The notes under the pieces were generated by a model that did no database searches, had not been told where the DNA came from, and saw nothing but the letters and a program-made list of their open reading frames with translations. DNA of 64,000 nt, from NCBI GenBank assembly GCA_903863255.1, contig CAIPBJ010000114.1, positions 62,001-126,000 of the forward strand, read 5' to 3'. This stretch comes from an uncultured Methylophilaceae bacterium (GTDB lineage: Bacteria; Pseudomonadota; Gammaproteobacteria; Burkholderiales; Methylophilaceae). A program made the translations under genes and the position numbers. The first letter of the stretch is position 1. Each line of letters opens with the position of its first letter. Of this stretch, positions 1-64,000 are shown piece after piece.

Positions 1-1
1 A

Positions 2-1759
2 CTTCCGCAGGTTTTCTATAACCGTGGGAATGCCTACCGAGAGACAGGCCGGTTCAATGAGGCTCTGGCCAATTATGAGTCCGCTATAAAGATCAATCCA
101 AATTATGCGGAAGCTTATAACAACCGGGGCATTACGTTCAATGATTTAGGCAATGTGGAACATGCAATTCAAGATATTGAATATGCGCTCAAGCTTCATC
201 CAAACTATGCTGCAGCGTATTTCAATCTTGGAGTCGTCTTTAAAGAAATAAAGAAGTTCAAGGAATCAATTAACTGTTTCGAGTTCGCCGTGAAAATCAT
301 GCCTGATTATGAAATGGCATATTACAATCTTGGCAATATTCTTCTGGAGTTGAAGCGCTATGAAGAAGCGGTCGCTTATTTTGATAAGGTTATTCTAATT
401 AATCATAATAATGCAGAAGCCTTCCTTAATCGAGGTGTGGCGCTGCAAGAATTAAAAAAATTCAGTGAAGCCCTTGCAAGTTTTGATCGTGTGATTTTAC
501 TGTCACCCATGCACCCAGACGCCTATCTTAACAGAGGCGTCACCTTGGAAAGCCTAAAACGATTTGACGAGGCGATTCAGGATTTTGATCGAGCGATTTC
601 ACTCAACCCGACAAATGCCGAAGCTTACTCCAATCTCGGAATTACCGAAAATCACCTTAAACATTATGATAATGCCCTTGCCAAATATGACGAGGCGATC
701 TCGATTGATCCAAAATGTGCTGAAGCTTATTCAAACCGCGGGATCACTTTAGGCGAACTGAAAAAATACGATGAGGCATTGATCAATTTCGATCAGGCGA
801 TCGCACTCAATCCCGACATTCCCGAAGCTTACTGGAATAAATCGACACTCTTGCTGTTACAGGGTAAATTCGAAGAGGGATGGAAACTATATGAATGGCG
901 CTGGGAAGGCACTCAGAAAGAACATCGTAGGCATTTTTCACAACCGCTATGGCTTGGAGAATACGATAATCTTCACGGAAAAACGATCCTAATCTATCCC
1001 GAACAAGGTTTGGGGGATGTGATTCAGTTCTGCCGTTACATTCCGATGATTGAGGATCTTGGAGCAACCGTGTTGTTTGCCGTGCATCCGTCACTGAAAT
1101 CTCTAGTAGCGACCATGGATGCAAACTTCACCATTATAGAAAATGGCACGGATCTTCCGGATTTTGACCTGCAGTGTCCGATCATGAGCTTGCCTTTGGC
1201 TTTTAAGACGACATTGGAAACCATTCCGTCGGAAATTCCCTATCTTTATGCTGATAGCGACAAAATTAAAGACTGGAAAAGAGTCCTCGGAGATGAAAAA
1301 ATAACCAGAATTGGTTTGGTTTGGTCAGGCTCAACCATACACAAGAACGATCATAACCGCAGTCTGCTTCTTAACCAGCTTGAGCCAATACTTCAATTGC
1401 CTTTCGAGTTCCATTGCCTGCAAAAGGAAATCAGGCCAACTGACCAGGCTTCGTTAGATGCTTTCAAACAAATCCATCAACATCAAGATCAGTTAGTGGA
1501 TTTTTCCGACACGGCCGCTTTGATTTGTGAATTGGACCTCGTCATCTCCGTCGACACGTCCGTAGCACATCTTGCCGGGGCGTTGGGAAAACCTGTATGG
1601 ATACTTCTACCGTATGCGCCTGACTACCGTTGGATGCTTGATCGACCAGATAGCCCATGGTACCCAACGGCAACGTTATTCAGACAACCCGGTATCGACG
1701 ATTGGGATTCGGTAATCAGCGAAGTTTACAAACGATTGCAAGCCCTCTCTTCAGAATAG
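2..1759 (+). CDS. TPR-repeat protein with C-terminal GT9-like domain (5' truncated)
   Basis: The reading frame is open back to base 2, so the gene begins upstream of the window; the ATG at 155 is internal. The visible product has about eight tandem 34-residue tetratricopeptide repeats (recurrent NPxxxEAYxNxG and YxEAL/YDEAI patterns), then a region of about 290 residues resembling glycosyltransferase family 9 (heptosyltransferase-like) folds, with YPEQGLGDVIQFCRY and, near the end, SVDTSVAHLAGALGKPVW. Proteins of this build are common in Betaproteobacteria and are presumed to glycosylate proteins or polysaccharides; the substrate here is unknown. A hairpin terminator follows. Domain assignment is firm, function is not. 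Confidence 0.85.
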   Translation, partial: LPQVFYNRGNAYRETGRFNEALANYESAIKINPNYAEAYNNRGITFNDLGNVEHAIQDIEYALKLHPNYAAAYFNLGVVFKEIKKFKESINCFEFAVKIMPDYEMAYYNLGNILLELKRYEEAVAYFDKVILINHNNAEAFLNRGVALQELKKFSEALASFDRVILLSPMHPDAYLNRGVTLESLKRFDEAIQDFDRAISLNPTNAEAYSNLGITENHLKHYDNALAKYDEAISIDPKCAEAYSNRGITLGELKKYDEALINFDQAIALNPDIPEAYWNKSTLLLLQGKFEEGWKLYEWRWEGTQKEHRRHFSQPLWLGEYDNLHGKTILIYPEQGLGDVIQFCRYIPMIEDLGATVLFAVHPSLKSLVATMDANFTIIENGTDLPDFDLQCPIMSLPLAFKTTLETIPSEIPYLYADSDKIKDWKRVLGDEKITRIGLVWSGSTIHKNDHNRSLLLNQLEPILQLPFEFHCLQKEIRPTDQASLDAFKQIHQHQDQLVDFSDTAALICELDLVISVDTSVAHLAGALGKPVWILLPYAPDYRWMLDRPDSPWYPTATLFRQPGIDDWDSVISEVYKRLQALSSE

Positions 1760-1848
1760 CAGGTGATTCTACTGCTGGCCTTTTAACCTGGATTAACAAA
1801 ATAAATAACGGGTGGGTGGCATCATTCTCGGTCGGGATCCTTTAATAA

Positions 1849-1882
1849 ACAGCCAGACACCCTGGCTGTCTTGTTATTTTTT
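1849..1882 (+). terminator. Rho-independent terminator after the TPR gene
   Basis: A perfect 8-bp stem (ACAGCCAG / CTGGCTGT, 1849-1856 and 1862-1869) with a 5-nt loop is followed by a T-rich tract (1870-1882). It lies between the TPR gene and the convergent small secreted-protein gene and could serve both strands, though the T tract favours the plus strand. Confidence 0.8.
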
Positions 1883-1908
1883 CCCATACGATCCTGTTAC
1901 TTAAATGA

Positions 1909-2241
1909 TCATTGACCTATCTGTTTACTTACGCCATTCTCTTGTTGATTAAGCGCGGCCTGATCCGCTTTTGTAATATGTCCGCCATCCTGTTTCGCCA
2001 TCGAGCGTTCTTCTGAACGAATGTTCTTGTCTTCCTGATGCAATTGGCTGGCCTCACCTTTTGACATCTCGCCCTCCTTTACTTCGTTGTGGATGCGTTT
2101 GTTTTGATTCGCAAGTCGATCGTTCACCTGGTCACGTCGAGGATGTGACTTTTCCCATTTTGTTTCTGCTGATGCCATTGTTGGCGCCAGTAAAGAAGCC
2201 GTAACGATCAGACCACATATAGTAACTAGACACTTTTTCAT
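1909..2241 (-). CDS. Small secreted hypothetical protein, Lys/Gln/Glu-rich
   Basis: A 110-residue product. It starts with an evident Sec signal peptide (MKK, hydrophobic core, likely cleavage after ASA near residue 25). The mature part is very hydrophilic and probably helical, with the pattern NDRLANQNKRIHNEVKEGEM and, at the end, ALNQQENGVSKQIG. A similar unnamed periplasmic family occurs in Burkholderiales and related groups, and I know of no assigned function. An AGGAGA ribosome-binding site precedes the ATG. The gene stands alone, divergent from the next small gene. Confidence 0.75.
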   Translation of the reverse strand: MKKCLVTICGLIVTASLLAPTMASAETKWEKSHPRRDQVNDRLANQNKRIHNEVKEGEMSKGEASQLHQEDKNIRSEERSMAKQDGGHITKADQAALNQQENGVSKQIGQ

Positions 2242-2406
2242 TGCATTTTCTCCTGATATCTTATAGAAATGGTTTAATCAAGTTAAAGGGTCGCTTCCAT
2301 TTTTCATTTAATCTTGATATAACCTTTAAACGGAATGGACACCAGTAATCCGTCGGTTCATTCTGAAATAATTTTAGAATTTGTGAAATTCAGGGTTGAG
2401 GTTGCA

Positions 2407-2682
2407 ATGTATACCATTATCGTCGAAAAGATCAGCATAGACAGTTTTCAAGTCACGGTAGAGGGAAAAGCGTGCACCCAACACCTCGTCACGGTGCATC
2501 AGGATTACGCAGCCAGGCTGACGCACGGCAAGGTCAGTACTGAAACCCTTGTGGAAAAGTCCTTCGAGTTTCTGCTGGATCGTGAACCTAACACCAGCAT
2601 CCTCCGGACCTTTGATTTAAAGGTGATCTCGCAGTACTTCAGCGAATATGAAACCGAGATCGCCAAATACCTAATCAAATAG
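2407..2682 (+). CDS. Conserved hypothetical protein, 91 aa
   Basis: The start was chosen at the ATG of MYTIIVEKISID because TGAGG lies 5 nt upstream and family members, as I remember them, begin at this strand; an in-frame ATG at 2335 would add 24 residues but has no ribosome-binding site. The product is a small alpha/beta protein ending in a conserved-looking stretch, VEKSFEFLLDREPNTSIL followed by an FDL and YFSEYE segment. I recognise it as a recurrent bacterial family without a known function. Its 3' end overlaps the convergent tpiA by 8 bp. Confidence 0.7.
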   Translation: MYTIIVEKISIDSFQVTVEGKACTQHLVTVHQDYAARLTHGKVSTETLVEKSFEFLLDREPNTSILRTFDLKVISQYFSEYETEIAKYLIK

Positions 2683-3469
2683 TGCTGTTCTCGGACTCAC
2701 TCGAACAGGCGATCTCGCAGATCCTCTTGAAGTCCTCCGGATTAAGCGACGATCGTCCTATCAGCCCTCCGTCGATGTCAGGCATGGAAAAAATAGCCCC
2801 AGCATTGGCAGGCGTGACACTGCCCCCATAGATGATTCTTACTTTTTTAGCGAATTCCGGGTCCCTTTTGGCAATCAACTGCCTGATCAGCACATGCATC
2901 GACTGCGCTTCAGGGGGACTTGCCGTCTGGGAAGCCCCGATGGCCCACACGGGCTCGTAGGCAATCACCGCATTCAGCTTCTCGGCCAATTCGAATGTTT
3001 TTGCATCGAGCCCATCCAGGATCGCGCGCATCTGGTTGGTCACGATCCGATGCGCAATGCCGGCCATGCGTTCTGCCATGGTCTCCCCGACACAAAAGAT
3101 CGGTGTAATGCCGGCATGAAGGGTCTGGGCAAACCGTTTGGCTGCGCTTTGGTTACTGTCATGGGTGACGGCTCGCCTTTCCGAGTGACCGATAATGGCA
3201 AAAGAACAGTCAAAATCGGCGATCATACTGGCCGAGATGGAGGCGGTGAAGGCTCCCTCCTCAAAAGGGCTGACGTTCTGCGCACCCCAGAGGATATTGG
3301 TACCGGACAGTAGCTTCTGTGCCTGGAACAGGTAGGGATAGGGTACGCAGATTGCAAAGTCGCCACCCTTTATATCCCTGAGGTTCTCGATCAGTTTTGT
3401 GATCAAGATCTGGTTCTGTTCAAGACCGCCATACATTTTCCAGTTACCAACGATCAACTTACGACGCAT
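2675..3469 (-). CDS. tpiA: Triosephosphate isomerase
   Basis: Interconverts dihydroxyacetone phosphate and glyceraldehyde 3-phosphate in the cytoplasm. The 264-residue length is slightly above the usual 250. Substrate-binding N9/K11 (GNWKM), catalytic H95 (IIGHSERRAV) and catalytic E172 (AYEPVWAIG) are all present, as is the phosphate-binding IYGGSV loop. It is the last gene of the Calvin-cycle cluster, 57 bp after the aldolase gene and in the same direction. That placement suggests a role in regenerating RuBP rather than the tpiA-secG context common in other proteobacteria. Confidence 0.97.
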   Translation of the reverse strand: MRRKLIVGNWKMYGGLEQNQILITKLIENLRDIKGGDFAICVPYPYLFQAQKLLSGTNILWGAQNVSPFEEGAFTASISASMIADFDCSFAIIGHSERRAVTHDSNQSAAKRFAQTLHAGITPIFCVGETMAERMAGIAHRIVTNQMRAILDGLDAKTFELAEKLNAVIAYEPVWAIGASQTASPPEAQSMHVLIRQLIAKRDPEFAKKVRIIYGGSVTPANAGAIFSMPDIDGGLIGRSSLNPEDFKRICEIACSSESENSTI

Positions 3470-3526
3470 GAATTTTCACCTTAAGAAACCAATTATTACT
3501 ATCCAAACCTTCAAACAAGCCATGAC

Positions 3527-4591
3527 CTATACGATCACTGGACTTAATTCGCCACGCAAATAACGTGCCGCCATCTTGTCGAGATGGATCACCTTGATCT
3601 GACCTGCGCGTCCCGCACTTCCGAACGCCTCGAACCTGTCCTTGCAGACCTGCTTGGCCGCAGCGATCGCGGCCTTGAAGAACACTCGCGGATCGAATTC
3701 CTCGGGGGAATCATGCATTTTCTTTCGCATCGCGGCAGTCATCGACAATCGGATATCGGTGTCGATATTGACCTTACGTACCCCATGCCTGATGCCTTCC
3801 ACAATCTCCGAGACAGGCACACCGTAGGTCTCCTTGATCTGCCCTCCATATGCACGGATCATTTCGAGCCATTCCTGATCCACGCTGGAGGAACCGTGCA
3901 TCACAAGATGGGTGTTGGGAATGCGAGCATGTATCGCCTTGATCCTGTCGATCGAAAGGATATCGCCTGTCGGAGGCCTGCTAAACTTATACGCCCCATG
4001 GCTCGTGCCGATGGCGATCGCCAAGGCATCCACTTGGGTGGCTTTCACGAACTCGGCAGCCTCGTCTGGGTCGGTCAGCAACTGGGATTCGTCAAGCACC
4101 CCATCGGCACCGACACCGTCCTCTTCACCTGCTTTCCCAGTCTCTAGGGAACCCAGGCAACCCAGCTCGCCTTCAACGGACACGCCGACCGAATGAGCCA
4201 CTTCCACCACGCGCCGCGTCACATCGACGTTGTATTCATAAGTCGAAGGCGTCTTTCCGTCGGCCAACAGGGATCCATCCATCATGACACTGGAGAAACC
4301 GCTTCTGATGGCCACCTGGCAAACGGCGGGAGAGGCTCCGTGATCCTGATGCATGCAAATCGGGATATGCGGATACTGTTCGATCGCGGCTTCAACAAGC
4401 TTACGCAGGAATGCCTCACCGGCATACCCTCTTGCCCCTGCCGAAGCCTGCAAGATAACGGGGCTGTCCACTTCATCGGCCGCCTGCAATATGGAATGGA
4501 TCTGTTCCATGTTGTTGATGTTGAACGCCGGCAGTGCATAGCTGTTTTCTGCCGCGTGATCGAGTAACTGCCTGAGTGATATCAATGCCAT
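3527..4591 (-). CDS. cbbA: Class II fructose-bisphosphate aldolase, Calvin-cycle type
   Basis: Condenses glyceraldehyde 3-phosphate with DHAP to fructose 1,6-bisphosphate, and by family also makes sedoheptulose 1,7-bisphosphate. The 354-residue zinc enzyme shows D83 (catalytic) and H84 (metal) in CMHQDHG, further metal histidines in GTSHG (H198) and VMHGSSS (H232), and the SVEGELG segment. The length and the [13 protein letters not shown] start match the Calvin-cycle subtype. It is 14 bp downstream of cbbP and 57 bp upstream of tpiA. Confidence 0.96.
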
Positions 4592-4605
4592 AGGTCTTTC
4601 CTTTT

Positions 4606-5478
4606 TTAATGCCGATCTCTCTGATTCATCAATCGGAGGATCATCGGCGTGAATATCAATTGCATGGCAAGGCCCATCTTCCCGCCGGGAACAACCAGCG
4701 TATTGGGCCGCGTCATCATGGAGTCATGGAGCATGCTGAGCAAGTAAGGGAAATCGATCCCCCTTGGCTCCGCGAACCTTATGACCACCATGCTTTCGTC
4801 TGCCGTCGGTATATCGTTCGCGATAAAGGGATTCGATGTATCCACGGTAGGCACCCGCTGGAAATTCACATGCGTACGCGAAAACTGCGGACAGATGTAA
4901 TTCACGTAGTCCGGCATGCGGCGAAGGATGATGTCCGTCACGGCCTCCTTTGAGTAGCCCCGTATCTTCTGGTCACGATGCAGTTTCTGGATCCACTCCA
5001 GGTTGATGATTGGAACCACGCCAACCAGAAGATCCACGTGCTTTGCCACATCGGCATCCGGACCGACGTAGCCCCCATGGAGACCCTCGTAGAAAAGCAC
5101 TTCTGCTCCAGGGATGCTGTCCTGCCAGGGCGTCATCGTTCCTGCCTTCTGTTTGTAAGGCACCCCCTCCTCGTCAGTATGGATGTACTTGCGGACCTTG
5201 CATTTACCGGTCTTGCCAAAATCCTTGAACGTCTCCGAGAGTTCAAGCAGCAAATTCGCCTTTGGATTGAAATGGCTGAAATGGCTTCCAGGAATCTCAC
5301 GGTGCTTGGCCAGTTCGGCATCCATCTCTTTACGCTCGAAGCGATGCATGGAGTCCCCTTCTATGGTCTGTGCCCTGATGCCTTCACGTCTGAAAATATG
5401 TTGAAAACTGTTCATCACCGACGTGGTTCCTGCACCTGAGGAACCGGTTATGGCGATGACTGGATAATTTTTAGACAT
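4606..5478 (-). CDS. cbbP: Phosphoribulokinase
   Basis: Phosphorylates ribulose 5-phosphate with ATP to RuBP, the CO2 acceptor. The 290-residue length fits the bacterial octameric (proteobacterial) type. The P-loop GSSGAGTTS is at residues 12-20, with IEGDSMHRF (D42 as the presumed base) and the Walker-B-like LFYEGLHGG around 128-136. A kinase step unique to the Calvin cycle, it fixes the identity of the cluster. It lies 14 bp after cbbF and 14 bp before cbbA, so it is surely co-transcribed. Confidence 0.97.
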
Positions 5479-5492
5479 TGTTTTCCCCTTTA

Positions 5493-6563
5493 TTACTGCA
5501 TTTTATGAAACAACGAACGTTCACCAAATAACGGTGAATAACCCTTTTCTGCCTCTCCCGAATCGAAATCCCGATGATATCGTTCGATCAGGCTGACTTC
5601 CTGGGAGGAGCCCATGATGACGGGGACTCTCTGGTGGACGAGCTGCGGGACGACCCCCATGATTTGTTCGCGTCCCGTTGACCCCTTGCCGCCAGCCTGC
5701 TCCACGACAAAACTCATGGGGTTGGCTTCGTACATCAGGCGCAGCCTGCCCGCCTTGATCGGTTTCTTGTTATCCCTGGGATACAGATACACCCCGCCTC
5801 GCATGAGGATACGATGGACATCCGCCACCATGCTTCCAACCCATCGCATGTTGAAATCCCGCTCACGAACGCCTTCCGATCCGGCTATGCAGTCTTCAAC
5901 GTACTGTTGCACGGGAACCTCCCAAAAACGTGCATTGCTCGAATTGATCGCAAATTCCGAAGTCGTATCCGGTATGCGCAAATTGGCATGGGTCAGAAAG
6001 AAGGTTTCGGTTGCGCTATCCAGCGTGAACCCGTGCGTCCCGTGACCGGCCGTATAGACAAGCATGGTTGACGGCCCGTAAATGGCGTACCCCGATGCCA
6101 ACTGGCTCGACCCGGGCTGAAGGTAATCGTTATCTTCCGGAGGACGTCCGTTTGGCGCACCCAGTATGGAAAATATCGATCCGATCGAGACATTGACAGG
6201 CACATTGGATGAGCCATCCAATGGATCGAATACCACCAGGAACTTGCCGTCACGTCCTTCAGGAAAGGACAGCGGACTGTCCATTTCCTCGGAGGCGATC
6301 CCCGCAACGATACCACTTTGCCTGAATGCGTCGATGAAAAGGTCGTTCGTCACGACATCCAATTTCATCTGAACCTCACCTTGTACATTCTCGCTTTGAA
6401 GTTTCCCCGTGATGTCGTCTATGCCTCCCCTGGCTACCAGATGGGAAATCCTGGTAACCACTCTGGCGATCTCTTCCAGCAATTCCGTCAAGTCACTTGC
6501 GTTGGCATGCCCCTTCAACTCGTTTCTCAGGAATTCAGTGAGTGTGGTTCGTGATGTTCTCAT
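5493..6563 (-). CDS. cbbF: Class I fructose-1,6-bisphosphatase
   Basis: Hydrolyses fructose 1,6-bisphosphate (and probably sedoheptulose 1,7-bisphosphate, by analogy) to feed regeneration of RuBP. The 356-residue protein has the metal-binding signature FDPLDGSSN at 112-120 and an acidic SEEMDSP segment at 91-97 typical of the class I family. It sits between cbbX and cbbP with gaps of 24 and 14 bp. No other bisphosphatase gene is present in the window, so this one likely does both jobs. Confidence 0.95.
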   Translation of the reverse strand: MRTSRTTLTEFLRNELKGHANASDLTELLEEIARVVTRISHLVARGGIDDITGKLQSENVQGEVQMKLDVVTNDLFIDAFRQSGIVAGIASEEMDSPLSFPEGRDGKFLVVFDPLDGSSNVPVNVSIGSIFSILGAPNGRPPEDNDYLQPGSSQLASGYAIYGPSTMLVYTAGHGTHGFTLDSATETFFLTHANLRIPDTTSEFAINSSNARFWEVPVQQYVEDCIAGSEGVRERDFNMRWVGSMVADVHRILMRGGVYLYPRDNKKPIKAGRLRLMYEANPMSFVVEQAGGKGSTGREQIMGVVPQLVHQRVPVIMGSSQEVSLIERYHRDFDSGEAEKGYSPLFGERSLFHKMQ

Positions 6564-6587
6564 TTCAACTCTCTCTTTTCGAAATTT

Positions 6588-7478
6588 CTATTTTTCGTTC
6601 AATCCGCCATGGAATACACGGGAAGCCCGGATATCCTCTTCCCTCAGGGTCGACAAATCCTCAACGGATGCCTGACTACCCGAACCGGAAGCATTCTCGA
6701 ACACCCGGTTAGCGTGCCTCAGAATCGCCCGATCCAACGCATTCCGAATCGACCTTGCATTAGCAAAATGCGGTTGATTCCGACGATGTTCGATGTATTC
6801 GCTCATGGCGATCCTGGCGCCCTCATCGAATGCATAATGCATACCCGATACCATCTTGTCTGCGATCTCCAGCAACTCCATCTGGCTGTAATCCGGGAAA
6901 TCAATATGATGCGCGATCCTGGATGACATGCCCGGATTGGATTGGAAGAACGTATCCATCCTGTCCTTATACCCTGCCAGGATGACTACGAGGTCATCCC
7001 GATTGTTCTCCATGACCTGCAGCAGGATCTCGATCGCCTCCTGCCCATAATCCCGTTCATTCTCAGGCCTGTAAAGATAATAGGCCTCATCGATGAAAAG
7101 CACACCTCCCATGGCTTTCTTCAGCACGTCCTTTGTCTTCGGTGCCGTATGCCCGATATACTGCCCAACAAGATCGTCCCGGGTCACGCTTACCACATGG
7201 CCTTTCCTGACGTAACCCAGGCGATGGAGCAGTTCCGCCATGCGCAATGCCACCGTGGTCTTCCCCGTGCCGGGGTTCCCGGTAAAACACATATGCAGGT
7301 TCGGCTGGGAACTCTCGATCCCAAGCTGCAACCTGGCGCGCGAGACAACCAGAAATGCAGCAATCTGGCGAATCCTTTGCTTGACCGGGGTAAGCCCGAC
7401 CAGGTCGACATCCAGCTGATCCAATACCTCGGTGATATTGGCCTCTCGCAGGATCTGCTGCAGGTCGATACTAGACAT
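6588..7478 (-). CDS. cbbX: Red-type RuBisCO activase CbbX
   Basis: AAA+ ATPase that removes inhibitory sugar phosphates from red-type RuBisCO by tugging the large-subunit C-terminus. The 296-residue protein has Walker A GNPGTGKT at 67-74, Walker [11 protein letters not shown] near 126-135 and the pore-loop region VGQYIGHTA. Its presence right behind cbbS agrees with the red-type subunit sequences. The start codon overlaps the end of cbbS by 8 bp, which implies translational coupling. Confidence 0.97.
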
Positions 7479-7890
7479 GAGTGGTTCCCGGTGGCGTATC
7501 CGTGCTGTAAGCGACCGTGGTGTATCGAATCATTCGACCGGCATCTTCCTGGCGAACGAGGCGGAAACCCGGTTCCACGGCTGGCCGATTCACGATGAAA
7601 CTCATGACCATGGACTCCACGCCCCGTGTGTTATCGAATGCATTGACCTTGATATACGCGTTCGGGCAGGCTTTGCGGCATGCCGTCAACTCAAAGAGCA
7701 CCGCTGCCCCGTCCTGGATCTTGAACATGGGAAGCTCCCACATCGTCCAATAGACGTTCCTTGGGTGCGGATCGTCTGTCCACTCGATCGAAACCGCCCA
7801 GCCCTTGCTGATCGCATAATCGACCTGCACCCGTATCTCTTCGTCTGTCAAAGCAGGCAAAAAGGAGAACTGACCTTGTGTAATATGCAT
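7471..7890 (-). CDS. cbbS: RuBisCO small subunit, red type
   Basis: Small subunit of form I RuBisCO. The 139-residue protein begins [19 protein letters not shown] and carries a C-terminal extension of about 30 residues (from [10 protein letters not shown] onward, with YTTVAYSTD). In red-type enzymes such an extension forms the beta-hairpin that fills the central channel and helps assembly without dedicated chaperones (family knowledge). It is 22 bp downstream of cbbL and overlaps cbbX. Confidence 0.97.
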
Positions 7891-7912
7891 TTTCGTTTCC
7901 TTTACTTAAATG

Positions 7913-9512
<1,600 letters not shown>

Positions 9513-10451
9513 ATGCGAAATCTCACGTTACGGCAGATCCGGATATTCATCAGTGCAGCGAAACACCAAAGCTTTTCGCGCGCGGCCGAAGAGCTGCATA
9601 TCACGGCTCCGGCGGTGTCCCTCCAAATCAAGGAAATGGAGGAAGACATGAATGTCAGTCTCTTTACCCGTGAAAACAGGAAGATCGGGCTTACCTCCGC
9701 AGGCGAATATTTTCTGATTTATGCCCGTCGCATCGTCAGCACCCTGAACGAGGCCAACACCACCATGGAGCGCTTACGGGGCTCGCAGCTTGGCGTGCTG
9801 AAGATCGGTTTGGTGAGCACGGCCAAATATTTCCTTCCAAAAGTACTGGTTCAATTCAAGGAAGACAATCCGAATGCCCAGATACGCATCGAGGTCAGGA
9901 ATCGGGAACAGCTGGTTGAATTGTTGCGGGACGGGGAAATAGACATCGCGATCATGGGAAGGCCGCCCAAGGAGATCGATACCCGCGTAGAACCTTTTGC
10001 CAATCACCCGCATCTTTTTGTATCAAGTCCCATGCATCCGCTCGCTGGAAAGATCGACCTTTCACCGCAGGTACTCAACCAGTATGAGATGCTTTCAAGG
10101 GAACACGGTTCCGGCACACGCTACGTGATGGAGCGCTATCTTAACGAACATGGGGTTACGCCTATCGTTAGCATGGAAATGTCCAGCAACGAAACGATCA
10201 AGCAGGCGGTAATGGCAAATTTAGGGATCTCGTTCGTCTCGCTGCACACCATCGGCAATGAGCTGGCCAGCAATCAGATCGTTATTCTGGATATTCAGGA
10301 CACGCCCGTCATCAGGACGTGGCATGTCGTGGCCTTGAACAAACGAAATGCCTCGCAGATATCCGAAGCTTTTCGTTACTTCATGCTGGAGAAAGGCGGA
10401 AGCATCCTCAAGGAGATGTTCGCTCACGCCCAGACCAGCTGCCAGGCATAA
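9513..10451 (+). CDS. cbbR: LysR-type regulator CbbR
   Basis: Transcription activator of the divergent RuBisCO operon. The 312-residue protein has an N-terminal winged helix-turn-helix (LTLRQIRIFISAAKHQ followed by SFSRAAEELHITAPAVSLQI, residues 3-41) and a periplasmic-binding-like effector domain with RIEVRNREQLVELLRDGEID. CbbR family members sense metabolites such as RuBP or NADPH. The ATG has no obvious Shine-Dalgarno in its AT-rich leader. The assignment rests on the sequence plus the divergent position. Confidence 0.93.
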   Translation: MRNLTLRQIRIFISAAKHQSFSRAAEELHITAPAVSLQIKEMEEDMNVSLFTRENRKIGLTSAGEYFLIYARRIVSTLNEANTTMERLRGSQLGVLKIGLVSTAKYFLPKVLVQFKEDNPNAQIRIEVRNREQLVELLRDGEIDIAIMGRPPKEIDTRVEPFANHPHLFVSSPMHPLAGKIDLSPQVLNQYEMLSREHGSGTRYVMERYLNEHGVTPIVSMEMSSNETIKQAVMANLGISFVSLHTIGNELASNQIVILDIQDTPVIRTWHVVALNKRNASQISEAFRYFMLEKGGSILKEMFAHAQTSCQA

Positions 10452-10461
10452 AAGCTGTAGC

Positions 10462-11232
10462 TTAGTCGAGCTTCAGGAGTCGGTTGAGCGCCAACTGGGC
10501 TGCGGTGAATCCAAAGCAGGCGGTCACCGAGACGGATGACCCGTAACCCGCGCAATTGAGGCCATGGAGGCCGGCATCGGTCTCGCAAAGGCGATCCGGC
10601 TGCCTCACCTGTTCATCCGAGTAAACTGCGGTGATGCCAAATTTCGATTTTTCGCCCTTTGGAAAACCAAAATCCCTTCTCAACTGATTGCGCACCTTGG
10701 CAAGCAGCCGATCCCCCGTTACTTTAGCCAAGTCTGCCACCTTGACCCTGGTCGGGTCCAGCCTTCCACCGGCCCCTCCAGCCACGATGAGGTGAAGCTT
10801 ATGCGTCCTGCAGAAGGCGGCGATCGCCACTTTTGCTTTTGCATCATCAATCATATCCAGAACGACATCGTACTGCCGATCCAGGATGAACGGCACGTTT
10901 TCCATCGTCACGAAATCCTCAATCTCATGCACCCGTGCCTGGGGGTTGATCAATCGGATACGTTCAGCCATGGAGGTGATCTTGGCCTTGCCAAACTCCC
11001 CATCCATAGCATGGATCTGGCGATTGACGTTCGACTCGGCGACGTTGTCGAGATCAACGAGCGTGAGCGACCCGACCGCGTTCCTGGCGAGTGCCTCCGC
11101 CGCCCAGGACCCGACGCCTCCGATACCGATGACACAAACGTGCCGGGACTTCAGTATCGAAAGCCCCTGCTCGCCATACAGCCGGCTGACACCGCCAAAA
11201 CGGCGCTCGAGATCCGGATCGGACGCTTCCAT
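10462..11232 (-). CDS. tcdA: tRNA threonylcarbamoyladenosine dehydratase
   Basis: E1-like enzyme that cyclises t6A at position 37 of ANN-decoding tRNAs to ct6A, using ATP. The 256-residue ThiF-fold protein has the nucleotide-binding loop GIGGVGSWAAEAL (36-48), D60 and the NRQIHA segment. The N-terminus RFGGVSRLYGEQG and the hydrophobic C-terminal helix (SVSVTACFGFTAAQLAL) are typical of CsdL/TcdA. Its ATG overlaps the acpS stop (TGATG). It is the last gene of the lepA-to-tcdA chain and converges on cbbR with a 10-bp gap. Confidence 0.9.
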   Translation of the reverse strand: MEASDPDLERRFGGVSRLYGEQGLSILKSRHVCVIGIGGVGSWAAEALARNAVGSLTLVDLDNVAESNVNRQIHAMDGEFGKAKITSMAERIRLINPQARVHEIEDFVTMENVPFILDRQYDVVLDMIDDAKAKVAIAAFCRTHKLHLIVAGGAGGRLDPTRVKVADLAKVTGDRLLAKVRNQLRRDFGFPKGEKSKFGITAVYSDEQVRQPDRLCETDAGLHGLNCAGYGSSVSVTACFGFTAAQLALNRLLKLD

Positions 11233-11609
11233 CAGGTTTCAAGAACGACAAACGCAGTGGCCATGGCTTTCTCATCGCTGATGGAAAGATGGGCGAATCG
11301 AATGCCTTTTGCATCCATGAACGCCTGCAATACCGGTGCAACATCAAGCATCGGACGCCCTAGATCATCATGGGTGACGCCGATATTCTCGAAGGTGCAG
11401 GGGGATCTCAGCCCTATGCCCAAGGCCTTTGAAAAAGCCTCCTTGGCCGCAAATCGTTTGGCCAAGAATCGGGATTGCGTTTTGGACTGGTTAAATTCCT
11501 GCATCTCGCGCTCGCTTAAGATCCTTCGCGCAAAATCGTTTCCAAAACGGGCCATGGAATCCTCGATGCGCGACACCTCAACCAAATCCGTACCGATCCC
11601 GAAAATCAT
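11232..11609 (-). CDS. acpS: Holo-[acyl-carrier-protein] synthase
   Basis: Transfers 4'-phosphopantetheine from CoA to apo-ACP. The start was set at [16 protein letters not shown], giving the usual 125 residues and a 4-bp ATGA overlap with pdxJ; the longer open frame up to 11663 only reads through pdxJ. Metal-binding D8 (GTD) and E in the [13 protein letters not shown] helix are seen. The pdxJ-acpS pairing is conserved in many proteobacteria. Confidence 0.95.
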
Positions 11610-12331
11610 TTGGCAGCTGCTTTTAACATAAGGGACTTCATTTCCCGGATCGCGTATTCCCACCCGACGAAAACCGCATGGGCCACGATGGCGTGACCTA
11701 TATTCAATTCCTCGATACCCGGAATGGAGGCGATCCGGTCGACATTATGGATCGTGAGGCCGTGGCCTGCATTCACAACCAGTCCTAACTGCATGGCATG
11801 GTTCGCCGCCTTGTGGATTCGATCCAATTCGTAACGCTGGATCGTTCCTTCCGAATCCGCAAATTTACCGGTGTGAAGTTCGATGACAGGCGCGCCGGAT
11901 TCCTTGGCCGCTTCGACCTGAACAATGTCGGGGGCAATGAACAACGAGACACGGATACCCGCATCCCCCAACTGATCACAGACTTCCTTCAGCCTAGCGA
12001 AATTAGAGATGATATCGAGGCCTCCCTCGGTCGTACGCTCCTCTCGCCTTTCGGGGACCAGGCAGACATCCTGGGGTTTCACCTTGAGGGCGATGTCCAC
12101 CATCTCTTCAGTCAAGGCCATCTCAAGATTCATCTTGGTCTGGAGCAACGGGCGAAGGGCATGGACATCCGAATCCTGAATATGACGCCTGTCCTCCCTA
12201 AGATGCAGGGTGATGCTGTCGGCACCGGCCTCCTCAGCCCTCAAGGCTGCCTGCACCACGCTTGGATACTGTGTCCCACGTGCTTGCCTCAATGTCGCGA
12301 CATGGTCGATATTGACACCTAACTTGATCAT
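11606..12331 (-). CDS. pdxJ: Pyridoxine 5'-phosphate synthase
   Basis: Condenses 1-deoxyxylulose 5-phosphate with 3-amino-2-oxopropyl phosphate to form pyridoxine phosphate, the last ring-forming step of vitamin B6 synthesis. The 241-residue TIM barrel shows the N-terminal [17 protein letters not shown]43/R45 in [11 protein letters not shown]70 in NLE and H190 in VVNAGHGL. It overlaps acpS by 4 bp and follows recO by 31 bp. Confidence 0.96.
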
Positions 12332-12362
12332 TTTTAGAACCTCGAATTCAATTAATTAATGT

Positions 12363-13097
12363 TCAGAACTGCTGAAGATCGATCAGCAACTGACGCGTAT
12401 GCAAGGGCTTGTCCCCCAGGTAATACGCAAGCAGCATGCGCATCAGCTGTTTGCTTTGCAATTGGGTCAGGGGATCCGAGTAATCATCCTGCGCCATGTC
12501 CTGCAAGGTCTTTCCTATCAATTGTACGCCGTTACGGTTGGCGTATCCCGAATGATCGCTGCAGGCACCTCGTTCAGCGAAATAACTATAGGTCTTTTCG
12601 GGATGGATGTCATCTTCCTGTTCATCGTGAACCAGCGGAACAGCATAGCCTAATTCCTGAAGCAGTCTCAGTTCGAATCGACGGAGGGTTGGCGCATGCT
12701 GGAACGACGCGGAAAGTGTTTTTAGCGTTTGACCATAAAAATCAAAAAGCGCTTGATGCGGGTCTTCACGCGGCAGGAGTCTAAGCAGGAGCTCGTTAAG
12801 ATAGAATCCGCACATCAGCGCCTCGCCCTGAAGGAGGAGCAGTCCGGAACCCCACTCCAGGCTATGCAGTGTCTTTAGCTCGAGCTTTCCGGACCATGCC
12901 CCTATCAGGGGCTGGAAAGACTGAAGCATGCCTCGCATCGCCGATCGCGGACGCCTCGCCCCCTTGGCGACCATGGCGATCCTTCCATGTTCGCGACTGA
13001 ACAGCTCGACGACCAGGCTGGTTTCCTTGAAGGGATACGTATGCAATACAAAAACCTGCTGGTTATCCTGACGAAACACGTGAGATAGGGTAGCCAA
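12363..13097 (-). CDS. recO: DNA repair protein RecO
   Basis: Recombination mediator that, with RecR, loads RecA onto SSB-coated single-stranded DNA. The 244-residue sequence has the N-terminal OB-fold pattern QQVFVLHTYPFKETSLVVEL followed by FSREHGRIAMVAKGARRP, and a helical C-terminal domain. I do not see a clear four-cysteine zinc cluster, as in many proteobacterial RecO proteins. Position between era and pdxJ is the conserved one. Confidence 0.92.
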   Translation of the reverse strand: MATLSHVFRQDNQQVFVLHTYPFKETSLVVELFSREHGRIAMVAKGARRPRSAMRGMLQSFQPLIGAWSGKLELKTLHSLEWGSGLLLLQGEALMCGFYLNELLLRLLPREDPHQALFDFYGQTLKTLSASFQHAPTLRRFELRLLQELGYAVPLVHDEQEDDIHPEKTYSYFAERGACSDHSGYANRNGVQLIGKTLQDMAQDDYSDPLTQLQSKQLMRMLLAYYLGDKPLHTRQLLIDLQQF

Positions 13098-13196
13098 GCT
13101 ATTACCTTCCGAACGCTACCCGGGTTTGATATTGGCATTCATACGCCTGACACGCTTCCCTCGCTGAAACCCACCTCTCGCGATTGTGACGCATCG

Positions 13197-14081
13197 TTAG
13201 TAGCCCAGACTTTTGATGGCGCGCTCATCGTCTGCCCATCCGCCCTTGACCTTCACCCAGGTCTCAAGCCAGACTTTTCCGCCAAAGAGCTTTTCCATAT
13301 CCTGCCTTGCCTCAGTGGATATCTGTTTCAGCTTTTCCCCACCTTTTCCGATCAGCATCGGCTTCTGGCTTTCCTTATCGACGATGAAGGCGGCATGTAT
13401 TCGACGCAGCTTGCCTTCCAGTTCGAATTTCTCGATTTCAACGGCAATGGCATAAGGAACCTCCTCACCCAGGAAACGAAAGGCTTTTTCACGCAGCAAC
13501 TCCGCAGCAAGGAACCGTTCGTTCCGGTCGGTCAGTTCATCTTCGCCGTAGATGGCACCCTGCTCCGGCAAGTGCTCTCGTATGGCATGCAACAATTCAT
13601 CCAGGTAAAGATTCTTTCTGGCGCTGACAGGAACGATCGCAGCAAAAGGAAACAGGAGATCGAAATCCTGGATAAGCGGCAGAAGATTTCCCTTATCCCC
13701 CATCAAGTCAGCCTTATTGACCACCAGCAGGACTGGCTTTGTCTTGGGCAGCATATCCAGGACGAGTCGGTCGGCATCCCCAAGATTCATGGGTTCGACT
13801 ACAAACAGAACCACATCGACCTCATTCAACACTTGCGAGACCGTCTTGTTCATTGATTTATTCAGGGCATTGACATGCTTCTTCTGAAAACCGGGCGTGT
13901 CCACAAAAAGGTACTGGGTGTCTTCCGTCGAATGGATCCCGAGCAGTCGGTGCCTCGTCGTTTGGGCTTTGCGCGAGGTGATACTGAGTTTCTGACCAAG
14001 AATATGATTGAGCAAAGTGGATTTGCCGACGTTCGGGCGCCCCACGATCGCTACGGTGCCACATCGAAAAGTGGGAGTCAT
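13197..14081 (-). CDS. era: GTPase Era
   Basis: Essential GTPase that assists 16S rRNA 3'-end processing and 30S assembly. The 294-residue protein shows G1 GRPNVGKS (14-21), G3 DTPGF, G4 NKAD and a C-terminal KH domain (LIGKGGEKLKQI). Its first codons overlap the rnc stop by 4 bp, the classic rnc-era pairing. Confidence 0.97.
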   Translation of the reverse strand: MTPTFRCGTVAIVGRPNVGKSTLLNHILGQKLSITSRKAQTTRHRLLGIHSTEDTQYLFVDTPGFQKKHVNALNKSMNKTVSQVLNEVDVVLFVVEPMNLGDADRLVLDMLPKTKPVLLVVNKADLMGDKGNLLPLIQDFDLLFPFAAIVPVSARKNLYLDELLHAIREHLPEQGAIYGEDELTDRNERFLAAELLREKAFRFLGEEVPYAIAVEIEKFELEGKLRRIHAAFIVDKESQKPMLIGKGGEKLKQISTEARQDMEKLFGGKVWLETWVKVKGGWADDERAIKSLGY

Positions 14082-14758
14082 TGGAGCTTTTCCTTCAAAA
14101 TTTGTTCATACGCTAATTTGGCCGCCTCTTGTTCGGCGATCCGGCGGCTCGACCCATGGCCTTTTGCCGAGATATGGAGCTTCGGGATCAGGCATTCGAC
14201 ATTGAACATCTGGCAATGCGCTTCCCCCTCGATACCCAACACCCGGTACTCAGGCAGTTCGATCTTTCTTCCCTGTAAATGTTCCTGCAACATGGATTTC
14301 GCATCCTTGCCGATCGCCTTTGGGTCGACCTGATCCAGTAAGGAAGCAAACAACCTGGCTACAACGGATTCCGCCACCTCATAACCTGCATCCAGGAAGA
14401 CGGCACCGATGATCGCCTCGAATGCATCGGCAAGAACGGAAGGCCTTTTCCATCCGGCCGTCTTGAGCTCGCCCTCACCCAATTTCAGGGATTCGCCCAC
14501 TTGGAGACGCTGAGCAATCTCGCAAAGCGTGGATTCCTTGACCAAATGCGCGCGTAACCGACTGAGGTCGCCTTCGGGTAATTTGGGGAACCGATGATAT
14601 AACAGCGTAGCAACGATGAAGTTTAGAACGCCGTCCCCAAGGAATTCCAATCGTTCATTATTCTGGCTGCCATGGCTGCGATGTGTGAGTGCCTTGTTAA
14701 ACAACGACTTGTCTTTAAAATCATGACCGATCTGTCGCTCAAGGCCTGTTTGAGACAT
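14078..14758 (-). CDS. rnc: Ribonuclease III
   Basis: Double-strand-specific endonuclease for rRNA and mRNA processing. The 226-residue protein carries the catalytic signature NERLEFLGDGVLNF (E38, D42), a second acidic patch in ADAFEAIIGAVFLDAG, and a C-terminal dsRNA-binding domain from about residue 154. It sits 1 bp after the DUF4845 gene and overlaps era by 4 bp. Confidence 0.97.
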   Translation of the reverse strand: MSQTGLERQIGHDFKDKSLFNKALTHRSHGSQNNERLEFLGDGVLNFIVATLLYHRFPKLPEGDLSRLRAHLVKESTLCEIAQRLQVGESLKLGEGELKTAGWKRPSVLADAFEAIIGAVFLDAGYEVAESVVARLFASLLDQVDPKAIGKDAKSMLQEHLQGRKIELPEYRVLGIEGEAHCQMFNVECLIPKLHISAKGHGSSRRIAEQEAAKLAYEQILKEKLQ

Positions 14759-14759
14759 A

Positions 14760-15122
14760 CTATTGCTTTTCAGTTGTCGCCTTGAAATCCATCAATGCGC
14801 TAAGATTGAAGGCTAACGGCTTAACAACCTGGTACTCCGCAGTCACGACCACTTTACCATTCTCGTCTTTAGTGATGGTCAGGTCATTCCCGGTGATGAC
14901 CGAGACGTAGCCCGTGTTCGCCCCGTTGTTGAACTCGTCCATGATTTCCTTTTTGCTCATGTCTGCAAGACCAGGCTCACTTCCGATTTTCCTGATGATA
15001 TTCTTTACAGCAAAGAATTCGATGTAAGCCGGAGCGATCTTGATTCCCGTGAGTACGACAGACAATCCAATCGCCGCTAAGATAACGAACCCTAAAAATG
15101 ACATCCCACGTTCTTTACGCAT
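14760..15122 (-). CDS. DUF4845 membrane protein
   Basis: A 120-residue protein with one N-terminal membrane segment (GMSFLGFVILAAIGLSVVL) and a small periplasmic domain. It matches the DUF4845 family that is routinely found between lepB and rnc in Beta- and Gammaproteobacteria. The function is unknown; the location suggests a link to protein secretion or signal-peptidase activity (inference from context only). Confidence 0.85.
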   Translation of the reverse strand: MRKERGMSFLGFVILAAIGLSVVLTGIKIAPAYIEFFAVKNIIRKIGSEPGLADMSKKEIMDEFNNGANTGYVSVITGNDLTITKDENGKVVVTAEYQVVKPLAFNLSALMDFKATTEKQ

Positions 15123-15131
15123 GCCTTACTC

Positions 15132-15935
15132 CTATTGAATAGATGTGCCGATACGTTTTAAATCGTCGAAATTCCACCAAATAAAAAATGCCTTGCCCAC
15201 TAAATTATTTTCAGGAACGAAACCCCAGTAACGGCTGTCTTTGCTGTTATCCCGATTATCGCCCATTGCAAAATAATGGCCGGGAGGCACCGTGCATGAG
15301 AATCCGGATTCATTGTAGTCACAATTCTCCCTGTGAGGAAACTGGTCGACACGGTTGATGTTCACGCTCGGTTCGAATTCCGCTACAAGAATATCATGCT
15401 TCTTGCCTGTCAGGTCCTCGTTAAAGCGTTTCACGGTGATCAAGTTCAGACCGGAATCCGAATATTCATAATCAGGAAGATTCGTCACATCCAGCAACTG
15501 GCCGTTTATGGTAAGCCGTTTATCCTGGTACACGATCTTATCGCCCGGCAAACCCACTACACGCTTGATGTAGTCTATCGATGGATCCGGTGGGTAATGA
15601 AAAACAAAGACATCGCCGCGCTTGGGATGGCTGATATCAATAAAGATATTGTTTAGAATCGGAACACGCAAGCCGTAATCAAACTTGTTCACCAGGATAA
15701 AATCGCCTGCCAGCAGCGTTGGCATCATGGATCCAGACGGGATCTTGAACGGTTCAATGATGAACGACCGCACGACAAAGACAAAAAGGATGACGGGGAA
15801 AAAACTCTTCGAGTATTCCACCACCATCGGTTCGGGGTTCCCAATGGGTCTTTTCTTACTCAGGATAAATATGTCCAGCAACCAGACGAAACCGGTAACC
15901 AGAAGGATGGCAACCATAAACAATGCAAATATCAT
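15132..15935 (-). CDS. lepB: Signal peptidase I
   Basis: Inner-membrane serine protease that removes Sec/Tat signal peptides. The 267-residue protein has two N-terminal membrane segments, catalytic S69 in [10 protein letters not shown] and general-base K124 in [12 protein letters not shown], and box [12 protein letters not shown] near the end. The ATG overlaps the lepA stop by 4 bp. Confidence 0.97.
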
Positions 15936-17725
15936 TTGTCCTCAACTTTCAATATTGCCAAGAATGCCTCTTGGGGGATCTCCACATTTCCGACCTGTTT
16001 CATGCGTTTTTTGCCTTCTTTTTGTTTTTCAAGCAATTTCTTCTTACGCGTGATGTCACCGCCATAACATTTTGCCAGAACATTCTTTCGCATGGCCTTG
16101 ACCGTCTCACGGGCGATGATATTGGCGCCGATGGAGGCCTGGACCGCCACATCGAACATCTGCCTTGGAATGAGCTCACGCATCTTCGAACACAATTGTC
16201 GCCCACGATAGAGGCTATTCGCGCGATGAACGATCAAGGACAAGGCATCCACTCTTTCACCGTTTACCATGATATCAAGTTTTACCAGGTCGGCAGCACG
16301 GAATTCCAAAAATTCATAATCCATCGAGGCATAACCGCGGGAAACGGATTTTAATTTATCGAAGAAATCGAGGACGACTTCATTGAGGGGCATCTCGTAA
16401 GTCAGCATCACTTGCCGACCCATGTACTGCATGTTCTTCTGCACGCCTCGCTTGCCGTTGCACAAGGTCATCACCGGACCGACATAATCCTGAGGCATCA
16501 GGAGATTCACATTAATAACGGGTTCACGAATCTCCTGGATACGCGAAGGTTCAGGCAACCTCGACGGATTCTCGATCTGGACGACTTCACCATTCTTGAG
16601 AAGCAACTCATAGACCACGGTAGGTGCCGTCGTGATGAGATCCATGTCGTATTCACGCTCCAGGCGCTCCTGCACGATCTCCATGTGCAAGAGACCCAGG
16701 AACCCGCACCGGAAACCAAAACCCAGCGCCGTCGAATTCTCTGGCTCGAACTGCAGGGAAGCGTCATTCAACTGCAACTTGTCCAATGCGTCACGCAGCG
16801 CCTCGAACTGATTGGATTCGACAGGGTAAAGACCGGCGAACACCTGAGGCTGCACTTCCTTGAAACCTGGCAAGGCTTCCGAAGCAGGCTTATCCGCGAG
16901 CGTGACCGTGTCACCGACTTTCGCGCTAGTCAATTCCTTGATTCCAGCGATGATGAAACCGACTTCACCTGCTTTAAGGCTATCCTTGCTCAATGACTTC
17001 GGCGTGAACACGCCTACCTGCTCACACAGTTGGACAGCACCTGTAGCCATCAGCCGTATTTTGTCTTTCGGTTTCAGAACCCCGTCAACGACACGCACCA
17101 GCATCACGACCCCGACATAATTGTCAAACCAGGAATCGATGATCAAAGCCTTGAGGGGACCCTCGATGTTTCCCTTCGGGGGAGGGATCTTCGCAACGAC
17201 CGCCTCCAGCACGTCACGAACACCTTCACCGGTTTTAGCTGAACAACGCACGGCATCCGTCGCCTCGACGCCAATCACATCCTCGATCTCCTGAATGACT
17301 CGATCCGGATCAGCGGAGGGGAGGTCGATCTTGTTCAAAACAGCGACCACTTCCACGCCAAGGTCAATCGCGGTATAGCAGTTCGCGACGCTCTGGGCCT
17401 CGACACCCTGTGAAGCATCGACTACAAGCAACGCGCCTTCACAGGCCGAAAGCGACCGGCTGACCTCATAGGAAAAGTCCACATGACCGGGCGTATCGAT
17501 CAGGTTCAACTGGTAAATCTGCCCATCGACCGATTTGTAATGCAATGCGGCAGTCTGAGCCTTGATGGTGATGCCGCGCTCGCGCTCCAGATCCATGGAA
17601 TCCAAGACCTGCGCTTCCATCTCGCGATCGGAAAGCCCGCCGCAAAGCTGGATGATACGATCCGCCAAGGTGGATTTGCCATGGTCTATGTGCGCAATAA
17701 TTGAGAAATTACGAATGTTTTTCAT
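15932..17725 (-). CDS. lepA: Elongation factor 4
   Basis: Ribosome-bound GTPase that affects initiation and elongation. The start was set at [18 protein letters not shown], giving the normal 597 residues; the frame is open another 32 codons upstream but these are Cys-rich and cross the leader hairpin. G1 AHIDHGKS, G3 DTPGHVDF and G4 NKIDLP are present, and the C-terminal [19 protein letters not shown] tail is typical. It is first in the lepA-lepB-DUF4845-rnc-era run. Confidence 0.97.
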
Positions 17726-17750
17726 GGGTTCACAACAATGCATTAAGCAA

Positions 17751-17778
17751 CAACAAGGGCGCCGAAGCGCCCTTGTTG
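17751..17778 (-). other. Long GC-rich leader hairpin with UUCG loop upstream of lepA
   Basis: A perfect 12-bp stem (CAACAAGGGCGC with its complement) closes a 4-nt loop that reads TTCG on the lepA strand. It ends 25 nt before the lepA ATG and is followed by a mixed TTGCTTAATG stretch, not a clean T run. It may be an intrinsic terminator or attenuator, or an mRNA-stabilising structure; I cannot tell which. Confidence 0.7.
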
Positions 17779-18045
17779 CAACGTGATAATAGGTTTTGAT
17801 TTTACAGCAAATACGGTACAAACACCATTATTTAATTGCCGGCTTACCATTCTAAACGATCCATAAAGAACGGCTAGAATGAAAATCTTATCAAGCCCAT
17901 TCGACTGGATGGATAGGTTTCAGCTATCCGATCGAATCACAGAAACAGCCATGGTAGCTAACCATCGACCCCGAGTTTTATCCCTATTGCGAGCCCAGGC
18001 CACTCAACAGGTTTCGTATCCGCCGAGGCAGCCCATGATGGAAAA
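17779..18045. other. Gene-free leader region between mucD and lepA
   Basis: Between the mucD terminator and the lepA hairpin I find no convincing gene on either strand; the short plus-strand frame beginning at 17879 runs antisense into mucD and shows no protein features. Because mucD has its own terminator, a lepA promoter should lie here, but I could not pick a convincing -35/-10 pair. Confidence 0.5.
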
Positions 18046-18088
18046 GGCCATGCCCCCTTTAAGCATCGAGCCTAAAGGAGGCATAGCC
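18041..18088 (-). terminator. Rho-independent terminator after mucD
   Basis: Arms 18046-18060 and 18074-18088 form a 15-bp stem with only two G-U wobbles on the minus strand, a 13-nt loop, and a following TTTTC (18045-18041). It lies 27 bp past the mucD stop and should end the rpoE-rse-mucD transcript. Confidence 0.8.
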
Positions 18089-18115
18089 AACCCGCGATTC
18101 AAGCCACGTCAGGAC

Positions 18116-19528
18116 TTATTTTGCGGAACCCATTTTCAATGGTACATAAAGCGTGTTGTCCCCGCGCAGAACGAGCAATGCCACCGTTTTGCCCACAGGT
18201 ACGGCGGCAATGGCCTTATTGAATTGATCCACGGATTGCGCATCGGTGTTGTTCATACCGAGGATCACATCACCACGACGGATACCGACCTGGGCAGCGG
18301 GTCCCTGGGCATCGATCACCAGCACGCCATTCTTACCGTTCAACTTCTTTTTCTGTACCGGGGTCAAGTCTTTCAGTATCAACCCCAGGCGGTTGACCTC
18401 GGGTTTGGCCACCCCCTTCGGTGCCGCAGCCACTTCATCTTTGTCGGTAGGCATGTCGCCAACCGTGATGTCGATCTGCTTCAGGCTTCCTTTTCTGAGC
18501 ACTTCAGCCACCACAGCCTTGCCGGGCTTTGTCGATGCAACGGCCCGTGGGAGGTCTGATGAAGTCACGATCGGCTTGCCATCAAACTTCGTGATGATGT
18601 CTCCGACCTGCAAGTCGCTCTTCTCGGCCGGACTGCCTTTTTCTATCCCCGCAACCAGCGCTCCATTGGTGTTCTTGAGGCCAAACGAGTCAGCCAGATC
18701 CCTTGTGATTTCCTGAATACTGATACCTAACCAGCCGCGAGTGATCTTGCCGGTGCTTTTGATCTGGTTCGATATATCGATGGCAACATCGATAGGGATG
18801 GAGAAGGAAAGACCCATGGATCCGCCACTGCGGCTGTATATCTGGGAGTTAATACCGACCACCTCGCCACGAAGGTTGAAGAGCGGCCCGCCGGAATTGC
18901 CCGGATTGATTGCCACGTCGGTCTGGATGAATGGGACATAATTCTCTTGAGGCAATGCCCGTCCTTTTGCACTCACAATACCTGCCGTCATGGTATTTTC
19001 AAGTCCGAACGGTGAGCCGATTGCAGCCACCCACTCGCCTACCTTCAATTGGTTGGGGTCGCCTATCGTGACCTTAGGCAAGCCTGTCGCATCAATTTTA
19101 ATAAGGGCCACGTCTGTGCGTCGATCGATCCCGACAATCTTTGCCTTGAACTCACGCTTATCGAAAAGCTTCACGATCACTTCATCCGCATCGTTCACGA
19201 CATGCGCATTGGTTAGAATATACCCGTCGGATCCGATGATGAAACCCGAACCCAGTGACTGCGACTTATAATCCTGCTGCGGCTGACCGCCGGGTGATCC
19301 AGGGATGCCCGGCATGCCGAAACGCTTGAACAATTCGGACAAGTCCTCATCAGGGATCCCCTGGAATCCATCCATTGCGCCGGCCTGGACAACCTGCGTC
19401 ACGCTGATGTTGACCACCGTAGGACTCTGCTTCTCATACAAATCAGTAAAATCAGGCAAGTCTTTAGAAAACGCCGTACCTGCAAAACTCAACACCAATG
19501 CAGAAATAGCGATGATTCTTTTAATCAT
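18116..19528 (-). CDS. mucD: Periplasmic Do-family serine protease, MucD/DegP-like
   Basis: Degrades misfolded envelope proteins and dampens the sigma-E response. The 470-residue precursor has a signal peptide (cleavage near residue 21), a trypsin-like domain with triad H109 (NAHVV), D139 (RTDVALIKI) and S212 (NPGNSGGP), and two PDZ domains. Its ATG directly abuts the rseC stop. Placement at the end of rpoE-rseABC matches the algU-mucABCD order, so I use mucD. Confidence 0.93.
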   Translation of the reverse strand: MIKRIIAISALVLSFAGTAFSKDLPDFTDLYEKQSPTVVNISVTQVVQAGAMDGFQGIPDEDLSELFKRFGMPGIPGSPGGQPQQDYKSQSLGSGFIIGSDGYILTNAHVVNDADEVIVKLFDKREFKAKIVGIDRRTDVALIKIDATGLPKVTIGDPNQLKVGEWVAAIGSPFGLENTMTAGIVSAKGRALPQENYVPFIQTDVAINPGNSGGPLFNLRGEVVGINSQIYSRSGGSMGLSFSIPIDVAIDISNQIKSTGKITRGWLGISIQEITRDLADSFGLKNTNGALVAGIEKGSPAEKSDLQVGDIITKFDGKPIVTSSDLPRAVASTKPGKAVVAEVLRKGSLKQIDITVGDMPTDKDEVAAAPKGVAKPEVNRLGLILKDLTPVQKKKLNGKNGVLVIDAQGPAAQVGIRRGDVILGMNNTDAQSVDQFNKAIAAVPVGKTVALLVLRGDNTLYVPLKMGSAK

Positions 19529-20008
19529 TTATTCACCTCGTTCACATTTAAAACCAATCACGCTTTCATCGGCCGACCTCAAGATGACCGGACGATAACG
19601 CGCGTCCAAATTACGGCCTTGAGCATTCACTTTTAGCCATAACAACCCTAATACCAGCCCACTAAGTGCTCCGCCGGTCGCATATAAATCGGCATTGCTG
19701 TGCGCGGGAGCAAATTGACTGGCCAATACCGACCCGACCAATATCGCAGCGAGGGGGATTCCATAGAGAGAGACGGCGCCAAACATCAATGCATTCTCTT
19801 CGACCCCGACAACGACGGAATCCCCGATTTTTGCATCGATATGGTTTTGCACCTTGAACACGTTGGAGCGATGACCAAAGATCCTGCCCCACAACGATAT
19901 GCCACAACCTCTTGTCTGACCGCATAGGCCACAAGGTTTTCGACGAATCACTTCCAATAGGGCCGATTGGTTCTCGACCCCTACAACAATAGCCAACTCT
20001 TCAATCAT
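19529..20008 (-). CDS. rseC: RseC/MucC family membrane protein
   Basis: A 159-residue inner-membrane protein with a Cys-rich N-terminus (CGLCGQTRGCG, C26/C29/C35) and two membrane segments (SLYGIPLAAILVGSVLA and ALSGLVLGLLWL). RseC relatives influence sigma-E activity, and in E. coli work with RsxABCDGE to reduce SoxR. That link is notable because an rsx operon lies 10 kb away in this window. It lies 16 bp after rseB. Confidence 0.9.
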   Translation of the reverse strand: MIEELAIVVGVENQSALLEVIRRKPCGLCGQTRGCGISLWGRIFGHRSNVFKVQNHIDAKIGDSVVVGVEENALMFGAVSLYGIPLAAILVGSVLASQFAPAHSNADLYATGGALSGLVLGLLWLKVNAQGRNLDARYRPVILRSADESVIGFKCERGE

Positions 20009-20024
20009 AATTATTATTCATTAC

Positions 20025-20981
20025 CTACTTTTTGAAACTGACTGCACTCGCAAATTGGGAAACCGTTGCTTCAGGCACTTCACCAACCGCCATCACCTGA
20101 TGACCATCCGCCACCAGCGCAAAGAAATTGGTTGCGCCCATTGAAGTATGTCCTGTTCTTGGTGCGGCGCCTTTCAACAGCGGCTCGATAAACAATGATA
20201 CCGATGCCAAACCATCAGAATAGATGAGTTGTGTTACAGGATTTTGTTTTCCAGGCACGGTCCGCATCACCTCATCCACTTTATGATAGCCTTGCGGGAT
20301 CTCAGAGACAAGCCAGTCAGGGACATCATTAACCGTCTTTGCCGGCATCGAATCCTCAACGACATAAGACTTGTTGTATTCTACACTGGGTTGAAACCAG
20401 TCCAGTTTTTGAGAATTCAACAATGTCAGCTGATTGAAACCGATTTGTTCCAGCACTTCGTTTTTTTCATTTAAGGTAGCGGCTTTCAGCAATATCCCGT
20501 ACTCACGATCCGTCCAAAGTTTATAGGCATACCGAAGCTGGTCTTTTGGCGAAAGGATGACCACTTGGCCATCGCGCCCCCCGACCCGTTCAATCCCTCC
20601 GGCTTTGGCCAGATAACTTAGTTTGATGTTATCCATGTTGGCTGGCAGAAGCGCGGGAAACATACTCTGTCTATGACGTTTCTCAATCACGACCTTTTCA
20701 TTGTGCGGACTGAAAATGACGACATCCGGCCCCTGGCTCAGCACTTCACGCGGCTGACCATCCAATACAACCATTCGGGCATATTCACCTTGCCCAAAAT
20801 TCATGTGAGTAATTTGAACTGACTTGGCACTTGAACCTGACTGATAAACAAACACTCCCTGATAACTCAACTCTCTGGCAGCTTGTGAGGCTTTTTGTAA
20901 CAGTAGCCATGTATCATCGCTTTCTGCAAGCGCCTGCCCAACATTACCTAGAAAAAAACAAAGAAGCAGCAAACGCCTCAT
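20025..20981 (-). CDS. rseB: Sigma-E regulatory protein RseB/MucB
   Basis: Periplasmic protein that binds RseA and shields it from cleavage until it senses mislocalised lipopolysaccharide or lipoprotein. The 318-residue precursor has a signal peptide ending near ALA-ES and the two-domain RseB pattern (SYQGVFVYQSG, VEKRHRQSMFPALL, and a C-terminal domain with PQGYHKVDEVMRT). It overlaps rseA by 1 bp. Confidence 0.93.
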   Translation of the reverse strand: MRRLLLLCFFLGNVGQALAESDDTWLLLQKASQAARELSYQGVFVYQSGSSAKSVQITHMNFGQGEYARMVVLDGQPREVLSQGPDVVIFSPHNEKVVIEKRHRQSMFPALLPANMDNIKLSYLAKAGGIERVGGRDGQVVILSPKDQLRYAYKLWTDREYGILLKAATLNEKNEVLEQIGFNQLTLLNSQKLDWFQPSVEYNKSYVVEDSMPAKTVNDVPDWLVSEIPQGYHKVDEVMRTVPGKQNPVTQLIYSDGLASVSLFIEPLLKGAAPRTGHTSMGATNFFALVADGHQVMAVGEVPEATVSQFASAVSFKK

Positions 20982-21436
20982 TATTTCGAGCTCGCCTGAG
21001 TGAATGAAGCAGGTTGAATGTAATAAGCCGCACTGCTGGATGCCATCGACTGATGGGCAAGAAGGTATTCAGTCGGTATGTTGTTTGCGATCTCAATGGG
21101 TGCCACGCCGTTTGGCTGGACCTGCTGCTGAAGAACCATCCACCCCACGAACGTGACCGCAGCCATTGAAGCTGCAACGGACAGGAGCATGGACATGTTA
21201 AAAAAGGATCGTTTGGCCTTGGGCGCGAGAACCGTAGGCTCCTCGCCGATTTTAGCCATCAGGCGTTCCGTAAAATCATGACTGAGCATGGGATTGCCGC
21301 GCATCACATCGCCAATCAGATGATAGGTCGACCAACAGTCCGATACCTCGGATTCCGAACTGATCGCAATCATCAAATGATCCGACTCATCCATGGGGAT
21401 TTCATCATCCATGAGTGCAGAAATTTTGTCTTTCAT
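20981..21436 (-). CDS. rseA: Anti-sigma-E factor RseA/MucA
   Basis: Inner-membrane anti-sigma factor. The 151-residue chain begins MKDKISALMDDEIPMDESDH, the cytoplasmic sigma-binding domain (with WSTYHLIGDVMRG), has one membrane segment near residues 83-106 (MLLSVAASMAAVTFVGWMVL) and a periplasmic tail. It is 65 bp after rpoE and overlaps rseB. Confidence 0.93.
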   Translation of the reverse strand: MKDKISALMDDEIPMDESDHLMIAISSESEVSDCWSTYHLIGDVMRGNPMLSHDFTERLMAKIGEEPTVLAPKAKRSFFNMSMLLSVAASMAAVTFVGWMVLQQQVQPNGVAPIEIANNIPTEYLLAHQSMASSSAAYYIQPASFTQASSK

Positions 21437-21501
21437 TGTATTCTCCTAAAACTCTAACATTTCTACTTTATTCAGTAATAACCAAGCACGGGTTCGTTAA
21501 C

Positions 21502-22272
21502 TTACCAGCGCTTCTGTCCATTCGTATCCAAAAGAGGACGCAAGCGCTCCGCGATCGTTTCACGAGCCCTGAATATCCTGGAGCGTACCGTACCAATCGG
21601 GCAATTCATCAACGTGGCGATCTCTTCGTAACTCAGCCCTTCAATCTCACGCAGCGTAATCGCTGTCCTTAATTCCTCAGGGAGGGAGTTGACCGTGTCA
21701 TTGACAGTCTGTGCTATTTCCTTGCTCATCAATTCGGTTTCGGGTGTTTCGGCTGTGCGGAGTTCATCGCCGTCCTCAAAATTCTCCGCATCTTCTATTT
21801 CAACATCGTCACTGACTTGTGGACGTCTGCCCATGGATACCAGATAGTTCTTAGCAGTATTGATGCCAATTCTGTATAACCAGGTATAAAAGGCACTGTC
21901 CCCTCTAAAATTCGGTAACGCCCGGTATGCTTTGATGAACGATTCCTGAACCACGTCTTCAACCTCAGCAGGGTCACGAATCAGGCGTGAGAGCAAACGT
22001 CCAAGCTTACGCTGGTATTTCTCGACCAACAAACCAAACGCACGTTTATCCCCTCGCTGCGCCCTTTCAACCAGTTCCTGGTCAATTTCACGGGTGCCCT
22101 GTAACGGTGCATCTCCAGAACTGTCCCCTGTCGCTTTGCCACCCATTAAGGCTGCGCTCCCTGTATGATTGTCATGTGCATTAACGTTCCCAACTTCGGA
22201 AGTATAACCTGTCAAGGTAGTATCAACGAAACCAAGACGTGACATTTCACCGATATTTTTAACATTAATCAT
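21502..22272 (-). CDS. rpoE: Extracytoplasmic-function sigma factor RpoE/AlgU
   Basis: Directs transcription of the envelope-stress regulon. From residue 60 the sequence is a standard RpoE (REIDQELVERAQRGDKRAF, DVVQESFIKAYRALPNFRG, and a region-4 helix-turn-helix YEEIATLMNCPIGTVRSRIF). The frame extends about 60 residues further N-terminal than usual. The first ATG (22272) has AAGGGA 6 nt upstream; a second in-frame ATG at 22146 has AGGGAG about 10 nt upstream and would leave a 17-residue lead. I keep the longer start but it is uncertain. Confidence 0.9.
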   Translation of the reverse strand: MINVKNIGEMSRLGFVDTTLTGYTSEVGNVNAHDNHTGSAALMGGKATGDSSGDAPLQGTREIDQELVERAQRGDKRAFGLLVEKYQRKLGRLLSRLIRDPAEVEDVVQESFIKAYRALPNFRGDSAFYTWLYRIGINTAKNYLVSMGRRPQVSDDVEIEDAENFEDGDELRTAETPETELMSKEIAQTVNDTVNSLPEELRTAITLREIEGLSYEEIATLMNCPIGTVRSRIFRARETIAERLRPLLDTNGQKRW

Positions 22273-22333
22273 GTTCGTCCCTTTTTAAAGCATCATATTA
22301 AAAAATTAGCTTTTTCTCGGCTAGCTTAGTGTT

Positions 22334-22361
22334 AAAGACAGCGCTACACTTGCTAAAGTTC
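22334..22361 (-). promoter_or_regulatory. Possible sigma-E-type promoter of rpoE
   Basis: On the minus strand a perfect GAACTT (22361-22356) is followed after 17 nt by TCTTT (22338-22334), close to the sigma-E consensus GAACTT-N16/17-TCTGA. It lies 62 nt upstream of the first rpoE ATG, consistent with autoregulation. The -10 half is only a 3/5 match. Confidence 0.5.
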
Positions 22362-22377
22362 AAAGTAATAGGTTCAT

Positions 22378-24027
22378 ATGCATCAATTTGATGTTTTAAT
22401 AATAGGAAGCGGTTTGGCAGGACTGACGTTGGCACTCAAGATTGCTGACGACAAGAAAGTTTGCCTGATCTGCAAACGCGGACTACACGATGCTTCGAGC
22501 AATTGGGCACAAGGCGGCATCGCTGCCGTGCTGACGGACGATGATTCCGTTGAAGCCCATATCCTGGATACGCTGATAGCCGGTGCCGGCCTGTGCGACG
22601 GCGAGGTCACACGTCAGGTCGTTGAACATGCAAAGAAGCTGGTTGAATGGCTCATCGAGCAGGGGGTGCCTTTCACCCGTGAAGATGACGACAGCGGATA
22701 CCACCTGACCCGCGAGGGTGGCCACAGCCATCGCCGCATCATCCATGCCGCCGACGCTACGGGTCATGCGGTTCAAACCACGCTTGCCGAAAAGGTCCGC
22801 GTTCACCCGAACATCACCCTTCTGGAGGAACACATTGCAGTCGACCTGATCACTTCACGCAAGATCGCGCCCTCGGAAGCCGAGGGCAACGGTGTGTGTC
22901 TGGGTGCCTATGTACTGGACAATCATAGCGGAAAGGTCATTACCATTTCGGCCGACCATACCGTGCTTGCAACCGGCGGTGCCGGCAAGGTGTATCTTTA
23001 TACGACCAATCCGGACGTCAGTACCGGAGATGGCATTGCAATGGCATGGCGGGCAGGCTGCCGGGTCGCCAACATGGAATTCATACAGTTTCACCCGACG
23101 TGCCTTTACCATCCCCAGGCTAAATCCTTTCTGATCTCGGAGGCAGTGAGGGGCGAGGGAGGCATTCTCAAACTGCCAGATGGCACCCGATTCATGCTGG
23201 ATCATGACCCAAGGGGCGAACTGGCTCCCCGTGACATCGTCGCGCGTGCGATCGACTTCGAGATGAAAAAACGGGGCATCGAATGCGTCTACCTCGATAT
23301 CACGCACAAACCGGCAGACTTCATACTTTCACACTTCCCAACCATTTACCGGCGGTGCATGGAACTTGGCATCGATATCACCCGTCAACCGATTCCTGTC
23401 GTCCCTGCCGCGCATTACAGTTGTGGCGGGGTCATGACCGACCACACGGGGAACACGGATCTTCCCAGACTCTATGCAGTGGGTGAAACTGCCTGCACGG
23501 GACTGCACGGAGCCAACCGGCTTGCAAGCAACTCGCTGCTGGAATGCATGGTTTTTGGACAGGCTGTTGCGGACGCCATCAAAAGCGCGCCGGACTACCA
23601 GAAGCATGCGCTCCCGGATTGGGACGAAAGCAGAGTAACCGATGCGGATGAAGAGATCATCATTACGCATAACTGGAATGAACTCCGACGTTTCATGTGG
23701 AATTATGTGGGTATCGTAAGGACAAACAAGCGACTGACCCGAGCCATGCACCGCATCCACCTTCTAAGGGACGAGGTGCATGAGTTCTATAGCAACTTTC
23801 GTATCAGCAACAACCTGATCGAACTTCGGAACCTCCTTCAGGTTGCCGAACTGATCGTTACCAGCGCCATGGCGCGCCATGAAAGCCGTGGCCTGCATTA
23901 CAGCAAGGACTACCCTGAAACGGCTGAGGTCGCGATTCCCACCGTACTGGAACCTTCCAATTATTACAGCATTCTGGATCAACACCATGGTAACGGCGAG
24001 CTCGCCCATGAGCCTACTTTACCTTGA
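22378..24027 (+). CDS. nadB: L-aspartate oxidase
   Basis: FAD enzyme that oxidises L-aspartate to iminoaspartate, the first step of de novo NAD synthesis. The 549-residue protein has the dinucleotide-binding GSGLAGL at 10-16, [12 protein letters not shown], the active-site region EGGHSHRRI and the [13 protein letters not shown] signature. It is divergent from rpoE with a 105-bp gap, an arrangement shared by many proteobacteria. Confidence 0.96.
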
Positions 24028-24068
24028 GACATTCGAACAAGCATCGTACGGTGTTTAGAACCGGACCC

Positions 24069-24821
24069 CTACCCTAAAACAATGCCTTGTTTCTTCAGTT
24101 CAAGAAGGATGCCTGTTCCGAATTGAACCAGCTTCTCCCATGGCAATTGCGGCAACTCCCCTGCCATCCTCCTTAACACCTCGTTTGCAGTATAGCGATG
24201 CTGTTGCAGGCACCCCACCATTCTTGACGTGATTGGATTGATCTCGATGAATTTGACCTCAAAATCCTGATCACGATAGACAAGCAAGCGGGTGTCCTCT
24301 TCAGCAAGACTTTCCGTCCAGACCCTTGGCGAGATCCTGTGGACTGGAAAACGGTACGTTAAATTCTGGAGCGTTGGGTTCATGAACAAAATGCTATCCA
24401 ACATGGGTAGGGACGTATCCCGGATCCCATCAATGAGGGTGGGCATCACTGGATTCGAGGTGGATACAGCCAGTTCGACCCACTCATAATGCACCAGCTC
24501 ACGAATAGGGAGCGCCAGATCGGAACGGCCCTGGACGTACTGCATGAATTCCTGAGGGATTTCACGAAAGACCGGGGTGCTTGAGGAATGGTCACGGAAG
24601 AAATGCCTTAGCAGTTCTGTCCAGGCCTGCTCGCCAAGAATGGCACGGCATACCGGAAAGCAGGGCGAGATACAGGTTTCGATCGTGTTGAACACGATCT
24701 CTGCATAGACGTCCATCGCCTCCGCCTTGAGTCCGTCCGGCGGCCTCTTCTTTCCGGGATCACGAATATAGGCGGTAAAATCCCGCTGGTAGATCTGAAA
24801 TGATGGCAATGCCTTACTCAT
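24069..24821 (-). CDS. DUF2063 RiPP-maturation partner (HvfC/BufC-like)
   Basis: The 250-residue protein matches DUF2063, the partner of MNIO enzymes that binds the precursor peptide (family knowledge). Seen here are the N-terminal QIYQRDFTAYIRDP and the helical stretch with YAEIVFNTIETCISPCFPVC, then a C-terminal domain ending in a winged-helix-like region. Its ATG overlaps the end of the MNIO gene by 4 bp. It is last in the sigma/anti-sigma/precursor operon. Confidence 0.88.
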   Translation of the reverse strand: MSKALPSFQIYQRDFTAYIRDPGKKRPPDGLKAEAMDVYAEIVFNTIETCISPCFPVCRAILGEQAWTELLRHFFRDHSSSTPVFREIPQEFMQYVQGRSDLALPIRELVHYEWVELAVSTSNPVMPTLIDGIRDTSLPMLDSILFMNPTLQNLTYRFPVHRISPRVWTESLAEEDTRLLVYRDQDFEVKFIEINPITSRMVGCLQQHRYTANEVLRRMAGELPQLPWEKLVQFGTGILLELKKQGIVLG

Positions 24822-25708
24822 ACGATGACCGGCTGTTCCCTTGCGACTTGAAGCGTCTGCAGCTTGGCGATCCTATCCACTTCAATAAGCAGGTCAGACA
24901 AAGGCGGGATGTTGTTATCCCTTTCAAGGATGGTTGGCACGGCACCGAATAATGCATAAGCCCGTTGCAAGAGACTCCAGACCGGGTCGACTACCGATTC
25001 GCCATGCGAATCGATAATGAGTTGCGGGCTTTCCTGATAATGGCCGGCCACATGCGCATAAACGACACGGTGGCCCAGACCTGCATCATGGATCCCCTGC
25101 AAGTAAGCAACGGGGTCAAAACCAAAATTCAAGCTATTGACGTAGATATTATTGACATCCAGGTGCAGATCACAGTCTGCCTCGAGCAGGACCGCCTTGA
25201 TGAAGCTCACCTCATCCATCTCTGAAATCGGGGCTGACACATAATACGAGACGTTTTCCACCGCGATTCGGCGCTCCAGGATTTCCTGTGCCCGGCGGAT
25301 ACGGCGGGCCACATAGTCCACAGCCTCGTCGGTAAAAGGGATGGGTAAGAGGTCATAAAGGTAGCCTCGATGACCCTCCACAAAGTCGGAACAATAACTC
25401 AGGTGTTCCGTGTAGAGTGGGACACGGTAAGCATCCAGGAACAATTTGATCCCGTTCAGAAGATCTTCGTTGAGGGGATCGGGCCCACCCAGAGAAAGGG
25501 ATAACCCATGACAGACGAGGGGATAGCGTTCGGCAAACCATGCCAACTGGTATGCGTGGCGGCCGCCGGCCCCCATCCAGTTCTCGGGGGCGATCTCAAG
25601 CAGTCCCAGATTAGCAAGCTCCGTACTGCCGTATTCCGCCTGGATTTGTGGAATCAATTCGCGCTTAAGTCCCAATCCTGCCCCATTCAAACGAGCTGAG
25701 GGCTTCAT
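24818..25708 (-). CDS. DUF692 multinuclear non-heme iron oxidase (HvfB/BufB-like)
   Basis: The 296-residue TIM-barrel protein belongs to DUF692 (MNIO). Enzymes of this family with known activity oxidise cysteines in a peptide, e.g. to thiooxazole or oxazolone-thioamide rings that bind copper. Motifs seen: LEIAPENWMG, HGLSLSLGG, TEHLSYC, VNNIYVN, VYAHVAGHYQ, DSHGESVVDPVW and the terminal LERDNNIPP, which carry the His/Asp/Glu metal ligands. It is 6 bp downstream of the precursor gene. Confidence 0.92.
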   Translation of the reverse strand: MKPSARLNGAGLGLKRELIPQIQAEYGSTELANLGLLEIAPENWMGAGGRHAYQLAWFAERYPLVCHGLSLSLGGPDPLNEDLLNGIKLFLDAYRVPLYTEHLSYCSDFVEGHRGYLYDLLPIPFTDEAVDYVARRIRRAQEILERRIAVENVSYYVSAPISEMDEVSFIKAVLLEADCDLHLDVNNIYVNSLNFGFDPVAYLQGIHDAGLGHRVVYAHVAGHYQESPQLIIDSHGESVVDPVWSLLQRAYALFGAVPTILERDNNIPPLSDLLIEVDRIAKLQTLQVAREQPVIV

Positions 25709-25714
25709 CGAGGA

Positions 25715-26029
25715 TTACTTCTTGTCGTCCCGGATGGATCCCTCTTTCAATTTCTTATCCGAACCGGCTGCTACGGCATCATCCTTACTCTTGTCGCCCA
25801 TCATCGACTTGTCCTGCATGGCTTTTTTCTTGCTCGCAGAACAATTACCGGCAGAACACTTGCCCTCTTTCATCTTCCCACTGTCGGAAGCATCGGCCAC
25901 CATATAACCTTTTATCAAGGGTTGCATCGCAAAGGGATTATTCTCGCCTGCTTGCGCGGCCGAAACTGCCAATGTGGCCATGAATGCGCCACCAACTGCG
26001 AGTGCTAAAGGTTTGCCTGTTTTCTTCAT
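25715..26029 (-). CDS. HvfA-like RiPP metallophore precursor
   Basis: The 104-residue secreted peptide has a signal sequence (cleavage near AQA-G, residue 28), a leader-like NPFAMQPLIKGYMVADAS and one core EGKCSAGNC (55-63) with its only two cysteines, C58 and C63. The tail is Lys/Asp/Ser-rich. HvfA/bufferin-type precursors carry EGKCG motifs, often several; this copy has one canonical motif plus a variant. A perfect AGGAGG ribosome-binding site implies high expression. Function as a copper-binding modified peptide is inferred from the neighbours. Confidence 0.85.
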   Translation of the reverse strand: MKKTGKPLALAVGGAFMATLAVSAAQAGENNPFAMQPLIKGYMVADASDSGKMKEGKCSAGNCSASKKKAMQDKSMMGDKSKDDAVAAGSDKKLKEGSIRDDKK

Positions 26030-26035
26030 GACGTT

Positions 26036-26041
26036 CCTCCT
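26036..26041 (-). promoter_or_regulatory. Consensus Shine-Dalgarno of the RiPP precursor gene
   Basis: AGGAGG lies 6 nt before the precursor ATG. It fits a structural peptide made in excess of its modifying enzymes, whose genes start by overlap or short gaps. Confidence 0.75.
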
Positions 26042-26094
26042 GAAATGGATGTTTTAATTATTACCTGATTCTAACGATTTGTCCTGCTGGGCGA

Positions 26095-26346
26095 TCATAC
26101 GGACTCCGAGTCCATGGCACGAGCGATTCGTTCCCTTGCTTGGTCAGACAGTTTCAGGGACTCATCTTGTTCGGCCTGTTGAACAAGGCTTCGCACTGCG
26201 ACACGCATTTGCTTCAACTGGGCATAAAAGCGGGTACAAACGTCACAAATTGCCAAATGAAACCTCAAGGCAAGTCTTTCTCGCCAATTCAACCGACGGT
26301 CCAATGACTGCGAAAGTAATTGGCTAGCTTGTTTACAACTTAGCAT
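26095..26346 (-). CDS. Zinc-finger anti-sigma factor
   Basis: The 83-residue soluble protein has the ZAS signature HxxxCxxC (HLAICDVC) preceded by C4 in MLSCKQASQLL, as in zf-HC2 anti-sigma factors. It lacks a membrane segment. It lies 2 nt after the ECF sigma gene, so they are a cognate pair. Binding of metal or oxidation of the Cys/His site could release the sigma factor (inference). Confidence 0.88.
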   Translation of the reverse strand: MLSCKQASQLLSQSLDRRLNWRERLALRFHLAICDVCTRFYAQLKQMRVAVRSLVQQAEQDESLKLSDQARERIARAMDSESV

Positions 26347-26348
26347 GA

Positions 26349-26915
26349 TTATTTACCCAACCAGTTTAATTCAAGACACTGCCTCAAGCCCATGCGTGCG
26401 CGATACAACATCACCCATGCATTGGTCGTGGTAATTTTCAGTTCCTTACAAATATTTTCGTTTTCTTCTTCCAGGACATCGCGCAGCATAAAAAGACGCG
26501 ACAGATTTTTCGGAAGCTTGGCCATGCAATCCTGCAAGACCGTCAAGAACTGCTGCTGCTCCAATTCCCCGTCTGGACTTCCCCATTCTTGCGGTGGAGA
26601 ATTCCAGTGCCTGTCATCCTCATCGAAATAATCATCCAATCCCGGCTCGTTCGGCAACCCCTCTTCAACATCCTCCAGGACCAGTTCCCGGCTTTGCATG
26701 CGCACCAAATCGATGATTTTGTGCTTCAGGATACCGGTTAGCCAGGTCCTCTGCGAAGACTGGCCAGCAAAGCTTTTGCTCTGGATCGCAGCCAGCATGG
26801 TCTCCTGGACGACATCCTCTGCCATGGTCGCGTCTCGGAGGCGTGCCATGGCAAAACGAAACAAGTAATCGCCGTGTTCATTTAGCCAGTCATGTGATGT
26901 CGCGTTAGATGCCAT
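26349..26915 (-). CDS. ECF sigma factor of the RiPP metallophore operon
   Basis: The 188-residue sigma-70-family protein has region 2 (DYLFRFAMARLRDATMAEDV, VVQETMLAAIQ, TWLTGILKHKIIDLVR) and region 4 (LPKNLSRLFMLRDVLEEENE and the recognition helix ITTTNAWVMLYRARMGL). It carries a linker with HWNSPPQEWGSPDGELE, typical of the ECF group found with zinc-finger anti-sigma proteins in Betaproteobacteria. It is first in the gene order sigma, anti-sigma, precursor, MNIO, DUF2063, and probably controls that operon. Confidence 0.9.
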   Translation of the reverse strand: MASNATSHDWLNEHGDYLFRFAMARLRDATMAEDVVQETMLAAIQSKSFAGQSSQRTWLTGILKHKIIDLVRMQSRELVLEDVEEGLPNEPGLDDYFDEDDRHWNSPPQEWGSPDGELEQQQFLTVLQDCMAKLPKNLSRLFMLRDVLEEENENICKELKITTTNAWVMLYRARMGLRQCLELNWLGK

Positions 26916-26963
26916 CGAGTCATTTCAAGAATTTAATGGTTAACATTCAAGCTCAGGTAGGGA

Positions 26964-27401
26964 TTATAAATGCACTTTGCTTTGCATGCATGACAAATAG
27001 GATTCCGCATCCGGCGTGTTCGATTCCCTTTGCGCTTTCCATAGCGTTTCTGCCAGGCAATCCATCAAGTCATGCTGCGCTGAATGCTCATCCTGATGCT
27101 TATGCTTCAATTGAGTATAAAAAAGGACGATGCCGGGCGGCTGATTGACTGACAACTGTTCCAATATGGAAAGGTGGAGACTCATGTGCAGAAACGGGTT
27201 AGTCTGCCCCATTTCAGGGAAATAGGATTGCTCGAGGTATTTATCCGGTTCCTTCAGTACCGTATGGTATTCAGGATGCATATGAATGACTTCGATTGCC
27301 AGCTTCTCCAGTCCGGTCAAGGTCGTGCCTTGATCGAACTTGGACCATGCGTCAAAGAAAAACTGCCTGACTTGTTCGCGACTCGGGTTAAAAAGAGCCA
27401 T
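26964..27401 (-). CDS. DUF1841 protein
   Basis: The start was set at MALFNPSREQVRQFFFDAW, the second of two adjacent ATGs, with AAGG 6 nt upstream; the open frame further up only antisenses or overlaps the FIST gene. The 145-residue protein shows the DUF1841 core (EVIHMHPEYH, PEMGQTNPFLHMSLHLSILE, NQPPGI). The function is unknown and the family is largely betaproteobacterial. Its start lies 14 bp inside the end of the FIST gene, so they are coupled. Confidence 0.88.
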   Translation of the reverse strand: MALFNPSREQVRQFFFDAWSKFDQGTTLTGLEKLAIEVIHMHPEYHTVLKEPDKYLEQSYFPEMGQTNPFLHMSLHLSILEQLSVNQPPGIVLFYTQLKHKHQDEHSAQHDLMDCLAETLWKAQRESNTPDAESYLSCMQSKVHL

Positions 27402-28476
27402 CATTCGCCTTGGAAAACAATGCCAGAACCGCAGAATACTGAAGAAGGATGTTCTCGCCCCGCATGGGTGCAATTTCACCATTCCCGTAAAAACCAATAA
27501 ACGGCATGTCGGGGAACTGCTTCTTGACAAGCATAAGGTCGCGGTCGAGCCCATCGTAGAAATAAGGCCCTCTTCCAAGACAGGAGAACATCAATCCAAA
27601 CTCAGGCGGTGACCGCAATTCTTCTCGGGATTTTTCAATGGTGTGTTTAAGGTCAGACTGGGCGGACTCAACATCACGAATCGCCCACGCCAGATATTGA
27701 CCTTCGGACAAGACATTCGACAGTGTGACGGTCCCATCATTTTCGTTTCCGCTAACCAGTGAGGCAATGCTGTATTCCCCTCTTGAGATCGCATCCGGGG
27801 AATCCGCATAGACTGCCATCAGCAGGTGCAGGGGCAACGGATCGGTTTCAGGGAAGGCATGCCTTAATGACTCCAATGCCAAATTCCCGTCCAGCGTGCT
27901 CAGGTGATGGGATTGGGAACAAGTGATCAATTGCGGACGACCTGCAATATGCAGTCCATGGGAAGCGGAAACCGAGGCTTCAACGCCCAACAAGGCAGCC
28001 TCTGTAAACCCTGTCACCATGCCCTTGGCATTCTGCCATACGGAGAATGGCCCCCGCCCAAGCGCGTCCCCTGCCACGCCACCAAAACGCTTGCCCGGGT
28101 TGCTGAGCCAGTTGGTATTTATGGCATGGGGGGCCGTTAACGTGAAAAGCAACGCATCGTCCCCAAGCGTTTCATTGATAGCCAGCCTGACATTCCCACC
28201 GAACACCATGGCTGCTGCGGCAGGGGTATCCAGCACCCAGTCTTCCTGCGTAAAGATGCCGGGGGCGGAGCACCCCATTACCTGGGTACAGGAAGCGGCC
28301 TTGGCTGCAGAACGAATGGCAGGCAACGGATCGTGGCCAAATTCAGAAGTCAGAAAAAGCAAGACGCTGTTTGCTACTGTCATATCCAGTCGACGCATAG
28401 CCTGACTGACTGCCGATGCTGCCAGATCGGCAGTTGGCATCGGCCCGCTCGCCAGCCCTGTCGCCACCCTTAACAT
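27388..28476 (-). CDS. FIST-domain sensory protein
   Basis: The 362-residue protein has FIST N (QVMGCSAPGIFTQEDW, AAAMVFGGNVRLAIN) and C-terminal (GLMFSCLGRGPYFYDGLDRD followed by FIGFYGNGEIAPM) regions. FIST domains are thought to bind small molecules such as amino acids. No output domain is attached. It overlaps nth by 7 bp and DUF1841 by 14 bp, at the tail of the rsx operon. Confidence 0.9.
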   Translation of the reverse strand: MLRVATGLASGPMPTADLAASAVSQAMRRLDMTVANSVLLFLTSEFGHDPLPAIRSAAKAASCTQVMGCSAPGIFTQEDWVLDTPAAAAMVFGGNVRLAINETLGDDALLFTLTAPHAINTNWLSNPGKRFGGVAGDALGRGPFSVWQNAKGMVTGFTEAALLGVEASVSASHGLHIAGRPQLITCSQSHHLSTLDGNLALESLRHAFPETDPLPLHLLMAVYADSPDAISRGEYSIASLVSGNENDGTVTLSNVLSEGQYLAWAIRDVESAQSDLKHTIEKSREELRSPPEFGLMFSCLGRGPYFYDGLDRDLMLVKKQFPDMPFIGFYGNGEIAPMRGENILLQYSAVLALFSKANDGSF

Positions 28477-29105
28477 CGTTCTTTTCCCTTAAATTCGCAT
28501 AGATCCCAAATGACGCATTCGCTGCATTTTGGTTTGCGGGCTAGGCAGGTATACCGACCGTGCAAAATCAGGAGATGGTGTGCGTTTTGTATAAACTCTC
28601 GGGGAACGGTCTTCATCAGTTTCATTTCAACTTCCAGGGGGGTCTTTCCGCGGGCCAGACCAATACGGTTACCGATGCGAAATATGTGGGTATCCACTGC
28701 AATCGTGGGTTCGCCATAGGCAGTATTTAAAATAACGTTCGCTGTCTTCCTACCCACACCGGGCAGGGATTCAAGTTCGTCACGCGTTCTTGGCACCTCG
28801 CCTCCGAAACGGTCCTGAAGAATCTGACAGGTAGCCAACACGTTCTTGGCCTTGCTTCGGAAAAGCCCGATCGTCTTGATGTAACCCTCAAGACCCTCAA
28901 TCCCAAGTGCAAGTAGCTTCTCAGGGGTATTGGCAACCTGGAAAAGCCTTGCCGTAGCAAGGTTGACCGATTTGTCCGTTGCTTGCGCCGAGAGGATGAC
29001 GGCAACGAGCAACTCAAACACGCTTTCGTGAACCAGTTCCGTTGTCGGATTCGGAATCGCTACAGAAAGTCTACGAAACAGTTCCTTCCGCTTCTCGAGA
29101 TTCAT
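28470..29105 (-). CDS. nth: Endonuclease III
   Basis: DNA glycosylase/AP lyase for oxidised pyrimidines. The 211-residue protein has the helix-hairpin-helix LPGVGRKTA with catalytic K120, catalytic D138 (AVDTHIFR) and the C-terminal [4Fe-4S] ligands in CLARKPKCSECVIWDLC (C-x6-C-x2-C-x5-C). It is 10 bp downstream of rsxE, the same linkage as in E. coli. Confidence 0.97.
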   Translation of the reverse strand: MNLEKRKELFRRLSVAIPNPTTELVHESVFELLVAVILSAQATDKSVNLATARLFQVANTPEKLLALGIEGLEGYIKTIGLFRSKAKNVLATCQILQDRFGGEVPRTRDELESLPGVGRKTANVILNTAYGEPTIAVDTHIFRIGNRIGLARGKTPLEVEMKLMKTVPREFIQNAHHLLILHGRYTCLARKPKCSECVIWDLCEFKGKERC

Positions 29106-29115
29106 TCCAAGAAAA

Positions 29116-29796
29116 CTAGTGGCCTACCAACTGGTGTTCATTCGTTGGAACAGAGGCGGTCCGGGATTTTCTCTGCTCAAGCCAGTTTTTTGTGGCGACA
29201 AGCGATGCCAGGCCGAAGAAGGCGCCTGGCGGCAATATTGCCAACAAGAATCCATGGTAGTTGGGAATCACCTGAATAATGAACATTTTTGCCGATGGCC
29301 CAAGCGCCAGATCGATCCCCGAGAACAAGGTCCCCTTTCCAATGATCTCGCGAATGCCTCCCAAGAGCGCCAGAACGAGGGACAGACCCATTCCCATCAT
29401 GAATCCATCCAGTGCCGAGGGAATCACCGGATTCTTTGCAGCAAAGGCTTCCACACGTGCCAATACGATACAGTTGGTCACGATGAGCGGGATAAAAATA
29501 CCAAGAACGGCATGCAGGGACTGCAAATAGGCATGCATGGCCAGATCGATGATGGTCACGAGCGCAGCAATGATCAGAATGAATACCGGTATCCGAATCT
29601 CGGTCGGGACCCAGCGACGCACGGGAGAGACACTGGCGTTGCTAGCCGCCATCACCAGGGCCGTCATGAATCCAAGACTGAAACCATTGACCAGGCTCAC
29701 CGTCATGGCCAATGTCGGGCACAGCCCCAGGAGCTGAACGACTCCTGGATTCTGTTTCCATAATCCGTTTTCTACAATTTCGGTATACCTACTCAT
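29116..29796 (-). CDS. rsxE: Rnf/Rsx electron transport subunit E
   Basis: Integral membrane subunit of the Rnf-type ferredoxin:NAD oxidoreductase / SoxR-reducing complex. The 226-residue protein has about six membrane segments and the characteristic GLWKQNPGVVQLLGLCPTLA start and RVEAFAAKNP loop. It overlaps rsxG by 4 bp. Confidence 0.95.
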   Translation of the reverse strand: MSRYTEIVENGLWKQNPGVVQLLGLCPTLAMTVSLVNGFSLGFMTALVMAASNASVSPVRRWVPTEIRIPVFILIIAALVTIIDLAMHAYLQSLHAVLGIFIPLIVTNCIVLARVEAFAAKNPVIPSALDGFMMGMGLSLVLALLGGIREIIGKGTLFSGIDLALGPSAKMFIIQVIPNYHGFLLAILPPGAFFGLASLVATKNWLEQRKSRTASVPTNEHQLVGH

Positions 29797-30440
29797 GACA
29801 CTGACTCCTTAGTCGCAGGTGCATTGAAAATTTCATTCCGGTTCTTATCATAGTAGCTCAAAGCCTTGTGAACAGCCTTGATCACTGCGCGAGGCGTAAT
29901 CGTTGCACCTGTCATATAATCGAAACGACCACCGTCCTTTTTGACATGCCAGCCGTTATCATCGGTTTTGACCAAGGACTGCCCGTCAAAGTTCTTGATC
30001 CAGGAACTGTGTTCGATATCGATGTAATCACCCAGACCCGGTGTTTCCTTGTGAGTCAATACACGCACCCCGGCAATCTCTCCACCCGCCTTGATCGCGA
30101 TAAGCAACTTGATATCCCCGCTGTATCCGTCCGGGGCAGTCGTCTGCAGGATGACTGCCGAGGGAGCGCCCTTTACCCTTGCACGATAAAGCATGGTCTC
30201 CTCGCGATTACCAAGCTCGCCTCCCGTCGGGATCTTGATCCCATCATGCAAAAGGTCATTGTCATAAAGGTCTTTAGGCAGCAACTGCTGAAAGAGTGCC
30301 ATGCGAACGTTATCTTCAGCCTTGGCGATTGGGGTCTTGGTGGTGTCGTAGGTATAGGCAAGGATGAACGTACCGATCACGGTGAATGCAATCATGATTG
30401 CGGCAGTAATAATCGTATGTTTCAGTATCGATTCGTTCAT
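29793..30440 (-). CDS. rsxG: Rnf/Rsx electron transport subunit G
   Basis: Single-pass membrane protein carrying covalent FMN. The start was set at the ATG of MNESILKHTII, 1 nt after the rsxD stop; an upstream TTG at 30458 would overlap rsxD. The flavinylation motif TGATITP is near the C-terminus (FDYMTGATITPRAV), where the last Thr bears FMN by family knowledge. The length is 215 residues. Confidence 0.93.
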   Translation of the reverse strand: MNESILKHTIITAAIMIAFTVIGTFILAYTYDTTKTPIAKAEDNVRMALFQQLLPKDLYDNDLLHDGIKIPTGGELGNREETMLYRARVKGAPSAVILQTTAPDGYSGDIKLLIAIKAGGEIAGVRVLTHKETPGLGDYIDIEHSSWIKNFDGQSLVKTDDNGWHVKKDGGRFDYMTGATITPRAVIKAVHKALSYYDKNRNEIFNAPATKESVS

Positions 30441-30441
30441 G

Positions 30442-31461
30442 TTATTTCGTATGCCCAAATACCCGAGGTTGCGTGTAAGCGTCGATCAGGGGAACGCCAA
30501 TATTGAAAAGCAACACCGAAAAAGCCACGCCATCCGGATAACCGCCATAGACCCGAATCAAATAAGTCAGGATGCCTATGCCACCCGCGAAGATGAGTTT
30601 CCCCTTGGGCGTAGTCGGTCCGCTGACCGGATCGGTGATAATGAAGAAGGCTGCCAGCATCGAAGCGCCCGTAAACATGTGGAACAAGGGGTTCGCGAAA
30701 TGCTCAGGATTCACCAGGTAGAAGATTTCGGAAAAAATAGCCAGGGAAGCAAGAAAAGCGACCGGCAAATGCCATGTGATCAATTTCTGCTGAAGCAGGT
30801 AAATCCCGCCTAACAGGTAAGCAAAGGTGACAAGTTCAGCCCCATGTCCACCAAACTTTCCATAAATCGACTCGTGAGTGATGTCCTGCAAATCGCGATG
30901 CAATCCAAGCTGCGTCTTTAGGTAATCAAGCGGGGTGGCCTGGGTGATGCCGTCGACCTTGACGCCGTCGGGAAGCAAGCCGCCAAAAATATAATGGAAC
31001 TGGTCTGCAAACCCAAGCTGGGCCTTAGCAAGATCCAATGGTGCAGGCCAATGGGTCATGATCGAAGGAAAGGAGATCAATAAAACCGCATAGCCAACCA
31101 TGGCGGGATTGAACGGGTTATAACCCAGGCCGCCGTAGAGCTGCTTGGCGATCACGATTGCAAAGAACGTTCCGACGACGACGAGCCACCAGGGCGCCAA
31201 AGGCGGCAGCGATAGTGCAAGAAGCCACGCTGTCACCAAGGCGCTTCCATCCATAAGGAAAGGCAAGACAGGACGGTTACGTAATTTAAGCATCAACGCT
31301 TCCGAGGTCAACGCGACGAACGTGGCGATAGACAGAACAACCAGTATGCCGCCGCCAAATACCCAGACGTAAGCAAAGATTGCCGGGATCAGCGCCAAGA
31401 CGACTTTTAGCATAATGACCGAGACACTGGGTGCGTTCGTCAGATAAGGAGATCTTGTCAT
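30442..31461 (-). CDS. rsxD: Rnf/Rsx electron transport subunit D
   Basis: Multi-pass membrane subunit (339 residues, about 9-10 membrane segments) with a covalent flavin. The motif DGITQATPL places the likely flavinylated Thr at T176. PFLMDGSALVTAWLLALSLP and YNPFNPAMVGYA are further family segments. It overlaps rsxC by 4 bp. Confidence 0.95.
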   Translation of the reverse strand: MTRSPYLTNAPSVSVIMLKVVLALIPAIFAYVWVFGGGILVVLSIATFVALTSEALMLKLRNRPVLPFLMDGSALVTAWLLALSLPPLAPWWLVVVGTFFAIVIAKQLYGGLGYNPFNPAMVGYAVLLISFPSIMTHWPAPLDLAKAQLGFADQFHYIFGGLLPDGVKVDGITQATPLDYLKTQLGLHRDLQDITHESIYGKFGGHGAELVTFAYLLGGIYLLQQKLITWHLPVAFLASLAIFSEIFYLVNPEHFANPLFHMFTGASMLAAFFIITDPVSGPTTPKGKLIFAGGIGILTYLIRVYGGYPDGVAFSVLLFNIGVPLIDAYTQPRVFGHTK

Positions 31462-33152
31462 TCTTTTTCCTGGGTTCCTGATTGTGAAAGTTCAGCGTTC
31501 TCGACAAGCCCCAAATCGGCTCGACGCTTGTCAATTTCCTCGATCTCGGATTTCAGCTTATCTGACGGATCATCGGTATTCTTGACCACTGTGGTGGCTT
31601 TTTGAGCCTTTGCACGCTCAATGGCCGCTGCGATCGCTGCTTTCTTTGCAGCCTCGGCATCGCCGTGAGCATCACTTGCTTCCGACTTGGATGCTTCCTG
31701 CTTGGCTCCAGCTGCTTTCTGTGCATGCTTTTGAGCACGCTCCTGCTTTTCACGTTCGATGCGGAGCAACCGGAACTCGTTTCGTTCCCTTGCGAGATCG
31801 GCAGCCTGCTGAGCACGATCCTGGGCGATTATTTCACTCTTGGCATAGCGGTAGTATTGAACAAGCGGAATATTGCTTGGACACACGTAACTGCAGCAAC
31901 CGCATTCGATACAGTCAAACAAGTTGTATTCCCGAGCCTTTTCGAAATTGTCAGACTTGGCAAACCAATAAAGTTCCTGAGGCTGCAGTCTGACCGGGCA
32001 TGCATCAGCACAGCGTGCGCAGCGAATACAAGGCATTGCCTGCGGCGCAGGCGGGAATAAATTCGGGGCACTGGCTATGATACAGTTTGCGGCCTTGGTG
32101 ACCGGCACCGTTTCGGAAGGCAGGCTAAAGCCCATCATTGGGCCGCCCATGATATATTCGTTCGTGTCAGGCAAGGCCCCTCCGGCAGCTTCGACCAGCA
32201 GTCGAACAGGCGTACCAAAAAGCACTTCGAAATTTCCCGGGCTCCTCACGTTCCCTGTGATCGTCACGATCCTGCTTATCGATGGCTCGCCAAATTCAAA
32301 AAATCGATACACCGCCAGCACCGTAGCCACGTTGAAACACTGAACCCCGACTTCTGTAGAGCGTTTGTCCGCAGGCACCTCGATTCCCGAAACCAAACGG
32401 ATCAACTGCCTTGCATCACCACTAGGGTATTGGGTGGGAACCACCTTGACCTTGACATCGCCAGAGGCAGACTCGGAAGCCAAACGCATCGCTTCCGCCG
32501 CTTCAGGCTTGTTATCCTCTATACCAATGATCGTCCTTTCAGCACCCAGAAGGGACTGAACGATCTCGATTCCACGAACGATATCCATAGCCCGTTCACG
32601 CATCAGCATATCGTCACAGGTGATGTAGGGTTCGCACTCGGCTGCATTGATGACCAAGGTATGGACAAGCGTTCTGCCGCCTGTACTTAACTTGACCTGC
32701 GTCGGGAAGGCAGCGCCCCCTAACCCAACGATACCGGATTTCCTTAATGCGGAAAGCAGGTCGCTTTTGTTAGCATCCTTCCAGGATATGGGCTGATGGG
32801 GAACCCACTCTTCTTTGCCATCCGCATCCAGAATCACGCAAACGTCAGGCAGTCCCGAAGGATGAGGAATCATGCTTTCCTCAATGGCGCGAACCACACC
32901 GGAGGTCGGGGCGTGGATGGCAGCCGATATGTTGCCTTCCGGTTCGGCCAACAACTGCCCTTTGAGGACTCGATCCCCTGGCTTCACAAGCACTTTAGGA
33001 AGATTGCCAACATGCTGACGGACAGGAATGACCAATTCCTTAGGCAACGGCAAAGCAACGATCGGCCTTAATGTCGATTCCTGTTTGTGCTCCGGCGGAT
33101 GAACACCCCCTTGGATTTTCACAAGATTCATCAAACTCGTTAATGCATTCAT
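31458..33152 (-). CDS. rsxC: Rnf/Rsx electron transport subunit C
   Basis: Peripheral subunit with NADH/FMN-binding and two [4Fe-4S] clusters. The start [20 protein letters not shown] gives 564 residues and a 4-bp ATGA overlap with rsxB. Cluster motifs are [12 protein letters not shown] and [16 protein letters not shown]; the nucleotide site includes [11 protein letters not shown]-terminal Ala/Lys/Glu-rich, probably coiled tail of about 120 residues follows, of the sort found in gammaproteobacterial RsxC. Confidence 0.95.
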
Positions 33153-33724
33153 GCTGCGGCCTGCAAGGTATTGGGTGGGATTGCCTTGATCTCGATAACG
33201 GGATAACGCCATTTCCAGTTATCCGGATTTTCTCCAATCGGGACCATGGTGATGCAGTCGACCGGACAGGGCGCCAGGCAGAGCTCGCAGCCCGTGCATT
33301 CTGAAGAAATGATCGTATGCATGTGTTTGGCGGCGCCTAGAATGGCATCGACCGGACAAGCCTGGATGCATAAGGTGCAGCCGATGCACGTCGCTTCATC
33401 GATCACGGCTACAGACTTTGGTTTGGGAACCCCGTGTTCAGCATTCAAGGGCTTGTACTCGACACCCAGCAGGTCAGCCAGGGCTCTGACACCGGCGTCG
33501 CCCCCGGGCGGGCATTGATTGATATCCGCCTCACCGGCTGCAATCGCCGTGGCATATGGCTTGCAGCCGGGGAATCCGCATTGTCCGCATTGGGTTTGAG
33601 GCAAAATGGCATCGATCCTTGCCACGAGAGGGTCGCCCTCCACCTTGAACTTGAGTGCCGCGTAGCCGAGCATGAGGCCTAGGAGCAAAGCCAGGCCGAT
33701 CATCACATAAATAGCCGTCAACAT
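33149..33724 (-). CDS. rsxB: Rnf/Rsx electron transport subunit B (ferredoxin)
   Basis: Membrane-anchored ferredoxin-like subunit, 191 residues. One N-terminal membrane helix is followed by a CGQCGFPGC cluster motif and two [4Fe-4S] ferredoxin motifs, [14 protein letters not shown] and [14 protein letters not shown]. It overlaps rsxA by 1 bp and rsxC by 4 bp. Confidence 0.95.
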
Positions 33725-34314
33725 TATCTAACCAATCCTGCAAACCCCATAAAAGCCAGGCTCATCAGACCTGCCGTAACCATACCAATCGCAGGCCCCT
33801 TGAAGGGAGCAGGCACATCCGCGGCATCCAACCGCTCCCGCATCGAAGCGAAGAGAACGAGTACAAGTGAAAATCCAACCGCTCCGGCAAAACCAAAAAC
33901 GAGTGATTGAACCAGATTGTGTTTTAACTGTACGTTAAGCAACGGAATTCCCAACACCGCACAATTCGTCGTGATCAACGGCAAATAGATGCCAAGGACC
34001 TGATAAAGCACGGGTGAGTTCTTCTCCATCCACATTTCGGTCAACTGCACCACTCCGGCAATCACCACGATGAACGAAAGCGTTCTGAGATAAAAAAGGT
34101 CGGGGCCCAGGAGATATTGACTGATAAGATAACTGGTGCCCGATCCTACCGTTAGGACGAAAGCCGTCGCAAGCGCCATGGCAAAGGAGGCCTCAAGCTT
34201 CTTGGATACACCCATGAACGGACATAAACCCAGTATTTTAACCAAAACGATGTTATTAACCAGAGCTGCGCCGACGAACAACAGAATGTAGTTTTGTTCC
34301 ATAAAATAACTCAC
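33724..34314 (-). CDS. rsxA: Rnf/Rsx electron transport subunit A
   Basis: First gene of the rsxABCDGE operon. It encodes a 196-residue membrane protein with six hydrophobic segments and the typical [17 protein letters not shown] start region and ITTNCAVLG loop, which by family knowledge carries half of an intramembrane Fe-S site with RsxE. A palindrome and a TATAAT box lie just upstream. Confidence 0.95.
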
Positions 34315-34328
34315 TTGAATAGACTTGG

Positions 34329-34357
34329 ATTATAACGTTTTTAACGTTACAGCGTAA
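34329..34357 (-). promoter_or_regulatory. Probable rsxA promoter with inverted repeat in the spacer
   Basis: On the minus strand a perfect TATAAT (34334-34329) lies 14 bp before the rsxA ATG. The 17-bp element TAACGTT-3 nt-AACGTTA (34333-34349) overlaps the -10 by two bases and fills the spacer. The -35 candidate, TTACGC at 34357-34352, is poor, as is common for activator-dependent or spacer-bound promoters. Confidence 0.5.
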
Positions 34358-34543
34358 GAGTAGGAAGTTTGGAAACCCACAATAGTTCCAATTTCAACCC
34401 AAATAATCGAATTTTTTCACTCTTAAACCCTATAACCCCATCAGGAAATCACACTCAAACCGCCAGTTAGCTAAAATGCATACGCGACTGCGCCAGTTTC
34501 GGTTAAAATAATAAGCTTTCATTTAAATACTTTAAGGTAAATC

Positions 34544-35434
34544 ATGCTGCAAGGCAGTCTTGTTGCCATCGTAACCCCCATGCACGAAAATGGTGACCTT
34601 GATATCAAAGCGCTTCGGTCCCTTATCGACTTCCACATTGAGGAAGGGACTGACGGTATCGTGATTGTCGGCACGACAGGGGAATCCCCGACCGTCGATG
34701 TTGATGAGCATTGCTTGCTGATCCAAACCACCGTGGACCACGTTGCCGGACGCATACCCGTCATCGCGGGAACGGGTGCCAACGCGACATCCGAAGCGGT
34801 TCAACTGACACAAAAAGCAAAAGAATTAGGAGCAGACGCTTGCCTGCTGGTGGCACCCTACTACAACAAACCGACCCAGGAAGGACTTTACCAGCATTTC
34901 CGAACCGTCGCAGAGCGTGTCGCGATCCCGCAGATCCTATACAACGTACCCGGCCGCACGGGATGTGATATTGCCAACGATACCGTGCTGAGACTGGCAA
35001 GCATCCCTAATATCATCGGCATCAAGGATGCTACAGGGCAGATTGAACGGGGAACGGAACTGCTCTTGAAAGCCCCGGCGGAATTCAGTGTATTAAGTGG
35101 TGACGATGCATCAGCCATGGCATTGATGCTACTTGGTGCAAAGGGGATCATCTCCGTTACAGCCAACGTTGCACCCAGAATGATGCATGAGATGTGTGTG
35201 GCGGCCAGCTCGGGAAATGTAAAAGCAGCTTGTGAAATCAATGCGAAACTGTTCGGATTGCATCAAAAGCTCTTTGTAGAGGCGAACCCGATCCCCGTCA
35301 AATGGGTTTTAGCCGAAATGGGGCTGATCAAGAGCGGGATAAGGCTTCCCCTTGTTACATTGTCGCAACAACATCATGATACATTGCGTCAGGCAATGAA
35401 CACGGCCAACATTCAATCCAGATTATCTAATTAA
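34544..35434 (+). CDS. dapA: 4-hydroxy-tetrahydrodipicolinate synthase
   Basis: Condenses pyruvate with aspartate semialdehyde in lysine and diaminopimelate synthesis. The 296-residue TIM barrel has Schiff-base K161 (IIGIKDATG), Y133 (YNVPGRTG) and the GTTGESPT loop at 43-50. A 229-bp gap separates it from the divergent rsxA. It is followed by bamC with a 10-bp gap, the common dapA-bamC order. Confidence 0.97.
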
Positions 35435-35444
35435 GAGAACCTAA

Positions 35445-36731
35445 ATGAATCAAATTAGACTTAAAACCATACTTCTTTTCACTGGCATCACGTTTTTAAT
35501 CAGTGGCTGCAATTCGATCCCATTCATAGACAACACACCTGACTACAAAGGTGCAGGTCGCTCGCGCCCTCTTGAAGTGCCTCCCGACCTGACGTCCATC
35601 TCATCGAACGACACCTATACCGTTCCCGGGTCCACGACCTACTCCTCGTACAGCCAGGGTCAAGACGATCAGGTGCTGCAGAAGGAAAAGGTATTGCCCA
35701 ATCCTGATAACGTTCACCTTGAACGGGCTGGCTCTCAGAGATGGCTGGTTGTTCAGGCGCCTCCTGAAAAAATCTGGCCTGTCATTCGGGAATTCTGGTC
35801 TGAACTTGGATTTGCCGTTCGAGTTGAGAATTCAGAAACAGGCGTGATGGAGACCGAATGGGTAGACCCAAGCAGCCTGACGAAAGATGATAAAGGCAAC
35901 TATCTGGACAAGTTCCAGGGATGGTTGGATAAACTCAATACCTTAGAGAATCGTCAAAAATTCAGGACACGTATCGACCAGGGCGTCGAAAAAGGGACGA
36001 CTGAGATCTACATGAGTCATCGGTCCATATCGGAAAATGGAAGCGACGATTACATGGACAAAGTCGTTACCAGTGCCGGTGTTGTAGAGAATGGGTACAA
36101 ATTCAACAAGAATGCCTCGCGCACAAAACAGGATGAGGATCGTTCGAATTCCGAGGATATCGATGCTGAACTGCTGCGCAGGCTGATGGTTCGACTGGGT
36201 GTTGAAGAGCAAAAATCCAGGAGCATCATTGCGAGCGGTAGCACCGAGCTGCGCGCCAATCTTGCCAAGAATCCAGACGGCAGTCCCAATCTCTCCGTAT
36301 TTGACGATTTTGACCGCGCCTGGCGTCGCGTAGGCCTCGCACTCGACCGTATCGGGTTCGTGGTTGAAGATAAGAACCGCTCTTCTGGTTTGTATTATGT
36401 TCAATATACCGATGTGGACACTGACGACGGCCCGGCAAAGAAGAAAGGGATTTTTGATCACCTTAAATTCTGGGGAGACGACACAGATGAGAAAAAGGCT
36501 GAGCCTAAACCCGAACCAAAAGAGGAAGATACCGGGATCATCGATAAATTACAGTTCTGGAAGACTCCTCCAAAGAAATTGCCTGAGGACAACTCGAAGC
36601 AGTATCGTGTAAAAGTTCAACAGAGCGGCGACAAGGTAACCCGGATCAGTGTCGTCGACAAACAGGATAACGTCGACAAATCCACGACGGCGACCCGGAT
36701 CATCAACCTTCTTTACGAACAACTTCGCTGA
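35445..36731 (+). CDS. bamC: Outer membrane assembly lipoprotein BamC
   Basis: Lipoprotein of the BAM complex that inserts beta-barrel proteins. The 428-residue precursor has a lipobox LISGC (C22), an unstructured segment with DYKGAGRSRPLEVPPDLT typical of BamC, and two helix-grip domains, of which the first starts near QRWLVVQAPPEKIWPVI and the second near SVFDDFDRAWRRVGLALDRI. It ends in an acidic/Lys linker and a last beta region. Confidence 0.93.
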   Translation: MNQIRLKTILLFTGITFLISGCNSIPFIDNTPDYKGAGRSRPLEVPPDLTSISSNDTYTVPGSTTYSSYSQGQDDQVLQKEKVLPNPDNVHLERAGSQRWLVVQAPPEKIWPVIREFWSELGFAVRVENSETGVMETEWVDPSSLTKDDKGNYLDKFQGWLDKLNTLENRQKFRTRIDQGVEKGTTEIYMSHRSISENGSDDYMDKVVTSAGVVENGYKFNKNASRTKQDEDRSNSEDIDAELLRRLMVRLGVEEQKSRSIIASGSTELRANLAKNPDGSPNLSVFDDFDRAWRRVGLALDRIGFVVEDKNRSSGLYYVQYTDVDTDDGPAKKKGIFDHLKFWGDDTDEKKAEPKPEPKEEDTGIIDKLQFWKTPPKKLPEDNSKQYRVKVQQSGDKVTRISVVDKQDNVDKSTTATRIINLLYEQLR

Positions 36732-36773
36732 TGCGTTCTCGTGCATGGAAATGTCAGACGTAATGAGCTTTCC

Positions 36774-37547
36774 ATGCGTTTCGCCTCGCTAGGGAGCGGC
36801 AGCGAAGGAAATGGTCTGGTAGTCGAGAAAAACGCTACCAGACTCCTGATGGACTGTGGTTTCGGTTTAAAAGACAGCATCGAACGACTGGGAAAGCAGG
36901 GCCTCACGCCGGAAGATCTAACGGGGATACTTGTCACGCACGAGCATGATGATCATTCGGGCAGCGCATTCAAGTTGGCTAACAAGTTCAGGTTGCCCGT
37001 ATGGTTGACTTACGGCACTCTGAAAATGATAGAACGCAGTTTGCCCGGATCCCACAACGTAAAAATCAATTTGATCGACAGCCACCAGCCATTCATTATC
37101 GGTGACATAGAGGTGCATCCTTTTCCAGTTCCACACGATGCACGCGAACCTGTTCAGTTTACATTCTCAGACGGGGTAAGGAAGTTGGGGGTGCTGACGG
37201 ACACGGGCACGAGTACGCCCCATATTGAAACGATGTTGAATTGCTGTGACGCCTTGGTCCTCGAATGCAATCATGACCTCGATATGCTAATGAACGGGCC
37301 ATATGCCTGGCATCTAAAAAAGAGAGTAAGCGGTCGATTCGGGCATCTTGACAACGCCACGTCCGCTTCGTTACTCAAAGCCCTTGATCTAAGCAAACTT
37401 CAACACATCATCGGCGCGCATTTAAGCGCCAAGAACAACAAACCGGAACTTGTCACGCGTCTATTGTCGGAAGTGCTAGGTTGTGAGGAGGAGTGGGTTG
37501 CCATTGCCGACCAGGCAACTGGTTTTGGCTGGCGAACGATTATCTGA
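36774..37547 (+). CDS. MBL-fold metallohydrolase
   Basis: The start at MRFASLGSGSEGNGLVV (257 residues) was chosen because this is where the family begins; an earlier ATG at 36741 would add 11 residues of no family resemblance. The metal motif THEHDDHSGS is at about 60-69, with later His/Asp ligands in VPHDAREP, LTDTGTS and GAHLSAKNN. It resembles the YycJ/PhnP-type group, probably a nuclease or phosphodiesterase, but the substrate is not evident. A shared terminator follows. Confidence 0.85.
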   Translation: MRFASLGSGSEGNGLVVEKNATRLLMDCGFGLKDSIERLGKQGLTPEDLTGILVTHEHDDHSGSAFKLANKFRLPVWLTYGTLKMIERSLPGSHNVKINLIDSHQPFIIGDIEVHPFPVPHDAREPVQFTFSDGVRKLGVLTDTGTSTPHIETMLNCCDALVLECNHDLDMLMNGPYAWHLKKRVSGRFGHLDNATSASLLKALDLSKLQHIIGAHLSAKNNKPELVTRLLSEVLGCEEEWVAIADQATGFGWRTII

Positions 37548-37568
37548 CACTGATTTGACGACCCAAAC

Positions 37569-37595
37569 AAAAAGGCCAGCAAGCTGGCCTTTTGC
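37569..37595. terminator. Bidirectional rho-independent terminator
   Basis: The stem AAAAGGCCAGC with its complement around a 2-nt centre (37570-37593) has A-rich upstream and T-rich downstream flanks, so it can end both the MBL gene (plus) and the Ala/Pro lipoprotein gene (minus). Confidence 0.85.
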
Positions 37596-37621
37596 ATTTA
37601 GCAAAGTAATACTAAATTATA

Positions 37622-37870
37622 TTACTTCTTGTCAGCTGGAGCAGCAGCATCAGCAGCAGGTGCAGCGGCTGGAGCAGCAGCGTCAGCAGCAGGAGCGGCA
37701 GCAGGAGCAGCAGCATCAGCAGCAGGTGCGGCAGCAGGAGCAGCAGCGTCAGCAGCAGGAGCGGCAGCAGCAGGAGCTTCAGCAGCAGGAGCAGGAGCAG
37801 CTTCTTCCTTTTGACCACAAGCGGTCAGAGCAAGAGCGAGCAAAGCAGCAAGCAGAGCGGAACGTGTCAT
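37622..37870 (-). CDS. Small Ala/Pro-repeat lipoprotein
   Basis: The 82-residue precursor has a lipobox (LALTACG, C18), then GQKEEAAP and four 11-residue repeats of the form APAADAAAPAA, ending in DKK. It is likely an outer-membrane or inner-membrane lipoprotein with an extended flexible stalk. Because of the GC-rich repeat the opposite strand is also open as an Ala/Gly-rich frame, which I reject. Similar short Ala-rich lipoproteins occur in related bacteria without known function. Confidence 0.75.
   Translation of the reverse strand: MTRSALLAALLALALTACGQKEEAAPAPAAEAPAAAAPAADAAAPAAAPAADAAAPAAAPAADAAAPAAAPAADAAAPADKK
37638..37769 (-). repeat. Four 33-bp tandem repeats inside the lipoprotein gene
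   Basis: Units begin at 37638, 37671, 37704 and 37737. Units 1 and 3 share one set of silent variants and units 2 and 4 another, so the array reads as a 66-bp unit duplicated once. The frame is kept, coding 11 residues per unit. Confidence 0.85.
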
Positions 37871-38107
37871 TTTTGTATCCCTTAACGATATTAACTAAAA
37901 ATTTAACTATTTACGGCAGTTTTAAATCAAGTTATCAATTAAAAATTAGCCGAGTGGAAAAATTTTACCAGTTCTCAAAAAAAAAACCACCCTTTTTTAA
38001 ACTTATATAGTATTTACTTGATGAATGTATCATTTTAAACGACTTTTTTTCATCTTTTTGCCCAAATTTTCGTGCACTTCGACTCATTCAAACCAATCGC
38101 TAACCCT

Positions 38108-38599
38108 TCAAAGACCGAGCCTGCTCCTGGTAACCTGATTAGGTGAAGTCAGTATAATCTCCTCAAATCGCTTAATCAGCAGATTCACAGTCAGTTGATC
38201 GTCTTGACTGAATTTAAAACGGGCTTGGTCAATGTGAAATCGCTTAAGATAGATTTTTCTGTCGACGATAATAAAATTCTCCTTGATAGACCTTGCTTCC
38301 GATCCGGCTTCATAAACTGTCAGGGCATGACCGTATATTTCTATCAAATCACATAACCTTGGGCATTTCTGGTTAAAAAAGGCAGCATCCTGCAACACCA
38401 TCGTCAGCTTATTCATGCGTTCATTTGCCAGGAAATCCCGAACCAGATTAAATCGCTCCAGTGAGGCGTATCCCCCGGTTGATAAATTCTGATCGAAAAT
38501 CAGAATTTCCCTTTGTGCCTTGCCTAAAACAAGACTCAAGGCTTGTTCATATAACTTCTCACCCGTGAGGATCTCATTTTCATTAAGAATGCTTTCCAT
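38108..38599 (-). CDS. Conserved hypothetical protein downstream of roxA
   Basis: The 163-residue protein has no signal or membrane segment. Segments such as REILIFDQNLSTGGYASLE and ENFIIVDRKIYLKRFHIDQA recall phospholipase-D-like folds, but no HKD motif is present. I recall this family beside cupin ribosomal-oxygenase genes in Betaproteobacteria; it follows roxA by 10 bp here. The function is unknown. The 237 bp downstream to the lipoprotein gene is AT-rich with a 10-A run near 37978 and no gene. Confidence 0.7.
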   Translation of the reverse strand: MESILNENEILTGEKLYEQALSLVLGKAQREILIFDQNLSTGGYASLERFNLVRDFLANERMNKLTMVLQDAAFFNQKCPRLCDLIEIYGHALTVYEAGSEARSIKENFIIVDRKIYLKRFHIDQARFKFSQDDQLTVNLLIKRFEEIILTSPNQVTRSRLGL

Positions 38600-38609
38600 G
38601 CTATCTCGC

Positions 38610-39779
38610 TTAATCCGGAAATTTCAAATAACCAGCGGCATACCACTCATGCAACTGTCCGAGCAACCCCTGATCCAACTCCTCCTGGACATCGAACCAT
38701 TCCGGGCCCAGTGATCGCCAGTCCGCCAGTGTCCTCAACGTTTTTCTCCAGCGCTTATCGACTTCAAGAAGTTCGCCGTTCATAAAGAATGCATCCCCTC
38801 TAAAAAGAAAGATCGTTTGCGAACTTAACTCGACCCCTTCTTTTCTTAATTTTGCCTGAAAACGTCCCGGATTGATCGATCGAGGCCTTGAAAAAACCAC
38901 ATGCGGCTTGGGTTCCGAGAGGTAACATCCAAGGAAACATGAAACGTCCTTGCTTGACCATTCCAGTTTATTGATGATTCCAGTGACCTTAGACACCATA
39001 TCTGAAGAGATTTGAGCAGGATGCTTCTGGAACTTCAGGTCAGGGTCTTTATATCGCCCTTCCAATTGACAAGCCTCCTGAACATAGGACAAGAACTCGA
39101 CTGCCAACTCCTGTTCGCTTGGCGCTCTAAAGCCTATTGAATAGGTCATGCAATCCCCAACGGCAATTCCCCAATGCGCGACGTGAGGAGGAAGGTAGAG
39201 CATATCTCCTGCTTCCAGAATCCATTCCTGCTCCGATTCGAAATTCTTGAGTATTCTCAAAGGGGCCTCTTCCACAAGCGTCAGATCACAATTCTCGCCT
39301 ATTTTCCAGGATCGCTTCCCAACCCCCTGCAACAGAAAGACATCGTAAGAGTCAAAATGGGGTCCTACGCCCCCTCCATGAGGCGCATAACTCACCATTA
39401 AGTCGTCAAGTCGTGCGTGAGGAATAAAATTGAATCTGCCGATAAGGCTCTGGGCTTCATTTAAATGGAAGTTGACCTCCTGAACAAGCAGTGTCCAGTC
39501 AGTCTGAGGCAATTTGGAAAATCGCCTCTCATCAAAAGGACCATGCTCTAACTCCCACCCATTGTTCGTCTTAATTACCAATCGAGACTGGACCTCTTCT
39601 TCACAGGCAAGACCAGCCAGCTCTTCAGGACTGAGCAGGCCTGTAAATTCCGGAATGGCATTTCTTATCAGGAGCGGTTTTTTATGCCAATACTCGGATA
39701 AGAATTCCTTAGGGGTCAAACCACCCAGCAACTGAAGCGGTATCGTGCCTGATTTTGCGAATTTTGATATTTTTTTCAT
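38610..39779 (-). CDS. roxA: JmjC-type ribosomal oxygenase, RoxA/YcfD-like
   Basis: Fe(II)/2-oxoglutarate oxygenase; the E. coli homologue hydroxylates an arginine of ribosomal protein L16. The 389-residue protein has the metal triad H141/D143 (GPHFDSYDVFLLQG) and H202 (PPHVAHWGIAVGD), the LLGGLTPKEFLSEYWHKKPL start and a C-terminal winged-helix region. It is divergent from bcp. Confidence 0.9.
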   Translation of the reverse strand: MKKISKFAKSGTIPLQLLGGLTPKEFLSEYWHKKPLLIRNAIPEFTGLLSPEELAGLACEEEVQSRLVIKTNNGWELEHGPFDERRFSKLPQTDWTLLVQEVNFHLNEAQSLIGRFNFIPHARLDDLMVSYAPHGGGVGPHFDSYDVFLLQGVGKRSWKIGENCDLTLVEEAPLRILKNFESEQEWILEAGDMLYLPPHVAHWGIAVGDCMTYSIGFRAPSEQELAVEFLSYVQEACQLEGRYKDPDLKFQKHPAQISSDMVSKVTGIINKLEWSSKDVSCFLGCYLSEPKPHVVFSRPRSINPGRFQAKLRKEGVELSSQTIFLFRGDAFFMNGELLEVDKRWRKTLRTLADWRSLGPEWFDVQEELDQGLLGQLHEWYAAGYLKFPD

Positions 39780-39856
39780 GTTTAGATGATAACCGATTGG
39801 AGAATTAACAATTAAATAAGGTAGAATTTACAAATCTAATGACGGCATCTTAATTT

Positions 39857-40318
39857 ATGTTGCAGATTGGCTCACCAGCTCCCGATTTTTCACTTCCTGA
39901 TGCAGACATGCAAGATTTTAAGCTTTCGTCATTAAAGGGGAAAAACGTTGTGCTTTATTTTTACCCCAAGGACGACACCCCAGGCTGTACTGTAGAAGCC
40001 ATTGAGTTTAGCGACCATGATGAGGAATTTGCCAATTTTAACACCGTAATTATTGGTGTAAGTAAAGATGATTGTATCAGTCATGCGGCTTTTCGAGACA
40101 AGCACGGTTTGACTGTCACTTTACTATCGGACGAAGAAGGCAAGGTTTGCGAAACGTACAAGGTTTGGCAATTAAAGGAAAAGGACGGTGTTCAGAAAAT
40201 GGGCATTGTAAGGTCAACGTTCATTATCGATGCAAACCAGATACTCCGACACGTTCAATACGGCGTGACGGCAAAAGGCCACGCTGCTCAAATCTACAGT
40301 ATTATTAAAACACTTTAA
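39857..40318 (+). CDS. bcp: Thiol peroxidase Bcp (peroxiredoxin Q)
   Basis: Reduces hydroperoxides in the cytoplasm. The 153-residue thioredoxin-fold protein has peroxidatic C44 in DDTPGCTVEAIEF. The resolving cysteine found five residues on in E. coli Bcp is replaced (E-A-I-E-F), though other cysteines (DDCISH, KVCETY) exist, so it may act as a 1-Cys or atypical 2-Cys enzyme. It is followed by slyD after 16 bp. Confidence 0.93.
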   Translation: MLQIGSPAPDFSLPDADMQDFKLSSLKGKNVVLYFYPKDDTPGCTVEAIEFSDHDEEFANFNTVIIGVSKDDCISHAAFRDKHGLTVTLLSDEEGKVCETYKVWQLKEKDGVQKMGIVRSTFIIDANQILRHVQYGVTAKGHAAQIYSIIKTL

Positions 40319-40334
40319 GAACTAGGAATTAATT

Positions 40335-40814
40335 ATGCAAATAGCGATGAACACTGTTGTCTCCATGACATACGAACTACGTGACTCTGAAGGCAACGTG
40401 CTTGAATCGAGTAACGATCCCGTTACCTACTTGCATGGCGGTTACGACAACATCTTCCCGAAGGTGGAAGAAGAACTTCATGGGAAATCCGTTGGCGATA
40501 CCGTTGAGATCACCCTTGAACCCGCAGATGCATTTGGCGACTACGATGAAGAACTGGTTCAGATCGAACCCGTTTCTGCTTTCCCGACCAAAGACATCAA
40601 AGTTGGCATGCAGTTTGAAGGGGAAGATGAAACTGGGGACGTTATTCTTTATACGATTACCGAAATCGCCGATGGTAAAGCGGTCGTAGATGGAAACCAT
40701 CCATGGGCTGGGGAGCGCGTTTTGTTCAAGGCCACGGTGACGTCGGTTCGCACGGCTGGACAGGAAGAGATCGCTCACGGTCACGTTCACGGCGCAGGCG
40801 GCCACCATCACTGA
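40335..40814 (+). CDS. slyD: FKBP-type peptidyl-prolyl isomerase SlyD
   Basis: Prolyl isomerase/chaperone with metal-binding tail. The 159-residue protein has the FKBP domain split by the insert-in-flap region (DAFGDYDEELVQ onward), the start MNTVVSMTYELRDSEG and the conserved HPWAGERVLFKATV. A His-rich C-terminus, HGHVHGAGGHHH, could bind nickel or other metals. An alternative start is M5. Confidence 0.93.
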   Translation: MQIAMNTVVSMTYELRDSEGNVLESSNDPVTYLHGGYDNIFPKVEEELHGKSVGDTVEITLEPADAFGDYDEELVQIEPVSAFPTKDIKVGMQFEGEDETGDVILYTITEIADGKAVVDGNHPWAGERVLFKATVTSVRTAGQEEIAHGHVHGAGGHHH

Positions 40815-40822
40815 TCAACAAC

Positions 40823-40856
40823 CCATCCCAGGCTATGACGGCCTGGGATGGCTTTA
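40823..40856. terminator. Terminator between slyD and the OmpA-like gene
   Basis: The 11-bp perfect stem (40823-40833 with 40841-40851, CCATCCCAGGC and complement) has a 7-nt loop followed by CTTTAAT. It ends just past slyD and just at the stop of the convergent ompA-like gene. Confidence 0.75.
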
Positions 40857-41489
40857 ATGTTGAATAAATTCTATCCTGCGGTTCTTTGCCCGCCCTTGAC
40901 GAGTGGTATTGTTGGCAATCGGATGATCGCTACCGTGGGCACTCGCGTAAACAAGATCTTTCAGACGCGGATTCTTTTCTGTTAGATAAGCGACCACAGC
41001 GTCTGCTCTTGCCTTGCTCAACGCATTATTTACCTCTTCCGTTCCGGTATTGTCGGTATAGCCAGCCACTTCGGTTTTCGAAGTAATGCATGCTGCTATT
41101 TGATCCAACTGTTGACTGCCGCTTTCGTTCAGGGTTGCACTGCCAACGTCAAAGGAAACTGCCAAATGCATGTCTCCGCTGCACACCGGAGCAGTTGCCG
41201 TCTCGCTCTTGTTCGCTGCATCCGAAGGACTCTGAGTAACGGCAGGCACAGGAACAGGAACAGAGGGCGCGGGCACAGGCAATTCCTGGGGCACAGGTGC
41301 CTGAACCACAGGTTCTGTCTGTTCTTTTATCGGAGCGGCCGCCTGAGGGGCCGCCTTTCCGCAACAACTCGATTCTGAAAGCGCGTAATATGGACCATGA
41401 TCGAAATACCAAAGCAGCCATAATATTTGAACGATGACGATGACACCGACCCAACGCCATCCATTTTGAGACTCATGCTTGGTTATCAT
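40854..41489 (-). CDS. OmpA-domain protein with N-terminal membrane anchor
   Basis: The 211-residue protein has one uncleaved-looking membrane segment (WVGVIVIVQILWLLWYF), a Cys pair (SSCCGK), a Pro/Ala/Val-rich linker of about 55 residues and a C-terminal OmpA/peptidoglycan-binding domain (DVGSATLNESG, VAGYTDNTGTEEVN, LSKARADAVVAYL, NRRIEF). It is likely anchored in the inner membrane and holds peptidoglycan. It forms a pair with the helix-hairpin-helix gene 9 bp upstream. Confidence 0.85.
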   Translation of the reverse strand: MITKHESQNGWRWVGVIVIVQILWLLWYFDHGPYYALSESSCCGKAAPQAAAPIKEQTEPVVQAPVPQELPVPAPSVPVPVPAVTQSPSDAANKSETATAPVCSGDMHLAVSFDVGSATLNESGSQQLDQIAACITSKTEVAGYTDNTGTEEVNNALSKARADAVVAYLTEKNPRLKDLVYASAHGSDHPIANNTTRQGRAKNRRIEFIQH

Positions 41490-41498
41490 ACGGAACCT

Positions 41499-42050
41499 TT
41501 AGGCTTTTGGTTTCTTTGCCGCTGCCGGCTTGGACTTGGCTTTTGCCTTTGGCTTCGCTTCCACCCCTCCGATAAGACTGTCCTGCAGCACTTTGAGTTC
41601 TTCCATCTTACCTTCCGCAGCTAGCTTTGCCTGCTGAGGCCATGTATCGGGACGAGCCAGTTTAAATCGAGGACCCGCCTTCTCTAAAATAGTAGCAAGG
41701 GTCGCTTCTGAAGCGTTAGCCAGGTCTGAAAAAGTGAGAATGCCGTCCTCTTTCAATAATCCAGCGATCTTGGGTCCTATCCCTTCAATGATTTCAAGCT
41801 TGTCTGCCTTGATAGGCTTAACCTCGGCCTTAACAACAGCAGGTTCTACCTTGACCGGCTCAACGACCTCCGCAACAGGCTGAGGGGCTGGATGAGCAGC
41901 TTGCTCTGAAACAGCAGAATGGGAATGACTTGCCGCTTCACCCGGTACCTTGGATTTTTTGCAGCATCGGGCACTCATCCACCACGAAAGTAACCAGCCG
42001 ACAAGCACACCTAGGAAGAACTGCCATATTGAACAAAGTAACCAGGCCAT
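41499..42050 (-). CDS. Membrane-anchored helix-hairpin-helix protein
   Basis: The 183-residue protein has one N-terminal membrane segment (IWQFFLGVLVGWLLSWWMS), a Cys/Lys-rich stretch (ARCCKKSK), a Pro/Val linker and an HhH domain (IEGIGPKIAGLLKEDGILTF, RPDTWPQQAKLAAEGK), then a basic Lys/Ala/Pro tail. Such HhH domains bind DNA or act as protein modules. The topology (cytoplasmic or periplasmic domain) is not certain. The function is unknown. Confidence 0.8.
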   Translation of the reverse strand: MAWLLCSIWQFFLGVLVGWLLSWWMSARCCKKSKVPGEAASHSHSAVSEQAAHPAPQPVAEVVEPVKVEPAVVKAEVKPIKADKLEIIEGIGPKIAGLLKEDGILTFSDLANASEATLATILEKAGPRFKLARPDTWPQQAKLAAEGKMEELKVLQDSLIGGVEAKPKAKAKSKPAAAKKPKA

Positions 42051-42162
42051 TTAATAACCCCATCATTAAGAGTGTAAGTAAAAAAAGGAATTTTCTTTCA
42101 GGCCAAAGTGTACATGGGGCATTCGGTTGTATCAACTACAAGATCGTTTTTAATTAACTTGC

Positions 42163-44748
42163 TTAGGTAGCCGTATCCATTTTCTTCAATTGATAGAGCA
42201 TTTCCAGAGCCTGACGCGGTGTCAACTCATCCGGATTTAGCCTTTCCATGGCATCCAGTAAAGCATGACGGGCCGGTTCAGGAACGATGCTTTCAGAATG
42301 GGCAAACATATCAACCTGGGGGGTATGGGTGAGATTCTGATTCTCAAGTTGATTCAATTTTCTTTTGGCAGAGGCTATCACTGCTTTTGGAATGCCAGCC
42401 AACTGGGCTACCTGAATTCCATAACTCTGATTGGCCGGCCCTTCCTGCACTCGATGAAGAAAAACGATGCCGTGTCCATGTTCGACAGCATCCAGATGCA
42501 CATTTGCAGCCTGCTTGAAATCATCTACCAGGCGAGTCAATTCAAAATAGTGGGTTGCAAAAAGCGTGTAGCTCCCGTTTTTTTCCAGAATGTGCTTTGC
42601 CACAGCCCAGGCCAATGCCAAACCATCGAACGTCGAGGTTCCCCGTCCTATCTCGTCAAGCAGAACCAGACTTCGACTTGTCGCATGATGAAGGATATTC
42701 GCGGTTTCGGTCATCTCAACCATAAAGGTGGACCGGCCTCCGGCCAGGTCGTCGGAAGCCCCTATCCGTGTAAAAATGCGGTCAATTTCACCCATCTTCA
42801 CTTCCTCGGCAGGAACGAAAGATCCGCAATGCGCCATGGCGACGATCAGTGCCGTCTGGCGCATGTAGGTCGATTTACCGCCCATATTGGGGCCTGTGAT
42901 CAACAGAAGTTGCCGATAAGGGTTAAGCAGCAAATCGTTAGCGATAAAGGGTTGCGCAATCTGTTCTACGACAGGATGACGTCCGCCAGCAATCGAAATG
43001 CCTGCATCCTGAACAAAAACCGGTTCGGTATAGTTGAGGGTTTCAGCTCGTTCGGCAAAGGCCGCCAACACATCAATCTCGGCAATTGCCCTTGCAACGA
43101 ATTGCAACTGGGATATAAAAGGCATGAGGTGTTCAAGCACCTGATCATACAATGCCTTTTCCCTTGCCAAGGCGCGTTCATTGGCTGAAAGCACTTTATC
43201 TTCAAAGGCTTTCAACTCGGGAGTGATGAATCGCTCGACGTTCTTCAGTGTCTGCCTTCTTCTGTATTCAGCAGGGGCATGCTCAGCCTGCGAGCGACTC
43301 ATTTCAATATAGAAGCCATGCACACTGTTATATTCGACTTTCAAATTGCTTATTCCAGACCGTTGACGCTCCTCTGTCTCGAACTTGATAAGAAAATCAC
43401 CGTGATTGTTCTGTATGTCTCGCAGTTCATCCAATTCGCTATCAAAACCTGAGGCGATCACCCCCCCTTCCCTGATCACACTTGAAGGATCATCCTTGAT
43501 GGCCGATTTCAAGAGGCTCAAAACCGCTTCGGGCGCGTGAATATCCTTTCTCAGCTTATCTAGAAGCTCGGAATGCATGCCCTCAAGGGATGACTGGACG
43601 GAAGGGAGCATGGCCAGGCTGTCTCGCAACCCGGACAGATCCCTTGGACGAGCCGATTTAAGTGCAACCCTCGCCGTGATCCGCTCAATATCCCCCATCT
43701 GACGAAGCTGGCTCTGAAGCGATTTGAAAGCAGAATTTGAAATCAGGTTCGCAACGGCCAGGTGCCGCTCCTTTATCGCCTGATGGTCTCGCAAGGGATG
43801 ATGGAGCCAGAAACGCAACAATCTTGCTCCCATGGAAGTCTGGGTAGTGTTCATCAACGAATATAACGTCGGCGAACTGTCTCCGCGCAAAGTCAGGTCG
43901 ATTTCCAGGTTCCTGCGGGTGCTGGCATCGATCTGAATAAACTGGTTTGTATGTTCAACCCGTATCGAGTTGATGTGTGGGAGCGTGCTCCTCTGGGTAT
44001 GCTTAAGATAATCCAGTAAGGCACCCGCAGCCGAAACAGCTGCAGTTAGGTCTGCGCATCCAAAACCGCTAAGATCAAACGTATTGAACTGTTGAGTAAG
44101 AATCTGGAACGCCGTGTCGATATCGAATTGCCAGGAAGCCAATCTTTTTTTTGCACACTTAATCTGTTCGAGAGCCTCGAGAGCACAATCTTCAGGGAAA
44201 AGAACCTCTGCAGGACCGATACGCTCAAGTTCCTGATGGAGCAGCCCAGGTGCAATCTCCGTCAGGATAAATTGACCCGAGGCTAAATTTATTCTTGCCA
44301 GACCAACCAATCCGTCACCCTGAAATACGGAAAGGAGGAGATTATCCTTCGTGTCATCCAGCAAAGCCGTATCTGTGAGCGTACCCGGAGTCAGAATCCT
44401 TGTTACGGCTCGTTCAACCGGTCCCTTGCTCTTTGCAGGGTCCCCTACTTGCTCGCATATGACAACGGCCTCACCCTGCCTAGTCAGTTTTGCGAGGTAT
44501 TGCTCTGCTGCATGGTATGGCACACCCGCCATTTTTATCGGTTCACCGTTGGACGAACCGCGCTTGGTCAGCGTGATCCCAAGCAGCCTCGATGCCTTTT
44601 CGGCATCATCAAAGAACAGCTCATAAAAATCCCCCATACGGTAAAACAAAAGCATATCGGGATATTGAGCCTTTAATCCCAGATACTGACGCATCATGGG
44701 AGTATGATTCTCGGGAATTGGCGGTTCTGACTGTTCGATTGGATCCAT
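42163..44748 (-). CDS. mutS: DNA mismatch repair protein MutS
   Basis: Recognises mispairs and recruits MutL. The 861-residue protein has the mismatch-reading F-x-E (F41, E43 in RMGDFYELF), the connector, lever and clamp domains, Walker [14 protein letters not shown], and [12 protein letters not shown]. The length is normal. It is alone on its strand with galU behind; the 140 bp upstream includes a small GGGGC/GCCCC hairpin at 44770-44787. Confidence 0.98.
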
Positions 44749-44833
44749 ACGGACTATTTTAACAGAATCGGGGCCACTGCTAGCCCCTTAGCAAGCTCGG
44801 GATCGAGTTGAGGGGGTTAGAGGGTAGGTGGAT

Positions 44834-44873
44834 TTTAAAACAAACTTGGCAAGCCGCGACCTATCGGCTTGCC
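44834..44873 (-). terminator. Rho-independent terminator after galU
   Basis: The 9-bp stem GGCAAGCCG/CGGCTTGCC (44848-44856, 44865-44873) with an 8-nt loop is followed on the minus strand by AAGTTTGTTTTAAAA. It lies 15 bp beyond the galU stop. Confidence 0.8.
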
Positions 44874-44888
44874 ATACTGGAGACCAGA

Positions 44889-45770
44889 CTAGTCTTTCTT
44901 GTTTGCAACGATGGACTGCAAGAGTTCCCAAAGATCCTTGCCGCATTCAGGGTGCCTCAAACCTAGACGGACGGTGGCTTCCAGATACCCTGATTTTGAT
45001 CCGCAATCGTAACGAATACCATCGAAACGATAAGCGAGAACCTGCTCTTCATTGAGCAGAGCGGAGATGCCATCCGTTAATTGAAGCTCCCCACCTGCCC
45101 CGGTCTTGATATTTTCCAGGTGATGAAAAATCCTGGGTGTGAGAATGTACCGTCCAACGACGCCCAGCGTAGACGGGGCATCTTCTGGCTTTGGTTTCTC
45201 AACGATAGCCGACACTTGTTCGATGTTCTTGCTGACCGGACGTGTAGCCACGATACCATAACTCTTCGTCTGGTCACGAGGCACGTCCTGGACACCCAAT
45301 AAGGAACAGCGGTAATAATCGTATGCATCGACCATTTGTTTCATGATCGGGACATCGCCATCAAGCAGGTCATCTGCAAGAAGGACGGCAAACGCGTCAT
45401 CATTCACAACGGGCTTCGCAAGTTTTACGGCGTGGCCAAGACCTAAAGCCTGAGTCTGGCGAATATGGATGCAGTTCACATTCTTAGGGATGATGTTCTG
45501 AACGATCTTCAGCAATTCTTTCTTGCCGTTTCGCTCGAGTTCATTTTCAAGTTCATAGGCCATGTCGAAATGGTCCGAGATGGAACGTTTGTTTCGACCC
45601 GTGATGAAAATCAGATCGGTTATACCTGCTGCAATCGCTTCTTCCACCGCGTATTGAATCAGAGGCTTGTCAACGATAGGCAACATCTCTTTTGGGTTGG
45701 CTTTTGTTGCTGGTAGAAACCTTGTACCTAAACCTGCGACAGGGAACACCGCTTTAGTAATTTTTTTCAT
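44889..45770 (-). CDS. galU: UTP-glucose-1-phosphate uridylyltransferase
   Basis: Makes UDP-glucose from glucose 1-phosphate and UTP, supplying galE and the glycosyltransferases upstream. The 293-residue protein has [19 protein letters not shown] and [11 protein letters not shown]. It ends the minus-strand polysaccharide run; 160 bp separate it from the previous gene, so it may have its own promoter. Confidence 0.97.
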
Positions 45771-45885
45771 GTTATATACCTGAATTAGTTCATTTATAGA
45801 TGGTGAAAATTGTCGAACCTGATTTCAGCAATCCGTTCTGTTTTATTATCCTTAAAGTATATCAATACTTTTTATGCCGAAATAT

Positions 45886-45915
45886 GACAAGTTTCATATT
45901 TATCTCGAAACTGTC
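45886..45915 (-). terminator. Weak hairpin downstream of the TIGR03790 gene
   Basis: The arms GACAGTTTC and GAAACTTGTC (minus strand) pair with one bulged base around an 11-nt loop, 15 nt past the stop. The following ATATTTCGG is only partly T-rich. A second dyad AAAGTAT-ATCA-ATACTTT lies at 45854-45871. Either could be a terminator or part of the galU promoter region. Confidence 0.35.
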
Positions 45916-45930
45916 ATTATTTGTTACTTT

Positions 45931-46986
45931 TTAACGAAAACCCCTTGGCTGGTAAGGAGCGGCCAAAGGCTCTCCGACAAACAGCCCTTGCGCCGGCCAT
46001 GCGACGCTCTTCCAGTAAGCCTCGATAGCCGTCTCCCCAGAAAGATAATGTGTCAGGAGAACGAGTGGATTGGGAAACTTCTGCCAGTAGTTGCAAGGTT
46101 CCGTTACGGTTCCATAACTGGCAGTCGCACCGGCATCCAGCCATTTTAGAACGGTCATTTGTCCTGTTCCCATCAGATCGCCGCCGGCAGAGGTCAGGTG
46201 ATCTGCCAGGGCACCTGGCAGGAACGTCAGCGTATCCAGATTGGGGACATTGACTGTCCCGGTCAGGTAGAACATGATGTCATGCTTATCGGCGATACTG
46301 TCAGCCTCAACCGGGATGAGATCAATCATTTTGGAAGGGATCTTCTTCTCAACCTTTGGATAGAACGCTTCTCTCGGAGCACTTCTTGTCTTATCTGATG
46401 TTTTTACAAAGTAAGCACTTGCTTCGTTCAGCTTGAACGAACTTAGAACACCCCGATCGATGAGCGCCTTTGCCTTATCGACGGATTCGATTGGCAACAG
46501 CATGGAAAGGCGCATTCCATAATCCTTTAACGGACGATTGGACGGACTATCGAAATAGGGGCTTTGCTTACCGACGCCACACAAATTGGAACACTGATCC
46601 GGATCAAAGCCCATCGTCATAGCCGAAGTGATGGAATTGCATTCCACTGCGTACGGTGTGGTCCAGACCATGACGATGACTTGAATTTTAGAGTCCAGTG
46701 AATTGATCACCTGCTCTTTCATCTTAGTGAAAACAGGAAGGCTCAGCTTAGGCTCGCCTTTAGGCAAAGTCACATTGACTAAATTTTCCGGAGGGATATT
46801 TCTTGCGCGGATATAGTAATTGCCAACCTCTACGCTCTGCGGATCGGACTGGTTGACAACGACAGCGACGTTTTCTGGTCCAATCAGGCTGTTTGCCTCG
46901 GCAATCCTCAATGAAGAGGATGCTATCAGTAAGACGACGATTAAGTTCCTGAACAGGATATCCAACCGAATGATGTCAGATAACAC
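45931..46986 (-). CDS. TIGR03790-family exported protein (exosortase-associated)
   Basis: The protein matches the family defined by TIGR03790, of unknown function and described as occurring in genomes with exosortases. Features: a hydrophobic segment (FRNLIVVLLIASSS) then NSLIGPENVAVVVNQSDPQS, YYIRARNIPPENLVNV, a TTPYAVECNSITSAMTMGFD segment and GALADHLTSAGG near the end. No start has a ribosome-binding site; I chose the GTG at 46986, 8 nt beyond the galE stop. ATGs at 47022 and 47028 lie inside galE, and a TTG at 46965 is also possible. Confidence 0.75.
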   Translation of the reverse strand: MLSDIIRLDILFRNLIVVLLIASSSLRIAEANSLIGPENVAVVVNQSDPQSVEVGNYYIRARNIPPENLVNVTLPKGEPKLSLPVFTKMKEQVINSLDSKIQVIVMVWTTPYAVECNSITSAMTMGFDPDQCSNLCGVGKQSPYFDSPSNRPLKDYGMRLSMLLPIESVDKAKALIDRGVLSSFKLNEASAYFVKTSDKTRSAPREAFYPKVEKKIPSKMIDLIPVEADSIADKHDIMFYLTGTVNVPNLDTLTFLPGALADHLTSAGGDLMGTGQMTVLKWLDAGATASYGTVTEPCNYWQKFPNPLVLLTHYLSGETAIEAYWKSVAWPAQGLFVGEPLAAPYQPRGFR

Positions 46987-46994
46987 GAATTGAA

Positions 46995-47972
46995 CTATCC
47001 ATTCGCGACTTTCAATTCCCATGACCATGCGTGCTGAATGATGTTTGCAAGATCGGTATAAACGGGCTTCCAACCCAATTCCTGAGCAGCAAGCCTGGCA
47101 TCAGCCACCAGGCGCGCAGGATCACCGTCCCTTCTAGCGCCTTCAATCACGTTCACGGATTTTCCCGTTACGCGCTCAGCGGTCTCGATAACTTGTTGCA
47201 CCGAAAACCCTGCACCATTTCCCAAGTTGTACCTGCGACTGATACCCGACTTGATCAGGTTAGAAAGAGCCAGCAAATGAGCCGAGCACAAATCGACGAT
47301 ATGGATATAGTCACGAATACAGGTCCCATCAGGCGTATCGTAATCGCGTCCAAAAACACAGATATTTTCGCGTCTGCCGGAGATAGCTTGTAAAACCAGG
47401 GGGATCAAATGGGTCTCCGGCTCATGACGCTCGCCTAACAAGCCGGACGGATCGGCTCCGGCAGCATTAAAATAACGCAGGCAAACCGATTTCAAACCAT
47501 AAGCCCGTTCATAATCAGACAGAACCTGCTCGACCATCCATTTAGATCGCCCATAGGGATTTACTGGGTTTTTGGGATGCGATTCATCAATCGGCACGTA
47601 CTCGGGCTCACCGAATACTGCAGCGGTCGATGAGAATATAAAATGGTTGATTCCATGCTTAACCATTGCATTCATTAGATTCAGCGTGTTCGTGAAGTTA
47701 TTCTGATAATACTTGTCTGGCGACCTGACCGATTCACCTACCTGGATATAGGACGCAAAATGCATCACGGCATCAGGCTGATGCTGGCGAATGACGGCAT
47801 CGATTGCCCTTTCGTCAGCCAAATCACCTAATACGAACTCACCGCCGAGAACAGCATCCCTGAATCCAGAAGAAAGGTTATCGAAGGTGACAACCTGATT
47901 TCCCGAATCCAACAGCATTTTCACCATATGGGAACCAATGTATCCTGCTCCCCCAACCACTAACACTTTCAT
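46995..47972 (-). CDS. galE: UDP-glucose 4-epimerase
   Basis: Interconverts UDP-glucose and UDP-galactose (or related sugars) for polysaccharide synthesis. The 325-residue SDR protein has GGAGYIGSHM near the N-terminus, and the catalytic YGRSK (Y-x3-K) with an upstream Ser in FSSTAAVFG. The ATG at 47972 is preferred to one two codons upstream. It is in line with galU and the glycosyltransferases. Confidence 0.94.
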   Translation of the reverse strand: MKVLVVGGAGYIGSHMVKMLLDSGNQVVTFDNLSSGFRDAVLGGEFVLGDLADERAIDAVIRQHQPDAVMHFASYIQVGESVRSPDKYYQNNFTNTLNLMNAMVKHGINHFIFSSTAAVFGEPEYVPIDESHPKNPVNPYGRSKWMVEQVLSDYERAYGLKSVCLRYFNAAGADPSGLLGERHEPETHLIPLVLQAISGRRENICVFGRDYDTPDGTCIRDYIHIVDLCSAHLLALSNLIKSGISRRYNLGNGAGFSVQQVIETAERVTGKSVNVIEGARRDGDPARLVADARLAAQELGWKPVYTDLANIIQHAWSWELKVANG

Positions 47973-47992
47973 AACCATTCTTGATATCCCAA

Positions 47993-49096
47993 CTAGTTGC
48001 TCTCGATAAGATAAGACATTGAGTTCCAGTGAAACACTTTTTTCAGATCCGGATTGATCTTTTCGAGTTTCAAGGTCCGGTTATTTTCTTCAAGGTTCTT
48101 CTTAAGCATCATGACCATTCCAAAGAAACCCGGACTTAAATATTCTGCTTCATAAAGATCCAGAATGATATCGACGCCTTCTTTGCTCGCCTGTCTGAAA
48201 GTAGCACGAATATCGGAACTGATCGGATCCATGAATACACCCTTGGCAATGAGCTTGTATCCGGATTCGCATTTCTCCAACTGAAGCGATTCAGAGATTG
48301 CCGATTTTTCCTTTAATTTTTTTCGATTCATTGCGAGCCACAGAGCATGAGGGGCTATTTTTGATACTAAAAACCTTAGGAAGAACTTGCCATCGTTCCA
48401 ATAACGCTTCCATAAATGCGGCTCCTCCTTGATCCTCCATGCCCATTCCATTCCCATCTTCTGGAACCATTCGGGGGCGCGCTTAAGCCGATTGGCCTGG
48501 AAGTTGATGACCGCCCCTAGATGGCTGACGAGAGGCAATTTGATTCTTGACTGATTTTTTACAATCCATGCCTGTCCCTTTTTCGCCCCAAGCGCAACCA
48601 CAAGAAAATCGGCACCGCTTGCATTGATATTATCGATGATTTCCTGGGAACTCATATCCTCCAGCGAACCAAACCCTGGTGAAAAGTAACCCACACAATT
48701 CAAACCTCCTCCAGAGGCATTGATGAGTTTACTTGCCTGCTCCGCCACGCCGTCCGGTCCCCCGAAGAAATAGACCGTCATCTTTCTCCGCCATTCTGTC
48801 CTGAAAGCCTCGAACATCGAAGACCCAGCCACCCTTTCAGGAACCGGGATACCCAGCATCTTGGCCATCCAAACGATTGGCATCCCGTCGGCTATAACGA
48901 TGTCGCTATGAATGACGGAATTGCGGAAGTCATCGTCATCTTGAGCAAACGCAAGAAAATTCAGGTTCGGTGTAGAAAGAAAGCAGGAAATCTGCTTGAA
49001 TTTTGCATCCCGAAGCAGCGACCTGGTTTTGGACATATCGACGGCATCAAAAGGTAAGCCGCAGATACAATATACATCTCGTTCAAAATCATCCAT
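47993..49096 (-). CDS. WecG/TagA/CpsF glycosyltransferase fused to a STAS-like domain
   Basis: Residues about 1-255 match the GT26 family (STPNLNFLAFAQ, IVIADGMPIVWMAKMLG with catalytic-type Asp, VYFFGGPDGVAEQ, RAPEWFQKMGMEW), which adds a sugar to a lipid-linked precursor. The usual GxPKQE motif reads GAKKGQAW. Residues about 270-366 look like a STAS domain (VDIILDLYEAEYLSPGFFGM, with a Ser in the phospho-Ser position, NRTLKLEKINPDLKKVF). The start ATG at 49096 follows the GT2 stop by 8 nt; an ATG at 49129 would overlap it. Confidence 0.85.
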   Translation of the reverse strand: MDDFERDVYCICGLPFDAVDMSKTRSLLRDAKFKQISCFLSTPNLNFLAFAQDDDDFRNSVIHSDIVIADGMPIVWMAKMLGIPVPERVAGSSMFEAFRTEWRRKMTVYFFGGPDGVAEQASKLINASGGGLNCVGYFSPGFGSLEDMSSQEIIDNINASGADFLVVALGAKKGQAWIVKNQSRIKLPLVSHLGAVINFQANRLKRAPEWFQKMGMEWAWRIKEEPHLWKRYWNDGKFFLRFLVSKIAPHALWLAMNRKKLKEKSAISESLQLEKCESGYKLIAKGVFMDPISSDIRATFRQASKEGVDIILDLYEAEYLSPGFFGMVMMLKKNLEENNRTLKLEKINPDLKKVFHWNSMSYLIESN

Positions 49097-49104
49097 CAAG
49101 AATT

Positions 49105-50286
49105 CTAATCCCTTTCTGTTCTCACCCAAGTTTTTTGTCTCTTAAACACGAACTTAAAATAACTTGGGATTTTGGCAATGATATAGAACGGAATCAATAA
49201 AAAAGTTTTAATCGGAATAATCGACCTTCCCCATCCATACCATGCCAAAAACACGGCAAGGATTAAAAGGATGTCTTCTACCAGGACCAAAGACAATGAA
49301 AAAGAGGATAAGCCGAACATGCTTGCTACCCCGCACACTAAGGTAAGGACTGACAGCAAGAGAAGCAGAAGTGCCAAGGGGGGGACAAGCAGATCGACTG
49401 CCAAAGCGAACAAATCCTTATTTCGCTTGAGAATGGATTGGACAATCATACTCGGCGCCTCGTTGAGAATCACTCCTAAATGGCCATGTTCCCATCTTGT
49501 ACGCTGTCCAGTCAAGGCTTCTTCCGTAGAAGGGAACAAACTGGTCACTTTGGCATCGGGAAAGAACAAGGAAGGCTTGCCCAACCGGCAAAGATCCAAG
49601 CCTAACTGAAGATCTTCAACAATATTCCCATTCGCCAACTTAGCCTGGCAAATGAGCTCCCAAGGGAATGCCATCCCGGAACCCATCAGTTGGCAGGGTA
49701 AATTCAAGGAAGAATAGCCAAGTGGCCTAACGAGATTCTTTAGAAGCCAGGCAAATTCGGATATCAAGGTCTTGATGCCGGCACCCATTGGCGATTGCAT
49801 TAAATAAAGGGCCTGGACCGGCCTGCCCTCAAGGTGCGATCGCTCCGCCAACTTCCTGATTGAGCCTTTATCCACCAAGCAATCCGCATCCACGATTACC
49901 AGCACGTCCGGTGGGCACGCACTTAGATGTTTCACGCCAAAGTCCAAGGCGAACCCCTTGCCTCTATCGATCGCGTTTTCCCTCTCGATCACTTCAGCAG
50001 GAGGGAACTGCCTGACGATGCTCGCCGTAGAATCCGAACAGTTATCGGCGACCACCAATATCTGATCGCCCGGTTTAACTTCAGGTAAAAGGGATTCCAT
50101 GGTCTTTGCTATGCCTGATTCTTCATTATGCGCTGGGATTAGAATTGCAATCCGTATTTCGTCCACGGAATTATAAGGAACCTTTGTTACAGAAAAAAAC
50201 GCAAGGACAACCTGAACAAACAATACCAGAACAGGGACAAACAAAAGCAACACGATCAGGCATAAAAGATAGGCAATCAGACTCAT
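49105..50286 (-). CDS. Membrane glycosyltransferase family 2
   Basis: The 393-residue processive-type GT2 has an N-terminal membrane segment, the catalytic domain with ILIPAHNEES, DAD (133-135), ED (224-225) and QRTRW (261-265), and 3-4 C-terminal membrane segments. It likely transfers sugars onto the undecaprenyl-linked unit at the inner membrane. It overlaps the GT4 gene by 4 bp. Confidence 0.9.
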   Translation of the reverse strand: MSLIAYLLCLIVLLLFVPVLVLFVQVVLAFFSVTKVPYNSVDEIRIAILIPAHNEESGIAKTMESLLPEVKPGDQILVVADNCSDSTASIVRQFPPAEVIERENAIDRGKGFALDFGVKHLSACPPDVLVIVDADCLVDKGSIRKLAERSHLEGRPVQALYLMQSPMGAGIKTLISEFAWLLKNLVRPLGYSSLNLPCQLMGSGMAFPWELICQAKLANGNIVEDLQLGLDLCRLGKPSLFFPDAKVTSLFPSTEEALTGQRTRWEHGHLGVILNEAPSMIVQSILKRNKDLFALAVDLLVPPLALLLLLLSVLTLVCGVASMFGLSSFSLSLVLVEDILLILAVFLAWYGWGRSIIPIKTFLLIPFYIIAKIPSYFKFVFKRQKTWVRTERD

Positions 50287-51497
50287 TCAAACACCTCATT
50301 GAATAATCCCGCTAATTTTCCGGCTTCCTTATCTATAGAATGATTCTCCAGAACACGATCGTAAGCTGCCATTCCCATTTCCCCCAGGCGGAGTGGGGAA
50401 GCCAATATTGCCTCCTCCATGGCGACGGACAAAGAATCGATGCAACCTGCCGGAATAAGCCAGCCATTTTCATGGTGGATGACCAATTCAGGAATCCCGG
50501 CGATATACGTAGTGATGACCGGGCGACGGAGCGCCATAGCCTCCATGATGACCACGGGAAGCCCCTCAGCGAAGCTCGCCAAGACCATTGCACGTGACTC
50601 AAGTATCTCCTCCCGTACCTGATTGCTGCTAATCCAACCTGTGATCCGAATTTTTTCGGTTAGTTTGAATTCCTTTATCATCCTTTCAATCTCGGGACGC
50701 ATCTCTCCATCACCAGCCAATACCAATTCGAAATCTATGCCTTTTTCATGAATTTGTTTTGCAGCCTGAACGAGAAGCAACTGTCCCTTTTGCTCACAAA
50801 GCCTTCCCACGCATACCAGTCTTGGTCTTTCTGGAACAGGCGTCAAGGGAATATCATAAAATGACTTTTCCAGTCCACAATGCACAACCTTGATCTTTGA
50901 CCAGGCATGGTATTCGACCCAGCGAAATAATTGACTGCGGCCAAATGAACTGATGGCGACAACAAAAGCCGAATGCTTCACTTTCTCGCCAAGCTTGATG
51001 AATGCAGGCTTATCGAATTCTTCTGGCCCATGCACAGTGAAACTGTAAGATGGTCCGCCAAGTGCTTTCGACAACATGACGACCTCGGTGGAGTTTGTGC
51101 CAAAATGGGCATGGATATGGGAAACATCCATTTTTCTTAGCCATCGCAGCACACGACAAGCTTCGGCCAAATAGATCAGATGGTAAGGCCAGGGGCGATC
51201 AGCATTTTTACTCAACTGAAGCGCAAGGATGAGCGTCTTGATGAAGGCAAAAGGCGAAGTCATAAACACGATGAAAAAAGAACCCAACAAACCAGGGATA
51301 CCTTCTTTCAGGACATAAACGGTTCGTTTCCGTTCCTGGATGTCCTCCTCATCAACCAACTCCCCATCCCAACCCCGGAGTGCTATGCGCGCAACCGATA
51401 AGCCCTGTTTTTCAAGCGCAATGATTTCTCTTCTAATAAAACTATGGCTCACCTTTGGGTACTGATTGATGAAATACGCTATTCTTTTTGAATTCAC
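50283..51497 (-). CDS. Glycosyltransferase family 4
   Basis: The 404-residue GT-B protein resembles colanic-acid type enzymes, with IAYFINQYPKVSHSFIRREI at the start, DVSHIHAHFGTNS, RLVCVGRLCEQKGQLLLVQA, and the ESRAMVLASFAEGLPVVIME acidic signature (E-x7-E). Cytoplasmic, it probably adds a sugar to the EPS repeat unit. Confidence 0.92.
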   Translation of the reverse strand: MNSKRIAYFINQYPKVSHSFIRREIIALEKQGLSVARIALRGWDGELVDEEDIQERKRTVYVLKEGIPGLLGSFFIVFMTSPFAFIKTLILALQLSKNADRPWPYHLIYLAEACRVLRWLRKMDVSHIHAHFGTNSTEVVMLSKALGGPSYSFTVHGPEEFDKPAFIKLGEKVKHSAFVVAISSFGRSQLFRWVEYHAWSKIKVVHCGLEKSFYDIPLTPVPERPRLVCVGRLCEQKGQLLLVQAAKQIHEKGIDFELVLAGDGEMRPEIERMIKEFKLTEKIRITGWISSNQVREEILESRAMVLASFAEGLPVVIMEAMALRRPVITTYIAGIPELVIHHENGWLIPAGCIDSLSVAMEEAILASPLRLGEMGMAAYDRVLENHSIDKEAGKLAGLFNEVFE

Positions 51498-51517
51498 ACC
51501 GCGTCTCCGACTTTAAA

Positions 51518-52363
51518 CTATTCGCTAGAATGGGCAAATTCACCCTTGTATTCAATCTTTGCACTTTTTCTAAGCGTCCGTATATTATTATCCACCATAG
51601 TGGCACCTTTTGTATTAAGAAAATAGTCGGTTATGGATGGGGTCGCTTCTTCCAATGACTGGCTATCAGGATAGCTGTTCTCCAACCATATCAGATGCCA
51701 TTCCTTAGGCGCATGCCACAATATCGTTTGAAGTCGATCCTCACTTGTCAGCCTTGCTAAAAGATCCGATGGCACCTGCTCAGAGAAGCGGCTATAAAGT
51801 GTCCTTGAATAGCCGACATGATGACTCCCCAGCCAAGCTTCAATCGCCTCCCTGGAGCGGAGTTTTTGAAGGGCTTCCTCACCCGGAATGGATGGATCAT
51901 CGAAGCTGAAGTCCTGGAAGATGAAAAGTTTTCTTTTTGAAAACAGTTCTGGATGATCTTCATAGTATTTTTTTATTTCGGAATCAGTTGGGGGCTCAGT
52001 ACTGGATGAAATTTTAGTCAAATAGAATGTCGAGATGATTTCGCGTCTTGAAGACTCGATCGCGGACATGACCTCCGGTGTGTGATCCAACCCTTCTTTA
52101 CTCGCTTCATCAATAGCGAGCTGCTGACATATGAGCTTTTCAAGTATTTCTCGACGTTTTGACGGGAGAGTATCCACGGAGACGTTTTTGGTATTCTCCA
52201 ATGCCTGATTGACCTGATGCAGGGAAATCTCGACATCGTTTACTCTTGCAGCCACCTGATTGGGCATGGCCGGCTCATTCGATTTATGACATCCGGCCAC
52301 TCCAATCAACAATGCGACCCAAACAAAGCTGTTACATTTGAATTTATTTGATAAGGAAAACAT
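51518..52363 (-). CDS. epsD: EpsD-like peptidyl-prolyl isomerase lipoprotein
   Basis: The 281-residue precursor has a lipobox (LIGVAGC) and SurA/PrsA-like organisation: an N-terminal helical region (ARVNDVEISLHQVNQAL) and a parvulin-like part (PPTDSEIKKYYEDHPELF, KEWHLIWLENSYPD) that looks degenerate. The EpsD family accompanies exosortase-type exopolysaccharide clusters; a role in folding of secreted EPS machinery is presumed. Confidence 0.8.
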   Translation of the reverse strand: MFSLSNKFKCNSFVWVALLIGVAGCHKSNEPAMPNQVAARVNDVEISLHQVNQALENTKNVSVDTLPSKRREILEKLICQQLAIDEASKEGLDHTPEVMSAIESSRREIISTFYLTKISSSTEPPTDSEIKKYYEDHPELFSKRKLFIFQDFSFDDPSIPGEEALQKLRSREAIEAWLGSHHVGYSRTLYSRFSEQVPSDLLARLTSEDRLQTILWHAPKEWHLIWLENSYPDSQSLEEATPSITDYFLNTKGATMVDNNIRTLRKSAKIEYKGEFAHSSE

Positions 52364-52534
52364 GAAGGAAAAACCAGTTATGCATAATCAATAATGCCTA
52401 GAGTTTAACTGATTTTGCTAATGCCATGATCACCAATTCGGCATTTTTAAGATTGACGCACAGAACAGAAAGATGGAACTGCTCGAAATAAATGGTCAAC
52501 GCACAGCTACTGCCTGGTCAACCCCGTTCCTAAT

Positions 52535-53044
52535 TCAGATAGGTGCTCCATAGACACCTGTTGGCAAGAATCTTTCACAAGTATTTCTCAATCTGGATGT
52601 CATCAACTGGAGAAGGATCAAAAGAAATTTGTTACCCAATCTAGGCATCTGAACAAGAATGTCATTCAATGACTCTCGTTTGAAGATGGCAAAGTCCGTA
52701 GGTACGGTAGTGATACAACTTGCGTATCGTGGGTTGCCATCGATCATAGACATTTCACCGAGTGTCGCGCCGACGCCAATCTCGGCAATCAGCTTCTCAC
52801 CCTGTCCTGGCATGCGCTTCCTCACCTCGACTCCTCCACTTAGAAGCAAAAGGAGGTAATCTCCATCGTCGCCTTCCTGCAATAGCGTATAGTTCCGTGG
52901 GGCAGCATAGCATTCCATGTAGTGACAAAGTACTCTTACCTCATCAACACTGAAACCTTCGAAAAGTTTAATATGATTGATTATTTCCAATATATCGTCG
53001 ACGAACTTGTCGGCCATGCCCAGGTTTTCTATATCGTTATACAT
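52535..53044 (-). CDS. Stand-alone cyclic-nucleotide-binding protein
   Basis: The 169-residue protein is almost entirely one cNMP-binding (CAP effector) domain: LFEGFSVDEVRVLCHYM, LQEGDDGDYLLLLLSG and the phosphate-binding cassette GEMSMIDGNPRYASCITT. No helix-turn-helix or enzyme domain follows. It is the first minus-strand gene of the polysaccharide set, 171 bp upstream of epsD (nothing seen in that gap), so it may regulate through a partner protein. M10 is an alternative start. Confidence 0.85.
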   Translation of the reverse strand: MYNDIENLGMADKFVDDILEIINHIKLFEGFSVDEVRVLCHYMECYAAPRNYTLLQEGDDGDYLLLLLSGGVEVRKRMPGQGEKLIAEIGVGATLGEMSMIDGNPRYASCITTVPTDFAIFKRESLNDILVQMPRLGNKFLLILLQLMTSRLRNTCERFLPTGVYGAPI

Positions 53045-53055
53045 GATTCAGACTT

Positions 53056-53072
53056 TTGACAATTTTTGTCAA
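53056..53072. promoter_or_regulatory. Palindrome TTGACA-N5-TGTCAA upstream of the cNMP-sensor gene
   Basis: A perfect 6-bp inverted repeat with a 5-nt AT spacer, 12-28 bp upstream of the sensor start. It resembles an operator for a dimeric regulator; the regulator is unknown. Confidence 0.45.
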
Positions 53073-53263
53073 TCTTAAGTCAATCCTTTACTATTTACAA
53101 TAAGCATCCGTTAATATTTTATTACTGAGTTTTTTCAAATAAAACCTAAGATTAGAAAAAATTCCAGATAAACAACATTAGCAAGTATGATATTCAAGTT
53201 CTTTTGAAGTTTCATCTTAAAGGGATAATTGCAGTATAGATTGGTTTATAATCTCATTACTTA

Positions 53264-53309
53264 GGCATCCAGTTCTCTCAGCATCATTGTTTGAATGCGG
53301 ATGCCGAGA
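53264..53309. promoter_or_regulatory. Overlapping dyads upstream of the epsA-like gene
   Basis: GGCATCC (53264-53270) pairs with GGATGCC (53299-53305), while TCTCAGCATC (53276-53285) pairs 9/10 with GATGCCGAGA (53300-53309). The two hairpins exclude each other because they share the right arm. The element ends 52 nt before the epsA start and, if transcribed, would be a leader switch. Confidence 0.4.
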
Positions 53310-53361
53310 AAAAATTTATTTTATCGCTTTCGAGCAATCAAACTTAACCCGGTAAAAACCA

Positions 53362-54162
53362 TTGAGTTCAATATTGAATTTTGATTTAAATGAAGAAGAG
53401 TTCGGTCATTTCACAGATTTAATGACTGAATCGTTAAGGGTGAAAACTCACTTTGAGCTATTCTTATGGCTTCAGGGGAAGCTGCAAATATTCTTACCGC
53501 ACGATGTCATGATTGCCGCTTGGGGTGATTTCTCTCTGGGCCTGATCTATTTTGATGTCGTGTCGCCTTTACCTGGACTAAGAACCAGTAAGATTCCAAA
53601 CGAGAAACTTATCCCTTTGCTAAGAAGATTGTTTAGCTACTGGTGTGAACATTCCCGAACGCCCTACACCCTGAATTTTGAAAATGGCATATTCCATGAA
53701 ACGGACTTGGATGATGAACATCTCACCTCTGCATTCAAGGAAATGAAACATGCGCTTGTTCACGCCATCAAGGATTGCAGGGGTCGACACGACTGCCTCT
53801 ACGTTCTAATCGGCAGCTCGCATAGCATGCCGCCTAAATCTCGCAAAATGCTTGAGATCCTTCTGCCCTATATTGACTGCTCGCTGAGGCAACTCGAACC
53901 GTTACCTGATCAGGTCCCTGAGCAAGTCACGCAGAAAGAGGAATTGGAAGAAGAGATAATCGGCACGCTGTCATTGCGAGAAAAGGAAATCATGGATTGG
54001 GTGAAGAATGGGAAAACCAATCAGGAAATTGGCATGATTTTAGACATCAGTTCATTCACGGTAAAGAATCACCTTCAACGTATTTTTAAGAAGCTTGATG
54101 TACTCAATCGTGCTCAAGCGGTCACAAAATTCAGGCAAATGTATCCAAAAGATAAAGAATGA
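53362..54162 (+). CDS. epsA: EpsA-type LuxR-family transcription regulator
   Basis: The 266-residue protein has an N-terminal domain of about 190 residues without a recognised ligand fold and a C-terminal LuxR helix-turn-helix (LSLREKEIMDWVKNGKTNQE, SSFTVKNHLQRIFKKL). The family EpsA is tied to exosortase EPS loci. The best start is a TTG (53362) with only a weak GGT-rich site upstream; the next Met is residue 20. Its stop overlaps the next gene (ATGA). Confidence 0.82.
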   Translation: MSSILNFDLNEEEFGHFTDLMTESLRVKTHFELFLWLQGKLQIFLPHDVMIAAWGDFSLGLIYFDVVSPLPGLRTSKIPNEKLIPLLRRLFSYWCEHSRTPYTLNFENGIFHETDLDDEHLTSAFKEMKHALVHAIKDCRGRHDCLYVLIGSSHSMPPKSRKMLEILLPYIDCSLRQLEPLPDQVPEQVTQKEELEEEIIGTLSLREKEIMDWVKNGKTNQEIGMILDISSFTVKNHLQRIFKKLDVLNRAQAVTKFRQMYPKDKE

Positions 54163-55565
54163 TTCCGAATCTACAACCCCCCAAAAGAATAGCTGGCCTA
54201 GCCTTCTCGAGAGACCACATACTCTATATTGCAGAGGCCCTCCTTGACCCTTTGATCATGATACTGACGCTTTGGGGAGTCGCTTTGTATTCAGAAGGGG
54301 AACTCGCCCCGTTCTACCTCTTGTTTTCAGTCATCATTTTTTCGATCACGTTTCCCAGCACGCCAAAAATTCATTTGCCTGCGCTGAAATGCATCGAGAA
54401 GATCCTGGTCACCTGGGTCATACTTGCTAGTCTTCTGTTCATTTTTGGCGCATCGACCAGATACATACTCCTGTTCTCTCACAAGACCATCATGTTGTGG
54501 CTAGGCCTAACCCCGCTATTCCAGATTCTTGCAGTTTTTGCACTCAAGAAACTGGCACCCAAACTGATCCAGCTTCAGGGACCGGTCAAACGAGCTATTG
54601 TAGTTGGCATGAACCCTCAAGGCCTGGAACTGGCAAACAGGCTTTCTCGCAGCCAATACGACTCAGCAGAACTGCTTGGATTTTTTGATGACAGGACCCC
54701 TGAACGCATTCCGCCAGACATGAACTTCCCCATGCTTGGGGTGCTTGATGAAGTAGCAGAATACATCAAGAAAAATCTCGTTCATGTGATCTACCTCTCG
54801 CTGCCCATGGCAAGCCAACCTCGAATTCTAAAATTACTGGATGAATTAAAGGATACGACAGCCTCAATCTATTTTGTTCCAGATATCTTCATGACGGACT
54901 TGATTCAGGGAAGAATGGACCAGGTAGACGGGATTCCGGTCGTTGCCGTAAGAGAATCCCCATTTACAGGCATGGATGGCTTAGTCAAACGTTTTACAGA
55001 CGTCGTTCTGTCCATCATCATCCTGACTTTGATATCACCCATACTCCTTGTGGTTGCCATAGGGGTCAAGGTGACGTCGCCAGGACCGATCATCTTCAAG
55101 CAAAGAAGATACGGTCTGGACGGACAGGAAATATTTGTGTACAAGTTTCGATCCATGACCGTTTGCGAGGACGGCGCAACCGTTGTTCAGGCAACCAAAC
55201 AAGATCAGAGGATTACCCCCCTGGGTGGTTTTTTACGCAAGTCCTCACTGGATGAACTTCCGCAATTCTTTAACGTGATTCAAGGCAGGATGAGCATCGT
55301 TGGACCTCGCCCGCACGCAGTCTCCCACAATGAAATGTACCGAAAACTCATCAAAGGCTATATGATCCGTCACAAAGTCAAACCTGGCATCACCGGCTGG
55401 GCTCAAGTCAATGGACTAAGGGGCGAGACAGAAACATTGGACAAGATGAAGGCCCGTATCGATTACGACATTGACTACTTGCGAAACTGGAGCCCTAGAC
55501 TTGATTTCTATATTATCTTCAAAACAATCTGGGTCGTATTCAAGGGACAAAAAGGGGCCTATTAA
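54159..55565 (+). CDS. epsB: Undecaprenyl-phosphate glycosylphosphotransferase (EPS priming enzyme)
   Basis: Transfers the first sugar-1-phosphate onto undecaprenyl phosphate. The 468-residue protein has 4-5 N-terminal membrane segments, a central CoA-binding-like domain (KRAIVVGMNPQGLELANRL), a membrane re-entrant helix and the catalytic bacterial-transferase domain (SPGPIIFKQRRYG, YKFRSMTV, SSLDELPQFFNV, GRMSIVGPRPHA, KPGITGWAQVNG). It overlaps epsA by 4 bp, so regulator and priming enzyme are co-expressed. Confidence 0.9.
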   Translation: MIPNLQPPKRIAGLAFSRDHILYIAEALLDPLIMILTLWGVALYSEGELAPFYLLFSVIIFSITFPSTPKIHLPALKCIEKILVTWVILASLLFIFGASTRYILLFSHKTIMLWLGLTPLFQILAVFALKKLAPKLIQLQGPVKRAIVVGMNPQGLELANRLSRSQYDSAELLGFFDDRTPERIPPDMNFPMLGVLDEVAEYIKKNLVHVIYLSLPMASQPRILKLLDELKDTTASIYFVPDIFMTDLIQGRMDQVDGIPVVAVRESPFTGMDGLVKRFTDVVLSIIILTLISPILLVVAIGVKVTSPGPIIFKQRRYGLDGQEIFVYKFRSMTVCEDGATVVQATKQDQRITPLGGFLRKSSLDELPQFFNVIQGRMSIVGPRPHAVSHNEMYRKLIKGYMIRHKVKPGITGWAQVNGLRGETETLDKMKARIDYDIDYLRNWSPRLDFYIIFKTIWVVFKGQKGAY

Positions 55566-55586
55566 GCTGACCCGTTCAGCAACCTG

Positions 55587-56990
55587 TTAGCCTAGATGAA
55601 GCCTCATGACATATTCGATCAAATGGTGAACACCTGTACCAACCAGGTAGCCAAGCGGTAAAACTGGCAGGACCATCAGCTCTTTCTTTATGTCCAGCAT
55701 GTTGAATTGTTTCTTGTAGTAAAAGATCAGTGGCAAGGAAGCCAGCTTACTCCCCCCAATCACCCATAACGCACCATTAATCCCGTCGAACCGGTAGGCA
55801 ATTGGCAAGAGGGTATAGATGACGACGATATTGATAATGATAAGTGGTGTTAACAGCCTAGGCTTACCCATGGCGACAAAGAACTGGTTCAAGACCTCAT
55901 AACGAATCGAAAAGAAACCAATTGCCAGTATCTGCAAGATGAATCCAGCCTGCATGTACCTGCCATCGTACAAAATCTGAATGATCAGACCGGCCGTTGC
56001 CATTAGAAACCCCATGCTGAACAATGAAGTAATGTCGACGGGCAATCTTATCCTGTAGTAACTCCGTTTAACATTGGCGAAATCCTTATTCCGTATGACT
56101 TCACTTAATACTGGCAGGGCCACTCCGTTCAGGACTTTCATAACGATTTCCTGAACAGCGCTCCACATGAAATAGGCTATCGTATAAAGCCCTAGCTGTT
56201 TGGTATCGATTAGCCCGCCAAGAACGATACGATCACCACTCATTGAAACGAAACCGAGAATCGAACTTAGGAACACCCATTTACCAAAATGAAATATCTC
56301 CGCAAATGCCTCCTTATCCCATGCAAACCAATTCGATTCGCCTTTGATCAGCGTATAGCTTAGGATGGTATTGACAATGGTTCCCATCACGGAACCAGCA
56401 GCCAATGCCCAAACGGAACGGTCGATCTGAACCCAGATCATCATAAAAATGATGCCTGAAACTTGTGAGCCAAGATTAATTAACACCTTATCTCTTAAGA
56501 TCAGGTTTCGATTCGATAACGATATACGAACCGAACGAAAACCATCGATGGGTGACTCAAGCGATATGAAAGCGATAATCCAGGGTAAAATCGGATCGGA
56601 ATAAACGCTGCCAGAAGGCCACCAGTGCATGTAATTGATAAAATAGATGCCCAGTGCCAGGAGACAAGCCATAAGGTATACCAGGAACCCTCTGGCAACC
56701 TGAACCGTCCATATGGTATCCAGGAAAAGCTTGTCCTCGCGGTGGGATTGTATAATGTTCTGGTTCAGGCCAAGGTCAGAAAATAAATGGAGGCCAAACA
56801 TGACCAAATTAGCCATTGCCATCAGCCCAAACATTTCCGGAGCCAGCAACCTCGTCATGATCAAATTACTGGCCAGTCGGATTGCCTGACTGACAAAGTG
56901 ACCCCCTAGTACCCAAATACTGGCATTCAACGCTCGTTTTTTTAAAGAAATGATGGTTCTCTTTTCAGCTTGTTCTGATTTTAATGACAC
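55587..56990 (-). CDS. Wzx-like oligosaccharide flippase
   Basis: The 467-residue membrane protein has 12-14 hydrophobic segments and the N-terminal LNASIWVLGGHFVSQAIRLA followed by SNLIMTRLLAPEMFGLMA typical of MOP-superfamily polysaccharide flippases. It likely flips the lipid-linked EPS unit. It converges on epsB with a 21-bp gap. Confidence 0.88.
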   Translation of the reverse strand: MSLKSEQAEKRTIISLKKRALNASIWVLGGHFVSQAIRLASNLIMTRLLAPEMFGLMAMANLVMFGLHLFSDLGLNQNIIQSHREDKLFLDTIWTVQVARGFLVYLMACLLALGIYFINYMHWWPSGSVYSDPILPWIIAFISLESPIDGFRSVRISLSNRNLILRDKVLINLGSQVSGIIFMMIWVQIDRSVWALAAGSVMGTIVNTILSYTLIKGESNWFAWDKEAFAEIFHFGKWVFLSSILGFVSMSGDRIVLGGLIDTKQLGLYTIAYFMWSAVQEIVMKVLNGVALPVLSEVIRNKDFANVKRSYYRIRLPVDITSLFSMGFLMATAGLIIQILYDGRYMQAGFILQILAIGFFSIRYEVLNQFFVAMGKPRLLTPLIIINIVVIYTLLPIAYRFDGINGALWVIGGSKLASLPLIFYYKKQFNMLDIKKELMVLPVLPLGYLVGTGVHHLIEYVMRLHLG

Positions 56991-57160
56991 ATTTTATTGT
57001 TGATCGATCTTCGAATTCTAATGAATTCCAACCTCAAATTTAACACATTTTATCAAAATAGCGCGCAGTACCTCACCAAGAAAGGAGACAAGGATGACAA
57101 ATCAGGGCTGCTTCGATTAACTGGATCGTCATAAGAAACGCAGGTTACTTTTCTTTATTC

Positions 57161-57185
57161 AATAAAAAACCCCCAATGAGGGGGT
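57161..57185 (-). terminator. Rho-independent terminator after the PEP-CTERM gene
   Basis: ACCCCC/GGGGGT stem with a 5-nt loop (57169-57185), followed on the minus strand by TTTTTTATTG. It lies 28 bp past the stop of the PEP-CTERM gene. The rest of the 222-bp gap to the flippase gene (56991-57212) shows nothing else. Confidence 0.8.
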
Positions 57186-57212
57186 CCACTAAAACGAAGA
57201 ATCGAATCAAAG

Positions 57213-57602
57213 TTACATTCGACTTCTGCGACGGGCTGCAAATACAATCAACCCTAATCCGGATAACATCATGGCATAAGATTGTGTCTCTGGAACACTT
57301 GAGACCACTTCGTCCTGTGTCGAATTGACCGAGGAAGGAACAACCGTGCCCTTCTCATTCACCTTGTAATGAGAAACCGCAGCGGATTTCTGAGTCATGT
57401 CAGAGAAAGATGGTTGATCAGACATCGCCAACTTGGCTGTTTTGCTGAAATTCGAGAACTCGGATGAGATCCTTGACTGGCTTGCTTGTTCGAATGTATT
57501 GGAATCATTGATTGATTGAAAATTGGCATAGGCATTAGCATCGACTGATAATGAAAATAATGTCATTGCCAATACAAGATTGCTTTTAACTAGAATTCCC
57601 AT
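57213..57602 (-). CDS. Small PEP-CTERM (exosortase-sorted) protein
   Basis: The 129-residue precursor has an N-terminal signal peptide (cleavage near ANA, residue 24), a Ser/Asn/Thr-rich mature region and a C-terminal tripartite signal: VPET (103-106), a hydrophobic segment LSGLGLIVFA and the basic RRRSR tail. The usual Pro after PE is Thr here. It is probably cut and anchored or released by an exosortase, which is not encoded in this window. A GAGG ribosome-binding site is present. Confidence 0.85.
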   Translation of the reverse strand: MGILVKSNLVLAMTLFSLSVDANAYANFQSINDSNTFEQASQSRISSEFSNFSKTAKLAMSDQPSFSDMTQKSAAVSHYKVNEKGTVVPSSVNSTQDEVVSSVPETQSYAMMLSGLGLIVFAARRRSRM

Positions 57603-57639
57603 GGTGCACCTCGGCTTCTTATGATCAATTTACAATTTT

Positions 57640-57660
57640 TGTAATCAACAATTGATTACA
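57640..57660. promoter_or_regulatory. Perfect 9-bp inverted repeat upstream of the PEP-CTERM gene
   Basis: TGTAATCAA-CAA-TTGATTACA, 38-58 bp upstream of the ATG, is a perfect dyad with a 3-nt centre. This is a typical operator size and position, but could also be a small hairpin. The regulator is unknown. Confidence 0.5.
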
Positions 57661-57761
57661 TGGGTGCATTTAATCGTAATTTTAACGAGGCCTCAATAGT
57701 CCATACGTACTAATGACTTTAAATATTTTTGTAACAATGATTTGCAACTAATTGAATCCAT

Positions 57762-58559
57762 TCACTTTAGAGCAGGCGTCAAATGTGGAGACAGCGTCTG
57801 GAGCATCTGGGCAAAGACCTTTGGATTGCCAGCAACGATGTTCCCAGTATCGATCCAAGACTCGTTCCCTTCAAAATCACCCACGATACCCCCCGCCTCC
57901 TGGATCAATAAGGCACCCGCCGCGATATCCCATTTCGACAGATTGATCTCCCAGAAGCCGTCAAACCATCCAGCAGCAACGTAGGCAAGGTCTAGAGCAG
58001 CCGATCCAGGGCGTCTTAAACCGGAGGTTTTCTTGATCATGTCCTTGAACATCCCCATGTAAGCATCCATATGCTGAAAATCCCTGTAGGGGAAACCCGT
58101 TCCAATGATGCATTCCTGAAGTTTGGTGCGGTTACTCACACGGATACGCTTATCATTCAAGAACGCGCCCCTACCGCGAGTTGCCGTGAATAAATCGTTT
58201 CGGTTTGGATCGTACACGACAGCCTGAGTCAGGACCCCTTGCTGCTGCAGTGCGATCGATATCGAGTATTGAGGAAAACCGTGAAGGAAATTTGTTGTGC
58301 CATCCAAAGGATCAATGATCCAGATATTGTCCGCTTCGCTATTGGAGGTGCCGCTTTCTTCACCCAAAAAACCATGGTCAGGGTAAGCATCCTGGAGTAT
58401 CTCGATGATTGCACGTTCCGAAGCATGATCCACTTCACTGACAAAATCATTGAATGTCTTACTTCTTACCTTGAGGGAGCCAACGTCTTCTGAAGCTCGT
58501 GTAATGATCGAGCCCGCACGGCGTGCTGCTTTTACTGCATTTGTTAGCATCGGATGCAT
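57762..58559 (-). CDS. suhB: Inositol monophosphatase family protein SuhB
   Basis: Mg-dependent sugar/inositol phosphatase that in E. coli also acts in rRNA antitermination. The start at [16 protein letters not shown] gives 265 residues; an upstream frame from 58604 adds 15 residues not seen in the family. Metal motifs: [20 protein letters not shown] and [15 protein letters not shown]. It is divergent from trmJ. Confidence 0.94.
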
Positions 58560-58667
58560 CATCTTGAATTTTCCACTTTTGCTTTTGCCCGAATTGAATA
58601 TCAAGGCAAACTTTAAAGAACTGTTAAAATGCTATTTTAATGTGTATTGCCTTGAGTTCCAAATTAA

Positions 58668-59462
58668 ATGACACCTAATCTACATTTATTGAATCATTGC
58701 AGGATCGTTCTATGTCAAACCAGCCATCCTGGAAACATAGGTTCGACAGCAAGAGCCATGAAAACAATGGGCTTTCAGAATCTCTATTTGGTTCAACCAA
58801 AAATCTTTCCAAGTCCGGAATCCAATTCGCTTGCCAGCGGGGCGACAGATATTTTGGAGAAGGCTACCGTCTGTCACACGCTGGAAGAAGCATTGGCAGG
58901 ATGCACTTTCGTTATCGGGCTTAGCGCCAGAAGACGCCAGCTTTCCCATGCGCTGCTCCCAATAAGGGAGGTCGCAGGTCGGTTGCCCGAATTGCTTCAA
59001 GCCCATACTGAAAGTCCACAAAACATTGCCTTTGTTTTTGGAACTGAAATGAGCGGACTTTCCAATGCTGAACTGGATCTGTGTCAAATGGTTGCAATGA
59101 TCCCTGCCAATCCTGAGTATGCCTCACTCAATCTCGCGGCAGCCGTTCAGATTGTATGTTATGAATTGAGGATGGCCCTTCTGGATCAGAAAGACCCGCT
59201 TCGTGACCTGCCAAAAAGCCAGATCAGCCCTCAACCGGACAAGACGATTCATTATGCCAGTATTGATGATATCGAGCTGATGTATGAGCATCTCGAACAA
59301 ACCTTGTACAGTATAGGATTCCTTAAGGCAAAAGAACCGGGACGGATCATGCAACGATTAAGACGCATGTTTGCACGATCCCGCCTGGAAAAAGAAGAAG
59401 TCAATATCTTGCGTGGCATTTTCAAACTCATGCAAAGCCCACGCTCGAACCCAATCGATTAA
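58668..59462 (+). CDS. trmJ: tRNA 2'-O-methyltransferase TrmJ
   Basis: SPOUT-class enzyme that methylates the ribose of nucleotide 32 in tRNA. The 264-residue protein has VLCQTSHPGNIGSTARAMKT, FVFGTEMSGLSN and YASLNLAAAVQIVCYEL, the knotted SAM-binding motifs. It lies upstream of cysE, iscR and the isc genes, a conserved order in many proteobacteria. Confidence 0.95.
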   Translation: MTPNLHLLNHCRIVLCQTSHPGNIGSTARAMKTMGFQNLYLVQPKIFPSPESNSLASGATDILEKATVCHTLEEALAGCTFVIGLSARRRQLSHALLPIREVAGRLPELLQAHTESPQNIAFVFGTEMSGLSNAELDLCQMVAMIPANPEYASLNLAAAVQIVCYELRMALLDQKDPLRDLPKSQISPQPDKTIHYASIDDIELMYEHLEQTLYSIGFLKAKEPGRIMQRLRRMFARSRLEKEEVNILRGIFKLMQSPRSNPID

Positions 59463-59556
59463 CTCGCCATGGCATGACAAGGCGATAACAAAGCTTTAGA
59501 CTATCAGTAAATGACGTGCAGTCAATTTGACCGTTAATAAAAGGATAAATCGAATA

Positions 59557-60303
59557 ATGTTTAATAAAATTAAACAAGATATCAATGTGGTGTTTGAACG
59601 GGACCCCGCCGCAAGAACCCGATGGGAAATACTGACCACTTATCCCGGCGTGCATGCGCTTCTGATTCACCGCATGTCCCACTATATCTGGAAACACCAG
59701 TTTTATTGGCTGGCCCGCTTCACTTCTCATCTGGCTCGCTGGTTTACCGGAATAGAGATCCATCCTGGCGCCACGATTGGAAGAAGGGTATTCATCGACC
59801 ATGGCATGGGCATTGTGATTGGAGAAACGGCCGTCATTGGAGATGACTGCACGCTCTATCACGGGGTCACCCTCGGAGGCACCTCCTGGAACAAGGGAAA
59901 ACGCCATCCCACATTGGAAAACGGTGTCGTCATTGGTGCCGGGGCAAAGGTACTCGGGCCCATCACGGTTGGAGCAGGGGCAAAAATAGGCTCGAATGCA
60001 GTAGTCGTCAAGGATGTCCCAGTAGGTGCCACCGCAGTCGGTATTCCAGCCCGCATCATTGATGATGAGGCAATCAAGCAACGAAAGACGATGGCTGAAA
60101 AAATGGGGTTTAGCGCCTACGCGATAAGTGACGACATGAATGATCCAATGACCAAGGCCATCCATGCCCTGCTTGATCACACGGCCAAACAAGATCAGCA
60201 GCTCCAACTCATTACTCAGCAATTAAGTAAACTGGGAGCCGATATCGAAAGCGAGGTCGAGATTGGCAAAGCATTTGATGTGAATTCAATAAAAGGCATT
60301 TAA
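59557..60303 (+). CDS. cysE: Serine O-acetyltransferase
   Basis: Acetylates L-serine from acetyl-CoA, the first step of cysteine synthesis. The start [17 protein letters not shown] gives 248 residues; a TTG at 59527 is the only reason for a longer frame. Left-handed hexapeptide repeats run from about residue 65, with H82 (FIDHGMG) as the catalytic His and [12 protein letters not shown]. It is close to the isc genes, which consume cysteine. Confidence 0.95.
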
Positions 60304-60324
60304 GGAATTGAACCTTTCAGGTTA

Positions 60325-60357
60325 ATAGTTGACTAAAGTGTTAGGGTATTATATAGT
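60325..60357 (+). promoter_or_regulatory. iscR promoter overlapped by an IscR-type box
   Basis: TTGACT (60329-60334), a 17-bp spacer and TATAGT (60352-60357) form a good sigma-70 promoter. The 25-bp element at 60325-60349 fits the type-1 IscR consensus well in its left half (ATAGTTGACTA) and partly in the right half (TTAGGGTAT), overlapping the -35 and spacer. This is the arrangement for autorepression by [2Fe-2S]-IscR. Confidence 0.65.
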
Positions 60358-60445
60358 TCACCCCTTCTAGATAGCATTTTTCTTGATCTATTTTGGGGTG
60401 ATCATTAAGGTTACCTACATCACCGTTATTAGGAAGCTATACACC

Positions 60446-60910
60446 ATGCGATTAACTACAAAAGGCAGATTTGCAGTGACTGCCATGCTCGATTTGGCGC
60501 TTAACGAAGTCGAGAAGCCCGTCACGCTGGCCGGGATCAGCGAACGCCAAAGTATCTCCCTGTCATACCTTGAACAGTTATTCAGTCGCCTTCGTCGTAG
60601 CGGACTCGTCAAAAGTGTTCGCGGTCCCGGTGGCGGTTATCGCATTGCAAAGAAACACAGTGAAATATCCGTGTCCGAGATCATTGCTGCAGTTGACGAA
60701 CTTATTGATGCCACACAGTGTGGTGGCCATGAGAACTGCAGGGATGAGCGTCGATGCATGACACATGACCTCTGGTCGAGTTTGAACGTTAAAATCCTGG
60801 AGTACCTTTCAGGAATTTCGTTGGCGGACCTTGTTGCGTCTCAGCAGGCAACAAAAACGGTTCCTATCAACAGTCGCCAGGATTTCAAAATCAAGGCCAT
60901 GATTGCCTAA
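60446..60910 (+). CDS. iscR: Fe-S cluster regulator IscR
   Basis: Rrf2-family regulator that senses Fe-S status. The start [17 protein letters not shown] (154 residues) is the family start. The HTH includes [19 protein letters not shown], and the cluster ligands C92, C98, C104 and H107 are all in register ([17 protein letters not shown]). First gene of the isc operon; its 5' region carries a matching box. Confidence 0.97.
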
Positions 60911-60915
60911 CTGTC

Positions 60916-62067
60916 ATGCAAATCAATAAAGCTTATTTTGATCATAATGCAACCACGGCACTTGACCCGCGCGTCCTGGAGGCGATGATACCTTATTTGT
61001 CACGGCAAAATGGAAATCCTGCCAGCAGACATTGGTTCGGAAGGATGTCAAGGCAAGCGATAGACCATGCCCGAGAACAAGTTGCTAATGCTGTCGAGGC
61101 CCATCCCTCGCAAATTGTTTTTACCAGCGGCGGCACCGAAAGCAATAACCTTGCGATTCGAGGCATATCGACTCTTGGAAATGGTCAGGCTATCGCCGTC
61201 AGTGCGATTGAACATCCCTGCGTAATGAACCCTGCCAAGGGATTGCAAAAGCATGGCATCAAGGTGAACACCATTGATGTGGATGAAAATGGCAAGGTGA
61301 TCGTTGATTCCCTTCTGGAAAAGCTAAAAACGCCTACCGGCCTCGTATCCGTCATACTTGCGAATAATGAAACCGGCGTCATCCAGAACATCGATTCGAT
61401 TGCCCAGATTGCACGAGATCATCATGCCCTCGTTCACACGGATGCCGTGCAGGCATTGGGCAAGATTGATATCGATTTCAATGCCCTCCATGTGCATGCG
61501 ATGACCTTGTCGTCCCATAAAATCAATGGCCCACATGGAGTTGGCGCCTTGGTCATAGACAAGCGCGTTGACCTGATCGCCCAGATGCTTGGTGGAGGTC
61601 AGGAAAGAGGGTTACGAAGCGGGACAGAAAACCTAGCTGCAATTGTCGGATTTGGGGCAGCTTGTGAATTATTAAAATATGAAAGGCTTGAGCATGCCGC
61701 GAGCATAAAAAGCTTGCGTGACGCTTTAGAGATAGGACTCAGGAATCTGGGTGCCCGCATTTTCGGGGTGGCGGCTGAAAGACTACCCAACACCAGTTTT
61801 TTTGCTTTCGAAGGTATTGACGGTGAAACGCTTGTCATGGCTATGGACCGCAAGGGATATGCAGTCGCGAGCGGCTCAGCCTGCTCAAGTGACAGCACCG
61901 AACCAAGCCATGTGCTCCTCGCCATGGGAATTCAGCCCGATATGGCACGAGGGGCAATTCGAGTAAGCCTTTCCAGTACGAACAGCATGGAAGAAATCGA
62001 AAGCTTCCTGACCGCATTGGCAAACGAAATATCAAGATTTAAACAATTAACGGCAATCGCAGTATAA
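60916..62067 (+). CDS. Cysteine desulfurase, NifS-like
   Basis: PLP enzyme of class V aminotransferase fold, 383 residues. It shows [24 protein letters not shown], the PLP lysine in [11 protein letters not shown] and the active-site cysteine in [13 protein letters not shown]. It is a second desulfurase directly before canonical iscS, and is clearly diverged from it (shorter, with ACSSDS for ACTSAS). It follows iscR by 5 bp. Confidence 0.93.
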
Positions 62068-62077
62068 AAGGAACACA

Positions 62078-63295
62078 ATGAGCTTAACCACACCTATATA
62101 TTTGGATTATTCCGCTACCACCCCGGTCGACCCAAGGGTAGCAGAGAAGATGATTCCCTATCTGACAAAAATATTCGGCAATCCAGCCTCCCGGAGCCAT
62201 TCCTTTGGATGGGCCGCAGAGAAGGCAGTCGAAGAAGCACGAGAAGAAGTTGCAAGGCTGGTCAACGCCGATTCTCGCGAGATCGTCTGGACATCGGGGG
62301 CTACGGAATCCAATAACCTTGCCATCAAGGGCGCGGCCCACTTCTATAGCGGGACCAAAGGCAAACACATCATTACTGTTGCGACCGAGCATAAAGCGGT
62401 CATCGACCCGGTTCGCGAACTTGAACGTGAAGGATTCGAGGCAACGTTCCTTAATCCGGAACCCAATGGCCTGATCGACATTGAAAAATTCAAGGCAGCA
62501 ATTCGTCCCGACACGGTACTGGCGTCGGTGATGTTCGTAAATAACGAGATAGGTGTCATTCAGGACATTGAGGCCATCGGCAACATTTGCCGTGAAAACA
62601 ACATCATTTTCCATGTCGATGCCGCTCAGGCGACAGGCAAGGTTGAAATCGACCTTGAAAAACTTCCTGTCGACCTCATGAGTTTTTCTGCACACAAGAC
62701 CTATGGTCCAAAAGGGATTGGCGCACTCTACGTTCGTCGAAAACCGCGTATACGTATTGAAGCACAAATGCACGGCGGAGGCCATGAGCGCGGAATGCGG
62801 TCCGGCACCCTTCCTACGCATCAGATCGTTGGCATGGGTGAAGCCTTCAGGATCGCCCGTGAAGAAATGAAACAGGAAAACGAACGCATCCTTCGCTTGC
62901 GAAACAGGTTACTGCAAGGACTCGTTAGCATTGATGAAGTGTATGTGAACGGAGATATCGAAAAACGCGTTCCCCATAATTTGAACATCAGCTTTAACTT
63001 CGTTGAAGGTGAGTCACTGATCATGGCAGTTAAGGATATCGCGGTATCGTCGGGTTCTGCCTGCACATCTGCGAGCCTTGAACCTTCGTACGTGCTTCGT
63101 GCATTAGGTCGTTCTGACGAGTTGGCACATAGTTCCATTCGTTTTTCCATCGGACGCTTTACAACCGAGGAAGAGATTGATTACACCGTGTCACTGATGA
63201 AAAACAAAATTGGAAAATTACGTGAACTATCCCCACTTTGGGAAATGCACTTAGACGGTGTTGACCTGTCTAAAGTGGAATGGGCAGCCCATTAA
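62078..63295 (+). CDS. iscS: Cysteine desulfurase IscS
   Basis: Provides sulfur for Fe-S clusters and tRNA thiolation. The 405-residue protein has [26 protein letters not shown], the PLP lysine in [12 protein letters not shown] and catalytic Cys in [13 protein letters not shown]; the length and C-terminus ([18 protein letters not shown]) are those of canonical IscS. It lies 23 bp before iscU. Confidence 0.97.
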
Positions 63296-63318
63296 GCAAC
63301 AATATTAAGGAGTAGCAA

Positions 63319-63717
63319 ATGGCATATTCAGACAAAGTTATTGACCACTATGAAAACCCCAGGAACGTAGGTTCCCTGGATAAGAGCGACCCAAATGTAG
63401 GAACTGGCATGGTAGGCGCACCCGCCTGCGGCGACGTCATGAAGCTGCAGATAAAAGTAAATGACAGCGGCATCATTGAAGATGCCAAATTCAAAACCTA
63501 CGGTTGCGGTTCTGCCATCGCATCAAGCTCGCTCGTCACCGAGTGGCTTAAAGGCAAAACATTGGATCAGGCTGCTGAAATCAAGAATTCGGCAATTGCA
63601 GAGGAATTGGCTCTGCCTCCTGTTAAAATACACTGTTCGGTATTGGCAGAAGATGCGATCAAGGCTGCCGTTGCTGATTTAAAAGCAAAACAACCGATGA
63701 ATAAAGAAACTGTTTAA
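63319..63717 (+). CDS. iscU: Fe-S cluster scaffold IscU
   Basis: Scaffold on which clusters are built. In its 132 residues the ligands C37, D39, C63 and C106 (with H105) are in the usual positions, and the HscA-recognition motif LPPVK is at 99-103. The ribosome-binding site AAGGAG precedes the ATG. Confidence 0.98.
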
Positions 63718-63728
63718 GGAATTTAGAT

Positions 63729-64000
63729 ATGGCGATATCGTTGACTGAGTCAGCCGCACAGCGAGTTGAGAAGTTTCTTGCCAACCGAGGCAAGGGGATT
63801 GGTTTAAGACTTGGCGTAAAAACGACTGGCTGTTCAGGGATGGCCTACACCCTTGAGTTTGTTGATGAGATGCAGCCCGAGGACATGGCATTCGAGAGCC
63901 ATGGCGTGAAGGTTATCGTAGACCCAAAAAGTCTCGTTTACATCGACGGCACCGAACTCGATTTTGCTAAGGAAGGCCTGAACGAGGGCTTCAAGTTCAA
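63729..64000 (+). CDS. iscA: Fe-S assembly protein IscA (3' truncated by window)
   Basis: A-type carrier. About 90 residues are visible; C35 lies in [13 protein letters not shown] and the sequence runs to GLNEGFKF, so the terminal CGCG cysteines lie past the window. AAGGA lies 8 nt before the ATG. It follows iscU by 11 bp. Confidence 0.95.

What the first reader, a model, noticed from the sequence alone, without database searches (positions are those of the whole stretch)
47993..49096. Glycosyltransferase of the TagA/WecG family carrying a STAS-like domain
Seen: residues 1-255 are GT26-like, then a 95-residue tail has the STAS pattern beta-helix-beta with LDLYEAEYLSPGFFG, placing a Ser where anti-sigma-antagonist proteins are phosphorylated. 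Known: STAS domains mediate partner switching or ligand sensing. Inferred: polysaccharide transfer could be gated by protein-protein or phospho-signalling. The GxPKQE motif is also altered to GAKKGQA, which suggests a distinct subfamily.
Basis: partly seen in the sequence, partly recalled or inferred. Interest (0 to 1): 0.65.

Follow-up and report, generated by a model that had tools for sequence, protein, structure and literature searches.

The report
Sugar-transfer enzyme with STAS regulatory tail
This bacterial gene joins an enzyme that builds surface sugar polymers to a STAS domain, a protein-docking module best known from stress signalling; the join is real and shared by relatives, but the serine that would make it a phosphorylation switch is a proline here.

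Summary
The gene is real. It lies on the minus strand (47993-49096) and encodes 367 residues. Residues 1-232 are a WecG/TagA/CpsF (GT26) glycosyltransferase, 226-268 form one long helix, and 269-367 are a true STAS domain. The full-length model has pLDDT 92; the tail aligns to RsbV with Z about 14, and all 18 homologous tails match Pfam STAS_2.

The proposed phospho-switch is not supported for this protein. Its Ser321 sits in the Asp57 column of SpoIIAA; the phosphorylated-Ser column is Pro322. Across 18 fusions that column is Ser in 7 and otherwise Pro, Ala, Tyr, Phe or Cys. No RsbW-type kinase or SpoIIE phosphatase lies on the window's contig.

The altered GxPKQE motif marks a clade: all 17 GT26 proteins with [K/R]GQ carry STAS, and none of 69 unfused ones has it. 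The general base (D70) is kept while donor-site residues change, so an active enzyme with altered substrate preference is likely. The gene occupies an EpsE-EpsU-GT26 slot of a PEP-CTERM-type exopolysaccharide locus that close relatives often fill with ordinary, unfused GT26.

Best reading: a membrane-bound sugar transferase with a phosphorylation-independent STAS docking or allosteric tail. The partner is unknown. No paper describing this fusion was found.

The parts
47993..49096 (-). GT26::STAS fusion gene, 367 aa (a TTG start at 49129 would overlap the upstream gene; ATG at 49096 preferred, matching the MDDF N-terminus of relatives)
48401..49096 (-). GT26 catalytic domain, residues 1-232; Thr42, Asn44, Asp70, Arg88, Arg221 and Arg231 kept; Gly174, Gln175 and Asn198 replace TagA Gln167, Glu168 and Asp191
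48293..48421 (-). single long helix, residues 226-268, continuing the TagA-type C-terminal appendage and leading into the STAS domain; probably membrane-associated (inferred)
47996..48292 (-). STAS domain, residues 269-367; Ser321-Pro322 lie in the SpoIIAA Asp57-Ser58 columns
49105..50286 (-). EpsU-like GT2 glycosyltransferase directly upstream (8-bp gap)
50283..51497 (-). EpsE-like GT4 glycosyltransferase
51518..52363 (-). EpsD-family peptidyl-prolyl isomerase (TIGR02925, over cut-off)
52535..53044 (-). cyclic-nucleotide-binding-domain protein
53362..54162 (+). XrtB/PEP-CTERM-associated LuxR-type regulator EpsA (TIGR03020, over cut-off)
54159..55565 (+). undecaprenyl-phosphate glucose phosphotransferase, WcaJ type (TIGR03023, over cut-off)
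55587..56990 (-). Wzx-type flippase
46995..47978 (-). galE, directly downstream
45931..47073 (-). TIGR03790-family protein (over cut-off)

Best explanation
A membrane-peripheral GT26 glycosyltransferase of an exopolysaccharide (Wzx/Wzy-type, PEP-CTERM-associated) locus that adds a sugar to an undecaprenyl-PP-linked acceptor, in a subfamily whose donor-site residues have changed. Its C-terminal appendage helix is extended into a STAS domain that most likely acts as a docking or allosteric module. It would bind a cytoplasmic partner, or another copy of itself, next to the membrane and so place or modulate the enzyme, without the Ser-phosphorylation cycle of SpoIIAA and RsbV. Shown here: both folds (by model and profile); kept and lost active-site residues; the linkage of motif and STAS; the locus; the lost phospho-Ser; purifying selection on the tail in one pair. 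Inferred: catalytic activity, membrane association, substrate identity, the docking role. Unknown: the partner.
For: The STAS fold is robust. T37, N39, D65, R83, R214 and R224 of TagA are kept in the window (roles from PMC6493773), which argues against a dead enzyme. Q167, E168, D191 and R221, residues near the UDP-sugar, are changed, which argues for altered donor preference. All 17 KGQ-type GT26 carry STAS and 0 of 69 unfused have KGQ; the KGQ clade has 100/100 support. The fusion is spread over seven family-level groups of the order. The tail is under constraint but evolves fast: omega 0.13 for the pair L020-L021; 75% identity in GT against 36% in STAS for window-L019. The phospho column is not conserved and there is no dedicated kinase near. 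Precedent for STAS as a stabilising or regulatory docking subunit without proven phosphorylation: MlaB on MlaF (PMC7367683).
Against: No partner was identified: comparing gene content of 13 fused and 15 unfused loci gave no gene found in most fused loci and absent from unfused ones. The EpsU neighbour also sits next to unfused GT26 (10 of 22 fused and 17 of 68 scored as unfused, one of the latter being the frame-split fusion L057), so STAS is not needed to work in that cassette. Seven of 18 tails do keep Ser in the phospho column, so some relatives could be switched. Omega rests on one close pair; most other pairs are saturated. The models are monomers built from shallow alignments (16 and 6 sequences).
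Confidence: 0.5

Rival explanations
1. Partner-switch gate: a Ser/Thr kinase and a SpoIIE-type phosphatase control the STAS tail and so the transferase, as SypE controls SypA in Vibrio fischeri.
For: The window genome does hold a complete SpoIIE phosphatase / RsbW kinase / STAS module (L104). Seven of 18 fusions keep Ser in the phospho column. Two f51 genomes have a REC-PAS-SpoIIE-HATPase protein roughly 12 kb from the fusion in a polysaccharide locus. SypA/SypE shows that a STAS protein can gate polysaccharide-dependent biofilm (PMC4517449).
Against: In the window protein the site is Pro322. The genome's module is on another contig with its own STAS partner, and the f51 module also has its own STAS gene directly upstream while the f51 fusions have Pro in that column. 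Near-complete fusion genomes such as G037, G054 and G035 have no small RsbW-type kinase among the listed hits.
Confidence: 0.12
2. Ligand-sensing tail: the STAS domain binds a nucleotide, lipid or acyl carrier and allosterically tunes the enzyme.
For: The STAS fold. That some STAS domains bind nucleotides or acyl carrier protein is from general knowledge, not tested here.
Against: Few positions are invariant in the 18 tails: only one glycine is invariant and a Gly and a Leu nearly so. No conserved pocket motif was seen.
Confidence: 0.15
3. Self-assembly tail: STAS promotes oligomers or stability and has no regulatory role.
For: TagA is proposed to toggle between inactive dimers and an active membrane-bound monomer through its C-terminal appendage (PMC6493773), which is exactly where the STAS domain is attached. 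MlaB is required for the stability of MlaF (PMC7367683).
Against: Not testable with monomer predictions. Ordinary GT26 fills the same slot without a tail.
Confidence: 0.18
4. Passenger or decaying tail: the STAS fusion has little function now.
For: Fast divergence of the tail compared with the GT. L003 has lost the conserved end of its tail.
Against: The KGQ-STAS linkage is unbroken in all 17 sampled members, omega is 0.13 in the one well-measured pair, and the fold model is confident.
Confidence: 0.05

Closest known systems
TagA/TarA (GT26, Thermoanaerobacter italicus; PDB 5wb4, 5wfg, 7mpk, 7n41)
   Same: Same GT-E fold (Z about 25), catalytic Asp65 and Thr37 kept, C-terminal appendage region kept
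   Different: Q167, E168, D191 and R221 replaced; appendage runs into a STAS domain; not a teichoic-acid locus
Myxococcus xanthus EpsA, EpsU and EpsE (exopolysaccharide glycosyltransferases)
   Same: Three consecutive window genes have these three NCBIfam models as top hits; EpsU, EpsE and EpsA are GTs of a Wzx/Wzy pathway (PMC7484181)
   Different: All three score far below the curated equivalog cut-offs; the EpsA model is 265 positions long, too short for a STAS tail
SpoIIAA/RsbV anti-sigma antagonists and standalone STAS proteins of related bacteria
   Same: Same fold (RsbV Z 14); standalone STAS proteins of the order match the tail profile at E about 1e-9 to 1e-13
   Different: Those keep the Asp-Ser phosphorylation dyad; the window has Ser-Pro, and the domain is fused to an enzyme
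SypA/SypE of Vibrio fischeri
   Same: A STAS domain linked to production of a biofilm polysaccharide (PMC4517449)
   Different: SypA is a separate protein, phosphorylated on Ser56 by SypE; its target is unknown
MlaB (MlaFEDB phospholipid transporter)
   Same: STAS domain that docks on a membrane-system enzyme; phosphorylation not demonstrated (PMC7367683)
   Different: A separate subunit binding an ABC ATPase; still has Thr52 in the phospho column

Membership tests
GT26 (WecG/TagA/CpsF) | Sequence family and GT-E fold | tested here: met
   PF03808 E 5e-48, TIGR00696 92.4 bits over cut-off 69, TagA Z 25
GT26 (WecG/TagA/CpsF) | Catalytic base Asp65 and Thr37 of TagA | tested here: met
   D70 and T42, invariant in 9 fusions
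TagA/TarA equivalog within GT26 | GxPKQE motif (Gln167-Glu168) and Arg221 | tested here: not met
   GAKKGQ and no Arg at the Arg221 position; motif shared by the whole KGQ clade. These are substrate-site features, so membership of the wider family stands but not of the TagA/TarA equivalog (85.8 against 350 bits)
GT26 (WecG/TagA/CpsF) | Glycosyl transfer to a polyprenyl-PP acceptor | not testable with these tools
   Needs biochemistry
STAS domain | STAS fold and profile match | tested here: met
   18/18 tails match STAS_2; Z 13.9-14.5 to RsbV; the window tail alone is below Pfam's gathering score (24.2 against 29.2 bits)
Phospho-regulated anti-sigma antagonist (SpoIIAA/RsbV type) | Ser/Thr at the position of Ser58 | tested here: not met
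   Pro322; not conserved in relatives
Phospho-regulated anti-sigma antagonist (SpoIIAA/RsbV type) | Cognate kinase and phosphatase encoded nearby | tested here: not met
   No PF13581 or PF07228 match on the window's contig C114; a module with its own STAS lies on C139
Wzx/Wzy exopolysaccharide locus, PEP-CTERM/XrtB associated | EpsA regulator, EpsD PPIase, WcaJ-type initiator, Wzx flippase | tested here: met
   TIGR03020, TIGR02925 and TIGR03023 over cut-off; flippase match below cut-off
Wzx/Wzy exopolysaccharide locus, PEP-CTERM/XrtB associated | Exosortase, Wzy polymerase and co-polymerase genes | not tested
   Not looked for in the window or the rest of the genome

The most novel reading that the evidence does not exclude
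The [K/R]GQ clade is an uncharacterised GT26 subfamily with changed donor chemistry that is obligately coupled in cis to a STAS domain. The domain acts as a phosphorylation-independent regulatory dock on the membrane-bound enzyme, so that a STAS module controls polysaccharide assembly directly at a glycosyltransferase. STAS may have been acquired by GT26 more than once (KGQ clade; PKQE clade in Acidobacteria and Lentisphaerae), though a single origin is not rejected (AU p 0.14).
Probability: 0.25. Interest if true: 0.6.

Novelty: new variant of a known kind. Interest (0 to 1): 0.42.

Why it matters
How STAS proteins such as SypA control polysaccharide production was an open question in PMC4517449. 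Here a STAS domain is covalently attached to a polysaccharide glycosyltransferase, which names a candidate target outright and makes the question testable by deleting the tail. The family also offers a natural comparison: in one bacterial family the same operon slot holds either a STAS-fused KGQ enzyme or an ordinary one.

Tried and rejected
2) EpsU or EpsE as the specific STAS partner: EpsU adjacency is also found for unfused GT26, and EpsE occurs in most unfused loci too, so neither is specific.
3) A partner gene found only in fused loci: none in most of them. A WcaJ-like initiator within about 9 kb in 6/13 fused against 0/15 unfused loci (Fisher p 0.005) is not corrected for phylogeny (three of the six come from one genus), so it is only a hint.
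4) Standalone STAS relatives sitting beside a separate GT26 (Rosetta-stone test): none in 12 loci.
5) A SpoIIE phosphatase beside the Lentisphaerae fusions: a first reading of a sequence search, retracted because Pfam shows a hybrid histidine kinase.
6) Independent fusion origins: single origin not rejected.
7) The tail alone against PDB by single-sequence search: nothing significant; the profile was needed.
8) Literature: no paper joining STAS with WecG/CpsF glycosyltransferases in the held library. Subscription papers are not held, so absence is weak.
9) The JBC paper on TagA substrate recognition was not held.

Full report
Observation. The open reading frame lies on the minus strand, 49096 to 47993, 367 residues starting MDDFERDVYC. 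The plus strand at these coordinates is full of stops. Close relatives share the same N-terminus. The window is contig C114, 62001-126000, of an assembly of 2.43 Mb in 143 contigs, and the gene is single-copy there.

Domains. Pfam gives WecG/TagA/CpsF at residues 64-232 (E 5e-48) and a weak STAS_2 match at 294-356, which becomes E 3.8e-5 when the tail is scanned alone, still below the curated cut-off. The tail is nevertheless a STAS domain. All 18 homologous tails match STAS_2, the best at 2e-13. A profile of the 18 finds TM1442, RsbV and SpoIIAA in the PDB at 5e-10 to 1e-6. AlphaFold gives a confident full-length model (pLDDT 92, pTM 0.89) whose residues 8-202 match TagA (Z 25) and 268-367 match RsbV (Z 13.9). 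The tail folded alone gives the same answer (Z 14.5). [quoted passage not shown]

The phosphorylation site. The alignment is gapless around the motif: TM1442 YMDSAGLG, family consensus yldsallG, window YLSPGFFG. The window Ser is residue 321 and lies in the Asp57 column; the phospho column is Pro322. Over 18 fusions the phospho column reads Ser 7, Pro 5, Ala 3, Tyr 1, Phe 1, Cys 1. The four complete relatives at 59-62% identity have Phe, Ser, Tyr and Pro.

Kinases and phosphatases. RsbW-type (PF13581) and SpoIIE-type (PF07228) searches of the genome find nothing on the window's contig. On contig C139 there is a complete module: a 763-residue SpoIIE-containing protein, a 154-residue RsbW-like kinase and a 114-residue STAS protein that has a Ser at the phospho position. 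Among 14 other fusion-bearing genomes only G120 has a comparable small kinase. The others show weaker hits in long ORFs, mostly of the size of histidine kinases, plus two SpoIIE-HATPase-type proteins in f51. The f51 module has its own STAS gene directly upstream.

Active site. Aligned to TagA, Thr37, Asn39, Asp65, Arg83, Arg214 and Arg224 correspond to T42, N44, D70, R88, R221 and R231. Gln167, Glu168 and Asp191 are replaced by G174, Q175 and N198, and no Arg stands at the Arg221 position. The paper proposes Asp65 as the base and finds Thr37, Asp65 and Arg221 important by mutation; Gln167 and Glu168 lie in the sugar pocket and Asp191 contacts the ribose. Keeping the base while changing the donor site suggests an active enzyme with a different donor or binding mode (inference).

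Family. Every GT26 sequence fetched with a [K/R]GQ motif (17) has a STAS tail; none of 69 unfused ones has the motif. The clade has 100/100 support. A second, PKQE-type group of fusions (Acidobacteria, Lentisphaerae with two STAS copies, and one genome of the same class) falls elsewhere, but a single origin is not rejected (p 0.14). Complete fusions occur in 6 of 150 sampled genomes of the own family and in 9 of 300 of the order (a tenth is split in two frames), in seven family-level groups. In 369 genomes sampled across the class one further fusion appears, of the PKQE type.

Evolution of the tail. Window against L019: 75% identity in residues 1-232, 36% in the STAS domain. In the one clearly unsaturated pair (L020-L021) omega is 0.05 for GT and 0.13 for STAS. 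The tail is constrained but diverges quickly.

Surroundings. The locus holds EpsU-like GT2, EpsE-like GT4, EpsD PPIase, a cyclic-nucleotide-binding protein, the XrtB/PEP-CTERM regulator EpsA, a WcaJ-type initiator, a Wzx-type flippase, galE and a TIGR03790 protein. EpsE-EpsU-fusion recurs in many relatives. The same slot next to EpsU is filled by ordinary GT26 in other members of the family (17 of 68 scored as unfused, one of them the frame-split fusion L057), and no partner gene marks most fused loci while being absent from unfused ones. This weakens the idea that STAS binds EpsU or EpsE specifically.

Mechanism. The best-supported reading is a membrane-peripheral transferase whose appendage helix carries a STAS module that docks a partner or another copy, independent of phosphorylation. 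The analogues are MlaB on MlaF for docking and SypA for control of a polysaccharide. The partner and the enzymatic activity remain to be shown.

Novelty. Both domains are known and the combination was not found described in the held library. I class it as a new variant of a known kind.

Noticed in passing
L104 (G000:C139:4000-12000), 2041-5145: Complete partner-switch module in the window's genome: SpoIIE-containing protein (763 aa), RsbW-like kinase (154 aa) and STAS protein (114 aa), not linked to the eps locus.
   Followed up: partly
L136 3081-5967 and L137 3819-6707: Polysaccharide locus of two f51 genomes encodes a REC-PAS-SpoIIE-HATPase protein with a STAS gene directly upstream, resembling SypE/SypA, roughly 12 kb from a GT26-STAS gene.
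   Followed up: partly
L007, L008, L009 (7857-9428): Lentisphaerae GT26 with two STAS domains, both keeping Ser in the phospho column; in L007 exosortase-like and EpsI-like ORFs (named by eye) lie directly upstream.
   Followed up: partly
L103 7995-9100 (G405): GT26-STAS gene split into two overlapping frames (196 and 187 aa); could be a sequencing error or a real frameshift.
   Followed up: no
L003 8784-9071: The tail of the Rhodoferax lacus fusion lacks the conserved C-terminal helix and ends differently, as if frameshifted.
   Followed up: no
window 45931-47073 and 46995-47978: The TIGR03790 ORF (TTG start) overlaps galE by 79 bases; its true start is probably further in.
   Followed up: no
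window 57213-57602: Small protein with a C-terminal PEP-CTERM motif next to the flippase gene, a likely exosortase substrate.
   Followed up: no
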